From IMG/VR virus record IMGVR_UViG_3300028553_000054, positions 1 through 44,323 of that record: 44,323 nucleotides of DNA, one strand, 5' to 3'. The DNA comes from a virus. The translations under genes were made by a program, and so were the position numbers. The notes under the pieces were generated by a model that worked only from the letters and a program-made list of their open reading frames with translations, made no database searches and had not been told where the DNA came from. This document shows positions 1 to 44,323 of the stretch, piece after piece (the stretch's first letter is position 1; every line of letters starts with the position of its first letter).

Positions 1-43
1 ATTTAAAATTACAAGCTTCTGTAGGTTTGATGATAAGATCCAT
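1..43 (-). CDS. Radical SAM protein, N-terminal fragment (cut by window edge)
   Basis: Only the first 14 codons are inside the window. They read MDLIIKPTEACNFK, which is the typical lead-in to a radical-SAM CX3CX2C cluster motif (the first Cys is present, the other two would lie outside). The ATG lies 2 nt past the stop of the upstream radical-SAM gene, so the two are almost certainly co-transcribed. If real, this is the fourth radical-SAM gene of the island. The call rests on a very short segment and on context. Confidence 0.5.
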   Translation of the reverse strand, partial: MDLIIKPTEACNFK

Positions 44-45
44 TA

Positions 46-1113
46 CTATCTCCAAATCACTTTATCTTCGAGTGATTTAATAGGACTTATACAATTAGTT
101 GTTTTAATTATTTTCATTAAAGAGTGTATACCTCTTTCAGCACACATATGCACGAATTGACAATCTTGACAATCTTTATTTTTATGAGCCCAATCAACTT
201 GATTTAAAAAACCTTCTAAATATGTTTCATATAGTCCTGCAAAGGTCCAATTTTTTTTAACTTCAAATTCTTCATCAAAACTGGCCACACCTTCAAGGAA
301 AAATGGTGTCATATAAAGTTTGCCTGATTTATAAAAAATGTCCCAATCTGTTCCTTCGTGTGGCATTAAATCATATACATCAACCTTATCTCCATATTTT
401 AACTTAGCGCTCGTAAAATATTTTTTAAGACTCATTACGGAGTCATAAAATCCTTTTGCATTTTCTGGTTTTTGTAGGTTTAAACGTGAATGTGCTAGAT
501 TAAACCCTACATCAAAACCTTTTAATAAATCCGATTCGTGTGTTTTTAATATAAGTTCTTCAGTTAAATTTTTATTTTGTGTACGGTCATATATAGATGT
601 AGATTCATAATTCATTATTAAATAAGTTTTAGTATGTGTTACGTCTGGCATATTATCTAAAGTTATTTTAATACGTTTTTTAATTCTGTTTACATAATCT
701 TTATTATCTATATGATAAGCTTCAAACGGTATTATAAATTTAACAAAACCACCTTCTAATAACCAGTTGAGTTTTTTACCAAACTTTTCATAGTTTTCGT
801 CAAAAGGATCTAAAAAGGCACAATTTATTGCCGTCTTAAAAAATTTTTTAGTTATTTGTTTAATTCTTTCATCAGTCAAAATTTTATCAACATTTGAACT
901 CGTCATTACATCTGTAGGCCCTATTTGTAAATTCATAGGTCTAAATTCGTTTTTTTTAAGATCATCAATTAAAAGCATTATTTTATTAAACTCATTATCA
1001 GTAGGCCAATTATTACCTGATTTGTCTACACTACAACCTGTGCAATTAAACTGGCATCCGTTGGTTATTTCCAAAGAAAAATCAATTAACTTTTTTATAT
1101 TATCTTCTTTCAT
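46..1113 (-). CDS. Radical SAM protein with C-terminal Cys cluster (rSAM-C)
   Basis: A 355-aa radical-SAM protein. The 4Fe-4S motif is CQFNCTGC at residues 20-27 (CX3CX2C), preceded by LEITNG as in peptide-modifying family members. Near the C-terminus a second cysteine group (CQDCQFVHMC and a later Cys, about residues 315-341) resembles a reduced SPASM/twitch auxiliary-cluster domain. No clear GGEP motif is visible; IGPTD sits about where it is expected. Its ATG overlaps the TGA of the upstream oxygenase gene (ATGA), implying translational coupling. The substrate is unknown; the nearby CHxS-tailed protein is the obvious candidate. The family assignment is solid, the substrate is inferred. Confidence 0.85.
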   Translation of the reverse strand: MKEDNIKKLIDFSLEITNGCQFNCTGCSVDKSGNNWPTDNEFNKIMLLIDDLKKNEFRPMNLQIGPTDVMTSSNVDKILTDERIKQITKKFFKTAINCAFLDPFDENYEKFGKKLNWLLEGGFVKFIIPFEAYHIDNKDYVNRIKKRIKITLDNMPDVTHTKTYLIMNYESTSIYDRTQNKNLTEELILKTHESDLLKGFDVGFNLAHSRLNLQKPENAKGFYDSVMSLKKYFTSAKLKYGDKVDVYDLMPHEGTDWDIFYKSGKLYMTPFFLEGVASFDEEFEVKKNWTFAGLYETYLEGFLNQVDWAHKNKDCQDCQFVHMCAERGIHSLMKIIKTTNCISPIKSLEDKVIWR

Positions 1114-1688
1114 ATAATTATTGGAGATGTTTCTTCAGCGTCTTTTACGGCCCATCCTAATACTATGGATGTTCTAGGCTTTTCGCCAAAATAAGGTTTT
1201 ACTCTATGTGTTAAAAAACCTGGAAATATAATTAATCTATTTTGTTTAGAAAGTATGTTTATTGCATTATTTGGGTATTCAGCAAAAGTTAAATTTTTAT
1301 AAATTGTTAATTCTCCTCCTGTCCAATTTTTATCATCATAATCACTGTCTATATAATATATAGCCGTAATAAAAGAACTTTCAACCATATCGTGATGTGG
1401 TTCATATAGATGATTTGAAACTTTTGATTGATTATATTTTTGTAAATTACCTTTTTGAAAGTTTGATAATCTCATATTATCAAAATTAATATTATTTTGA
1501 AAACAGTAATTTATAACCAATTTACTCGCTATTTCGTAAAATCTTTTTTGAGGAGCTGTTAAATTAAAAATGTCTTGTCCTTTTATGGTAGAAGGAATGG
1601 TACTTTCCGTTTTCAGGTCATTGATTAAATTTTTATCTTCAATAAGATTATCAATAATTTCAATAGTATCTATAAATTTAATTTGCAT
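1110..1688 (-). CDS. 2OG-Fe(II) oxygenase, prolyl-4-hydroxylase-like
   Basis: A non-haem iron, 2-oxoglutarate-dependent oxygenase of the prolyl-hydroxylase type. The iron facial triad is visible as HHD in YEPHHDMVE followed by the distal His in FPGFLTHRV; the 2OG-binding Arg is probably in KPRTSIVLGW. The segment GGELTIY is typical of the double-stranded beta-helix core. A start at 1724 is possible, but the ATG at 1688 gives a product beginning MQIKFIDTIEII (192 aa) and an overlap of only 11 bp with the upstream gene, so I prefer it. Such enzymes are common in marine phages; here its place inside a radical-SAM operon suggests it hydroxylates a protein or peptide made by the same operon. Confidence 0.8.
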   Translation of the reverse strand: MQIKFIDTIEIIDNLIEDKNLINDLKTESTIPSTIKGQDIFNLTAPQKRFYEIASKLVINYCFQNNINFDNMRLSNFQKGNLQKYNQSKVSNHLYEPHHDMVESSFITAIYYIDSDYDDKNWTGGELTIYKNLTFAEYPNNAINILSKQNRLIIFPGFLTHRVKPYFGEKPRTSIVLGWAVKDAEETSPIII

Positions 1689-2250
1689 AACGTATATAAT
1701 ATTTATCTTGTTTTTTAAAACCAAATTGCTGCATTATCTCTCTATGGTAAGGTTCTTTTTGTATTCTCATTTGATTCATTACTAAATGTAATTGTTCCAT
1801 ATAAGAACCTGTAGGTATTATAATTTTGTAATGAGAAAAAGTTTTAATTATATCAGAATACATCTGTCTTATAAGTTTTCTAATACTTGTTCTAGGTCGT
1901 TTTCTCAAAACACCTGAAGTTTTTACACCTCCTATTATAATTTCTTTTTCGTAAATGTGTAACATAACAATACCTTTTTCTAATTTCCAATTTTCTTCAC
2001 AGGTAACCCACTGTTCTTCATTTTTATTTTTTATAGTATCTTCGTAAATATCAGGATCAGTTTCTTTTGTTCCCCACCAAATAAGAAAATGGGCTTGTCT
2101 ATCACATATTCTAGGACAATATGGATAACTTATAGGTAAAGTGTCCATTACAACATCAACGTTTGATATATCTATTTTAACTGGCGATGTAGTTTCTTTG
2201 TAGTCGTACATCTTCGATATATCTGTGCGTAAGTTTATAGACACACTCAT
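1678..2250 (-). CDS. Unknown protein of the radical-SAM island
   Basis: I do not recognise this 190-aa protein. The C-terminal half (PRTSIRKLIRQMYSDIIKTF, then an ending like FGFKKQDKYYIRYAN) weakly recalls the end of GNAT-type acyltransferases, but no acetyl-CoA loop can be identified. It has a CxxxC pair (CPRICD) near residue 45. The longest reading overlaps the upstream radical-SAM gene by 74 bp; internal ATGs at 2211 and 2148 would reduce or remove this overlap, so the start is uncertain. Being locked between a radical-SAM gene and an oxygenase, it probably belongs to the same pathway. Confidence 0.6.
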   Translation of the reverse strand: MSVSINLRTDISKMYDYKETTSPVKIDISNVDVVMDTLPISYPYCPRICDRQAHFLIWWGTKETDPDIYEDTIKNKNEEQWVTCEENWKLEKGIVMLHIYEKEIIIGGVKTSGVLRKRPRTSIRKLIRQMYSDIIKTFSHYKIIIPTGSYMEQLHLVMNQMRIQKEPYHREIMQQFGFKKQDKYYIRYAN

Positions 2251-3229
2251 CTAACTCCTCTCTATATCTGTAATCGTGATTCATAAAACAACCTAATGTA
2301 CATCTATCTAAAAACTCACAAGAAACACAATTATATTTTTCTAAAAACTTATTTTCAATAATACTATTGTCCATACGTTTAATAGGCGATTTGTACATAC
2401 TTAAAGACTTTTTATCTTGTACTAAATTACCACACATACATAAAGTACCATCAGCTAAAACCAACTTACTCACTCTACAAGAAGAATAGTTTTTTTTATT
2501 AAAAATCCAATCTTTTACAGGATGCACGTGAGGGTAATTATCTACACAATGTTTAAAAAATTTTAATAGTAATTCATCACTAGGCATATTAAACTTGGCG
2601 TGTTCATCTGGCATATAGTAATCAAAGTAAATGTATTTACCACTGTTATAAAGATAATCAAAATATTCATCACCGTTATTTAAATAATGTTCTATGTTAG
2701 GCTTAGTTAATAAACAAGAGAAACAAGTAACTCTATCACCAAAATAATCTACATTACTTTTAAATATTTCAAACTGTATTTTATTGAAACGGCCTCTTGG
2801 GTCGTATGATGTTGTAAGTCTTGCAGGAATATCGTTATCTTTAGAGTATTTTAATAATTCTTCTATTTGGTCAATACCTTTTTTATCAGTAACTAAGTTA
2901 GATACCCAATTCAATGAAAATAACTTATTATACTTTTTTGCTATTTGGGATATACCTAATGATAACTGCTTATAAGCTTCGTTTATTTCTTTTGTGTAAA
3001 TGCTTGGTGCAAATACCTCACCACCCATTATGTTTAAAGTGATTTTATTTTTAAATTCTTTACTTATAAGTTTTTCAATAGGTTCTAATTTGTTTAAAAC
3101 TGTGTCTATGCCTATTTTATCTTGGTGATTTTGCCAACAGAAAGCACAACTTAAATTACAAAACTCAAATAAATGTATGGTGTATTCTTGCTCAGGATCT
3201 CTTTTAGGATCAATCAAAAATTCACGCAT
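2177..3229 (-). CDS. Radical SAM/SPASM peptide-modifying enzyme (rSAM-B)
   Basis: A 350-aa radical-SAM enzyme with a SPASM-type C-terminal domain. The SAM-cluster motif is CNLSCAFC (residues 24-31), and NIMGGEVF (about residues 66-73) supplies the GGE SAM-binding motif. The C-terminal auxiliary-cluster cysteines appear as CRVSKLVLADGTLCMC followed by CVSCEFLDRCTLGC. This layout is that of sactisynthases, anSMEs and other ribosomal-peptide maturases, which use extra 4Fe-4S clusters to modify a peptide side chain. It begins 7 nt after the upstream unknown gene. The substrate is inferred, the enzyme class is clear. Confidence 0.9.
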   Translation of the reverse strand: MREFLIDPKRDPEQEYTIHLFEFCNLSCAFCWQNHQDKIGIDTVLNKLEPIEKLISKEFKNKITLNIMGGEVFAPSIYTKEINEAYKQLSLGISQIAKKYNKLFSLNWVSNLVTDKKGIDQIEELLKYSKDNDIPARLTTSYDPRGRFNKIQFEIFKSNVDYFGDRVTCFSCLLTKPNIEHYLNNGDEYFDYLYNSGKYIYFDYYMPDEHAKFNMPSDELLLKFFKHCVDNYPHVHPVKDWIFNKKNYSSCRVSKLVLADGTLCMCGNLVQDKKSLSMYKSPIKRMDNSIIENKFLEKYNCVSCEFLDRCTLGCFMNHDYRYREELDECVYKLTHRYIEDVRLQRNYIAS

Positions 3230-3236
3230 TTTAATA

Positions 3237-4340
3237 TTATAATAATCTAAACTTAGTAAGCGCCTCTATATTATTATCTCTCTTTAAGTTTAATATGTGA
3301 TGTAAAAAAACATAATTTACATTTTGAAAATCAAATGTTGAAACTAAACAAGTATCAAAAGGATTTTGAACTACAAAATTTAAAACCGTATTCATTTCTG
3401 TTTCAGTAATAGTATCTTTAGCAGCTAGTTCTAAATAATCAAAAGCGCTAAACAATGTTCTATTAATTTCCATTTCTTCAACATTTAAATAAATATTTTT
3501 TAATAAGTTTCTTAATCCATTTATTTTTTCTTGTGATAAATTTTCTATATTGCAAACGTCATATATGCCTGTTTTTTCATTTTGTTTCCATATTGTTTCA
3601 TCTGCATAATATTGTAAAGAAGAAACACCTGAAATAGGATTATTAGAATTTAAATTTAAATCATTTTCTGTAAATCCTAATGTTGTTTGAAAATTTTTAT
3701 TTAATAAGTTTAATAATATCATTTCTCTATTATCAGTGAAAGCTTCTTTTAACCATCTTCTTAAAAATAAATGTAATACACTTTTTAATGAGTTAGTGTA
3801 ATTAGTAGAATTACTAAAATAATCAGCTAATAAAAACTCATATGAATAATTTAAATTCAAATTTTTAATAGAATTTCTATTTTCGTCTGTTATCGTTTCT
3901 GAATTAAAGCTTTCAGTTAAATCTCCTAGTCCTTCTTTTAAAGTATCTAATTTTAATGGTACAACAGATTGCAGTCGAGTATTTTGAGTTATTTTTTCTT
4001 TGTAAACCGTTAGATTAACAAAACGGTTAAAACTTTCTAAATTTATAGATGGTAATATTGTTTTAATCCATTTAACTAAAAACTTAATATAGTTTGTTTT
4101 GTCGCAATAAATTATAATTTTTTTATTAGAAGTTTGCCCATAAGAAGATAATTCGGTTATTAAATTTGTGAAATTTAAATCATCTAAATTTCTACCATAT
4201 TTTATTAATTTTCCTTGTATAACTTTATCTAAAAAATCCGATATGTTCACTCCGTTTATATTTGAAATAACAACTCGGTCAAAATTTAATTCTATCTTAT
4301 CGTCAAGTTCTAAATATGTTTTATTAAATAGATGCAACAT
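3237..4340 (-). CDS. Unknown 367-aa protein of the radical-SAM island
   Basis: No family recognised. The protein is rich in Asn, Leu and Lys and looks soluble and mostly helical after an N-terminal beta-rich stretch with a hydrophobic IIIYCD strand (about residues 75-81). There are only three cysteines and no obvious catalytic motif. It overlaps the upstream unknown gene by 17 bp and ends 7 bp before rSAM-B, so it is embedded in the modification operon. Plausible roles are substrate recognition or scaffolding for the radical-SAM enzymes, but nothing in the sequence proves that. Confidence 0.65.
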   Translation of the reverse strand: MLHLFNKTYLELDDKIELNFDRVVISNINGVNISDFLDKVIQGKLIKYGRNLDDLNFTNLITELSSYGQTSNKKIIIYCDKTNYIKFLVKWIKTILPSINLESFNRFVNLTVYKEKITQNTRLQSVVPLKLDTLKEGLGDLTESFNSETITDENRNSIKNLNLNYSYEFLLADYFSNSTNYTNSLKSVLHLFLRRWLKEAFTDNREMILLNLLNKNFQTTLGFTENDLNLNSNNPISGVSSLQYYADETIWKQNEKTGIYDVCNIENLSQEKINGLRNLLKNIYLNVEEMEINRTLFSAFDYLELAAKDTITETEMNTVLNFVVQNPFDTCLVSTFDFQNVNYVFLHHILNLKRDNNIEALTKFRLL

Positions 4341-5016
4341 TTTTTATAATTTCCTTATCTTTTATTTTAGCTTCTATATACTCTTTACCTTTTCCTTGCG
4401 TTATACCCCAAGTGAGTAAAAACATAGGATTTTTTGGTGTAGACCAAAATTCAAAAAGGTTTTTGCCTCTAAACATATAATCATCAAAATATCGTGTATA
4501 AAATTTTATGTTATTATTTAGTTTATTAAAAAAAAGATAAAACCTTTCTTGTTTTAGTAAACTTACAAAATTTACACCTTCTAAACTATTTGTGTCATCT
4601 GCTGGAAATGTTTTAGCATAATCTTTAAATTCGTCAGAATTGACAATGTACATATTAAATATACTTAAGCTATCTAATTTATCAGACCATTTAGAAATTA
4701 TATCAGTATTTTCATTTATAAAATTCTTGTAATTCTCAGTTTTTAAAATATTTTTATATTCTAATAATATATCAATAATAATATTTTCTAATGACTCTAT
4801 ATTAACCAAAGTAACACTATGTAAATATTCTTTAACTAATTCTAAATCTGGTTCTTTTATATCAGCAGGTAAATCTAAATTACTTAAATAAGTTAATAAT
4901 TTTTTACCTTTTAACTCGCTATTCTTATAGTCAATTAAATAAAAAACTTCTTTATCCGTGAAATGTTTTTTTAAATTTTCTATTGATATTGGTGCTATTG
5001 TTTCAATTATGTTCAT
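4324..5016 (-). CDS. Unknown 230-aa protein coupled to the CHxS-tailed protein
   Basis: No family recognised. An upstream in-frame start exists at 5067, but the ATG at 5016 (product MNIIETIAPISIENLKKH) forms a TAATG overlap with the stop of the CHxS-tailed gene, so I take this as the real start. The product is soluble, acidic/Lys-rich and probably helical, without cysteine. Tight coupling directly after the candidate substrate gene suggests stoichiometric production with it, as expected for a chaperone, recognition protein or immunity-type partner. That role is inference only. Confidence 0.65.
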   Translation of the reverse strand: MNIIETIAPISIENLKKHFTDKEVFYLIDYKNSELKGKKLLTYLSNLDLPADIKEPDLELVKEYLHSVTLVNIESLENIIIDILLEYKNILKTENYKNFINENTDIISKWSDKLDSLSIFNMYIVNSDEFKDYAKTFPADDTNSLEGVNFVSLLKQERFYLFFNKLNNNIKFYTRYFDDYMFRGKNLFEFWSTPKNPMFLLTWGITQGKGKEYIEAKIKDKEIIKNVASI

Positions 5017-5588
5017 TATCTTCTTCCTCTCGAACTGTGGCAAGAACTGTGGCAACTTGCGTGACACACATCTATTTGGGTTGTTACTGTTGTGGTTCTA
5101 ATTGCAGTATAAGCTGCTGTTAAATTTGTAAAATATGTTTCTAAATTTGTGTCATCAACATTCTGACCTGTGGTTACATTAGCATTTGCAACGGCACCAA
5201 TGGCTGCTCTATTTGCGGTATCTAAATGGGCAACTGCTGTTTGATCAAAAATAATTCCTGGTGTTGGCCTTGAACCTGTATTTCCTCCACCACCTGTTAC
5301 GTTTAATATTGCTCTTTGTTGTCTAATATTTGTATATAAAGCAGTTTCAGTTTCTAAAACTGATCTTATGGTAGCAGCGGTGATTGTATTGCCCGTTGTG
5401 CCTATAGTGGTTCCTGTTGCAGTGATACTTGTTCCTGATATAGTTCCTGCGTATGTAGCGCCTGGCATTTCTGGAAAAGGTAGATTATTTGTACCCCATA
5501 CTATTCCTGCATTTGCAGCTGCTAATACAAAATCTGCAAATCTATCAACTATATTTTGCGGCGTAACTGGATTAGTTAATGTTACCAT
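5016..5588 (-). CDS. Fibre-like protein with C-terminal CHxS repeats; candidate modified substrate
   Basis: A 190-aa protein with a Gly/Thr/Ala-rich body typical of phage tail-fibre proteins (for example SGTSITATGTTIGTTG) and an abrupt change at the end: the last 16 residues are CHASCHSSCHSSRGRR, three Cys-His-x-Ser units followed by a basic tail. All cysteines of the protein are in this tail. It lies between a radical-SAM/SPASM gene (17-bp overlap) and an unknown gene (TAATG overlap). Low-complexity Cys/His/Ser repeats beside radical-SAM/SPASM enzymes are the usual mark of a RiPP-type core peptide. Here the core would be the tip of a virion fibre rather than a secreted peptide. I know no named family for it. 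Confidence 0.75.
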   Translation of the reverse strand: MVTLTNPVTPQNIVDRFADFVLAAANAGIVWGTNNLPFPEMPGATYAGTISGTSITATGTTIGTTGNTITAATIRSVLETETALYTNIRQQRAILNVTGGGGNTGSRPTPGIIFDQTAVAHLDTANRAAIGAVANANVTTGQNVDDTNLETYFTNLTAAYTAIRTTTVTTQIDVCHASCHSSCHSSRGRR

Positions 5589-6609
5589 ATTTAATTCCCA
5601 ATTTTAATTCTTTCATCAAACTTTTAGGTGCACCACATATATCTCCTTGCCAAGCAAGTTGGTGGCAATCACCTCCACAGAACTCAAAAACTTCACAAGA
5701 AAAACATATAGGGTTTCTTGCACGCTCACAAGCGATGTTTTCTATTCTAATGGGACTATTTATAACAGTTAATATATCGTCGGTTATATGTCCAAATTGA
5801 AACTCAGGAGCTGAATTAGGGCATCCTGATATGGTTCCGTCAGCATTTAACGTGAATATTTTTTGTTCACAATCTCTACAAAAAGTGCCACCCTTTAAAA
5901 AACCTGTTTCAAATTTACTGTAAATAACCTCTAAAGTATCATTATCAAACCAACTTCTACATTCATATTCTTTTGACTGATGGTGCATTTTTAAAAACCA
6001 TTTATCTTGTTCTATATTATCAGGAAATATTTCAGGATGTAATTTTGCATTACCGTTACCTGTCAATCTTTCAAAAGACACTTCTTGTACACCTAATTCT
6101 TTAATCCACTTTAATAGTGTTATAGGTTCTATATTGATAGTGTCTTTTGTTACACTTATAAACAATCTAATAGTAACACCTTTTAATAGTAAATCTTTTA
6201 CATTTTTTTCCCATAAATTATATTGTTTATCATTTTCAAATCTTATTTTAGGATCCCAACTTGTGCCCATACGATTATTTAATGGCCCTTTTATAAAATC
6301 GTAATGTTCTTGTTTTAATTTAAATACTAAATTTGACGTAATACCGAAGGTTCTATTTTTCCACAAATCTTTACACTCATCATATACTTTGTTCATATGT
6401 GATACAGGAGCTAAAAAAGGTTCGCCACCGTGAAACTCAAAATGTATAGAATCTTTTTCACTATTAAAATGATGTCTAAATTTTTTTATAAAATCAATGG
6501 TTTGTATAGGATTAAAATAAATTTTAGCACCATTTATGCCGTTTGTAAAACAATGTTTGCAATTTAATTGGCAAGTTTCTGTTGTCTTTATATAAAACAT
6601 CCAATTCAT
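5572..6609 (-). CDS. Radical SAM/SPASM enzyme (rSAM-A), adjacent to the candidate substrate
   Basis: A 345-aa radical-SAM/SPASM enzyme and the best-preserved of the set. The SAM-cluster motif is CQLNCKHC (residues 13-20 from the chosen start), with the SAM-binding motif HGGEPF at about 60-65. The SPASM region is complete in appearance: CRDCEQKIFTLNADGTISGC and then CFSCEVFEFCGGDC with a last Cys in DICGAP. FTLNADGTISGCPN is the hallmark turn of SPASM domains such as those of anSMEs. The ATG at 6609 gives a TAATG overlap with the cupin gene; a longer start at 6636 is possible. It overlaps the CHxS-tailed gene by 17 bp, pointing to that protein as substrate. Confidence 0.92.
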   Translation of the reverse strand: MNWMFYIKTTETCQLNCKHCFTNGINGAKIYFNPIQTIDFIKKFRHHFNSEKDSIHFEFHGGEPFLAPVSHMNKVYDECKDLWKNRTFGITSNLVFKLKQEHYDFIKGPLNNRMGTSWDPKIRFENDKQYNLWEKNVKDLLLKGVTIRLFISVTKDTINIEPITLLKWIKELGVQEVSFERLTGNGNAKLHPEIFPDNIEQDKWFLKMHHQSKEYECRSWFDNDTLEVIYSKFETGFLKGGTFCRDCEQKIFTLNADGTISGCPNSAPEFQFGHITDDILTVINSPIRIENIACERARNPICFSCEVFEFCGGDCHQLAWQGDICGAPKSLMKELKLGIKYGNIN

Positions 6610-7061
6610 TATTTGTATCCTATACTTAATGCCCACGTGAAAGGCAAACTTTCAACTTTATGTTTTGCACCTTTAGGTATTGATATTGATTGACCTTCGT
6701 TTACTATTATGGGATAATTTTCTACAAAAACTTTTTTACTACCTTTTATAACACATAATAGAACGTTTATATCGTCTGTGTGTTCAGGAAAAGAAAATCC
6801 GCCTAGTTGATTATAAAATAGATGCACATTTTTCATTTTAAAATTCAAATCATAATCTTTAAATAATTGTAAATGATAATTATTATCTTCTAATCCTTCA
6901 ACTTTTATATGAGGAATGTTTTTATAATTTTTTACCCAATTACTATAAGTTATTTCATTCTTAACTTTATAGTCTTTGCCTTCTTTATCTATATAAATTA
7001 TTTGATTATTTTCGTATCTTGTATAAGATATTAATTCATCATTTAGTGCTTCAATTAACAT
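6609..7061 (-). CDS. Cupin/JmjC-like protein, possible Fe(II)-dependent hydroxylase
   Basis: A 150-aa single-domain cupin. The core shows FPEHTDDINVLLCVIKGSK (an HxD pair), GQSISIPKGAKHKV (distal His) and a closing strand WALSIGYK. The HxD...H arrangement is that of Fe(II)/2OG JmjC-type oxygenases, but the protein is short, so a metal-binding cupin without hydroxylase activity is also possible. It is the first gene after the tail-fibre gene and is coupled by TAATG to rSAM-A, so it opens the modification island. A hairpin abuts its start codon. Confidence 0.7.
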   Translation of the reverse strand: MLIEALNDELISYTRYENNQIIYIDKEGKDYKVKNEITYSNWVKNYKNIPHIKVEGLEDNNYHLQLFKDYDLNFKMKNVHLFYNQLGGFSFPEHTDDINVLLCVIKGSKKVFVENYPIIVNEGQSISIPKGAKHKVESLPFTWALSIGYK

Positions 7062-7062
7062 A

Positions 7063-7080
7063 CTGTAATATTTATTACAG
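7063..7080 (-). promoter_or_regulatory. Hairpin at the boundary between tail-fibre gene and modification island, with late-promoter-like motif
   Basis: The inverted repeat CTGTAAT / ATTACAG with a 4-nt loop lies 1 nt before the ATG at 7061 and just after the stop of the fibre gene. The minus strand also contains AATAAATA, one mismatch from the T4 late motif, 7 nt before the ATG, the same spacing seen for gp25. It lacks a U-run, so it may be an mRNA-processing or translation-control element or a promoter rather than a terminator. Confidence 0.35.
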
Positions 7081-7085
7081 CAAAA

Positions 7086-8474
7086 TTATAGTATAACTGC
7101 CTCAATTAGGCCTTTTTCATTATCTTCTAATGCTATAGCAAAAACTTTATTAAATTCATCGCTTACTTTTGTTGCATAACCACCGTTGCCTGCAACTAAC
7201 TCATCGCCTTTTTTAATATCACCAGTTACTTTGACTAAAACACGGCCTTTTAATGCAATTGGTTGGCCTTCTGCTTTAGCATTCATTAAAAAAGCAGGTT
7301 TTTCAGATATAACACCTAATGCTCTATAACCTACAAAACATTCTGTTACTTCTTGTGAACCACCTATCATTACAACAGTACCTATACTATAATTTTTATC
7401 TGTTTTATAAATTTCGGCTAAATCGGCATACTGTGCTTGTGCAGCTGTTGTTGATAAAACATTTGTACTAGGATTATATGTTAAATCTGTGTCTGTTTTT
7501 AAAGCTTGAGAACCTGTTGCTCCTGAAGCAAAGGTTATAAAATTAGAAGCTGCTGTAGTATTATCAGCAGTTAAAGAAACTGTGGTTGCCGTAGAACCTG
7601 AACCTGTAATTGTTGTAGCATTTAAAGTATTTACTGTTAACGTATCAGCTGATAAATTTAATTTAGCAGCTCTAATCGTACCATCAGCTATATCAGCATT
7701 TACTATCGTGCCATCAGCTATCATTGTACTCGTAACTGTGCCAGTATCTCCAGTTGTAACTACAGTACCTGAAACGTTTGGTATTGTTATTGTTCTATCA
7801 GAAGTAGGATTAACAACGTTTAATGTTGTTTCAAAAGCATCTGCTGTAGAACCTTCAAAAACAATACCACCTGAAGTTAAATTTAAACTTGTTCCTTCTA
7901 TTGTGCTAGAAAAAGTGCCTGTTGTACCTGATACTGCACCGGTAAATGTACCTGTTGTTCCTGATATGGCACCGGTAAATGTACCTGTTGTTCCTGATAT
8001 GGCACCTGAAGAATTTAAAGATGTAACTGTTGTATCTCCTGCACCTAATGTACCTGTCGTTAATAAATTTTCATTACTAAAACTTATAGCACCTGTTGAA
8101 CTTGTAATTAGTCCTGAAGATATTGATATTGTACTAATATCTGCTTGTGTATTAATAATTACTGTATTTGGAAGACTTAAAGTTAAAGTGTCAGGTGAAC
8201 TTACTACAGCATTAATTTGATTTGATGTACCTACAACATCTAAAGTTTGTCCAGCACCTATAACTTGAATTGTAGAACTTGAATCTCTAATTGTCCAACC
8301 TGCAGCAGAAAAAGCAACACCTGCAATTTCAATAACTGCTCCTACAATAGAAGTAGCCGATAATCCAGCTCCTGGTAATAAAGACGGGTCACCAAAATCA
8401 TTTGTAGTTAAGTTGTTTAACTTAACTCGCATTTGTTCAAGTGTATCGCTAGTATTAATTATTGTAAATGCCAT
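7086..8474 (-). CDS. Tail fibre protein with repeat shaft and conserved C-terminal head
   Basis: A 462-aa fibre-type protein. The N-terminus (about 1-110) is followed by a Gly/Thr/Ser-rich shaft that includes three 11-residue TGTFTGAISGT-type repeats and NADIADGTI-type motifs. The C-terminal 120 residues start at AQYADLAEIYKTDKNY and contain an ALGVISEKPAFLMN and IALKGRVLVKV pattern. This region is widespread at the ends of marine T4-like phage fibre proteins, where it is thought to act in host recognition or trimerisation. It ends in the gap before the modification island. Which fibre (long or short) it corresponds to cannot be decided. Confidence 0.8.
   Translation of the reverse strand: MAFTIINTSDTLEQMRVKLNNLTTNDFGDPSLLPGAGLSATSIVGAVIEIAGVAFSAAGWTIRDSSSTIQVIGAGQTLDVVGTSNQINAVVSSPDTLTLSLPNTVIINTQADISTISISSGLITSSTGAISFSNENLLTTGTLGAGDTTVTSLNSSGAISGTTGTFTGAISGTTGTFTGAVSGTTGTFSSTIEGTSLNLTSGGIVFEGSTADAFETTLNVVNPTSDRTITIPNVSGTVVTTGDTGTVTSTMIADGTIVNADIADGTIRAAKLNLSADTLTVNTLNATTITGSGSTATTVSLTADNTTAASNFITFASGATGSQALKTDTDLTYNPSTNVLSTTAAQAQYADLAEIYKTDKNYSIGTVVMIGGSQEVTECFVGYRALGVISEKPAFLMNAKAEGQPIALKGRVLVKVTGDIKKGDELVAGNGGYATKVSDEFNKVFAIALEDNEKGLIEAVIL
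7915..8013 (-). repeat. 33-bp tandem repeat (3 copies) in tail fibre gene
   Basis: Three consecutive 33-bp units (7915-7947, 7948-7980, 7981-8013), each encoding an 11-residue SGTTGTFTGAI-type unit. Units 2 and 3 are nearly identical at the DNA level, suggesting recent duplication; copy number may vary and change the shaft length. Confidence 0.9.
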
Positions 8475-8477
8475 TGT

Positions 8478-8696
8478 TTATTTTTTAATTACCTCTTTTA
8501 ACAAATTTTTGATCTCAAATAACTCTTGTTTTAAAATATTTATTTCTTTTATAGTGTTTCTTATTTGGTCGCCTTGTTGTTCTCTACTTTTAATTCTATT
8601 CATATATAATTGATATTCAGTTTTATTTGTGTTTACAATTGCATTTGATCTTACATCTCTTGCTAAAGAACTATGGCCTTCGACTTTAATTTTCAT
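8478..8696 (-). CDS. Small coiled-coil protein between fibre genes
   Basis: A 72-aa protein with an N-terminal EGHSSLARDVRSNAIVN segment and a C-terminal heptad-like helix (about residues 45-72, Ile/Leu spaced with Lys/Glu), most likely a coiled coil. It fits with 1-3 bp gaps between the giant DUF4815 gene and the tail fibre gene, so it is part of the tail operon. Similar small proteins accompany fibre genes of marine T4-like phages; a connector or assembly role is plausible but unproven. Confidence 0.7.
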   Translation of the reverse strand: MKIKVEGHSSLARDVRSNAIVNTNKTEYQLYMNRIKSREQQGDQIRNTIKEINILKQELFEIKNLLKEVIKK

Positions 8697-8697
8697 A

Positions 8698-11600
8698 TTA
8701 AGCTGCTAAAGCAATTCCTCTTAAATCTCTTATAATAGGAGAATAAGATGAATTACTACCTTTCATAACTATTTTAATTTGAAATGCTGTAAATTCGTTT
8801 AAATTTGATACTGAGTATTTGTACTCTTTAAATGTATTATCATTTTCAGCAGGAGTTACACTTACATCTTCATTACCATCAGTGTTAAATGGTATCCAAG
8901 ATAATTCATTAATATTTCTTACTTCTGTTGCATTTGTAATTTTATAAAAAACTTTTACTGATGAACTCGATCTAACATTTTGTGTTAATCTTACATCTAA
9001 AGCAGTAGAAGAATTTTCTAATACAATCGGTCTAGTGCAATAAACGGCCGCTGATGAAGTACCTGAAGCTGCTGTATCGGCCACAAAATTAGGTGTATTG
9101 CCTGCTGTAGGATTATTTAATCTATTTTGTACAGCAACCATACTCATACGCTTTACATCTAATACTGGTGAAAGTTTTGTATTAGTTGTCGATAATGTTA
9201 AATTTACAAATAAAGATTTTCCACCTGCCATTTCGTTTGTTTCATTAATAGAACTTGCAACTATTTGTGGTGATGTAAATAATATATTATTACCAATATT
9301 TACATTTATAGCATTAAACGCTGAAGTTAAACTAAATTCTGTTTCGTTTCCGTGTATTGATTTACCAGAGGTCGTTCTCATATTGTAATTTATTATTGTT
9401 CCTGGAATCGTCATAGTTGATATATTTAAACAAGATAAATCGAACAATCTATTTTGCGTGGCAGTTACAGTTGTACCACCAATATCTCCTGTAGCATTTG
9501 CCGTGCCACTTGTTGTAATATCATAACTGTCAAGTGTTACGTTTGAAATACTTGTATAAGTTCCGTTTATTGCTGTGTGAACTATACCGTTATATGTGCC
9601 TGCGGCTACGCCAGAGATTGTAACATTATTATTTGTGCCGTGCATTCCGTGATTTTTATGGAATACTCTTATTACACCTGAACCACTTGTTGTTCTCAAT
9701 GAATTATTAGGTAATGTTTTAGTTTCCAAATCATCATTTACTAATGTAACTGTGCCTGTAACATTACTAAATTGAGCACGATTAATTTTAAATTTTATGT
9801 CAGTTGTTTGGTCAGCCGTCCAAGTAGAACCATTTTGCGATTTAAAGAAAACTCCTGCGTAAGGATTGGCCGAAATTGTACGATTTGAACCTACTTGTGT
9901 TTCGCCTAAAGTTGCTACCCAAGCATTGTAACTATCACAATTACTTAATAAACAAAAACAATATTCCGTTTTTTCTTGTAAATAAACTGGAGATGTAAAT
10001 GTAAATTTTGTAGCTGTTGTAGCGTCAGTAGATATATTTACTGAACTTGGATTTAATACAACTTCACCAAATGGAACTATTGTGCGAGATGGATAACCGT
10101 TAATAACTTCTCTTATTTGTAAAGTAACAGGTATATTTTGGTCTTTTGATTGAAAGAATGTATCAATAGAAGTTACAAAAACACCTCCTTCATCATCAAT
10201 TAAAAATGTTTGTGCAATAGGATCAATCCAAGTGATAACTTCTTGTGATGACCTTGTAGATGTTCTAGTAATACTTCTTGTATCAGTTGTAGTTTGTCTT
10301 ACTGTTTGAGCTTCTCTTGTAGATACAATAGTATTTTGCACTGTTTCTAAAGTACCTTTTGCTAGGTAATCAGCTTCAGCGGATGTTTCAACATCATTAG
10401 TTGAATTAGTAGGTTGACTTGTTAATCTAAACACTCGTTGACCTGTTCTCCATCTAGGATTATTGTCATTAGTTGGGTCAGGAATGGTAAAAGTACCTGT
10501 AACTGCACCACTAGAATCTGTAACTAAACTTCCTCCAACCGAACCTCCAACAGGAGAAACATAAGGGGTTATGTTAATATTATCGAAGAAAGGATAAACT
10601 CTTGTATTAGGTTTCATTCTTGTTGCTGTAAAATTTATTGTGCGTGATCTTATAAAAGGTGTAAAAGCAACATTTAATACTTTATCTCCTAAAGATGTTC
10701 TAACAACCTGAGGTACAATTGCTGTTCTTATACCTGTTCTTGTTTGACCAATATCCTGTGTTGATGTTGTAGTAATATCTCTTGCACGTACAGTCCAACC
10801 TCCAACTCCTCTACCTTGTCCTGCAACTTGATTTGTACCTATATATTCTCCACCAGAAGTAGTTGTTTCTACTGGAGCTCCTTGCCAGAAATCTTGCCAT
10901 TCGTTCCATACAGTGTCAATTTCTACACTTTCTAAATTTGGATTACCTAAATTTGCAACCATAGTATCAAACGAACCTTGTTCGTTTACCAATAAATCAG
11001 GAACTCTATTAGTTTCTTTCCATTCATCGCCTGGTGGGTCTAATGTAATTGAACCTGCCCAAGTAAATATGTTAAAAGGATTTACATTTACAAATCTACT
11101 AGCATATGGTTGGTCGATTATTGTTGTTTCTGTATATGGTAATGTAATTAAATCTCCAGTTTTTTGATAGTTAGCCGCCGTTCTATCAGCCGCAACAATT
11201 GGTGTACCGTCATCATCCGCTTCAATTAATTGCACAGATTCAGAATTAAACATAGGTCTTAATTGCCCTCTTGCCATATCCATAGAAACTTTATAATCTA
11301 AATTGCCCACATCTCCTATACCGTGACCTGTAAAATTATCTACAATAAATCCGTTTTTAAATCTATCAAATCCTTCAGCGTCTTGTATTTGTAAAGATTG
11401 CGCTTGCGTTTCTAATAAAGATAGTTGTGTATAATATTCTACATTTTCAATTCTTTTTTCTAAACGACCAATATCTCTCATTGTGTATCGTTTATTATCT
11501 TGTTTTTGTATTCTTAAATCTTTTTCATTTAAAGTATAAGCATTTAAAAATACAGTGTAAAGGTGCATAGCATTTTCAAGGCCTTTAGGAATTTGTGGAC

Positions 11601-14600
11601 TTAAAGAACTAGAACCTTTTAAAATTTTAAAATTACCATCTTTGTCTAAAAATATTTTATCTACACGAGATAAATAATATTCTAAATCAGTTGTTATATC
11701 TGAATTAAATTCAACTATATCTACCGTAGAAGCTCCTGTTGCTATAGCTGAAGGAGATGATTGATAAAATCTATGTGATGTTGAACCTGAAATTGTTGAA
11801 GCGTCAGCAACTCTAGGCCTAAAATCTAAACAATCTCTTAAATTATAAGTTTTACCTGATGTATCGGAAATATATTCAGGTATACCTTCGTAGTCAACAG
11901 CACCAGTGTATGAGTCAACATCAAAGTAATCGCCTGAACCGTGAGAGAAAAAATCAAAGTTAACTAATAATCTTCCTGTAGGTGTAATAGCTCCTGTTTT
12001 TAATTTAATTCTACTAATATCGTAAAAGTTATCTCTTTGTCCTGTATCTAAAGTAAATCTATTTGTAACATTTGTATGACTTGTTGTAGCGGGAGTAGAA
12101 AAGTCAGGTGACATAAAAATAGAATTAATTTGAAAAGCATCGGCTTTTCCTAAACCAATAACACCAGATTGTATTTCAGATTGTGATGACACCGCTAAAG
12201 TTGAGTTGGCATTTAATGTTTTAGTTTTTGAACCTGCTGTTCCACGACTTACTGTTGCTAATATTTTTATTTTAGCGTTTGAATAATTTGTACCAAAATC
12301 AAGTGTTAAAGTTTTTCCGTTTGGTATACCGCCTCTTGTAAATATTGGATTTCCTAAATGATTATTTCCTGATAAACTTAAAATGTCTCCTGTGGCTCCT
12401 GCTGTTGCAGACCCAATAGACATAATAGAAACATAATAATCTTTTTCTGATAAACTTACAAAAGTTTCATTTGTGCCGGCAGTTATAGTTACCAGTCCTG
12501 AAGATAATGTAGCAACAAAATTTCTTCTTACATTAAAACTAGTATCAGTAACTCCACCATTTGCTGTAGTTTTTAATGTTTTAATAACACTGTATGGTAA
12601 TTCAAATATTGAAATATTTTTACTTGAACCTTGTAATTTGCCACGATTTCTAAAAGAAATTGTTTTAGTTGATACATCAGAAGCACCAACTGCTACTGAT
12701 AATTCTAAACTTGTGTTTGAAGAAATAGATTCTATTATTCTTGTTATAGTTGCTCCAGCATCAGTAGTAAATGTAATTGAATCACTTATACGTAATTCAG
12801 TATTAAACAATGTACCAAATCCTGTAACTGTTGTTCCACTATTTGCAACTGAAATAGAACCAAATACTGGATATCTTTCTCCATAAATTGAATCTGTTGC
12901 AACGTCAGCCGTATATGTTGGTGAACCTGCCATACCAATTTGTTTTACTTGTGTAAAGTCAAATGATTGTACGCCATTAAATCCGTATCTGTCTGATTGT
13001 ATCACTGCCGTAGCAGCTGATGTTCCACCCGTAATTGTTTCGCCTGCCACAAATACACCTGTTATGTCATTTAAAACTGTAACACCGTGTGTAACTGTTG
13101 GTCCTGAAGAAAAAGATGTAACGTTAATAGCCGTATCGCCAGCAGCGTTAAATAATTGAAAAGTATTTGTTGTAGTATTTTTTACAGTATAAACTGCAGC
13201 TCCTGAAGCAGAAGCAGAATTAATCTGCCAAGTACCACCTGTTAAAGTGATTTGCATTCCTTCTTTGAATCCGTGATTGTTTAATGTAACAACTCCTGGA
13301 CTTGCAACTGTAATAGATGAAACTGCCGTATTTCTTGTTGTTGAAATAGCTTGTACAAATCCTGTGGCACCTGATGTGCCTCCAGTTATTTTTTCGCCGT
13401 TTGTAAATGCTGGAGCGGTTTGTACATTTAAATGTGTAAACATTTCTATATCAAATAGATAATGTTTGTAAACAGCACTAGTTAACGAAGAACTTGAAAA
13501 TATATTTGCACTGGCCGTACCGTTATTTAATTCAAATCCTCTTGACTTAGCACGACCAATTTGTGGAACTGTAACTCCTACAGTTGATTGTTCTGTACCT
13601 CTTGTAACAGTGGCAGTATCATATAATTTAATTTCTTTAAAAGCTTCTACTTCACCTGAAACAAATCCTATATCTGGTGTTCCGAAAACCTTTGTTACGT
13701 TTACAAAATTTTCAACATCAAATCTCGTATCAAAATTATTTTCAGATTCGAAATCTCTTGCTTTTTCCATATTTAAGAAAGTTGTACCAATAGTTTCTAT
13801 TTCATATCCTTTAACATATGCTTTTCCGGGGCCAACACCTGCAGCTAATAAATTAGGGTCGCCGCCTTGCGCTAAAGTAAAAATACCTCTATTATTGCCT
13901 TCAACAATGTGTTCTCTTATATCTAAATCAAATTCTCTTACTGTATAATCACCTGACTCATCATACGTTCTTCTTGCAAACGTGTCCTCTAAAATAGCAT
14001 ATTCAGTTGAACGAACTTGATTCTGTCGAATACCATTTGACAATCTTAGTAACTCTACAAAGTCAGCATCATCAGTTGAAGTTAATGTTCTTTTTGCTAA
14101 TGTTAAATCTATTTTAAATCTATGAGCACCTGGTGCATTTAAATTTGAAGAACCTTGAGCATTATCTACTAATGATGTGTCATCATTTGAAGTAACAAAA
14201 GATTCTGTAATTGTTAATCCTACTCTATAACTAGGTGTATTTGTATATTTGTCTAATATTAATGTTTGTGCTGTTACTGATACGTGAAATCCATTAATGT
14301 AATAAACACCAGCAGCAATATTTGCAGCAGAACCTGTTGCTGTTGAATTTACAACGGCCGTTGCAAGAACTGTAGCATTACCAATTGTTCTGGCTTGTAA
14401 AGTTTCACCGTTTGTAAAAGTTAAAGTTGTATTATTAGAACCTGTTTTATTATATTTAACATATAAAGTATCTGGATCTGTACCGTCTGTTGCAACAACA
14501 TTTACACAAATACCTATAACACCTGATGTAACACCTGTAATTTGTTTACCTACATATTCTGCTACTGTAGCAAAAGTTTTAGATGTTAATTTAACAGCAT

Positions 14601-14823
14601 AATATTCTAAATCGAAACCTATTTCACCTGGAATAATCATAGCACCTTTTTCAAAAAGATGGTCTGATATTCTTTCTACTTGATTTTGAAGAATTGTTTG
14701 TGATTGTGTTAACTCTCGTGCCTGTACTGCAAAGGCTGGCCTGAAAAGAACTCTATGAAATTTCTTCGACTCAGCGTAGTCATCAAAGTAAGGTGAGAGG
14801 TTAAAGTCTGTTGGACTTGGCAT
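8698..14823 (-). CDS. Giant DUF4815 virion structural protein
   Basis: At 2041 aa it is the largest gene here. The N-terminus (FNLSPYFDDYAESKKFHRVLFRP, then VQARELTQSQTILQNQ) is characteristic of the DUF4815 domain found in T4-like marine phage tail proteins. The middle contains repeated beta-sandwich-like units with GEKITGGTSGATGFV- and GETITGGTSAATAVI-type motifs (about residues 500-620), and the C-terminal third has further Thr/Ser/Asn-rich beta modules. It probably forms a large baseplate-attached fibre or whisker. There is no signal peptide or transmembrane segment. The exact T4 counterpart is not established. Confidence 0.85.
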   Translation of the reverse strand: MPSPTDFNLSPYFDDYAESKKFHRVLFRPAFAVQARELTQSQTILQNQVERISDHLFEKGAMIIPGEIGFDLEYYAVKLTSKTFATVAEYVGKQITGVTSGVIGICVNVVATDGTDPDTLYVKYNKTGSNNTTLTFTNGETLQARTIGNATVLATAVVNSTATGSAANIAAGVYYINGFHVSVTAQTLILDKYTNTPSYRVGLTITESFVTSNDDTSLVDNAQGSSNLNAPGAHRFKIDLTLAKRTLTSTDDADFVELLRLSNGIRQNQVRSTEYAILEDTFARRTYDESGDYTVREFDLDIREHIVEGNNRGIFTLAQGGDPNLLAAGVGPGKAYVKGYEIETIGTTFLNMEKARDFESENNFDTRFDVENFVNVTKVFGTPDIGFVSGEVEAFKEIKLYDTATVTRGTEQSTVGVTVPQIGRAKSRGFELNNGTASANIFSSSSLTSAVYKHYLFDIEMFTHLNVQTAPAFTNGEKITGGTSGATGFVQAISTTRNTAVSSITVASPGVVTLNNHGFKEGMQITLTGGTWQINSASASGAAVYTVKNTTTNTFQLFNAAGDTAINVTSFSSGPTVTHGVTVLNDITGVFVAGETITGGTSAATAVIQSDRYGFNGVQSFDFTQVKQIGMAGSPTYTADVATDSIYGERYPVFGSISVANSGTTVTGFGTLFNTELRISDSITFTTDAGATITRIIESISSNTSLELSVAVGASDVSTKTISFRNRGKLQGSSKNISIFELPYSVIKTLKTTANGGVTDTSFNVRRNFVATLSSGLVTITAGTNETFVSLSEKDYYVSIMSIGSATAGATGDILSLSGNNHLGNPIFTRGGIPNGKTLTLDFGTNYSNAKIKILATVSRGTAGSKTKTLNANSTLAVSSQSEIQSGVIGLGKADAFQINSIFMSPDFSTPATTSHTNVTNRFTLDTGQRDNFYDISRIKLKTGAITPTGRLLVNFDFFSHGSGDYFDVDSYTGAVDYEGIPEYISDTSGKTYNLRDCLDFRPRVADASTISGSTSHRFYQSSPSAIATGASTVDIVEFNSDITTDLEYYLSRVDKIFLDKDGNFKILKGSSSLSPQIPKGLENAMHLYTVFLNAYTLNEKDLRIQKQDNKRYTMRDIGRLEKRIENVEYYTQLSLLETQAQSLQIQDAEGFDRFKNGFIVDNFTGHGIGDVGNLDYKVSMDMARGQLRPMFNSESVQLIEADDDGTPIVAADRTAANYQKTGDLITLPYTETTIIDQPYASRFVNVNPFNIFTWAGSITLDPPGDEWKETNRVPDLLVNEQGSFDTMVANLGNPNLESVEIDTVWNEWQDFWQGAPVETTTSGGEYIGTNQVAGQGRGVGGWTVRARDITTTSTQDIGQTRTGIRTAIVPQVVRTSLGDKVLNVAFTPFIRSRTINFTATRMKPNTRVYPFFDNINITPYVSPVGGSVGGSLVTDSSGAVTGTFTIPDPTNDNNPRWRTGQRVFRLTSQPTNSTNDVETSAEADYLAKGTLETVQNTIVSTREAQTVRQTTTDTRSITRTSTRSSQEVITWIDPIAQTFLIDDEGGVFVTSIDTFFQSKDQNIPVTLQIREVINGYPSRTIVPFGEVVLNPSSVNISTDATTATKFTFTSPVYLQEKTEYCFCLLSNCDSYNAWVATLGETQVGSNRTISANPYAGVFFKSQNGSTWTADQTTDIKFKINRAQFSNVTGTVTLVNDDLETKTLPNNSLRTTSGSGVIRVFHKNHGMHGTNNNVTISGVAAGTYNGIVHTAINGTYTSISNVTLDSYDITTSGTANATGDIGGTTVTATQNRLFDLSCLNISTMTIPGTIINYNMRTTSGKSIHGNETEFSLTSAFNAINVNIGNNILFTSPQIVASSINETNEMAGGKSLFVNLTLSTTNTKLSPVLDVKRMSMVAVQNRLNNPTAGNTPNFVADTAASGTSSAAVYCTRPIVLENSSTALDVRLTQNVRSSSSVKVFYKITNATEVRNINELSWIPFNTDGNEDVSVTPAENDNTFKEYKYSVSNLNEFTAFQIKIVMKGSNSSYSPIIRDLRGIALAA

Positions 14824-14831
14824 ATATCTCC

Positions 14832-16301
14832 CTAAAACTCAATTACTAATTTAATATTTTCGGTTTGGTCCGCCGCTCTTGTTATCGGTGCTCTATTTTC
14901 AATATATAAAACATCGCCTTTATGTCTATCTAATTCTGTATCTTTGTAACCATTTGTAAATGTAATTTGGTCAGCAGTTTCACTTGCGACAGCACTTGGT
15001 GTGCCTGTTGCAGCTGAACTTTGGCCTGTAATTACGTTTGCACCACTAAATGCTGTACGATTACCGTTACTGTCAACACCTTCGTCATTAAATCTTGTTT
15101 GTATGTAATGTAATATTCTATTTGCAGCATCATATTCTACAACTTTACCTACAGCGCCTGTTGTTGCTTGATTTATTTCTTCATCAACAGTAAATGTTCC
15201 TGGTGCTGGCGAAGCAGCAAATCTTATTGCTTTTGTTCCTCTTAATGTTGAAGTAGAAGCTGCAGAACCTCCTGAAAAAGGATTTCTGATTAATACAATT
15301 CTTCTAAAATCGTTTTCTGCTGTAAAGTCGCCTGTGTTTGTAGATTCTGTTCCTTCTAAACTTACGTTTAACATTACAAAGAATCCACCTAATTCTTGTA
15401 TTGCATTAAATCCGTGTCCACCTTTTGGTTCAATAATACAATCTATTTCTGCACCTGATAATCCTGTTGCACCTGCTGTTACAATGTCAGCGTTACGAAT
15501 ATATGCAATTGTATATCCTGTTCCTGCTGAAGTTACAGTTACTGTTGTTACAATACCACCTGATACTGTAATTGAAACTAATCCACCAGTGCCATCTCCT
15601 CTAATTGGTATACTTGTAAATGTTCCATTTGCTCCACCAGTACCTGCTGATTTAATTTTTACAATGTTGATTGCTCCATCAACAGCAGCAGCCGATACAG
15701 TATTGTTTGTTGTAACTGCCATAAAATCTGTTGATAAAAAATTTGATTGTTGTGATGCTGATAAAGTGTACATATATTTCCATCTATATCCATCAGCTGT
15801 TTGTATAATAGCAGTAGAAGTTCCTGTTGGTTCATTAGCTACAACGGCATTGTTGTTATTATTTAAACATTTATAAACATTTCTTTCTGAATTTAAGACG
15901 TAAAAGGTAGTATCAAATAAAGTTGTTGCACCACTATTTGATGATTGCACAGATGTTGTGCCTGTAATACGATTGCCATAATCGTGTCTGTAGTAATCAT
16001 AAACAACTCCTGCAGTCCAGTTTCTTCTAGGTATAACAAACGAAGTATCTGATGTTGTAATTTTTTTAACTGCCAATAAATCATCAAAAGTATTAAATTC
16101 TTCTATAACACTGTCTGATGGTGTAATTGCAGCTGAGTCTGTACCTTGATTTTCTGTTCTTAAATCACCTCTTGTTTGTGTTGCGAAGGCCTGTGGTCGG
16201 CCGATACCTAGGTAATATACTTCTGGTGAGGCTTCAGAAAACGATTCACTAAACTGTTCAGCGTTGTTGATTCTGAATTTATTTGTTATAATTGCTGGCA
16301 T
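14832..16301 (-). CDS. Baseplate wedge-type structural protein (gp8/gp10-like)
   Basis: A 489-aa structural protein. Its middle contains NVYKCLNNNNNAVVANEPTG and GYRWKYMYTLSA, a pattern shared by proteins annotated as baseplate wedge gp8 or related structural proteins in T4-like cyanophages. A Gly-rich segment (about 225-275) resembles a beta module. It lies directly upstream (in transcription) of the DUF4815 gene and behind its own late promoter at 16322-16329. The family relation to T4 gp8 or gp10 is tentative; a virion role is well supported. Confidence 0.7.
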   Translation of the reverse strand: MPAIITNKFRINNAEQFSESFSEASPEVYYLGIGRPQAFATQTRGDLRTENQGTDSAAITPSDSVIEEFNTFDDLLAVKKITTSDTSFVIPRRNWTAGVVYDYYRHDYGNRITGTTSVQSSNSGATTLFDTTFYVLNSERNVYKCLNNNNNAVVANEPTGTSTAIIQTADGYRWKYMYTLSASQQSNFLSTDFMAVTTNNTVSAAAVDGAINIVKIKSAGTGGANGTFTSIPIRGDGTGGLVSITVSGGIVTTVTVTSAGTGYTIAYIRNADIVTAGATGLSGAEIDCIIEPKGGHGFNAIQELGGFFVMLNVSLEGTESTNTGDFTAENDFRRIVLIRNPFSGGSAASTSTLRGTKAIRFAASPAPGTFTVDEEINQATTGAVGKVVEYDAANRILHYIQTRFNDEGVDSNGNRTAFSGANVITGQSSAATGTPSAVASETADQITFTNGYKDTELDRHKGDVLYIENRAPITRAADQTENIKLVIEF

Positions 16302-16321
16302 ATTTTGTTATTCTTTCTTAC

Positions 16322-16329
16322 TATTTATA
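16322..16329 (-). promoter_or_regulatory. T4-type late promoter
   Basis: The minus strand reads TATAAATA, the T4 late consensus, 20 nt before the ATG at 16301, in the short gap between two structural genes. Recognition by a gp55-type sigma plus the gp33 coactivator (encoded at 41642-41854) would be expected. The leader has only an A-rich AAGAAAG stretch as ribosome binding site. Confidence 0.7.
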
Positions 16330-16341
16330 CTGTTTCTCATA

Positions 16342-16662
16342 CTATTCCTTTGGGTACTTTAATTTTATACTATTAACTTTTGACTGCCAAGCATCTAAAC
16401 CATTTTCAGTTATATATTCTATTTGTTCTGCAATAGAACCATATTCTTTAATTCTGTTTTGTACTTGTGCCTGATTGCTTTCAACAATGTTAGCTTGTGC
16501 TTCAAAGGCATCTAATTGTGCCATTGTAGGTTTAGGAATATCTAAGTTCCATTCAACTATGAATACTCCCACTCCATCTGAGTTGTCTTGTAATCTTACG
16601 TCTTTAAGAAAATCTACTTCTCTATTTGCATATAGTTTTATTTTAGTTGATAAATTTGCCAT
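16342..16662 (-). CDS. Small tail-associated protein, XkdW/tail-fibre-assembly-like
   Basis: A 106-aa protein whose C-terminus (EYGSIAEQIEYITENGLDAW) resembles the tail-fibre assembly/XkdW-like proteins that accompany phage fibre genes: a helical segment ending in a short region that reads like a repeat of the fibre-chaperone signature. The N-terminal half contains VEWNLDIPKPTMAQLDAFEA. It sits between two fibre-type genes with a 2-bp gap on one side. A chaperone role in fibre folding is inferred from position and resemblance. Confidence 0.6.
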   Translation of the reverse strand: MANLSTKIKLYANREVDFLKDVRLQDNSDGVGVFIVEWNLDIPKPTMAQLDAFEAQANIVESNQAQVQNRIKEYGSIAEQIEYITENGLDAWQSKVNSIKLKYPKE

Positions 16663-16664
16663 AA

Positions 16665-17279
16665 TTATTCTATTAGTTTAAATCCATAAAAAAATGTAGA
16701 AGTATCAGCTTGTATGGGTGCAGAACCACCACTTCCTTGATAAAAAAATACTTCAATATAATCTGTTGCTACTAAGTCTAAAATAGTTACTTGTTGTATT
16801 GAATTATCAGCACCTCCACTAAGTAATTTATATGTATAATTAATTCCATTACCATTTTTATAAAGCCTAAGATAAACAGTAGAATTAAAACTATTACCAC
16901 CAACTTGTGTTCCTATTAAATATTTACCACCTTGACCAGAAGGTACAGTAAATCTGTAATTTGTTGAATTATCATAAGCAGAAGCTGTATCAAAATCTTC
17001 ATCATTAAATTGTACTTTTGTATATGTTGCATTAGGAATATTTTGATTAGATGTTCCTCTCCTAACTTTAAAATTTGGAGTATTAGTTCCACCAATTCCT
17101 GCAACAAAATTAGTTCTAGTCATCTTTCTTAATGCACTAGCACTATCGTCATAAATTAAAACACTATCTCCACCTGCAATAGAAGTTTCGGCAGTAGCAC
17201 CAGTAATAACTGTACTATCTAAACCTGATACACCATCAGCTGTAACTTTATTAGCAAAACCTCGTGTACGTGTTCCCAT
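16665..17279 (-). CDS. Fibre protein with C1q/TNF-like C-terminal domain
   Basis: A 204-aa protein. The first 70 residues resemble fibre attachment sequence (ITGATAETSIAGGDSVLIYD). The rest, from FKVRRGTSNQNIPNATYTKV to the C-terminus, has the pattern of C1q/TNF-like jelly rolls found at the tips of phage fibres (VPSGQGGKYLIGTQVGG, VYLRLYKNG, DYIEVFFYQGSGG, FYGFKLIE). Such domains trimerise and bind host surfaces. It is 3 bp downstream of the long fibre gene, so it may be a tip or accessory fibre. Confidence 0.7.
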   Translation of the reverse strand: MGTRTRGFANKVTADGVSGLDSTVITGATAETSIAGGDSVLIYDDSASALRKMTRTNFVAGIGGTNTPNFKVRRGTSNQNIPNATYTKVQFNDEDFDTASAYDNSTNYRFTVPSGQGGKYLIGTQVGGNSFNSTVYLRLYKNGNGINYTYKLLSGGADNSIQQVTILDLVATDYIEVFFYQGSGGSAPIQADTSTFFYGFKLIE

Positions 17280-17282
17280 ATT

Positions 17283-19196
17283 TTATAGATACCTTACTTG
17301 TATTTCAGCAGACGCCGCTGGCGCTACTTGAAAAGTTATTGTTGCAACATTGTATGTTGATGTATTTGTAATTGTATAATCACTTGTAGGTACTAAACAA
17401 ATACCATTTACATAAACTAAAATGTCATTTACATTTCTACCATTATTTATTGAATAAGTTACAGTAGAACCATCGCCGGTAAAAGTATCAGTAAGAGAAC
17501 CTAAGACTATTGTATTTCCCATATATGCGTGATTTTGACAAGCATAATAAATTTTAGAATTAGAATTTGCCGGTACTTTAATGTATAATGTACCTGCTAT
17601 TTGTGGGCCTACAGCACCTGTTGTAACAGTACCATTTGCTGATACGTGTACTAAACCTGTTGTATATGGATTGCCAGCACTATAAGCTACAGGATATCCT
17701 CCTGAAGGATTTGGTATTGTTTGTAGAAAGAAAGGATGTCCTGCTACATTTAATTTGAAAGCATATGTATGACCAGATTTTAAATATAGTGTAGGACTAT
17801 TTCCTGAATAATGAGAATTAAAAAAATAATAACCTCCACCGTGAGTTACATCAATTACTGCTGAAGCAGGTAAATAGTTATCAGCGTAAAAATCATCAGT
17901 TAATCTTGTTTCAATTGTATTGTTAGCATCATTAACAGTTGTTGTAATTCCATTTGTGCCTACAAATCCTAAAGTATCTGTGGATAAATTTATTGTGCCT
18001 ATTGTAGATGAATTATCTCCTACAGTTAATGTAGAACTTCCTCCACCACCTGTTTGATTGCCTGGTTCATATCGGCCTAAAGAACTATTAAAAATTAAAA
18101 TTTGGCCGTTTGCAGGATTGGTAGAACCAACATCAGATAAATCTTTTATACTAGAGTTTTCAGAAAGAATTTCGTTATAAGCACCTGAATCTGCAAAGTA
18201 AGCCTTTGCTGTACCTGTTGCTATTGCAAACTGACCTTGATATGTTGTAGCGTTAGGAAAAACACCTGTATTTGCAAAATTAAATCTTAATTTATTTCCT
18301 GAACTTGTTAAATCAATTGTGTTCGTAGAACCTGTTAATGAAAGACCCGCTATAGAAGATGTTGTAGCTCCTAATGCTGTTGAAGTAGAACCTAGAGTAA
18401 TTGATGAATTTACTAATTGTGCATTTGATACACCAGCTGATTTAATTGTAACGTCACCACTTGTAACTGTAAAACTGGCCGTATTAAATGTTGCAACACC
18501 TTTATTTGATGATGTAGCATCTTCAGCAGAAATAGTTAATGAACTCGGACCTACAAGTGTGTTAATACCTTCGCCTGCTAAAAATTCTAATTTACCACCT
18601 AATGATGTTGAATTTACTGTAGATGATTCATCAGAAAATTGTATAAAAGGATTTGCTAAATTTGCATTTGTAATTCCTGCTGTGCCACTTAAATTTGTAT
18701 TTGTAAGGCCTGATATTGTATTATTTGAAGCTGCAATAGTTTTATTTGTTAATACATCAGTTGAAGTTTCAGTTAAAACATTACTATCTAAACTAATTGT
18801 AATAGTATCACCTTGACTTACTGTAGTTGTAATACCATCATTACTTTTTATTTTTAAAGTGCCACCTAATGCAATAGAAATAGCAGAAGAAGAATCATCT
18901 CTAATACTAAAACTTGAATTTGTTAAAGAAGAATTACTAATATTTGATAATGTATTGTTTGAACCACTTATTGTTTTATTAGAAATAGTTATGGAATTTG
19001 TATCTGTAACAATTGCTGTTGCACCTGTAAGTAAATTTAATTCTGTAGGTGTTGCTGTTAAAGTAATTGATGAACCATTACCTAGTGCTGCATAAATTTC
19101 ATTAAAGTTATCATTTATAATTAAACCACCGACACGTAAATTGTCGCCGCTTCCGTCGTTTGGTACTGCACCTATACTAATTGTTTGTTTTGCCAT
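17283..19196 (-). CDS. Long tail fibre-like protein with cupredoxin-like domain
   Basis: A 637-aa fibre-type protein. Residues 1-40 (SIGAVPNDGSGDNLRVGG, then NDNFNEIYAALGNG) form a conserved attachment module of marine phage fibres. A long Ser/Thr/Asn shaft follows. Around residues 445-565 is a beta-domain that looks like a cupredoxin: HPFFLQT and later YYACQNHAYMG give one His plus a CxxHxxM set, the ligands of type-1 copper sites. The last 60 residues (TFTGDGSTVTYSI, VNDILVYVNG) are a beta module often seen in marine phage tail proteins. Copper binding is inferred. Confidence 0.75.
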   Translation of the reverse strand: MAKQTISIGAVPNDGSGDNLRVGGLIINDNFNEIYAALGNGSSITLTATPTELNLLTGATAIVTDTNSITISNKTISGSNNTLSNISNSSLTNSSFSIRDDSSSAISIALGGTLKIKSNDGITTTVSQGDTITISLDSNVLTETSTDVLTNKTIAASNNTISGLTNTNLSGTAGITNANLANPFIQFSDESSTVNSTSLGGKLEFLAGEGINTLVGPSSLTISAEDATSSNKGVATFNTASFTVTSGDVTIKSAGVSNAQLVNSSITLGSTSTALGATTSSIAGLSLTGSTNTIDLTSSGNKLRFNFANTGVFPNATTYQGQFAIATGTAKAYFADSGAYNEILSENSSIKDLSDVGSTNPANGQILIFNSSLGRYEPGNQTGGGGSSTLTVGDNSSTIGTINLSTDTLGFVGTNGITTTVNDANNTIETRLTDDFYADNYLPASAVIDVTHGGGYYFFNSHYSGNSPTLYLKSGHTYAFKLNVAGHPFFLQTIPNPSGGYPVAYSAGNPYTTGLVHVSANGTVTTGAVGPQIAGTLYIKVPANSNSKIYYACQNHAYMGNTIVLGSLTDTFTGDGSTVTYSINNGRNVNDILVYVNGICLVPTSDYTITNTSTYNVATITFQVAPAASAEIQVRYL

Positions 19197-19213
19197 TGAT
19201 TAATCTTTCTCTA

Positions 19214-19221
19214 TATTTATA
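19214..19221 (-). promoter_or_regulatory. T4-type late promoter
   Basis: TATAAATA on the minus strand, 17 nt before the ATG at 19196, within the 31-bp gap behind the upstream baseplate gene. A purine-rich GAGAAAG lies between promoter and start. Confidence 0.7.
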
Positions 19222-19227
19222 ATCATT

Positions 19228-21831
19228 TTACGGTGTTGTATCATCAAAAGTTATAGGGTTGCCATCATTATCAATTAATTGGTCAAAAGTAGTTAATGTG
19301 TTATCAAATCTATTTACAGGAGATATTGTAAAAATTTCAGCAGGTATTGTTAATTTAGTTTTAACAAATCTACCTGTATCAGTTGAAGAAAATAGTAATG
19401 TATTGTCTTGTCCATCTAAAGATGATCTTGTACCAAAAGTTACATTAGCGCTTAATTCGGCAATAGAATAGTTTGTACCTGATTGTCTAATAAATGAACG
19501 TAAAGCTTCTCTATTAATTGTTCCGTATCGTGGGCCGGCATAACCAAAACCTTGAGCAATTGTAACATTATTAAATGTTCCTCTTAAACGTGATATTAAA
19601 GAAAGGTTTACACCCTCATTGAAAAAAGTAACATCTCTTGTTGTATTTGAAAAAGGTGAAACAGTAGAAGTATCTAAATCAGCTCCTATGCCTGATTGTG
19701 CATTTACTCTTATCGTTGTACCATCACTTTCTGTTCCTAATCTTCTACCAAATATTGTTGAGAATAATGTGTTTATAATAGAGAATATAGGATCGTCTTG
19801 TACTTGTGATATTTCACCTAAAACTGGAGCTTTTGCTTGCATATCTATACGTGATTGTATATTTACTTTATTAGCAAAATAAAAACCTGCCGTGTGCATT
19901 GTCTTTTTAAAATCATCACGCCATTCATTTATAGATCGTGCAACTTGAATTAAATAAGAAAAGTCCTGATAAAGTAAACTATCCTGAACTTTCATTGTAA
20001 ACTCAGAAACGTGTCCATCTTCATTAATATAAACTCCATCAGTATCTCTTAAAGCACCTATTGCAATAGTAGCGGTAGCAGTTATAGATTTTTTAATTAT
20101 TGCTGTAGCACCTGTAATTGAACCTGTAATAGTAGAATTTATTGTAAATGTTCCTGACACATTTCGTAAAATTAATAATCCTGTGTTAACATTAAAACTT
20201 TCAATTACGCCTGTATCGCCTACGTTACTTGTAACTGTTTCATTAGCTACAAAAGTTCCTGTTCTTTGTGTAATAATTAAATTTGTTTTAAACTTTAAAG
20301 TAGGAGGTGTGGGAGCATTTTCGTGTTCTGCACCAGCATCAATAATATTCAATTCTCTTACTTTACCTATATCAGAACCAAAAACTTTTAAAGTACCATT
20401 TATACCTGTTGTTGTAGATATTGTAACTATAGGCAGTCTTGTATAACCTGAACCTGAGTTAAATAAAAATATATCTGTAATGTCCGCTATACCTGAACCT
20501 GATTCTTGTACGATAACATTACCTGAATAGTTGTCATCTTTTGTTGTATCATCTTCTAAAACTATTCTATCGCCTGAATTGTCCTCATTACTAATACCTC
20601 CATTTACGATTTTAATAAATCCAGCAGCACCAGCTCCATTTGTATTTGTATTTGTAAATATTAAATCATCTCCTATAGTGTAACCTACACCTGCGTTATC
20701 TATAATTACTTCAGAAATTCCACCAGAAGAAATTGATTTAGTTTGTATTAAAGCTCCAAAACCTCCTCCTGTTATTTGAACAGGATCTTCATCTTGGTAA
20801 AGAGAACCTTGATTTGTAATATCATAAGAAACTGGAATACCTGTAATTTCTGATTTAATAATAAAATCATCATCATCATTAGCCGTACCTCTTATTTCTT
20901 CACCAACTTGAAATGTACCTAATATACTATCATCATTTAAAGTTATTTCACTGACAATGTGTCCTCCAATAATAAATTTTATAACATCTTCTATAATCGC
21001 CGTAGCATTAGAAGTTTGGCCTGTAATTGATCTACCTACTAAATTATTATTATCACCTTGTACTTCTATACATCTTATAACTTTTTTTGATGTAAATTTA
21101 CCATCAGATACTCTTAAAATTTGTTCTCTAGGTAAAATTGTTTCAGAATTTTCGTTAAACAATAATCTAAAAAATGTTTTATGTCCTTCTATAGTACCTT
21201 TGCTTTGATATAAAGATTTAATATTTTTTATTAATTTTCTTTTATCTACACCAACATTTAAATTTTCAGTTAATGTTGTTACAAATTCATTTCTAAATTG
21301 ATATAAAAAATTTGATATAACTTTATCAGGATCTCTAAAGTTTAATAATTCTTGTATATTATTTACAGGATTAGGTCTATAATTATTAATTATAGCACTT
21401 GCATTAGAAGATAATCCTAAAATAGTTTCGCCTATAATAAATTTATCTTGTGCAACAATAAACAATCTATTGTTATCTAAATCTTCTGTAAATACTGTTG
21501 AAGTGGCCTTTGATGTTTGTCCTTGTATAGTTTCTCCTCTTGTAAATTTACCAAAAGAAGAACTTTCTAAAAGTATTTTATCTCCTTCATCTAAAGGAGT
21601 AATATCTGAATCTATACGAGAACCGTCTAATAATAAATTATTTAAATTTTGTGTTTCAGTTTCTAATTGTACGCCATCTGTTGTTTGAACAGAAGTTACC
21701 GATAATTCGGCAGCTTCCATAAATGTATAATATGTTTTTAAAAATTGTAAAAATTTAGGATGATCGTCAAGTACAAAATCAGGTACTTGTGAACCTATAA
21801 GACTTGAAAGTTTGTCTTTAAATGTAGCCAT
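19228..21831 (-). CDS. Large baseplate/virion structural protein (position of gp7)
   Basis: An 867-aa structural protein beginning FKDKLSSLIGSQVPDFVLDD, followed by HPKFLQFLKTYYTFMEAA, a start shared by long virion proteins of T4-like marine phages. Residues 160-240 (NIQELLNFRDPDKVISNFLY and KSLYQSKGTIEGHKTFFRLL) are helical and conserved-looking. The centre has repeated GxTSxATAxI modules (RGETIQGQTSKATSTV, VGRSITGQTSNATAII), like those in the DUF4815 protein. It follows gp6 with a 5-bp gap, the place where wedge component gp7 would be expected, but I cannot demonstrate homology. Confidence 0.65.
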   Translation of the reverse strand: MATFKDKLSSLIGSQVPDFVLDDHPKFLQFLKTYYTFMEAAELSVTSVQTTDGVQLETETQNLNNLLLDGSRIDSDITPLDEGDKILLESSSFGKFTRGETIQGQTSKATSTVFTEDLDNNRLFIVAQDKFIIGETILGLSSNASAIINNYRPNPVNNIQELLNFRDPDKVISNFLYQFRNEFVTTLTENLNVGVDKRKLIKNIKSLYQSKGTIEGHKTFFRLLFNENSETILPREQILRVSDGKFTSKKVIRCIEVQGDNNNLVGRSITGQTSNATAIIEDVIKFIIGGHIVSEITLNDDSILGTFQVGEEIRGTANDDDDFIIKSEITGIPVSYDITNQGSLYQDEDPVQITGGGFGALIQTKSISSGGISEVIIDNAGVGYTIGDDLIFTNTNTNGAGAAGFIKIVNGGISNEDNSGDRIVLEDDTTKDDNYSGNVIVQESGSGIADITDIFLFNSGSGYTRLPIVTISTTTGINGTLKVFGSDIGKVRELNIIDAGAEHENAPTPPTLKFKTNLIITQRTGTFVANETVTSNVGDTGVIESFNVNTGLLILRNVSGTFTINSTITGSITGATAIIKKSITATATIAIGALRDTDGVYINEDGHVSEFTMKVQDSLLYQDFSYLIQVARSINEWRDDFKKTMHTAGFYFANKVNIQSRIDMQAKAPVLGEISQVQDDPIFSIINTLFSTIFGRRLGTESDGTTIRVNAQSGIGADLDTSTVSPFSNTTRDVTFFNEGVNLSLISRLRGTFNNVTIAQGFGYAGPRYGTINREALRSFIRQSGTNYSIAELSANVTFGTRSSLDGQDNTLLFSSTDTGRFVKTKLTIPAEIFTISPVNRFDNTLTTFDQLIDNDGNPITFDDTTP

Positions 21832-21836
21832 AATAA

Positions 21837-23693
21837 TTAATAGCTATTGTTTGTTGTGTAACCTACTCCTGCATCCGAAGAACCACCTACAAAAGTATCT
21901 ATTTCAACTGTTACGGAAGTATTTTCAATATCTATTTCTATAATCTGGTCTCTTACAGGTACTATGTCGTTTGAACTTGGTTTTACAGTTAATTCAATTG
22001 ATGTGGAATCTTCACCTCTAATATCTTCCACGTTTGTAATATTTAAAGATGTTAATGTAATTTGGCCTGTCGTATAATTAATTATACCTTGGTTATTATT
22101 TACGTATGATCTTACTCCACCAACTAATCTGTATCTTCTTATATTGCCTGAACCGTCATCATCTAAAAAATAAACGTTTGTTGTGTCACCACTTATTTTA
22201 AATCCTGATGATTCTAATACACCACCATTTACTTCGTTATAACCTAATACAGGATTAAATATAGCGTTTCTAAAATATATATCATATCTTAAAGAAGAAT
22301 TTAAAGTAGGTGTAAAAGTTTTTCTTACTTTAATTGTAGTAGTGTTTGAAACTATACTTGTATCTGTATCATCTATTAAGCCTACTATTTTGGAATATCT
22401 AAAAACTCCATCAAATTTCTGTAAAGTATCAGTATTATAATTTGTTAAAGCTGTTAATACGTTTGTTTTTAAAGTATCAGAAGATTTTGTTGTTAATCTT
22501 GAATCATATTTAACTATTGTTGTAATTAATACTTTTGTTATTTGAGGATCAACAATAACTGGCCTTACTGAAGCTACGTTATATGGTTTTAATGCTGTAA
22601 TTATATTTTGTTTTGTAGAATTTGTAAGTGTTGAACCACTGGCAGCTTTAATTGCAATCTTAACAGTACCATAAACAGGTGTTTCATCATCTTCACCACC
22701 CCAAGCACTTATTGATTGAGCATTTGGATAAATTGATCTTACAATTGTTTCATAATCAGAAGTTGTAACTGCACGATTTTGAGCTGAGTAACTTAGTGGT
22801 GCATTAAAACGAATTGACTCTTTTGATTCAGCAGCAGAACCACCTTGCGATATAGAATTTGTTGTAATTGTAATATCGGAAAACCCTCCAATTGTTGAAG
22901 CGATTGAAAATGTAGAAGCACCATTTGATTCATCTCTATTTGTAACAATATATTCTAATATTACTATATTGCCGTCTTGTAAAGCTGCACCTATAACACC
23001 ATCACCAAAATAAACTTCAAATTTACCTTCGTCAGTTTCTTGTAAAAAATAAACCTTAGAAGTATCTGTTACATTGTTGTAACCACCCGCTAAAGAGTAA
23101 ATATTTGTAGTTGTATCATTGGAACTATTTTGAACCGAAACTTTTAACGTAGTTGTATCAGCATTATCACTTTGAATTACAAATTTTTGGTCTGAATCAT
23201 TTATATCAACAGTGTATCTATAAGTTACAAGTGTACCTTCGTAAATATCTACATCTGAAAAATTATAAACACCATCTGTAGGTGAAATAATATAATCTTC
23301 GTTTGTTACATATTGATAAGAAGTACCATTTACACTTGTTGTAAAAATTGTACCTTTATTTAATGTTAAAGTAGGGCCTGTAGCATCATTAACCTCAATA
23401 CTAATGTCAGCATAAGGTGATCTTACAGAAGATGGTGTGTAGTTTAACATTTTGGCGATTGACACAATATTTTTTCTTATGTCAGCGCTGTCTAAGTACA
23501 TTTCGTTTGCTAACATATTAGCATTGAAACCTAGATAGTGAGTATTGTAAGCAAGTATATCTAAAAGAATGGCAAAACCAGAACCTTCAAAATTATAATC
23601 TTGAAATTCTGATTGACTTTGTAAAAATGTTTTTAAATTGGCTTTGACAACGTCAAAATCAAAATCTGCTACTTCTAATTTGTTACTTGCCAT
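21837..23693 (-). CDS. 6: Baseplate wedge protein gp6
   Basis: A 618-aa protein, close to T4 gp6 (660 aa). The N-terminus (FDFDVVKANLKTFLQSQSEF, then FEGSGFAILLDILAYNTHY) is the well-conserved start of gp6-like wedge proteins, and the middle (ALSYSAQNRAVTTSDYE-type region, here from about residue 285) is the baseplate-J-like core. In T4, gp6 dimers form the inner ring that holds the wedges around the hub. It lies 1 bp after gp25, the standard gp25-gp6 pair. Confidence 0.9.
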   Translation of the reverse strand: MASNKLEVADFDFDVVKANLKTFLQSQSEFQDYNFEGSGFAILLDILAYNTHYLGFNANMLANEMYLDSADIRKNIVSIAKMLNYTPSSVRSPYADISIEVNDATGPTLTLNKGTIFTTSVNGTSYQYVTNEDYIISPTDGVYNFSDVDIYEGTLVTYRYTVDINDSDQKFVIQSDNADTTTLKVSVQNSSNDTTTNIYSLAGGYNNVTDTSKVYFLQETDEGKFEVYFGDGVIGAALQDGNIVILEYIVTNRDESNGASTFSIASTIGGFSDITITTNSISQGGSAAESKESIRFNAPLSYSAQNRAVTTSDYETIVRSIYPNAQSISAWGGEDDETPVYGTVKIAIKAASGSTLTNSTKQNIITALKPYNVASVRPVIVDPQITKVLITTIVKYDSRLTTKSSDTLKTNVLTALTNYNTDTLQKFDGVFRYSKIVGLIDDTDTSIVSNTTTIKVRKTFTPTLNSSLRYDIYFRNAIFNPVLGYNEVNGGVLESSGFKISGDTTNVYFLDDDGSGNIRRYRLVGGVRSYVNNNQGIINYTTGQITLTSLNITNVEDIRGEDSTSIELTVKPSSNDIVPVRDQIIEIDIENTSVTVEIDTFVGGSSDAGVGYTTNNSY

Positions 23694-23694
23694 A

Positions 23695-24120
23695 TTATCT
23701 TAGTCTTTCTAAAAATGATTGTACTTCAATTAACTCATTTGAACCTACAACGTAAAAATAAATTCTCATATCGTAAGCATTACTATCAATATTTGGATTA
23801 GCAACAATCTGAACTAATCGAATACGAGGTTCAAAATTTACCAAAACTTCCTGCACTCGTCTTTGTAACATTAATGCAGTCATTGGTGTAATTGGTTCAA
23901 ATAACATCGCTCTAATACTTGAACCTAATTCAGGATGAAAAGGTCTTTCAAAGTGTGATGTGTTAATTAGATTTCTTACACTTCTTTTAACAGCTTCAAT
24001 ATCAGTTAATTTATTTACATCATTAGTAACCGGATTACGACCAAAATCTAAATCTAAATCTCTATATTGTTGTGTAGCTCTTTTACTTTTGTTTAAAGAA
24101 CCAGCATCGTAATTTGGCAT
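23695..24120 (-). CDS. 25: Baseplate wedge protein gp25
   Basis: A 141-aa gp25/GPW-family protein (T4 gp25 is 132 aa). The signature is visible: NLINTSHFERPFHPELGSSI followed by MLFEPITPMTALMLQRRV and FEPRIRLVQI. In T4, gp25 contacts the first sheath ring and gp6. No Shine-Dalgarno sequence precedes the ATG; instead a perfect late promoter ends 7 nt upstream, so this gene may be read from a leaderless transcript as well as from upstream read-through. Confidence 0.93.
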   Translation of the reverse strand: MPNYDAGSLNKSKRATQQYRDLDLDFGRNPVTNDVNKLTDIEAVKRSVRNLINTSHFERPFHPELGSSIRAMLFEPITPMTALMLQRRVQEVLVNFEPRIRLVQIVANPNIDSNAYDMRIYFYVVGSNELIEVQSFLERLR

Positions 24121-24127
24121 ATGACTA

Positions 24128-24135
24128 TATTTATA
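24128..24135 (-). promoter_or_regulatory. T4-type late promoter immediately before gp25
   Basis: TATAAATA on the minus strand directly after the PAAR stop codon and 7 nt before the gp25 ATG. With the usual distance from a late -10 element to the start of transcription, the RNA would begin at or next to the ATG. Confidence 0.6.
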
Positions 24136-24396
24136 TTAATTAACAGAAACATTTGAAGAACCTGTAATAATATCACCACAAGAGGCAGCATCGCCTGCTC
24201 TACAAACGCCAATACCATTTACAAATACATTTTCTGAGCCTTCGGCCATTACTGGTGTTAAGTGAAGAAATATGCTGTGTGCGGCTATATCATCTCCTAT
24301 TCTAACTACACCAAATCCATTTACAAAAACATTTTCGCTGCCTTCTATTGCTAATCCGCCGGCAGAATCTTCTTCTTTTCTTGCAATACCTGGCAT
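24136..24396 (-). CDS. PAAR-repeat spike-tip protein (gp5.4-like)
   Basis: An 86-aa PAAR protein. Two similar blocks are visible, EGSENVFVNGFGVVRIGDD and EGSENVFVNGIGVCRAGD, ending in ITGSSNVSVN, typical of the short PAAR cones that cap the membrane-piercing spike of contractile tails (T4 gp5.4). Cys and His residues (AAHS, HLTP, CRAGDAASCGD) could make the zinc site at the tip. It precedes gp25 and gp6, as in other marine T4-like phages. Confidence 0.92.
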   Translation of the reverse strand: MPGIARKEEDSAGGLAIEGSENVFVNGFGVVRIGDDIAAHSIFLHLTPVMAEGSENVFVNGIGVCRAGDAASCGDIITGSSNVSVN

Positions 24397-24399
24397 TTT

Positions 24400-24549
24400 T
24401 TATCTTCCTTGGCCTCTATACGCTTTAAAACTTCTTTTTTTATGTTTATTCATCATAGATTTACTTAAAAATCCACGGCCAATACTTGTTCTTTTAGGTT
24501 TACTTGTTTTTTTTAGAGAGTTTGCGTTGATTGCAGTTTTTTTTGCCAT
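24400..24549 (-). CDS. Small very basic protein upstream of PAAR gene
   Basis: A 49-aa ORF beginning MAKKTAINANSLKKTSKPKR and ending HKKRSFKAYRGQGR, with about one third Lys/Arg. It ends 3 bp before the PAAR start, so it is part of the same operon. The length and charge suggest a nucleic-acid- or virion-associated peptide. I recognise no named family. Confidence 0.65.
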   Translation of the reverse strand: MAKKTAINANSLKKTSKPKRTSIGRGFLSKSMMNKHKKRSFKAYRGQGR

Positions 24550-24631
24550 TTTTTCTTATTTTTTTATTTTTTAGAACATCATAATCTTTTATCATCCAAG
24601 ACAAATCATCATTTTTATCAAAATCATACAT
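24500..24631 (-). CDS. Possible small ORF overlapping the basic protein gene
   Basis: A 43-codon ORF starting MYDFDKNDDLSWMIKDYDVL that overlaps the basic-protein gene by 50 bp in another frame. Its first half is acidic and protein-like, while the overlapping second half is Lys/Asn-rich because of the other gene. No Shine-Dalgarno is present. The stretch upstream to 24811 is AT-rich intergenic DNA between divergent genes and contains no further convincing signal. Confidence 0.3.
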   Translation of the reverse strand: MYDFDKNDDLSWMIKDYDVLKNKKIRKNGKKNCNQRKLSKKNK

Positions 24632-24811
24632 ATATTTACTATTTAGTGTGATTCTTTCTTAAAAATATTGATTTTTTTCATAAAAAACATAAGAACAAAG
24701 TATGAACAATAAAAAATAATGACTAAGTCATTGATTTTATTGACAAATATCTTTAAAAATATGGCGCTTTTCGCTTGTTTTAATGGTTTATATGTGTTAC
24801 CTTATACGTAT

Positions 24812-25057
24812 ATGAAAAAATACAATGTAACATTTACGGTATACTTCGATACTGATATAAAAAATGTAGATACTGCTGTAATGGCAGACAATGAAGATAT
24901 GGCGGTTAAAATTGCTGAAACAAAACTAGACAAATACTTAGATAAAACAAAAAAAATAAGAAGTGTTGATGGTTTTGAATTAGATACTGTCGTAGAATAT
25001 GATAACGCTTTTCATTCCGTTAATCTTAACGGTTTTAATGAATACAAATCTGCTTAA
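24812..25057 (+). CDS. Small unknown protein, first of a plus-strand accessory operon
   Basis: An 81-aa product from the ATG at 24812 (MKKYNVTFTVYFDTDIKNVD...). An in-frame start at 24719 would add 31 hydrophobic, unlikely residues, so I prefer the inner start. The body is an alpha/beta mix with MADNEDMAVKIAETKLDKYL, reminiscent of small phage proteins without known function. No Shine-Dalgarno is visible; TTATAC a few nt before the ATG could be a -10 of a leaderless promoter. It heads a run of four short genes. Confidence 0.6.
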   Translation: MKKYNVTFTVYFDTDIKNVDTAVMADNEDMAVKIAETKLDKYLDKTKKIRSVDGFELDTVVEYDNAFHSVNLNGFNEYKSA

Positions 25058-25059
25058 TT

Positions 25060-25185
25060 ATGAATAAAGATGATATAAAAAGTCTATTGATAGCTGCTGC
25101 TATCGTAGCATTTGGTTATGTTTTAATGTTTGGCTTCTATTATTTTGCCGATTACATAGGTGTATATGAGAGCCTTGGATACTAA
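25060..25185 (+). CDS. Small single-pass membrane protein
   Basis: A 41-aa ORF (MNKDDIKSLLIAAAIVAFGY...) with one strongly hydrophobic helix at about residues 9-30 and a short acidic tail. It starts 2 bp after the upstream stop and overlaps the next membrane-protein gene by 20 bp. Function unknown; inner-membrane localisation is likely from the sequence. Confidence 0.65.
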   Translation: MNKDDIKSLLIAAAIVAFGYVLMFGFYYFADYIGVYESLGY

Positions 25186-25396
25186 ATTAAAGTGGATTGC
25201 AACGGCCGTTTTGGTTGCTGCTACTGCATTGACATCATTAAACATTTATCCTTTGGGACCAATACTATATTTACTTGGTGGTTTACTTTGGTTGATAGTA
25301 AGTATAATGTGGAAAGAGCCTGCATTAATTGTAACCAATCTTACTTTGGCAGTTGTCAATGCAATTGGATTAATTTATAATCTATTTTTAAAATAA
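25166..25396 (+). CDS. Small two-helix membrane protein
   Basis: From the ATG at 25166 the product is 76 aa (MRALDTKLKWIATAVLVAAT...), with three hydrophobic stretches (about residues 10-27, 32-48 and 54-74) split by a MWKEP turn; two or three membrane helices are likely. AGGTG upstream could act as ribosome binding site. An ATG 6 bp upstream is the alternative start. I believe similar small membrane proteins are common in marine myophages, but I cannot name a function. Confidence 0.7.
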   Translation: MRALDTKLKWIATAVLVAATALTSLNIYPLGPILYLLGGLLWLIVSIMWKEPALIVTNLTLAVVNAIGLIYNLFLK

Positions 25397-25560
25397 TGGA
25401 AAAACCAGAAATAAAAGACATCAATTATACAGGCCATTGGGGTAAATGTTATCTTGTGAAATATAAAGGATTTTCAAACGTAATGTTAAAAGAAGAAATT
25501 AACGATTGGTGTAAAGAAGTCGACCAATTAAAAGAAGAATTAAAATCTACTAAATCTTAG
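25396..25560 (+). CDS. Small unknown protein
   Basis: A 54-aa ORF coupled by a TAATG overlap to the membrane-protein gene. It starts MEKPEIKDINYTGHWGKCYL and ends in a charged helix (KEEINDWCKEVDQLKEELKS) that may form a coiled coil. Its 3' end converges with, and overlaps by 11 bp, the minus-strand cupin gene. Function unknown. Confidence 0.65.
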   Translation: MEKPEIKDINYTGHWGKCYLVKYKGFSNVMLKEEINDWCKEVDQLKEELKSTKS

Positions 25561-25897
25561 AACCTACTGTTCTTCTTACAATATCATTGTGGTTAAATTC
25601 AGCCCAATACAATTCAAAAGCAACACCATTTTCTAATCCCTCAAACTGATGTATTTTACCAGGTTTAATCTGTGTAAAATCTCCTGCTTTTAAGATTGTT
25701 TCATCTACTAAGTTGTTTTGATCTTCTTGCCATACTCGTACAAGTAATTTACCAGACTCAACAAAAAAACCATTCCATTTAAATTGATGACTATGTTCTG
25801 AACATTTGTAACCAGCTTTAAATTCTATTCTATGAAATTCTAAAACACCATTTGAGTGTATTAGTTCTGTCGATCCCCAAATTTTACCTGCTTTCAT
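25550..25897 (-). CDS. Small cupin-domain protein
   Basis: A 115-aa single-domain cupin. Motif 1 is visible as EHSHQFKWNGFFVESGKLLV and motif 2 as GDFTQIKPGKIHQFEGL, giving His ligands for a metal (two in HSH, one in IHQF). Cupins this size can be isomerases, dioxygenases or sugar epimerase-like enzymes; nothing here picks one. It overlaps a small upstream ORF by 14 bp and converges on the plus-strand operon. Confidence 0.8.
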   Translation of the reverse strand: MKAGKIWGSTELIHSNGVLEFHRIEFKAGYKCSEHSHQFKWNGFFVESGKLLVRVWQEDQNNLVDETILKAGDFTQIKPGKIHQFEGLENGVAFELYWAEFNHNDIVRRTVGSKI

Positions 25898-26048
25898 ATT
25901 GTATCCAAGGATAGGTAAAGGCCGATACTAAATGAATACAATTGTATCCAATGTTCCAAGCACATTCCATAAACTCACATTCATAATTATATTCCTGGAA
26001 ATTACCAGCATTATATTGTGGTTCGTTAACTCTATCTGTGTGTGTCAT
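25884..26048 (-). CDS. Small Cys/aromatic-rich protein behind a late promoter
   Basis: A 54-aa ORF starting MTHTDRVNEPQYNAGNFQEY and continuing with a Cys-containing segment (NYECEFMECAWNIGYNC). No Shine-Dalgarno; TATAAATA ends 5 nt before the ATG, so a leaderless late mRNA is likely. It overlaps the cupin gene by 14 bp. Function unknown. Confidence 0.55.
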   Translation of the reverse strand: MTHTDRVNEPQYNAGNFQEYNYECEFMECAWNIGYNCIHLVSAFTYPWIQYESR

Positions 26049-26053
26049 ATGAT

Positions 26054-26061
26054 TATTTATA
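26054..26061 (-). promoter_or_regulatory. T4-type late promoter 5 nt before an ATG
   Basis: TATAAATA on the minus strand, separated by ATCAT from the ATG at 26048. Transcription would start at about the A of the start codon. Confidence 0.6.
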
Positions 26062-26071
26062 ATAACCTATT

Positions 26072-26143
26072 TTAAAGATCACGATTGATATATAATATAA
26101 TCGCCCATAATGAAACTCCTATTACAGCTAATAAAATTTCCAT
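26072..26143 (-). CDS. Tiny membrane peptide
   Basis: A 23-aa ORF, MEILLAVIGVSLWAIILYIN plus RDL, which is a single hydrophobic helix with a charged end. It starts 4 bp after the upstream small gene. One-helix peptides of this kind are frequent in phage accessory regions; existence as a translated gene is plausible but not proven. Confidence 0.45.
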   Translation of the reverse strand: MEILLAVIGVSLWAIILYINRDL

Positions 26144-26147
26144 AAGA

Positions 26148-26291
26148 TTATTTATTCATTTTATAAATCTTATAAACACAATAAGCTATTATACAAGAAC
26201 ATAGAATATAAAAATATATACTTGATATTACTGTAATAAAACCTGCTGTTACAAGTGCTAGTATTCCATAAAAAAAACATATTGGACACAT
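26148..26291 (-). CDS. Small Cys-rich membrane protein
   Basis: A 47-aa ORF beginning MCPICFFYGILALVTAGFIT, with two hydrophobic segments and five cysteines (CPIC at the N-terminus, CSC in the second helix and a later Cys). The CPIC motif could bind a metal or form a disulfide. It starts 1 bp after the stop of the upstream gene. Confidence 0.55.
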   Translation of the reverse strand: MCPICFFYGILALVTAGFITVISSIYFYILCSCIIAYCVYKIYKMNK

Positions 26292-26292
26292 A

Positions 26293-26550
26293 TTACTTTT
26301 TTTCTCTTTCTGTTAATAATTCTTTTACTAATTCATACCAATAAACACCACTTTGTCTTAGACGGTCATTGGCCTTACGTAACTTCTCCATCTTTCTTTT
26401 AAGATTATATAATGGTAATCTTTTGAGTGGCACACCAAAATAACAATCTAATTCACGTATTACTTTGTCTATATCATCACAAGTAAAATTCGGTATAGAT
26501 GGCGCCTGTTTTTTAAGCGTTTGTAGTTTGTATTGTCGTTTACGAGCCAC
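26293..26550 (-). CDS. Small basic helical protein, GTG start
   Basis: An 85-aa protein read from a GTG codon, with AGAAG upstream as a possible ribosome binding site. It begins MARKRQYKLQTLKKQAPSIP and is rich in Lys/Arg, with a helical centre (LKRKMEKLRKANDRLRQSGV). It overlaps the upstream membrane-protein gene by 11 bp. The basic surface suggests nucleic-acid binding; no family recognised. Confidence 0.65.
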   Translation of the reverse strand: MARKRQYKLQTLKKQAPSIPNFTCDDIDKVIRELDCYFGVPLKRLPLYNLKRKMEKLRKANDRLRQSGVYWYELVKELLTEREKK

Positions 26551-26713
26551 GTTTACTTCTTCTATTTTTTAAACTAAGTTTGAAAAGTTGTATTTTTTTA
26601 TACTTCTTTATTTTCTTAGTATATGCTTTAGTATTAAAGTAAATAGAAAGATAGATGTAAGCAAGGCCACCAATGATGAATATTAATAAACCTAATGCTG
26701 GATAAATTCCCAT
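26540..26713 (-). CDS. Small membrane-anchored basic protein
   Basis: A 57-aa ORF with one N-terminal membrane helix (MGIYPALGLLIFIIGGLAYI...) and a strongly basic cytoplasmic tail ending KNRRSKRGS. GGAGA lies 5 nt before the ATG, supporting the start. It follows a hairpin at 26736-26757. Function unknown. Confidence 0.65.
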   Translation of the reverse strand: MGIYPALGLLIFIIGGLAYIYLSIYFNTKAYTKKIKKYKKIQLFKLSLKNRRSKRGS

Positions 26714-26735
26714 TTAAATCTCCGTTGATTCAATG

Positions 26736-26757
26736 GGTGCCTGGTTTCCCAGGCACC
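26736..26757 (-). promoter_or_regulatory. Stable 9-bp hairpin with GAAA tetraloop
   Basis: In the minus-strand transcript GGTGCCTGG pairs perfectly with CCAGGCACC around a GAAA (GNRA) loop. No U-run follows, so it is more likely an mRNA-stability, processing or partial termination element between the acidic-protein gene and the membrane-protein gene than a classical terminator. Confidence 0.65.
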
Positions 26758-26775
26758 TGAAATATAGATAATATA

Positions 26776-26943
26776 TTATTCTTCGTCGGTCTCGTCTATA
26801 TCTTCGTCCTCATCTTCGTCAGATGTAGCCGTTAGATCCGTAACCTTATCTTCTAAGTCGTATATTAAATCGTCAATTTCAGATTGTTTTTCTCTTATAG
26901 CTTCAATTATATCTTCAGGAGTCTTTAACTTCTTCTTAGCCAT
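26776..26943 (-). CDS. Small acidic-tailed protein
   Basis: A 55-aa product from the ATG at 26943, which has AAAGGAGA at a proper distance; a start 24 bp upstream is less likely. It has a basic N-terminus (MAKKKLKTPEDIIEAIREKQ), a central helix (IDDLIYDLEDKV) and a very acidic end (DEDEDEDIDETDEE). Such tails occur in DNA mimics and in partners of DNA-binding proteins, which is a guess here. AATAAATA at 26971-26978 (one mismatch from the late motif) may be its promoter. Confidence 0.65.
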   Translation of the reverse strand: MAKKKLKTPEDIIEAIREKQSEIDDLIYDLEDKVTDLTATSDEDEDEDIDETDEE

Positions 26944-26999
26944 TGAATCTCCTTTGTTAATTGGCACTTGTATTTATTAAATATATATGTACAAAACAC

Positions 27000-27028
27000 T
27001 TGACAAAATAAATATTTTATGATAAGAT
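27000..27028 (+). promoter_or_regulatory. Sigma70-type promoter for the permease operon
   Basis: TTGACA (27000-27005) and TAAGAT (27023-27028) are separated by 17 bp. The ATG at 27044 is 15 nt after the -10 element, leaving a leader of about 8 nt without a Shine-Dalgarno sequence. Confidence 0.65.
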
Positions 27029-27043
27029 AAATAATATTATATT

Positions 27044-28075
27044 ATGTATATATTAAAACATTTTTTTGGATTGCAATACATATTGATGATTGTATTCATT
27101 ATGATGATTGCTGGTCTTGCAAAAGAATATAATCTATTTTCACCTTTATTTAATTACATTAAAAACACTTTTAAAAGTAATAAGTTTGTCATTGTTATAT
27201 TATCTGCAATAGGTGGTATTCTACCGATAGAAGGCCGAGTAACTGTATCGGCCGGCATACTTGATACAATTGCACCTAAAAATCCTGAATCAAGAAAAAA
27301 ATATGGTATTATAGATTACCTTTCAACACATCATTATTATATGTGGTCGCCTTTAGAAAAAACGGTTATATTACCGATTGCCGCCTTTGGTTTAACTTAT
27401 ATAAGTTGGTTAGGTATTGTTTGGCCATTGATAGTTATTTCTTTGTTGTTTATATTTTGGTATATACATACACAAATGAAAGACGTAGATATAAAAATAG
27501 AAAATACTGAATTTAAAATGAGTGCTGTAATACGTAATATTTTTCCTTTGATATTAACGGTTGCATTATACATTAAAACAAATAATTACATTATGTGTTT
27601 TGGTTTACTTGCATTATATTATATGATCTTAACACAAACATTTAATATATCAAAATTACTTTCTTATATTAATTGGGAAGTCATATGTACAGTGGCCATA
27701 GTAATTGTATTAGGTAGTATCATTAAAACATATGATAAACAATTACAATCATATATAATGAATTTAGGAATTGAACCAACAGGATTTGTAAGTATTGCGA
27801 TCTTTTCATTTCTTGGTTTTATTATAAGTTTTTTATTAGGTTCAAGTAGTAAGTTTATTGCATTGGCTATATTGATTACATCATTGTTTGGTATACAATA
27901 TTTTTTATGGTTCTTTGTAATTGATTACATTGGTTATTTACTTTCACCTACACATAAATGTTTTGTCATAGGCAATCGTTATTTTAATACACCTATAATT
28001 GAATACACAAGAGTCGTAAGTGCTTGGTGTTTGTGTTTATTAATCGTAGCAGGATTTATTACATTTATATTATGA
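27044..28075 (+). CDS. DUF401-like integral membrane permease
   Basis: A 343-aa polytopic membrane protein with about ten hydrophobic helices. SAIGGILPIEGRVTVSAG (about residues 54-71) and STHHYYMWSPLEKTVILP (about 94-111) resemble the conserved loops of the DUF401/gluconate-permease-like membrane proteins; LLGSSSKFIALAIL in the second half looks like the repeated pore loop. It would act in the host inner membrane, perhaps in anion transport; the substrate is unknown. It is coupled by ATGA to a hydroxylase gene and has its own promoter, so it is likely expressed early as an auxiliary metabolic gene. Confidence 0.7.
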   Translation: MYILKHFFGLQYILMIVFIMMIAGLAKEYNLFSPLFNYIKNTFKSNKFVIVILSAIGGILPIEGRVTVSAGILDTIAPKNPESRKKYGIIDYLSTHHYYMWSPLEKTVILPIAAFGLTYISWLGIVWPLIVISLLFIFWYIHTQMKDVDIKIENTEFKMSAVIRNIFPLILTVALYIKTNNYIMCFGLLALYYMILTQTFNISKLLSYINWEVICTVAIVIVLGSIIKTYDKQLQSYIMNLGIEPTGFVSIAIFSFLGFIISFLLGSSSKFIALAILITSLFGIQYFLWFFVIDYIGYLLSPTHKCFVIGNRYFNTPIIEYTRVVSAWCLCLLIVAGFITFIL

Positions 28076-28641
28076 AGAACATACGTATTATAAAAGAAAA
28101 CATTGACGTATCAGAAATCGTCAAAGATATAGAAAGATATCCTGAAGATTGGGGTAATGTAGGCCGTATGAAAGGTGTTGATCGACAAGACCCTCATACA
28201 CGTTTAGTTAAATCAGGTGTATTACAGTTAGTAATGGGAGGTATTTCAAAACCTGGTGAATTTGTAGGTGATACAGAAATTTGTGTACCAACAGACGCCA
28301 CTAAAAGACATATTGCTATACAGAAGTGGTTATATGAAAATAATTTAAAACCTGGCCGTTGTGCTTTTCTTCGTACACCTATTGGTGAAATTACAGGTAA
28401 ACATATAGATGAAGGTAAATACTATTCCACTAAAGACCGTTATCATTTAAGTATAACAGGCACTTATAGATACAGTGTTTGGGATCACGGCGATTTAGAA
28501 TTTACGAAAGAAGAAGTCATTATAGAACCAGGTACATTCTTCTGGTTTAACAATAAGAAAAACCATATGGCCGAAAATATAGGTAATTGTGAGAGAATTG
28601 CCTTTATCTTTGATGTACCAATGTCGCCGAACAATCCCTAA
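28072..28641 (+). CDS. Aspartyl/asparaginyl beta-hydroxylase-like oxygenase
   Basis: A 189-aa Fe(II)/2OG oxygenase of the Asp/Asn hydroxylase type. The iron ligands are in GKHIDEGKYY (HxD) and KKNHMAENIG (distal His); the 2OG-binding region is RYHLSITGTYRYSVWD. The product is chosen from the ATG at 28072, which overlaps the permease stop as ATGA; an earlier in-frame start would intrude 52 bp into the permease gene. Known members hydroxylate protein side chains or peptidyl residues. Target unknown; pairing with the permease is notable. Confidence 0.75.
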   Translation: MKNIRIIKENIDVSEIVKDIERYPEDWGNVGRMKGVDRQDPHTRLVKSGVLQLVMGGISKPGEFVGDTEICVPTDATKRHIAIQKWLYENNLKPGRCAFLRTPIGEITGKHIDEGKYYSTKDRYHLSITGTYRYSVWDHGDLEFTKEEVIIEPGTFFWFNNKKNHMAENIGNCERIAFIFDVPMSPNNP

Positions 28642-28988
28642 GAAAAAGACTCACCACATCCACAAGTAGATTTTGCATTTGGATTTACAATCTCTAAAGA
28701 AGAACCAGATATACTCTCAACATAATCAATGGACATACCCATTAATTTAAACGCACTATAACTATCTATACAAAGAGTATAACCTTCCTTTAGAATTATA
28801 CTCGTATCACTTTCGCTCAGATCCTCCGTTTCCGGGAATGACCAGTCGTATTTGAAACCTGCACAACCACCACCTTTGGCCTGTAATAATACGTGCTTTT
28901 TATTTGATTTGTCCATACTAGAGATTAGATAATTTCTTGCATTATCCGTTAATGTAATGATATCCGCCATATAAACATATTTAGACAC
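28638..28988 (-). CDS. A-type Fe-S cluster carrier (IscA/ErpA/HesB-like)
   Basis: A 116-aa A-type carrier. The three conserved cysteines are present: one in GGGCAGFKY and two in STCGCGESF. The IITLTDNARNYL start and KGGGCAGFKYDWSF core are typical of the family. The longest reading uses a GTG at 28988; an ATG at 28970 gives 110 aa, close to the usual length. The protein would help deliver 2Fe-2S or 4Fe-4S clusters to target enzymes. With four radical-SAM genes in the same genome, the phage may bring its own cluster supply. Confidence 0.9.
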   Translation of the reverse strand: MSKYVYMADIITLTDNARNYLISSMDKSNKKHVLLQAKGGGCAGFKYDWSFPETEDLSESDTSIILKEGYTLCIDSYSAFKLMGMSIDYVESISGSSLEIVNPNAKSTCGCGESFS

Positions 28989-29146
28989 AAACCTGGAACA
29001 AGTAAAATATACCAGGAAATTTTTTGCTGTTCTTTAAGTAAGAGCTATTTACCAGTCCTGGCCATTAAGGCCTGTATAAATGGCCTGTCTTGATGTTATT
29101 GCATTTATAGATTACAATGGCCTTCCAGAATCAACACTGGCTGTTT

Positions 29147-30295
29147 CTATGGGTTTAAATCAATTGTAGCACCACGAATTGTTACTTCACCTACTGTGTT
29201 TTGTAAACTTATTCCCTCTACATTTGATACCATATTGCCGGCCACCTCAATGGTCATATCGCCGCCGACCTTTAAATTATAATCACCACCACTGTTTACA
29301 TTAATACGGCCAGTTAATGTATGTAAATTAATATCACCACTCTCTACTTGTATATTAATATTGGCACCTGGCCCTATCTGTATATCATAGTGGTTATTAA
29401 GAGTACCAGATTTATTAATAAAAATTTTTGAATGGCCGTCTATGGTGGTATTGTTATTGCCTGTAATATAATGGTTAACGGTGCCTTTATTGATTTCTGT
29501 ATGTGCCTTGGTTAAGGTAGTCTGGTCGCCATTGGGGTGCATTTCTATGCCTGTGCCAGTTCGGTGGCGAAGATGTATTCGTTCATTATCTGGTGTATCA
29601 TCAAATTCTTGGAGGTGGCCAGACTCGCTTTCATATACGTGATTGAAAGGATAAACGGCCGCATATGGATTGTCCGGTTGATTCCAGGTAGTGCCATCGC
29701 TTGGTGATGTGGGTGCTTGATTTCCAGGTAACGGCATTTCATTAAAGTCCGCCGTTGGTACGTTGGTAGTTTTATCCAAAAACCTTGAAAGTAATGAAGG
29801 ATGAGGTTTTAATGGCTCATTAACGGCCAGTCGATTCACATCTGGTTCGTTTATATTTCTTGGATAAACCGATACGTCAAAGTCATTCTCATTTTCTTTA
29901 TCTACGATTTCTCCATTTCGAATTGTTTTATTTGGACGAATATTTGGATCTGCAAACCCTTTATCCGGTCGGCCATATAAGACTGGCCTGCCAGGTAAAG
30001 ACCCTAGTATAATCGGCTCTTGACGATAATGCCCATCACGAAAAAATCCAAACACCCAAGAACCTTCAAGCAGGCCGGTCGCCGAAGTTCCGATGCCTGA
30101 TATGCCGCTGGCCGTAATAGGTAAAACACAAAGTGCCCACGGCAAATCGGCCGTTGGTAAAGTTTGTTTATTTTCTGTATGATGACCTAATATACGTACT
30201 CTAAGACGGCCGGCCTTTAATGGGTCTTGCCTATCTTCGACAACGCCAGAGAACCAGAGAAAACCTCCAAGTCCCATAAAGTTTTCGTTATTCAT
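29147..30295 (-). CDS. 5: Baseplate hub spike protein gp5 without lysozyme domain
   Basis: A 382-aa gp5-type spike protein. The N-terminal OB-fold is visible (FLWFSGVVEDRQDPLKAGRL, then GHHTENKQTLPTADLPWALC, then GSWVFGFFRDGHY and IILGSLPGRP). The C-terminal 140 residues form a Gly/Asn-rich beta-helix (HYITGNNNTTIDGHS, VGGDMTIEVAGNM). T4 gp5 is 575 aa and carries a lysozyme domain between these parts; here that place holds only a Pro/Asn-rich linker, so the spike has no muralytic enzyme. The PAAR protein at 24136 would cap it. It is preceded by four small ORFs and gp27. Confidence 0.88.
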   Translation of the reverse strand: MNNENFMGLGGFLWFSGVVEDRQDPLKAGRLRVRILGHHTENKQTLPTADLPWALCVLPITASGISGIGTSATGLLEGSWVFGFFRDGHYRQEPIILGSLPGRPVLYGRPDKGFADPNIRPNKTIRNGEIVDKENENDFDVSVYPRNINEPDVNRLAVNEPLKPHPSLLSRFLDKTTNVPTADFNEMPLPGNQAPTSPSDGTTWNQPDNPYAAVYPFNHVYESESGHLQEFDDTPDNERIHLRHRTGTGIEMHPNGDQTTLTKAHTEINKGTVNHYITGNNNTTIDGHSKIFINKSGTLNNHYDIQIGPGANINIQVESGDINLHTLTGRINVNSGGDYNLKVGGDMTIEVAGNMVSNVEGISLQNTVGEVTIRGATIDLNP

Positions 30296-30372
30296 TGTAT
30301 TCTCTCGTTAGAGCGCCTGATAATAACACAACAGCATACGTCATTTCCGCTCATTTTTAATGGTCTACGCAT
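30292..30372 (-). CDS. Possible 26-aa peptide coupled to gp5
   Basis: The ORF reads MRRPLKMSGNDVCCCVIIRR and six more residues. Its TGA overlaps the gp5 ATG (ATGA) and its ATG follows the stop of the previous small ORF at once, so it may mainly serve translational coupling. Three adjacent cysteines are unusual. Low certainty that a stable protein exists. Confidence 0.35.
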   Translation of the reverse strand: MRRPLKMSGNDVCCCVIIRRSNERIQ

Positions 30373-30373
30373 A

Positions 30374-30499
30374 TTACCCGGCCACCTTAGTAAACGCCAC
30401 AAAGACAAGTAATCCGTAGTAAATCCATATTTCACTGGTACAGGCGTGCGCTAGCACGACTTTATCTATCAGGTATTTTATTCTTTCAGATATTCTCAT
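30374..30499 (-). CDS. Small membrane peptide upstream of gp5
   Basis: A 41-aa ORF beginning MRISERIKYLIDKVVLAHAC with a hydrophobic C-terminal helix (IWIYYGLLVFVAFTKVAG). It lies in a chain of four short ORFs between gp27 and gp5. No strong Shine-Dalgarno is visible. Function unknown. Confidence 0.45.
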   Translation of the reverse strand: MRISERIKYLIDKVVLAHACTSEIWIYYGLLVFVAFTKVAG

Positions 30500-30521
30500 A
30501 GTTACTCTTGGTTGCCTGCGA

Positions 30522-30629
30522 TTAATTTCTTTTCTTACCACATTTACACAGTTTTATTGAGAAAATTCTATTCTTTAAATTTCTCAATGCTTCTTTGATA
30601 TAGATAAAATTAAGTTCACTTATATTCAT
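30522..30629 (-). CDS. Small CxC-containing peptide
   Basis: A 35-aa ORF starting MNISELNFIYIKEALRNLKN and ending CKCGKKRN, with GGAG at 5-6 nt before the ATG. The CKCG ending could bind metal together with a partner. Function unknown; the good ribosome binding site supports translation. Confidence 0.55.
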   Translation of the reverse strand: MNISELNFIYIKEALRNLKNRIFSIKLCKCGKKRN

Positions 30630-30667
30630 AGATTCTCCAGTTGTTTTCTATATTTATTGTGCATAAT

Positions 30668-30769
30668 TTACTCGGTTGCCTGTGGGCTGGCCATTGGTCT
30701 ATTAATATACATAGCTGTCGGAGCGGCGGTCTCGGAGTTGTTCTCAATATTATTTAAAGAATTTAGCAT
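30668..30769 (-). CDS. Small ORF overlapping the end of gp27
   Basis: A 33-aa ORF whose ATG lies inside the last codons of gp27 in another frame. It reads MLNSLNNIENNSETAAPTAM and then a short Pro/Ala-rich end. Overlap with gp27 suggests translational coupling. No family recognised. Confidence 0.4.
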   Translation of the reverse strand: MLNSLNNIENNSETAAPTAMYINRPMASPQATE

Positions 30770-32252
30770 AGTTTTCTATCAGTATTTGGTCAAATTCGTA
30801 AATATCGATTATTCCTGGATTCTTTTTCTCTTTATCTCTAAAAGTATCGTTTATTTCTACAGGATATGGTACTCGGACGCTGTCTTTCATACACTCTAGT
30901 GTCATTATATGTTTTTTCATTTTTAAGTCAATTGAGTGGCGTACGGCAGTGATTAGGTATCGTCCTGACATATAAGGGTCCATATCTGATGGTTCGTTAC
31001 CATCTCGTGGTTCATAAGACGGCAGTTCAAAGGTAATTAAATCACCTGCCTTGACTGCTGTGTAACCATTTACGGTAAGTTCTATACGTAATGATTGGAA
31101 TGCTAATCTTTGTGAGAGTCTTTGTTGTACTATTTCTTTTACATTTGCGATTGCGATTTCGTTTCCTTCTGCTGTATAATGTACGGCAGTTGTATCTGGC
31201 CATAGGTATAATGTAGATTCAGGAGCATCTGATAATGATTGACCCTCTCGTATATACTTCGGCAATATGCCTTTATCTGATTCTTTACCACCATCTCTAC
31301 TTGTTTCAGTGTGAAAACTCTTAGGGTAATTCAGTTCATAATTAAAATCTGTTTCTTCGTAAGTTTTATTCAATTGATTGTGTGTAATCATACGACTTGC
31401 ATAAACACCGTTTCTTAAATTTTTAAGTGTATCAAATTGATCTTTGATTGTATAACTCATTACCACCTGCATTTCGTTTTTAATATCTTTATTGCCTTTT
31501 TCATCTGATACATTGGCAGGTTTAGATTTATACCTTGCAACAACGGGTCTTGCTGTATTTGCTTCGATTGCTAACATACTTTCTAATGAGCGGTAATTAA
31601 ATCCTGCCACTGTTTCATAGAAGTAATAGCCGGCATTATGAAATTTTAAACTGGTTGTTAATTGCGATATTTGGTCTATACTATCAAAAGGTCTTAATCT
31701 ATTGAATACGTGTTTATGTAAACCAATTGATGGTTCATAGAATAGATTTTTATTTGAACCTAAAAATGTGGGGTCTTTTATAATGTTTGCCACCATATTT
31801 GAATAAGTATCTGTTTGAGCATTTGATACCACTTTCAATTCGTTATCAATCATTTCTTTACTGCAAAAATTAATCAAATACATTTGCGTTTTAGGATTTA
31901 CATTTGTTCTTGCTTGTATTTTGTATATGTACATTGGATGACCAGACTTTTCTGTAAAGTCATACATATATGGTGAGCCTGGCGTGAAGAATTTAAATTC
32001 TATTCTTTCATTACCTGTTAATGGCAATTTACGAATAATATTTTGCGTATCTATTAATAGAATGTTGCCTGATAATGTTTTGTTGTAAATACTTTCATAG
32101 ATATTGAAATCACCAATCATTGTTTCAATAGCAATTTTTTTAGCTCTATTATCACCTGATTGTGATGAATATGATACTAATACAACATCAGTTAAAAGAT
32201 ATTGACCAGGTTTTTTTAAAACACTTTCATCTAAGGTATCAAATACACTCAT
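30750..32252 (-). CDS. 27: Baseplate hub protein gp27-like
   Basis: A 500-aa hub protein (T4 gp27 is 391 aa). Hub-like features include PFDSIDQISQLTTSLKFHNAG near the middle and the closing segment from GRYLITAVRHSIDLKMKKHI, which resembles the end of gp27/gpD-type hubs. It abuts gp53 (start and stop codons touch) and lies upstream of gp5, the standard gp27-gp5 partnership that anchors the spike. The assignment comes from order, size and these patterns. Confidence 0.75.
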   Translation of the reverse strand: MSVFDTLDESVLKKPGQYLLTDVVLVSYSSQSGDNRAKKIAIETMIGDFNIYESIYNKTLSGNILLIDTQNIIRKLPLTGNERIEFKFFTPGSPYMYDFTEKSGHPMYIYKIQARTNVNPKTQMYLINFCSKEMIDNELKVVSNAQTDTYSNMVANIIKDPTFLGSNKNLFYEPSIGLHKHVFNRLRPFDSIDQISQLTTSLKFHNAGYYFYETVAGFNYRSLESMLAIEANTARPVVARYKSKPANVSDEKGNKDIKNEMQVVMSYTIKDQFDTLKNLRNGVYASRMITHNQLNKTYEETDFNYELNYPKSFHTETSRDGGKESDKGILPKYIREGQSLSDAPESTLYLWPDTTAVHYTAEGNEIAIANVKEIVQQRLSQRLAFQSLRIELTVNGYTAVKAGDLITFELPSYEPRDGNEPSDMDPYMSGRYLITAVRHSIDLKMKKHIMTLECMKDSVRVPYPVEINDTFRDKEKKNPGIIDIYEFDQILIENYAKFFK

Positions 32253-32785
32253 TATACATTTACTAAGTTAGCAAACTCATCTAATAATATAGGCAAATAT
32301 GCGGCGTTCAATAATTTAATTTGTCTTTTTTGGTCTTGGATTCTTTGTTCGTATTCTCTATTCGTAACAGCGGTAGCTCCTGGTACTGTGTTGTTCACTG
32401 TAATTTTATGTGAGTAATCACTTGGTCCTTCACCTTTTGTTTTACCACTTGATTGTGTAATTTCATAATGATGTACGCCATCTGGATTTGTATATTTTTC
32501 ATTCATATAATTTTCAAATTCATATGTTGTAAGTGGCCAGCCATAATAACGGTCTGTAATATCATTTGTTAAAAGTATAATCCAATGATATTGACTATTA
32601 CCAAAATGTTTTAGTGCTGTAATTTCAGGTGTTTCTCCTTCAGGCACATCATATAAGTCGTACAGTGTAGATTCATCTAATACTTTTGACCTAACTTTAA
32701 CTCTCACCATTAAATCTGTAACGACTTTTTCGTTACCATCATTTCTTATATCATATGTGCCTTTAGGAAAAAAAGAAAAGTACAT
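32252..32785 (-). CDS. 53: Baseplate wedge protein gp53
   Basis: A 177-aa protein (T4 gp53 is 196 aa). The sequence MYFSFFPKGTYDI, then LYDLYDVPEGETPEITALKH and YHWIILLTNDITDRYYGWPL, is the typical gp53 pattern. In T4 it clamps wedges together in the inner baseplate. It abuts gp48 upstream and gp27 downstream, with overlapping start and stop codons. Confidence 0.9.
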   Translation of the reverse strand: MYFSFFPKGTYDIRNDGNEKVVTDLMVRVKVRSKVLDESTLYDLYDVPEGETPEITALKHFGNSQYHWIILLTNDITDRYYGWPLTTYEFENYMNEKYTNPDGVHHYEITQSSGKTKGEGPSDYSHKITVNNTVPGATAVTNREYEQRIQDQKRQIKLLNAAYLPILLDEFANLVNV

Positions 32786-33933
32786 TAGAATCCTTCAGCA
32801 ATTTTTTGTTTAGTCATTATTTCTGTTTCACTAAACGATAAATCCATTTTTGTGTATATGGGAGCAGCTCCTAATTCATCAGCAGCAAAAGTTGAAAATA
32901 CACTATCATCGCCGTGTGTTAAATCCATTTTTGTTAATACGCACTTACTGATTTTAGGTATATACATATTTTGTTTATCTAAGTACATAAATGTTAATTG
33001 AAATTGTGATGGCACTACAAAGTCATTTGTCATACCTAATTCGGGGTGCATATGAAATTTAAATAATGATATAATTTTTCTAGCGGCATCTAATTCACCT
33101 CGATTACGTGGTGCAAATTCAAAGCTATATTGGAATTCTCTCATTGGCACACCTTCAAAAACCATTTCTAAATTATTATTAAAGGCACGACCTGTTGATT
33201 TTTGTAATGCTGCTTTAAAATCACCGGCACCAGGTATCATCTGTGTTACCATTTGTGCTATTTCAACACCCATTTTTTGTGCAATCTCAACACCTCTTAA
33301 TGCTAAATCTGATGGTTTTCCCATACCTAATATATCACCTAACATTCCGGTTTCTTTACCACTATGTGTTACGTTGTAAGATGTTTTAACACCTGGCGGC
33401 GTGTATAATATAATTGTATCTGCTACACGTTGATGTCTTGAACCTAACATACCTGCATTTATACCCGAGCTTTGTTTTGTAATTCTACTTTTACCATTTG
33501 AAAACGTTGATGACTTTCCACCTGTTAATCTTGTATTGCCTATTTTAGCAGCTAAACTTTCTTCACTTAAACTTTTAAGTCCTGTCTGTAAACCACCTTT
33601 AATTAAGTCAATAGCTTCACTAGCAATTGTAGTTGTTTCTAATATATCAAAAATCATATAATGGCCAGTGCCTAATTGTTGTACGTTATCAGGATAATAT
33701 ACAACACCTGCTTCATATGGATTTTGTTGCATATGAGCACTTGGTTTAGTATCACTTAATTCTAATGGAGATTTGTTTAATATTTTGGCAGCAGCGGCAT
33801 TTGTTTGAATACTATTTTTTGCCTTATCGAATAAACTACCACCTAAACCACCTACAAGACCTGTAAGGCCACCACCAACACTTTGGAGATTACTTAAATT
33901 CTTTTGAACAAGACTAGCTACTTTTGATAACAC
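32785..33933 (-). CDS. 48: Baseplate tail-tube cap protein gp48
   Basis: A 382-aa protein (T4 gp48 is 364 aa), read from a GTG with AAGG upstream. The C-terminal half, with VFEGVPMREFQYSFEFAPRN and ISLFKFHMHPELG, is typical of gp48-like tube-cap proteins. It starts the minus-strand hub operon, 29 nt behind a late promoter. In T4, gp48 and gp54 together start tube polymerisation; gp54 lies nearby on the other strand. Confidence 0.83.
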   Translation of the reverse strand: MLSKVASLVQKNLSNLQSVGGGLTGLVGGLGGSLFDKAKNSIQTNAAAAKILNKSPLELSDTKPSAHMQQNPYEAGVVYYPDNVQQLGTGHYMIFDILETTTIASEAIDLIKGGLQTGLKSLSEESLAAKIGNTRLTGGKSSTFSNGKSRITKQSSGINAGMLGSRHQRVADTIILYTPPGVKTSYNVTHSGKETGMLGDILGMGKPSDLALRGVEIAQKMGVEIAQMVTQMIPGAGDFKAALQKSTGRAFNNNLEMVFEGVPMREFQYSFEFAPRNRGELDAARKIISLFKFHMHPELGMTNDFVVPSQFQLTFMYLDKQNMYIPKISKCVLTKMDLTHGDDSVFSTFAADELGAAPIYTKMDLSFSETEIMTKQKIAEGF

Positions 33934-33961
33934 GATAAATACCTTATGTGATTAATACTAA

Positions 33962-33969
33962 TATTTATA
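33962..33969 (-). promoter_or_regulatory. T4-type late promoter for the gp48-gp53-gp27-gp5 operon
   Basis: TATAAATA on the minus strand, 28 nt before the GTG of gp48, in a 40-bp divergent gap shared with the plus-strand gp4 gene. Confidence 0.7.
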
Positions 33970-33973
33970 TGAT

Positions 33974-34408
33974 ATGAGAGCAAGTTATAAAGGAATTTAT
34001 AAACCCACCCACCCTAAAAAGTACGCTGGTGACCCAAATAGAATAGTATATCGTTCACTATTGGAAAGGCGTATGATGGTATATTTGGATAAAAATGATA
34101 GTGTTGAGTTTTGGGCAAGTGAAGAAATACCTATAATCTATCGTTCACCAATTGATTATCGTATTCATAGATACTATCCAGATTTTATATTTAAGTTAAA
34201 AACAGGCAAAAAATATATGGTTGAAATCAAACCATATCGCCAGTGTTTTCCACCTAAAAAACCAAAGAAGCAAGGCCGTTCTTTTATGCGTGAACAATTA
34301 GAATATATAAAGAACCAAGCTAAATGGCAAGCTGCTAAAGTGTACTGTGAAGGCAACGATTTAGAGTTTAAAATCTTTACTGAAAAAGATATAGGTGTCT
34401 ATAGTTAA
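33974..34408 (+). CDS. 4: Head completion protein gp4 (TnsA-like nuclease fold)
   Basis: A 144-aa protein (T4 gp4 is 150 aa). It shows RIVYRSLLERRMMVYLD, then YYPDFIF and MVEIKPYRQ: an E...D...ExK layout matching the TnsA/PD-(D/E)XK-like fold of gp4 head-completion proteins. In T4, gp4 is needed to finish the head so that the neck and tail can join. It opens the plus-strand hub/tube operon. No Shine-Dalgarno is obvious before its ATG. Confidence 0.9.
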   Translation: MRASYKGIYKPTHPKKYAGDPNRIVYRSLLERRMMVYLDKNDSVEFWASEEIPIIYRSPIDYRIHRYYPDFIFKLKTGKKYMVEIKPYRQCFPPKKPKKQGRSFMREQLEYIKNQAKWQAAKVYCEGNDLEFKIFTEKDIGVYS

Positions 34409-34416
34409 TATAAATA
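34409..34416 (+). promoter_or_regulatory. T4-type late promoter 6 nt before an ATG
   Basis: TATAAATA on the plus strand, at the end of the gp4 gene, separated by 6 nt (TAGTAA) from the ATG at 34423. Transcription would start at about the start codon. Confidence 0.6.
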
Positions 34417-34422
34417 TAGTAA

Positions 34423-34974
34423 ATGGCAAGTATATTAGATACCCTAGTTGATAAACAAGGCGATACGACTAAGTCAACGACTTGGTATAAAAACGCAATA
34501 TCATCAATTGGTCAAAAGGTAACTGCATCAAAATTGATGGCACAAGGAACATTGACAGCCAGACCAAATATTGGTTTATTAAATTTATTCTTTTATGACC
34601 CAAAGTATAAAGAAACTTTACCTTATTATGATACTTTTCCATTAGTGTTACCATTAGAGAGTATTAAAGGTGGTTTTAGTGGATTAAATTTTCATTATCT
34701 ATCACCAGGTTTAAGATTAAGGTTATTAGAAAATATGCAACGATACGCCACGAATAAAGATTTATCAAAGGCAAGATTTGATGTAAGTTGGAGTCGTGTT
34801 AAGTCTATACCATTATCAAAGGCAACAATTAAAAAATATTTGTATAAACACGTAAGGTCAAGTTTTTTAAGAATAAATTTAAACCAGGCCGCTATCGCTT
34901 GTTATTTACCAGTACAACAGTTTCAAAAAAGACCTGCTAGTTCTGTATATGCAGCTTCAAGGAGTTTTATCTAA
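34423..34974 (+). CDS. Tail completion/sheath stabiliser gp3-like protein
   Basis: A 183-aa virion protein (T4 gp3 is 176 aa). LNLFFYDPKYKETLPYYDTF followed by GGFSGLNFHYLSPGLRLRLL and a C-terminal RSSFLRINLNQAAIACYLPV is a conserved pattern in marine T4-like phages, in proteins I recall as gp3 (tail completion). T4 gp2 (DNA end protector) is an alternative from position, but size favours gp3. It is followed by gp54 with a TAATG overlap, and may have a leaderless mRNA. Confidence 0.6.
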   Translation: MASILDTLVDKQGDTTKSTTWYKNAISSIGQKVTASKLMAQGTLTARPNIGLLNLFFYDPKYKETLPYYDTFPLVLPLESIKGGFSGLNFHYLSPGLRLRLLENMQRYATNKDLSKARFDVSWSRVKSIPLSKATIKKYLYKHVRSSFLRINLNQAAIACYLPVQQFQKRPASSVYAASRSFI

Positions 34975-36002
34975 TGGCAATATTAAGAGGCGGAGTTCGT
35001 ATTGGTGGTTTTGATGTAAGAATAGGTCTGCCACGTGATCGTTCTTTAGATAATGTTGAAGGCGACCCACGTTTTAGACAAAGAGCCGGCGGCAATCCTG
35101 AAACTACAATGGGTCGTGTACAGGCATATATTAATGAAGCAGAAGGATTTGCTCGTAAAGCAAGATTTTACGTAGAATTTTATTTACCTAGAGTTGAAGA
35201 TGGCCCTAGTAAACCTGCTCCTACTTTAGGTGGTCAAGCAAGACAAGAAAGTCCTAATATTGCAATAGGCGATATAAATTTATCAACGGCGGCACAAGAA
35301 CAGTTAACAACATTTTTATCACAACAAGAAATAAATTCAATACACGCAGCTAATGGCCGTAGAGTAAGAGCATTTTGTAATGCAATAGAAATGCCTGAAC
35401 GTACAATTGAAACAAAAGAAATACGTCATCACGGTCCAGCATATAAATTAGCATTTGATTATAAATCTGCTGATATAACAGCAACATTTTATTGTGATAA
35501 ATTTTTGAGAGAAAGATCATATTTTGAAACTTGGCAGGCAGCTGTGTTTAGCACTAAATCGAATAATTTTAATTTTTATGATAATTACGTGTCTGATATT
35601 AATATTTTTCAATTAGGTCAATTTGCTAGTCGTAACGAAAGAGATGATATTACTTACGCTGTTAAGTTATTTGAATGCTTCCCTAAAATAATAGGGCCAG
35701 TTGCATATTCATATGATAATAATGCTGTACAAACTTTTCAAGTTACATTTACCTTTAGATATTGGGTAAATTACTTCTTAGAAAGATCAGGCAATATAGA
35801 ATTAGGTTCACCAAACTTTAGAGCAGTTGATGTTAAAAGTGGTTTCGGAGCTTTTGGTGGCATACTAAATAAATTACCACCAGAGTTAAGACGTGCTGGT
35901 GTTGATGTATTACAAGGACTAAAAAGACGTATACCAATCGGTGGTATTACAGGTGGTCGAGTGTTTCCTCCATTTGGCAATTTTCCACCACTTAATTTAT
36001 AA
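34974..36002 (+). CDS. 54: Baseplate-tail tube initiator gp54 (tube-protein-like)
   Basis: A 342-aa protein (T4 gp54 is 320 aa). The region RVRAFCNAIEMPERTIETKE, then YKSADITATFYCDKFLRERS and YFETWQAAVF, is the gp19/gp54 tube-family pattern. The C-terminus is Gly/Pro/Phe-rich. GGAG precedes the ATG within the previous gene. In T4 it caps gp48 and starts tube growth. Confidence 0.82.
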   Translation: MAILRGGVRIGGFDVRIGLPRDRSLDNVEGDPRFRQRAGGNPETTMGRVQAYINEAEGFARKARFYVEFYLPRVEDGPSKPAPTLGGQARQESPNIAIGDINLSTAAQEQLTTFLSQQEINSIHAANGRRVRAFCNAIEMPERTIETKEIRHHGPAYKLAFDYKSADITATFYCDKFLRERSYFETWQAAVFSTKSNNFNFYDNYVSDINIFQLGQFASRNERDDITYAVKLFECFPKIIGPVAYSYDNNAVQTFQVTFTFRYWVNYFLERSGNIELGSPNFRAVDVKSGFGAFGGILNKLPPELRRAGVDVLQGLKRRIPIGGITGGRVFPPFGNFPPLNL

Positions 36003-36017
36003 TATAAGGAGATAATT

Positions 36018-36755
36018 ATGGCTTTGCCAAAAGTTGATGTGCCGACATACCAATTGACGTTACCATCAGAAGATAAACAAATCAAGTATAGACCTTTTCT
36101 TGTAAGAGAAGAAAAGATTTTATATATTGCACAAGAAACAGGTGAAAATAGAGAAATGATAAACGCATTAAAAGAAGTGGTCAAAGCGTGTACTTTTGAT
36201 GTATTAAACGTAGATCGTTTACCTATATTTGACGTAGAATATATATTTTTACAAATAAGAGCTAAATCAGTTTCAGAAATTACCAAGTTCAAAACAATTT
36301 GTCCTGATGACGGAAAAACTTATGTTGAAACAGAAGTTGATTTAACAAAAGTTGAAGTACAGGTAGATGATAGTCATACAAATAGAATTATCATAGACCC
36401 TAAAAGAGATTTAGGTCTTGTATTAAGATATCCTACATTAAAAAATTATGATGTAGGTACAGGTGTTAAAAATTTTGAAATTGAAGAAGTTTTTACAGTT
36501 TTAATTGATTGTATAGATCACATATTTGAAGGAGATAAAATATATCCTGCAAAAGATACAACAAAAACAGAATTAAAAGAATTTGTAGAAAATTTACCAC
36601 AAGAAGCTTTTGCTAATATTAGAGTGTTTTTTGATACAATGCCAAAATTAAGGCACGAAATCGAAGTAACAAATCCTAATACTGGTAAAACAAGTAAAGT
36701 GATGTTACAAGGTATCGCAGATTTTTTCGGATTAGCCTCGCCCACAACACGCTAG
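36018..36755 (+). CDS. 26: Baseplate hub/tail assembly protein gp26 (T4_baseplate family)
   Basis: A 245-aa protein with AAGGAG before the ATG. The sequence starts ALPKVDVPTYQLTLPSEDKQ and contains YRPFLVREEKILYIA and FDVEYIFLQIRAKSV, the standard pattern of the T4 gp26-like hub family (T4 gp26 is 208 aa). In most tailed phages the gene just before the tape measure encodes a tail assembly chaperone with a frameshifted extension. The same seems true here: a slippery heptamer lies 8 codons before the stop. It probably chaperones the tape measure. Confidence 0.85.
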   Translation: MALPKVDVPTYQLTLPSEDKQIKYRPFLVREEKILYIAQETGENREMINALKEVVKACTFDVLNVDRLPIFDVEYIFLQIRAKSVSEITKFKTICPDDGKTYVETEVDLTKVEVQVDDSHTNRIIIDPKRDLGLVLRYPTLKNYDVGTGVKNFEIEEVFTVLIDCIDHIFEGDKIYPAKDTTKTELKEFVENLPQEAFANIRVFFDTMPKLRHEIEVTNPNTGKTSKVMLQGIADFFGLASPTTR

Positions 36756-36759
36756 AGGC
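36722..36759 (+). promoter_or_regulatory. Probable -1 ribosomal frameshift signal in gp26
   Basis: The heptamer T TTT TTC (36722-36728) is in the correct phase with gp26 codons GAT TTT TTC. Seven nt downstream a small stem can form (GCCTC 36735-36739 with GAGGC 36755-36759). A -1 slip at TTC joins gp26 codon 237 to a 61-codon open frame ending at 36913. The gp26 stop (36753-36755) lies inside the stem. Confidence 0.65.
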
Positions 36760-36913
36760 ATACTTCGAAACTAATTTTGCATTGATGCAGCATCATAAAT
36801 ATTCATTGACGGAGATTGAAAATATGATACCGTGGGAGCGTGATATTTACATTACATTATTGATTAATTATATTAAAGAAGAAAACGAAAGAAGAAAAAG
36901 GAACAGCAAATGA
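36728..36913 (+). CDS. gp51-like extension, probably expressed by -1 frameshift from gp26
   Basis: A 61-codon frame in -1 relative to gp26 that encodes LEAYFETNFALMQHHKYSLT, then EIENMIPWERDIYITLL and a charged helix. This resembles the short gp51-like protein next to gp26 in marine T4-like phages. The conserved-looking part (from LEAYFETNF) starts before the only ATG (36777) and no start codon with a ribosome binding site precedes it, so fusion to gp26 (about 298 aa total) is the best explanation. It ends in an ATGA overlap with the holin gene. Confidence 0.65.
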   Translation, partial: RISLAHNTLEAYFETNFALMQHHKYSLTEIENMIPWERDIYITLLINYIKEENERRKRNSK

Positions 36914-37248
36914 GTGTAGAAAACGTTAAAGATACACCTTGGAAAAGTAACTGGCGACCTGCTATGGGTTGGTTATATTTAAGTGTATGTATATGTGATT
37001 TTATATTATTTCCAATAGGGTTTACAGTTGTACAATTTTGGGAAGAACAGGCGGCCAATGACGCATTTAGACAATGGAACCCAATAACATTATATGGTGC
37101 TGGTTTCTTTCATATTGCTATGGGTGCCGTGTTAGGTATTACTTCTTATGGTAGAACACAAGAAAAGATAGAAGATAAAAAAATAATAGCACAAACAGTA
37201 CAAACAACAACACAACAAAAATTTAAAATAGACGACCAGATAGGTTAA
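36910..37248 (+). CDS. Three-helix holin-like membrane protein (GTA_holin_3TM type)
   Basis: A 112-aa protein with hydrophobic segments at about residues 18-42 and 63-80. The pattern NWRPAMGWLYLSVCICDFIL, followed by WNPITLYGAGFFHIAMGAVL, is that of the 3TM holins found in gene-transfer agents and marine phages. The C-terminal 30 residues are charged and soluble. Such proteins release the endolysin across the inner membrane. Its location between the gp26 frameshift product and the tape measure is unusual for a lysis gene, so a structural role cannot be excluded. Confidence 0.75.
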   Translation: MSVENVKDTPWKSNWRPAMGWLYLSVCICDFILFPIGFTVVQFWEEQAANDAFRQWNPITLYGAGFFHIAMGAVLGITSYGRTQEKIEDKKIIAQTVQTTTQQKFKIDDQIG

Positions 37249-37251
37249 CAG

Positions 37252-38835
37252 ATGGCAGAACAAGACCCAATATTTAAAAAAGAAGTAAAACCATTTTTGG
37301 CATTAGGTTCTGATGCTATGAAAAGAATGGAAAAATCTTATGAAAAATTGGCAAAACAAAACAGTCGTTACTTTGATGATTTTGAAGATGTACAACGTGA
37401 TGTTGCTTCAATAGAAGATAAATTACCTCAATTAACTGCCATTAAAAGAGCTTCAGAAGCTGGTGGAAAAGCATTGACCTCACAAGAGGCTATGAAGTTA
37501 ATGGATAGTATTAGAGTCAATGTTATTAATGAAACACAAAAAGTTCAATTAGCAGTTCAAAGGACTTTTGCTCCATTAGACGTAGAATTAAAACAAACAA
37601 TAGATTTATTAACTTCACCTAATGAAGATGCTCAAGATGCCGCTTTAGATAGAATTGATGATTTAAGAAAAGCTATGGGTGTTGATTTTGATAAAGTCGC
37701 TGCAGCTATGGGTGCTAATGTAAAAGAATTAATTGAATCTCGTCAATTTATGAGAGAGAATAGAAGAAAAGAAGATGAATTAAAAGAATCAACAAAACAA
37801 CAAATGTTGGAAAAAAGAGACCAATTAAGAGAACAAGGTATTAATACTTACCTTGATGAAAAAACTCAAACGTTAAGAGTAAAAACTATAAAAGATGAAA
37901 AAGAATTTAAAAAATCTATTATTGCTGATGAAAAATACTTAGAACAAAAAAGAAAAGAAACGAATGAGTTAGAAAATAAAATGAGAAATCAAAAAACTCT
38001 CACTTTAGATGAAGAAAAATTAATTATAGATAATAGACAAAAATTAGTAGAATTAGAAAAAGATTTAAACAAGAAAAAAGAAGAAGCAAATATAAAACCA
38101 AATGAAAAATTTTCTGGTTTTTTCAGTCAAACTTTTGGTCAAGCAGGTGACTATCTAAAAAATACTTTTGGTGAAATAGGTCAAATGGGTAAAAGCATAA
38201 CAAAAGGTTTCAAAGATTTGCCTAATACTGCTATGAGTTTTGGAAAAAGTTTAGGTAAAGCAGCTTTAGGACTGGTATTTTTTGCTTTAAAGGCTATGTT
38301 AGTAGTAGCAGCAATAGTTCTTTTTATATTTGTTGTATATAAGATAGTTTCAACTATAATGAAAGCAGTTGATTGGATTAAATCTAAATTAAGTTGGATA
38401 TTTGGCGATGATGAAGATGATAAAAAACCATCTACAGCTATGGTTGACACAAATCAAGGTGAAATGGCAGATCAAAATGTTGATACGCAAAATCCTTCTT
38501 TTGGTAAAGATGTAAAACAAGAAAGTGTTTCTAATGAAAGTAACATTTACAATACTGATAGATCAAATAAAAATCAAATTTCAAATTCATCAGAAACAAT
38601 GGTGCCAGGTTTAACACCTATATCACCAACAAGAATACAACCTATACCAAGACGACAAGAAAATGTAAATCAAATGAGTACTGAATTAGCTGCAACAAAA
38701 AGTCAAGGTATGAATCAAGTAATCGCACCTACATCAATGAATAATGTAACTACAAATAGTACTACACAAGCAGTGTCTAGTACACCTCAAAACTTAGATC
38801 GTTCTTTTATTAATTTAAATACAGTACCAGTTTAA
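37252..38835 (+). CDS. Tail tape-measure candidate (gp29 position) with membrane-like segment
   Basis: A 527-aa protein (T4 gp29 is 590 aa). The first 290 residues are long amphipathic helices, rich in Lys/Glu and likely coiled coil. A strong hydrophobic segment (LGLVFFALKAMLVVAAIVLF and following, about residues 340-368) comes next, then an acidic GDDEDDKK stretch and a Gln/Asn/Ser/Thr-rich tail. Coiled coil plus internal hydrophobic helices is typical of tape measures, which line the tail tube and can insert in the host membrane. It follows the tail-chaperone pair, the expected place. The exact gp29 identity is inferred. Confidence 0.6.
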   Translation: MAEQDPIFKKEVKPFLALGSDAMKRMEKSYEKLAKQNSRYFDDFEDVQRDVASIEDKLPQLTAIKRASEAGGKALTSQEAMKLMDSIRVNVINETQKVQLAVQRTFAPLDVELKQTIDLLTSPNEDAQDAALDRIDDLRKAMGVDFDKVAAAMGANVKELIESRQFMRENRRKEDELKESTKQQMLEKRDQLREQGINTYLDEKTQTLRVKTIKDEKEFKKSIIADEKYLEQKRKETNELENKMRNQKTLTLDEEKLIIDNRQKLVELEKDLNKKKEEANIKPNEKFSGFFSQTFGQAGDYLKNTFGEIGQMGKSITKGFKDLPNTAMSFGKSLGKAALGLVFFALKAMLVVAAIVLFIFVVYKIVSTIMKAVDWIKSKLSWIFGDDEDDKKPSTAMVDTNQGEMADQNVDTQNPSFGKDVKQESVSNESNIYNTDRSNKNQISNSSETMVPGLTPISPTRIQPIPRRQENVNQMSTELAATKSQGMNQVIAPTSMNNVTTNSTTQAVSSTPQNLDRSFINLNTVPV

Positions 38836-38837
38836 AG

Positions 38838-38862
38838 AGGTGGCCATTACTGGCCACCTTTT
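38838..38862 (+). terminator. Bidirectional hairpin terminator between tape-measure gene and gp32
   Basis: AGGTGGCCA and TGGCCACCT form a perfect 9-bp stem with loop TTAC, followed by TTTT on the plus strand, 2 bp after the tape-measure stop codon. The gp32 gene ends opposite at 38884, so the hairpin can serve both convergent operons; on the minus strand the tail is a weaker TCTTT. Confidence 0.85.
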
Positions 38863-38883
38863 CAGTATTAGTAGAGAGAGATT

Positions 38884-39780
38884 CTACTCATCATCAGCCA
38901 ATTTACTAAAGTAAGATAACGTATCGTCATCATCACTGGCAGATGTGGTAGTTTTACTATTACTTTTTACTGAACCGTTGGATTTAACCGGAGGGAGTTC
39001 GGCGCTTTCAACTGTTCCAGCACTTCTAGTTCCCGTAATTACCCTATTCAGTTTCTCTTTGAGTTCATCATAGGTTTTAAAATTACTAGGGGCCAAGAAA
39101 GGCGTTAGAGCATACTGCCTAGACCATATTGCTTTAATCTTATCATCACTTTCAGCAATTGCCTTAACAGGCTCAAATTCAGATTTATCATAGTTCCAAT
39201 AACCATCCACTTTTCTAATTTTTAGTTTAAAGTTCGCACCTTTCCAAAAATCAAATGGATTAATTGGTTGTTCATCTTCAAATGCTGGTTGCATCGCTTC
39301 TGTAATCTTATCAAATATCTTTTTACCATATTTGAATATGAATACTTTGCCTTCATTTTGTGGATGTGCTGGATCACTTACGACCAATATGTTAGAGTAG
39401 TAAGATAATTTTCTTTTTCTTTTTCTTGCTATCTCTTTATCAGATTCAACACCTGAATTCCATAGTCGTGTATTTTCTTCACTTACAGGATCTTTTTGAT
39501 TTAAAGTTGTAAGAGAGTTTTCAATATACCAACCACCTTTGTCCTGAAATGCGTGAGACCATACTCGTACCCAAGGCATCTCCTCTTTTTCAGTTGCAGG
39601 TAAAAAACGAAGTACGGCATAACCACTACCAGTTTTATCTAGTTCAGGTTTCCATATTCTTTCGTCTGTATATTTGTCTTTTGATTGTTTATTAATATCC
39701 TCAGGATTGAGGTTAGCCTCTAGTGCTTTGGTAAGTTTATCAAAGTTAGAGTGGCTTGTTTTTAATGTATTAAAGTCCAT
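38884..39780 (-). CDS. 32: Single-stranded DNA-binding protein gp32
   Basis: A 298-aa protein (T4 gp32 is 301 aa). The central core shows WKPELDKTGSGYAVLRFLPA, then GGWYIENSLTTLNQKDPVSE and RKLSYYSNILVVSDPAHPQN, and GKVFIFKYGKKIFDKI. The C-terminus is acidic (DDDDTLSYFSKLADDE) as in gp32, where it binds partner proteins. It has no cysteine at all: the T4 zinc site (one His and three Cys) is absent, DPVSE standing where CPVC would be. GGAG precedes the ATG, and a late promoter lies 52 nt upstream. Confidence 0.92.
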   Translation of the reverse strand: MDFNTLKTSHSNFDKLTKALEANLNPEDINKQSKDKYTDERIWKPELDKTGSGYAVLRFLPATEKEEMPWVRVWSHAFQDKGGWYIENSLTTLNQKDPVSEENTRLWNSGVESDKEIARKRKRKLSYYSNILVVSDPAHPQNEGKVFIFKYGKKIFDKITEAMQPAFEDEQPINPFDFWKGANFKLKIRKVDGYWNYDKSEFEPVKAIAESDDKIKAIWSRQYALTPFLAPSNFKTYDELKEKLNRVITGTRSAGTVESAELPPVKSNGSVKSNSKTTTSASDDDDTLSYFSKLADDE

Positions 39781-39831
39781 TGTATTCTCCGTATGTTTGT
39801 ATTTGTGTTAGCTGTATAATCGCTATCATTA

Positions 39832-39966
39832 TTATTTATAAGTCTTTTCTCGCCACTTTTTGTGTTGAGCTGCCCATTCTTTAGCTGATATACCTTTAGG
39901 GTATCTCAATCTATCTCGTAGTTTTTCAAGTCTATTAATTAAATAATTTAATATTCTAATATACAT
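39832..39966 (-). CDS. Small basic protein between DUF115-like gene and gp32
   Basis: A 44-aa ORF starting MYIRILNYLINRLEKLRDRL, with a Lys/Trp-rich end (AKEWAAQHKKWREKTYK). It lies just after a strong sigma70 promoter (39973-40001) whose -10 is 6 nt before the ATG, without Shine-Dalgarno, so its mRNA is probably leaderless and may continue into gp32. Function unknown. Confidence 0.65.
   Translation of the reverse strand: MYIRILNYLINRLEKLRDRLRYPKGISAKEWAAQHKKWREKTYK
39833..39840 (-). promoter_or_regulatory. T4-type late promoter upstream of gp32
   Basis: TATAAATA on the minus strand overlaps the stop of the 44-aa gene and lies 52 nt before the gp32 ATG. It would give gp32 a leader of about 45 nt containing GGAG. 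Confidence 0.6.
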
Positions 39967-39972
39967 TAAACC

Positions 39973-40001
39973 AATATATCATAAACCTAGTTCTTTGTCA
40001 A
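39973..40001 (-). promoter_or_regulatory. Sigma70-type promoter, consensus -35 and 17-bp spacer
   Basis: TTGACA (39996-40001) and TATATT (39973-39978) with exactly 17 bp between. It overlaps the 3' end of the DUF115-like gene. The ATG of the 44-aa gene is 6 nt beyond the -10. Confidence 0.75.
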
Positions 40002-40830
40002 GCTGTTGGAAGTTAATATATCGTATATTAGGTCTGCCGTGCCATTCATTAATGGCCGCATTGGTTTTATCTCTATCATCATTAAATTCATTTACCTTAA
40101 TAAATTCAACGTTAGGTTCCCAAGTTGAGAGTGTTCTCCATTGATCAATCCAATTAACACAAGGTGTTGGACTATGTTCAGGTATTACGTAATGTTTAGT
40201 ACCAGCATATAAATTGTTAACCCTATTATCATTACTATAAAAATCGTGGCCTATAAGATATACTCTTTTAGGTGATAATAATTTGATTGCAATATAACCT
40301 GAAGTGGGGCCTGCTGACCAACCGTGGTCAACGGCAGCGCCTTGCTGGTTTACCATAACCTCTTTTAAATCGTGTGTCTTATCAGTATCTCTTACCCAAC
40401 TAATACAACAACTATTATGATTAACAAACTTTTTTTCTTTTTTATTTTCTTTTCTATGCAATACTTCAACAAGGCCTTTTAAATTGGCACCGTGCATAAC
40501 ATATTCTCTTTGATCTGTTCTGATATTTTGATTAATCATATCATATTTTTTTACATTTTCTCTATCATCTAAAGATAGGCCTGTAAATAACATTGAGTCG
40601 AATAGATCAGCAGGTATTTTATTCCAATCTCTAAACCAAGTTTCGTTCTTTTCACAATACCCACTATGATATATTTCGTGCATTATACCGTGGTCAACGG
40701 ATACTAATACGTCTGGTGTAAATGTTCTATATATGGCATTACAACCATATATTTTACCGTGAGGTCTAAGTTTTTCTAAATTAAAATCTTTACGACTTGT
40801 ACCGTTACCTATACAAAATACGTTAGACAT
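39979..40830 (-). CDS. DUF115/MptE-like protein, possible glycosyltransferase
   Basis: A 283-aa protein starting VFCIGNGTSRKDFNLEKLRP and continuing YGCNAIYRTFTPDVLVSVDH. This GNGxSrkd...CNaiyr layout is seen in DUF115-type and GT42 sialyltransferase-like Rossmann proteins, which bind a nucleotide through the GNG turn. Further on, GPTSGYIAIKLLSPKRVYLI followed by GHDFY fits the same fold. It could modify a host or virion glycan; neither donor nor acceptor is known. It is coupled by TAATG to a short membrane-type reading frame upstream. Confidence 0.65.
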   Translation of the reverse strand: MSNVFCIGNGTSRKDFNLEKLRPHGKIYGCNAIYRTFTPDVLVSVDHGIMHEIYHSGYCEKNETWFRDWNKIPADLFDSMLFTGLSLDDRENVKKYDMINQNIRTDQREYVMHGANLKGLVEVLHRKENKKEKKFVNHNSCCISWVRDTDKTHDLKEVMVNQQGAAVDHGWSAGPTSGYIAIKLLSPKRVYLIGHDFYSNDNRVNNLYAGTKHYVIPEHSPTPCVNWIDQWRTLSTWEPNVEFIKVNEFNDDRDKTNAAINEWHGRPNIRYINFQQLDKELGL

Positions 40831-40910
40831 TATCTGAATATGTAATATATACCAATCACAATGGCAACTATTAATAGATTAATTAAAATCTTTTTAGCTA
40901 AGAATTTTAA
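40830..40910 (-). other. Stop-separated membrane-helix frame (26 codons, no start codon)
   Basis: Directly after and in frame with the TAA of the 41-aa gene, the frame continues LKFLAKKILINLLIVAIVIG and YYIFR to a TAA that overlaps the next ATG (TAATG). It is an ideal membrane helix with a basic N-terminal flank but has no ATG, GTG or TTG. Either it is a separate peptide with a rare start (for example ATT), or stop read-through, or a recent nonsense mutation split a 68-aa protein. Confidence 0.4.
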
Positions 40911-41036
40911 TTAACCTTTCATAGTGCCACTTGACTCTCTAAAAAAATCTGGTGCGCTCATATAAGGATTGAAATATTTATCTGGATGATTAAATCTATT
41001 TACCTCTTTACAAAGTTCTTCTATTCTTTTATCCAT
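40911..41036 (-). CDS. Small protein overlapping the end of gp59
   Basis: A 41-aa ORF, MDKRIEELCKEVNRFNHPDK, then YFNPYMSAPDFFRESSGTMKG. It overlaps gp59 by 8 bp, so it is probably translationally coupled. Soluble and without known family. It may once have continued into the membrane segment described at 40830-40910. Confidence 0.6.
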   Translation of the reverse strand: MDKRIEELCKEVNRFNHPDKYFNPYMSAPDFFRESSGTMKG

Positions 41037-41640
41037 TGACAAATACCTCTTTCATTATTAATTTAATTGCTGTTCTATTATATTTAACAAACTGTTCATA
41101 TTTAGCTAATCTTTTGGAGTGGACTGGCCAAACAACCTGTTCAATAATCTGTTTATCCCAAGATTTACTATAAGATAAAATTTGGTTAAATACAACAGCA
41201 CTCTCGTAGGATATCTTTTTTGATAGAACCAATTGAAAAAATCTAGGATGTTGTCCACCAAAAACGCTAAAACCATTATCAAAAGAAAGGCGCTTAGCAT
41301 TAAAATCATTAACAATATGGACACAATCGTTTCGAAAATAATACTCAAAAGATTCATTACGCTTCTTCCAATCTGTAAAAACATCATTACCGTCCTGTCC
41401 TGTTAAACTCTTTACCCATTTGTTACTATCAAATAAAAAATTACTAACAAAAAAGCCCAATATATCATTCTGACTATATCTGGTGCTAAGTTTGTGAAAA
41501 AAATATCTATCATTTCTTTTAGTAAAGGTATCTAGTTTACAATTAACTTTTCCTTCATATTTATGATAATCATAACTAGCTGTGGTAAAATGTAACTTAA
41601 CAGCAAGATATGTTTTAAATACTTCAAACCCTCCATACAT
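41029..41640 (-). CDS. 59: Replicative helicase loader gp59
   Basis: A 203-aa protein (T4 gp59 is 217 aa). The sequence shows FEVFKTYLAVKLHFTTASYD and YHKYEGKV, then RYFFHKLSTRYSQNDILGFF, which lines up with the T4 pattern (YKLYLMIKQH...YDVIKYN...KYFFQKLSEKY). gp59 binds fork DNA and gp32 and loads the gp41 helicase. It lies between gp33 and gp32 as in T4. The gap to gp33 is 1 bp. Confidence 0.9.
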   Translation of the reverse strand: MYGGFEVFKTYLAVKLHFTTASYDYHKYEGKVNCKLDTFTKRNDRYFFHKLSTRYSQNDILGFFVSNFLFDSNKWVKSLTGQDGNDVFTDWKKRNESFEYYFRNDCVHIVNDFNAKRLSFDNGFSVFGGQHPRFFQLVLSKKISYESAVVFNQILSYSKSWDKQIIEQVVWPVHSKRLAKYEQFVKYNRTAIKLIMKEVFVNG

Positions 41641-41641
41641 A

Positions 41642-41854
41642 TTACACCGGCAATTGGCCTGTTTTTGGTATATAATTTAAATTCTGTGCTTCTATTGTAA
41701 TCTTATCTTTTAATGGTTTACTGATAAGAGGTGCAACTGTACCTGGATCTATTTCATTTTCTTCACAATATTTTAACACGGCGTCCATATACGTAATGCC
41801 TTTTTTAGCCTGTACAATCTTTTCTATTTCTAATGAAAATTCTTTTGAGTTCAT
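41642..41854 (-). CDS. 33: Late transcription coactivator gp33
   Basis: A 70-aa protein resembling the short gp33 of marine T4-like phages: EFSLEIEKIVQAKKGITYMD followed by AVLKYCEENEIDPGTVAPLI and SKPLKDKITIEAQNLNYI, ending LPV. In T4, gp33 joins RNA polymerase to the sliding clamp and enables late transcription at TATAAATA promoters, many of which occur in this window. The gp33-gp59-gp32 order is conserved. No Shine-Dalgarno; the promoter at 41861-41889 points to a leaderless mRNA. Confidence 0.85.
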   Translation of the reverse strand: MNSKEFSLEIEKIVQAKKGITYMDAVLKYCEENEIDPGTVAPLISKPLKDKITIEAQNLNYIPKTGQLPV

Positions 41855-41860
41855 AGTATA

Positions 41861-41889
41861 ATTATATCACGATTCAATCGTGTTGTCAA
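41861..41889 (-). promoter_or_regulatory. Perfect sigma70 promoter with palindromic operator-like spacer
   Basis: TTGACA (41884-41889), a 17-bp spacer and TATAAT (41861-41866) are full consensus. The spacer contains the inverted repeat CACGATT-G-AATCGTG (41868-41882), positioned where a repressor would block polymerase. The gp33 ATG begins 6 nt after the -10, so the transcript should be leaderless. Confidence 0.85.
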
Positions 41890-41893
41890 TGGC

Positions 41894-42052
41894 CTAATCG
41901 TCTTTGAAGTGGTCGTCATCAAACGTTACGCAATTACTTTCGATATTATGTTTCTTGCGTCTATCTTCTACCGATAAGGTAGGGTCTGGTTCGTCCAGAC
42001 CCTTTTTGAAAAACGATAGCCATTTAAAAGAAAATAGTTCTCGTAATATCAT
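41894..42052 (-). CDS. Small unknown protein
   Basis: A 52-aa ORF starting MILRELFSFKWLSFFKKGLD and ending FDDDHFKDD. The central DEPDPTLSVEDRRKKHNIES region is charged. AAGG precedes the ATG. Its 5' half contains a perfect hairpin that, on the opposite strand, looks like an intrinsic terminator. Function unknown. Confidence 0.6.
   Translation of the reverse strand: MILRELFSFKWLSFFKKGLDEPDPTLSVEDRRKKHNIESNCVTFDDDHFKDD
41982..42007 (+). terminator. Intrinsic terminator reading on the plus strand inside a minus-strand gene
   Basis: GGGTCTGG and CCAGACCC form a perfect 8-bp stem with loop TTCGT, followed by TTTTT on the plus strand. No plus-strand gene is present here, so it may stop antisense transcripts before they reach later minus-strand genes. 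It is also part of a coding sequence on the minus strand. Confidence 0.6.
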
Positions 42053-42056
42053 AACC

Positions 42057-42227
42057 TTATATTGGTAAAAAACTACTGATGGAAGTAATCACTATTAAAA
42101 CAAATAATCCAATGGCAATTATACCTGATAGAACCATATATAAAGGTTCATATTCATTCCAATGTTTTTTAATTTGTTTTGAGGTATTACTTACCCATTT
42201 ATTTTCACAAATATTATACGGTATCAT
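42057..42227 (-). CDS. Small single-pass membrane protein
   Basis: A 56-aa ORF with a polar N-terminal half (MIPYNICENKWVSNTSKQIK) and one membrane helix (MVLSGIIAIGLFVLIVITSI) near the end. Its ATG overlaps the stop of the upstream gene as TAATG, so it is translationally coupled. Function unknown. Confidence 0.65.
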   Translation of the reverse strand: MIPYNICENKWVSNTSKQIKKHWNEYEPLYMVLSGIIAIGLFVLIVITSISSFLPI

Positions 42228-42565
42228 TACTTCTTAATTCCTAAATTTGGAAAAAAAGCTTTGACTGTATTTTGATATGCTTCAGCATAAGGCTTTGCTA
42301 AGTCTTGTGCTTTCGTTATATTTTCTTGTGCAGTCTTTGTAAAGTCATTATTCGTTACAAACTCATTAAATTGTTGAGCCATACCAATAATGTCTTGTGG
42401 TAATACTGTAGGAGCTTTAAACTCTTGTACTACTTTATCACCTTCTTTTCTGATGTTGTACTCGTACTCTTGTATTTGTGCTTGATAATTAAACTCAACT
42501 AATTCTTTAGCTAAGCCTAATAAGTCTGAACGGATTTCATATCCGTTTTTTGATGTTGTTGCCAT
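42227..42565 (-). CDS. Conserved-looking helical protein of unknown function
   Basis: A 112-aa soluble, helical protein, starting MATTSKNGYEIRSDLLGLAK and with FTKTAQENITKAQDLAKPYA near the end, a segment with some phasin-like character. GGAG precedes the ATG at the right distance, and a late promoter lies 35 nt upstream, so this is probably a well-expressed late protein. Neither a virion nor a regulatory role can be decided. Confidence 0.7.
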   Translation of the reverse strand: MATTSKNGYEIRSDLLGLAKELVEFNYQAQIQEYEYNIRKEGDKVVQEFKAPTVLPQDIIGMAQQFNEFVTNNDFTKTAQENITKAQDLAKPYAEAYQNTVKAFFPNLGIKK

Positions 42566-42599
42566 ATTTTCTCCTTTGTGTGTGTGTTTATAGCGTTAT

Positions 42600-42607
42600 T
42601 ATTTATA
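42600..42607 (-). promoter_or_regulatory. T4-type late promoter
   Basis: TATAAATA on the minus strand directly beyond a hairpin (42608-42630) and 34 nt before the ATG at 42565, which has a good Shine-Dalgarno. Confidence 0.7.
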
Positions 42608-42630
42608 CAGGAGGGATTTACTCCCTCCTG
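42608..42630 (-). terminator. Hairpin between small genes, abutting a late promoter
   Basis: CAGGAGGGA pairs with TCCCTCCTG (9 bp) around a 5-nt loop. It follows the small Pro/Lys-rich membrane protein gene (stop at 42643). On the minus strand no T-run follows, while on the plus strand GTTTTC does. It probably separates the upstream transcript from the late transcript starting next to it. Confidence 0.55.
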
Positions 42631-42642
42631 GTTTTCAATTAA

Positions 42643-42816
42643 CTACTTCTTCTTTTCGTCTTTTTTAGCTGGTTCAGCAGGTTTTGCTGGAGCAACTTGT
42701 TGTGTAGTAGCAGGTTTCGCTGGTTCTACTTTTTTACTAGGTTTTAATAAAAAGTAACCACCAATTGCTATTACCACTACAACAGCGGCGATAATTAGAT
42801 TTTTTGTAGTAAACAT
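42643..42816 (-). CDS. Small membrane-anchored Pro/Ala/Lys-rich protein
   Basis: A 57-aa protein with an N-terminal membrane helix (NLIIAAVVVVIAIGGYFLL) and a periplasm- or cytoplasm-exposed tail of PAKPA-type repeats ending KKDEKKK, reminiscent of miniature TonB/spanin-like linkers. AAGGAG precedes the ATG. Expression should come from the sigma70 promoter at 42890-42918. Function unknown. Confidence 0.7.
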   Translation of the reverse strand: MFTTKNLIIAAVVVVIAIGGYFLLKPSKKVEPAKPATTQQVAPAKPAEPAKKDEKKK

Positions 42817-42850
42817 TATTTACTCCTTGTTTAGTTAATATAAGGGACAG

Positions 42851-42871
42851 GTCTTAGTTTTAGGCTAAGAC
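42851..42871 (-). promoter_or_regulatory. 5'UTR hairpin
   Basis: GTCTTAG and CTAAGAC form a 7-bp stem with a 7-nt loop in the leader between the sigma70 promoter and the ribosome binding site of the 57-aa membrane protein gene. It may stabilise or regulate this mRNA. Confidence 0.45.
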
Positions 42872-42889
42872 TAGTCATCTCTATTAATT

Positions 42890-42918
42890 AATATACACTA
42901 ATTTGAAGTATTTGTCAA
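42890..42918 (-). promoter_or_regulatory. Sigma70-type promoter
   Basis: TTGACA (42913-42918), 17-bp spacer, TATATT (42890-42895). The transcript would carry a leader of about 65 nt with a hairpin and a Shine-Dalgarno before the ATG at 42816. Confidence 0.75.
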
Positions 42919-42922
42919 CCAG

Positions 42923-43117
42923 TTAGATAACTGATTTTTCTCTTTTGATATGGCCTAACACTGTACCCTTATGTTCACCTTCTTTTATGGTGTAACCTGA
43001 CGTACCATTACCATTTATTTCGACTTCTTTTCTACTTCTCAATAGAATGTCGTTCTTTTCTTTTACTTGTTTATCTGTATAGTTTTTAGATATTAAGTCT
43101 TTTAATCGTTCTATCAT
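42923..43117 (-). CDS. Small unknown protein behind a late promoter
   Basis: A 64-aa product from the ATG at 43117 (MIERLKDLISKNYTDKQVKE...). An upstream in-frame start at 43144 would read through the late promoter and is less likely. It is basic, with a GTSGYTIKEGEHKGTVLGHI segment suggesting a small beta fold. The ATG lies 5 nt after TATAAATA without Shine-Dalgarno. Confidence 0.6.
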   Translation of the reverse strand: MIERLKDLISKNYTDKQVKEKNDILLRSRKEVEINGNGTSGYTIKEGEHKGTVLGHIKREKSVI

Positions 43118-43122
43118 AATAT

Positions 43123-43130
43123 TATTTATA
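43123..43130 (-). promoter_or_regulatory. T4-type late promoter 5 nt before an ATG
   Basis: TATAAATA on the minus strand, then ATATT, then the ATG at 43117. It lies just downstream of the tmRNA gene. Confidence 0.6.
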
Positions 43131-43149
43131 TGCAATACCGTCATTGGAG

Positions 43150-43385
43150 ACCTGTTATTTTTGCATACCTCTTACGGCCTACTTCTGTTGCCACGTGTAG
43201 GCCAACGCCGTTACCTATAATTAGGCAGCAAGAGCATAACTTTCGTTAGCATCTGTGATTTGACATTACGTTGTCAGCGATTTAACTCCAAATAGTTTTA
43301 GCTAGAAGTCGAAACTATATCCACCCCTTATATTTCATTGTATAAATGGTGGAGTGGCTGGGTACCGCCCCCAGGTCCTATCTAG
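43150..43385 (-). ncRNA. ssrA: Circularly permuted (two-piece) tmRNA
   Basis: On the minus strand the acceptor piece comes first: T-arm CTGGG-GGCGGTA-CCCAG, then CCACTCC, A and CCA (3' end at 43347). After a 19-nt intervening segment (43328-43346) the coding piece begins GGGGTGG (43321-43327), then ATATAGTTTCGAC, a tmRNA hallmark. GGGGTGG pairs over all 7 positions with CCACTCC, with a G-U wobble at pair 3, the alanine identity signal. The tag frame (43221-43250) reads ANESYALAA then TAA. A 7-bp hairpin (43176-43203) follows; the outer ends are approximate. TCTAG and CTAGA in the two pieces could pair as helix P2. The gene starts right after the stop of a secreted-protein gene. It would rescue stalled ribosomes and tag proteins for degradation. 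Confidence 0.88.
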
Positions 43386-43757
43386 TTATTGTCTATTCTT
43401 CCTCATTAAATATCTTCTTAATTCATTACCTTGTTTTAAATCAAAAGTTCTATAATTTATACAAGAAGTATCAGGTTCTTCTGGCGAATGTAATATAACT
43501 ATTGTTTCTGTATTTTTTTTGTTTATATAATATTCTACTACAAATACAGGTTGACCTTTATCATTTTGACCCTCTCTGCCTATACTTATATTTACTAACT
43601 CAAAATTAAAATCTTTTAAAAATTGATTTACAGTGAGTCGATTACCACATAATACAGGTATTTCTTCAAGTGTTAATGAGTATTTTTCTAATATATTTAC
43701 ATTAGCATAACTAATGTTTGAGTATAATAAAAGTCCTATTAATATCTTTTTAAACAC
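43386..43757 (-). CDS. Secreted/periplasmic protein of unknown function
   Basis: A 123-aa protein with a clear signal peptide (MFKKILIGLLLYSNISYANV, cleavage probably after SYA). The mature part has two cysteines (PVLCGN and DTSCIN) that could form a disulfide. It is read from a GTG preceded by a hairpin. It ends directly at the tmRNA, with which it may be co-transcribed. No family recognised; a periplasmic function in the host is likely. Confidence 0.65.
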   Translation of the reverse strand: MFKKILIGLLLYSNISYANVNILEKYSLTLEEIPVLCGNRLTVNQFLKDFNFELVNISIGREGQNDKGQPVFVVEYYINKKNTETIVILHSPEEPDTSCINYRTFDLKQGNELRRYLMRKNRQ

Positions 43758-43758
43758 T

Positions 43759-43780
43759 GGCCTATTTCTGACAATAGGTC
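43759..43780 (-). promoter_or_regulatory. Hairpin before the secreted-protein gene
   Basis: GGCCTATT and AATAGGTC form an 8-bp stem (one G-U pair) around a 6-nt loop, 1 nt before the GTG start and just after the nuclease gene. It could end the upstream transcript or control the GTG start; there is no long T-run. Confidence 0.4.
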
Positions 43781-43787
43781 AATTCTC

Positions 43788-44323
43788 TTATGTATTACTA
43801 TTTGTCTTTAATTTGTTATTGAAATATTTATAAAAGTTATCTATTGATTCTAATAACTTTTTCTCATAATCAGCACGGTTTTTAATAAAACATTGTGCGA
43901 CACCATCTTCACAAGCCAGTATAACAACCAACTGTTCAATTTTTTGGCCATATAGTTCTTCATACATCATAGAATAGGCCGTTGTTTGTAGGAAGTAATT
44001 TTCAATCCAACCTTCTTCTCTTTCTTTATTGGCCGATTTAAAGTCTATGACTGATAGCTTGTCATTGTAATCTGCAACACAATCAACTTGGCCTGCCACT
44101 GTAAGTTTTTTACTATACATAATTGTTTCAAGCATTCTTACGTTGTCAATCTTATCTATATATGGTTTAATCAGTTTAAATAAACCTAATGGTAATACAT
44201 CTCTTATTGATGGTGTTTGATTTTGTAAATACTGTTCAACAAGAGTGTGCATAGCCTTACCTCGTCTAGCCGCTCTACCCATTTCCCAATTGGCAACTGA
44301 ATCACCAACTTTAGTTCTCCAGT
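43788..44323 (-). CDS. PD-(D/E)XK family nuclease, partial (start outside window)
   Basis: The open frame continues to the window edge; an internal ATG at 44282 is not the true start, since the upstream codons WRTKVGDSVANWE read as protein. The catalytic core is visible: RRGKAMHTLVEQYL (motif with the conserved His/Glu of RecB/Cas4-like nucleases), VAGQVDCVADYNDKLSVIDF (two Asp) and FKSANKE (the DxK-type Lys). Q-rich QTTAYSMMYEE follows, as in RecB-like nucleases. Such enzymes act as exonucleases in phage DNA metabolism. Likely early or middle expressed. Confidence 0.82.
   Translation of the reverse strand, partial: WRTKVGDSVANWEMGRAARRGKAMHTLVEQYLQNQTPSIRDVLPLGLFKLIKPYIDKIDNVRMLETIMYSKKLTVAGQVDCVADYNDKLSVIDFKSANKEREEGWIENYFLQTTAYSMMYEELYGQKIEQLVVILACEDGVAQCFIKNRADYEKKLLESIDNFYKYFNNKLKTNSNT

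Follow-up and report, generated by a model that had tools for sequence, protein, structure and literature searches.

tmRNA is the RNA that rescues stalled ribosomes, and the question raised by this locus is whether a phage carries a working tmRNA of its own. The DNA analysed is a virus record of 44,323 bases (the window). It very likely encodes a genuine, selected two-piece tmRNA of a SAR11-type T4-like phage, which would rescue stalled ribosomes together with the SmpB of the host.

At about 43174-43397, the minus strand carries a tmRNA gene that is complete and circularly permuted (two-piece). ARAGORN and two Rfam covariance models identify it independently. ARAGORN places a permuted tmRNA with the tag ANESYALAA at c(43130-43442). 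RF01849 (alpha_tmRNA) matches with 99.0 bits (E=5.8e-26, 43174-43450, full model 1-355) and RF04321 (tmRNA_permuted) with 91.8 bits (E=1.5e-16), both above the curated cut-offs of 50 and 47 bits, respectively. An earlier sequence-only reading, which had proposed a phage-encoded circularly permuted tmRNA and suggested a search with covariance models, is thereby borne out. Its details hold as well: the acceptor 3′ strand with the encoded CCA (CCACTCC-A-CCA) stands upstream of the 5′ strand GGGGTGG, with a 19-nt insert between them, and the two strands pair in a 7-bp acceptor stem with a G.U at pair 3. The locus it had delimited, 43150-43385, is the right one but slightly short on the 5′ side, where P2 reaches 43397. 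The tRNA-like domain consists of the acceptor stem, G3.U70, A73, and a 5-bp T stem. A G.U at the third acceptor pair is the usual alanine identity element of tmRNA. Taken from its sequence features, the gene is real and complete and is probably functional. By analogy with known two-piece tmRNAs, tRNA-processing enzymes would be expected to excise the 19-nt segment. The parts of the locus are listed in the table.

Table. Features of the tmRNA locus and its neighbors (positions in the window)
Feature	Position	Strand	Basis or remark
Permuted tmRNA gene (ssrA)	43174..43450	-	Rfam alpha_tmRNA match; ARAGORN span 43130-43442
Acceptor piece	43347..43397	-	Sequence, Rfam, helix alignment
P2 5′ strands in acceptor piece	43393-43397, 43381-43385	-	
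T arm	43358-43374	-	
Acceptor 3′ strand and encoded CCA, CCACTCC-A-CCA	43347-43357	-	
19-nt intervening segment between CCA and coding-piece 5′ end	43328..43346	-	Sequence
Coding piece, including P2 3′ strands	43176..43327	-	Sequence, helix alignment
Acceptor 5′ strand GGGGTGG	43321-43327	-	
Stem-loop in coding piece	43262-43275	-	
Tag reading frame GCT..TAA, ANESYALAA-stop	43221..43250	-	ARAGORN, sequence
3′ helix of coding piece	43176-43203	-	
PD-(D/E)XK exonuclease, conserved upstream neighbor	43788..44321	-	5′ truncated by contig end
123-aa ORF, upstream of tmRNA	43386..43757	-	Stop codon overlaps acceptor piece (P2 5′ strand)
Late-transcription coactivator, conserved downstream neighbor	41642..41854	-	Pfam PF16805

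By its gene content, the window phage is a T4-like myovirus related to SAR11 viruses, with T4-type baseplate and tail genes, a gp32-like single-stranded DNA-binding protein (SSB), a gp59 loader, and a late-transcription coactivator. SAR11 bacteria are abundant. The nearest isolates are the Pelagibacter phages Mosig and HTVC008M, for both of which HTCC1062 is the host, and the methylophage (Methylophilales phage) Melnitz. Protein identities are 67-76% to Mosig (SSB 76%, gp6 67%), 55-67% to HTVC008M, and 53% to Melnitz. A direct comparison of the window with phage records at the DNA level gave no match, sensitive mode included, because the sequences have diverged. The structural-gene half of the window additionally encodes two radical-SAM domain proteins (2177-6636), with a weak third match at 46-1113.

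The record is a metagenome-derived fragment of just 44 kb, and the tmRNA lies 1 kb from its end, which could suggest that the contig is host sequence or a chimera and the tmRNA bacterial. This is almost certainly wrong, as phage genes stand on both flanks and the order PD-(D/E)XK exonuclease, tmRNA, late-transcription coactivator is common to the window, Mosig, HTVC008M, Melnitz, and many independent contigs; the synteny with the isolates refutes it. Of 40 records searched, mostly contigs that encode the related exonuclease along with four records of named phages, 22 passed the RF04321 cut-off. The marine virus AG-345-P14 record, which PMC9004378 counted as tmRNA-bearing, gave no RF04321 match. 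Several related contigs do not have a tmRNA at this slot, so the gene is dispensable, with contig ends possibly accounting for some other absences. One related contig (L102, 4664-5575) carries a 303-aa sulfurtransferase-like ORF in its place, ahead of the small ORFs that it shares with the window; from its sequence, inspected by eye, we take this ORF to resemble rhodanese-type enzymes. The stop codon of the 123-aa ORF in the window lies inside the acceptor piece (43386-43397), and like overlaps are found in Mosig and HTVC008M, an arrangement that suggests co-transcription. On the other side of the tmRNA, the minus strand at 43100-43130 contains a string resembling a T4-type late promoter by eye, TATAAATA, which sits downstream of the tmRNA and directly upstream of an ATG.

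Whether the RNA is maintained can be read from its helices. For this purpose, 31 distinct phage tmRNAs were aligned over six helices with 33 pairs and compared with shuffled and slid controls. Pairing was found in 97.2% of the helix cells (36-46% in the slid controls), double-sided changes in 22 of the 33 pairs (shuffle mean 13.1), and the covariation score reached 0.418 versus a shuffle mean of 0.133 and at most 0.041 in the slid controls. Compensatory change is strong in the acceptor, T, P2, and 3′-piece helices, which argues that the RNA is under selection and is no decaying fragment. The acceptor and T helices are paired in all 31 sequences, and the U-G pair is invariant. The outer P2 helix, which ties both pieces together, is 100% paired with double-sided change in four of its five pairs (AATAG/CTATT to GTTAG/CTAAC and GTAAG/CTTAC), whereas the inner P2 helix is paired in only 84% of cells, alignment gaps being partly to blame. 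RNAalifold, as an independent method, also predicts the T, acceptor, pre-tag, and 3′ helices but misses P2. Upstream of the tag, the stem GACA/TGTC is present and covaries across the phage tmRNAs, and no crossing helix of at least 3 bp with convincing covariation was found there, so that only one of the two helices of a putative pseudoknot is evident. Of the P2 helix and pseudoknot that the sequence-only reading would look for in a true tmRNA, the former is present and covarying, and for the latter there is just this single stem.

The tag frame ANESYALAA-stop proposed from the letters alone is confirmed, and it ends in a hydrophobic -AA degron. Ten synonymous DNA versions encode this same peptide among the phage tmRNAs. 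Other tags in this phage group are ANNNFAMAA, ANDNNFALAA, GEDNFALAA, ANFNEYALAA, and ANDNYVPVDYALAA. A comparison with host tags, likewise suggested earlier, shows that ANESYALAA is identical to the tag of many SAR11 genomes. A degenerate pattern search found it in at least 100 Pelagibacteraceae contigs, while no genome matched 20 bases of the tag region exactly. Among 72 Pelagibacterales tmRNAs, nearly all picked without regard to tag but by score and by hand, 19 carry ANESYALAA, and the commonest tag is ANDELALAA (20). The suggested SAR11-type host therefore fits, both by this tag and by the kinship with pelagimyophages; retagging with a distinct tag is unsupported for the window phage, whose tag is of the SAR11 type. 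In-frame tandem stops after the tag (two or three, e.g. TAG TAA TAG) occur in 18 of 47 distinct phage tmRNAs (L326-L339, L386, L392, L396-L398, and kin among them) and in 0 of 173 distinct SAR11 host tmRNAs; the window tag has a single stop (TAA TTA TAG).

As neither the window nor any of the three complete isolate genomes encodes SmpB, the SmpB of the host is presumably used. From the sequence we infer that the tmRNA would be transcribed together with neighboring phage genes, that RNase P and 3′ trimming would cut the precursor at the encoded CCA and at GGGGTGG, and that the acceptor and P2 helices would hold both pieces together. The RNA would be charged with alanine via G3.U70 and, with host SmpB as its partner, may free ribosomes that have stalled on broken mRNA in the infected cell and append ANESYALAA as a signal for degradation by a host protease. 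The likeliest benefit would be that ribosomes and amino acids are kept available while host mRNA is destroyed. Rescue on degraded mRNA with amino-acid recycling is the best-supported role on these grounds and resembles the role proposed in the Melnitz study (PMC9004378). It is improbable that the phage tmRNA chiefly interferes with the host tmRNA, for instance by titrating SmpB or host AlaRS, instead of performing full trans-translation. A TLD-only tmRNA relative of mycobacteriophage DS6A does inhibit tmRNA, perhaps via SmpB titration (PMC4131195), and the lack of a phage SmpB would agree with such a decoy. However, synonymous and compensatory changes preserve the coding-piece helices as well as the tag frame with its C-terminal ALAA, and interference fits less well because a decoy would need no tag.

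Phage-encoded permuted tmRNAs in cultured relatives were previously reported. The two-piece tmRNA of Melnitz was described in 2022; the same study found permuted tmRNAs in 17 of the 47 contigs clustering with Melnitz and, among 133 unique phage tmRNAs, counted 53 in two pieces, 50 of which came from marine or aquatic phages (PMC9004378). The 2025 tmRNA database paper has 79 phage sequences (PMC11915505). The view that tmRNAs are rare in phages is accordingly not tenable for this group, as the published 17 of 47 contigs already indicate. Added here are the covariation test, the exact match to a SAR11 tag, a tmRNA gene missing from the HTVC008M annotation, and the finding that the slot is swappable. 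The small class of virus-borne ribosome-rescue RNAs thus gains well-supported members, whose covariation and conserved tag indicate that they are maintained and no accident, and an uncultured phage gains a hint at a SAR11-type host. Why a lytic phage should carry a tmRNA although its host has one is now testable in the cultured Mosig and HTVC008M.

The chromosomal alpha_tmRNA of SAR11 (Pelagibacteraceae) is permuted like that of the window and has the same tag in many genomes. The bodies of the host RNAs, in contrast, are only about 70-72% alike to the window's, the region from acceptor stem to tag differs, and RF01849 scores are mostly 190-244 bits in the hosts versus 99 in the window. The shared tag, as well as the patchy presence among relatives, would suit a recently captured host gene, a passenger without phage function brought in, for example, by imprecise recombination. 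Such a capture is very unlikely and largely refuted by host divergence, grouping, covariation, and the common slot. The best host match is about 72% over 167 nt, whereas phage relatives are 88-95% alike (95% for the nearest), the covariation within phages is strong, and the slot is common to the isolates. The phage sequences also group apart on the tree, where a single branch (SH-aLRT 95) separates them from 89 SAR11 rows; the tree warrants caution, as its branches are long and its deeper nodes weakly supported. The simplest reading is that the gene was acquired long ago from a SAR11-like alphaproteobacterium and has since been inherited within phages. A wider proposal is tentative and may well be wrong, namely that the phage tmRNAs of this group form an old lineage of single origin in which RNA structure and a host-type tag are selected and whose slot, next to the late-transcription coactivator, is swappable. 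If true, they would amount to a ribosome rescue system tuned to the phage and separate from that of the host.

The cultured phages carry the closest known systems. The tmRNA of Mosig EXVC030M (Mosig_00148, annotated SsrA) is permuted like that of the window and occupies the same slot, with a PD-(D/E)XK nuclease and a small ORF before it and a late-transcription accessory gene after it, but its body has diverged and its tag is GEDNFALAA instead of ANESYALAA. A glutamine riboswitch is reported beside the Mosig and Melnitz tmRNAs, whereas a permissive Rfam scan of 41500-44323 found no glnA-type riboswitch beside that of the window. In Melnitz the tmRNA (gene 86, annotated SsrA) is permuted and its neighborhood is as in the window, with the differences being a much longer insert and the tag ANDNYVPVDYALAA. 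HTVC008M has a tmRNA in the same slot (NC_020484.1 145161-145370, RF04321 90.6 bits), which is unannotated in its record, lies in the gap after I899_gp194, and encodes the tag ANFNEYALAA in place of ANESYALAA.
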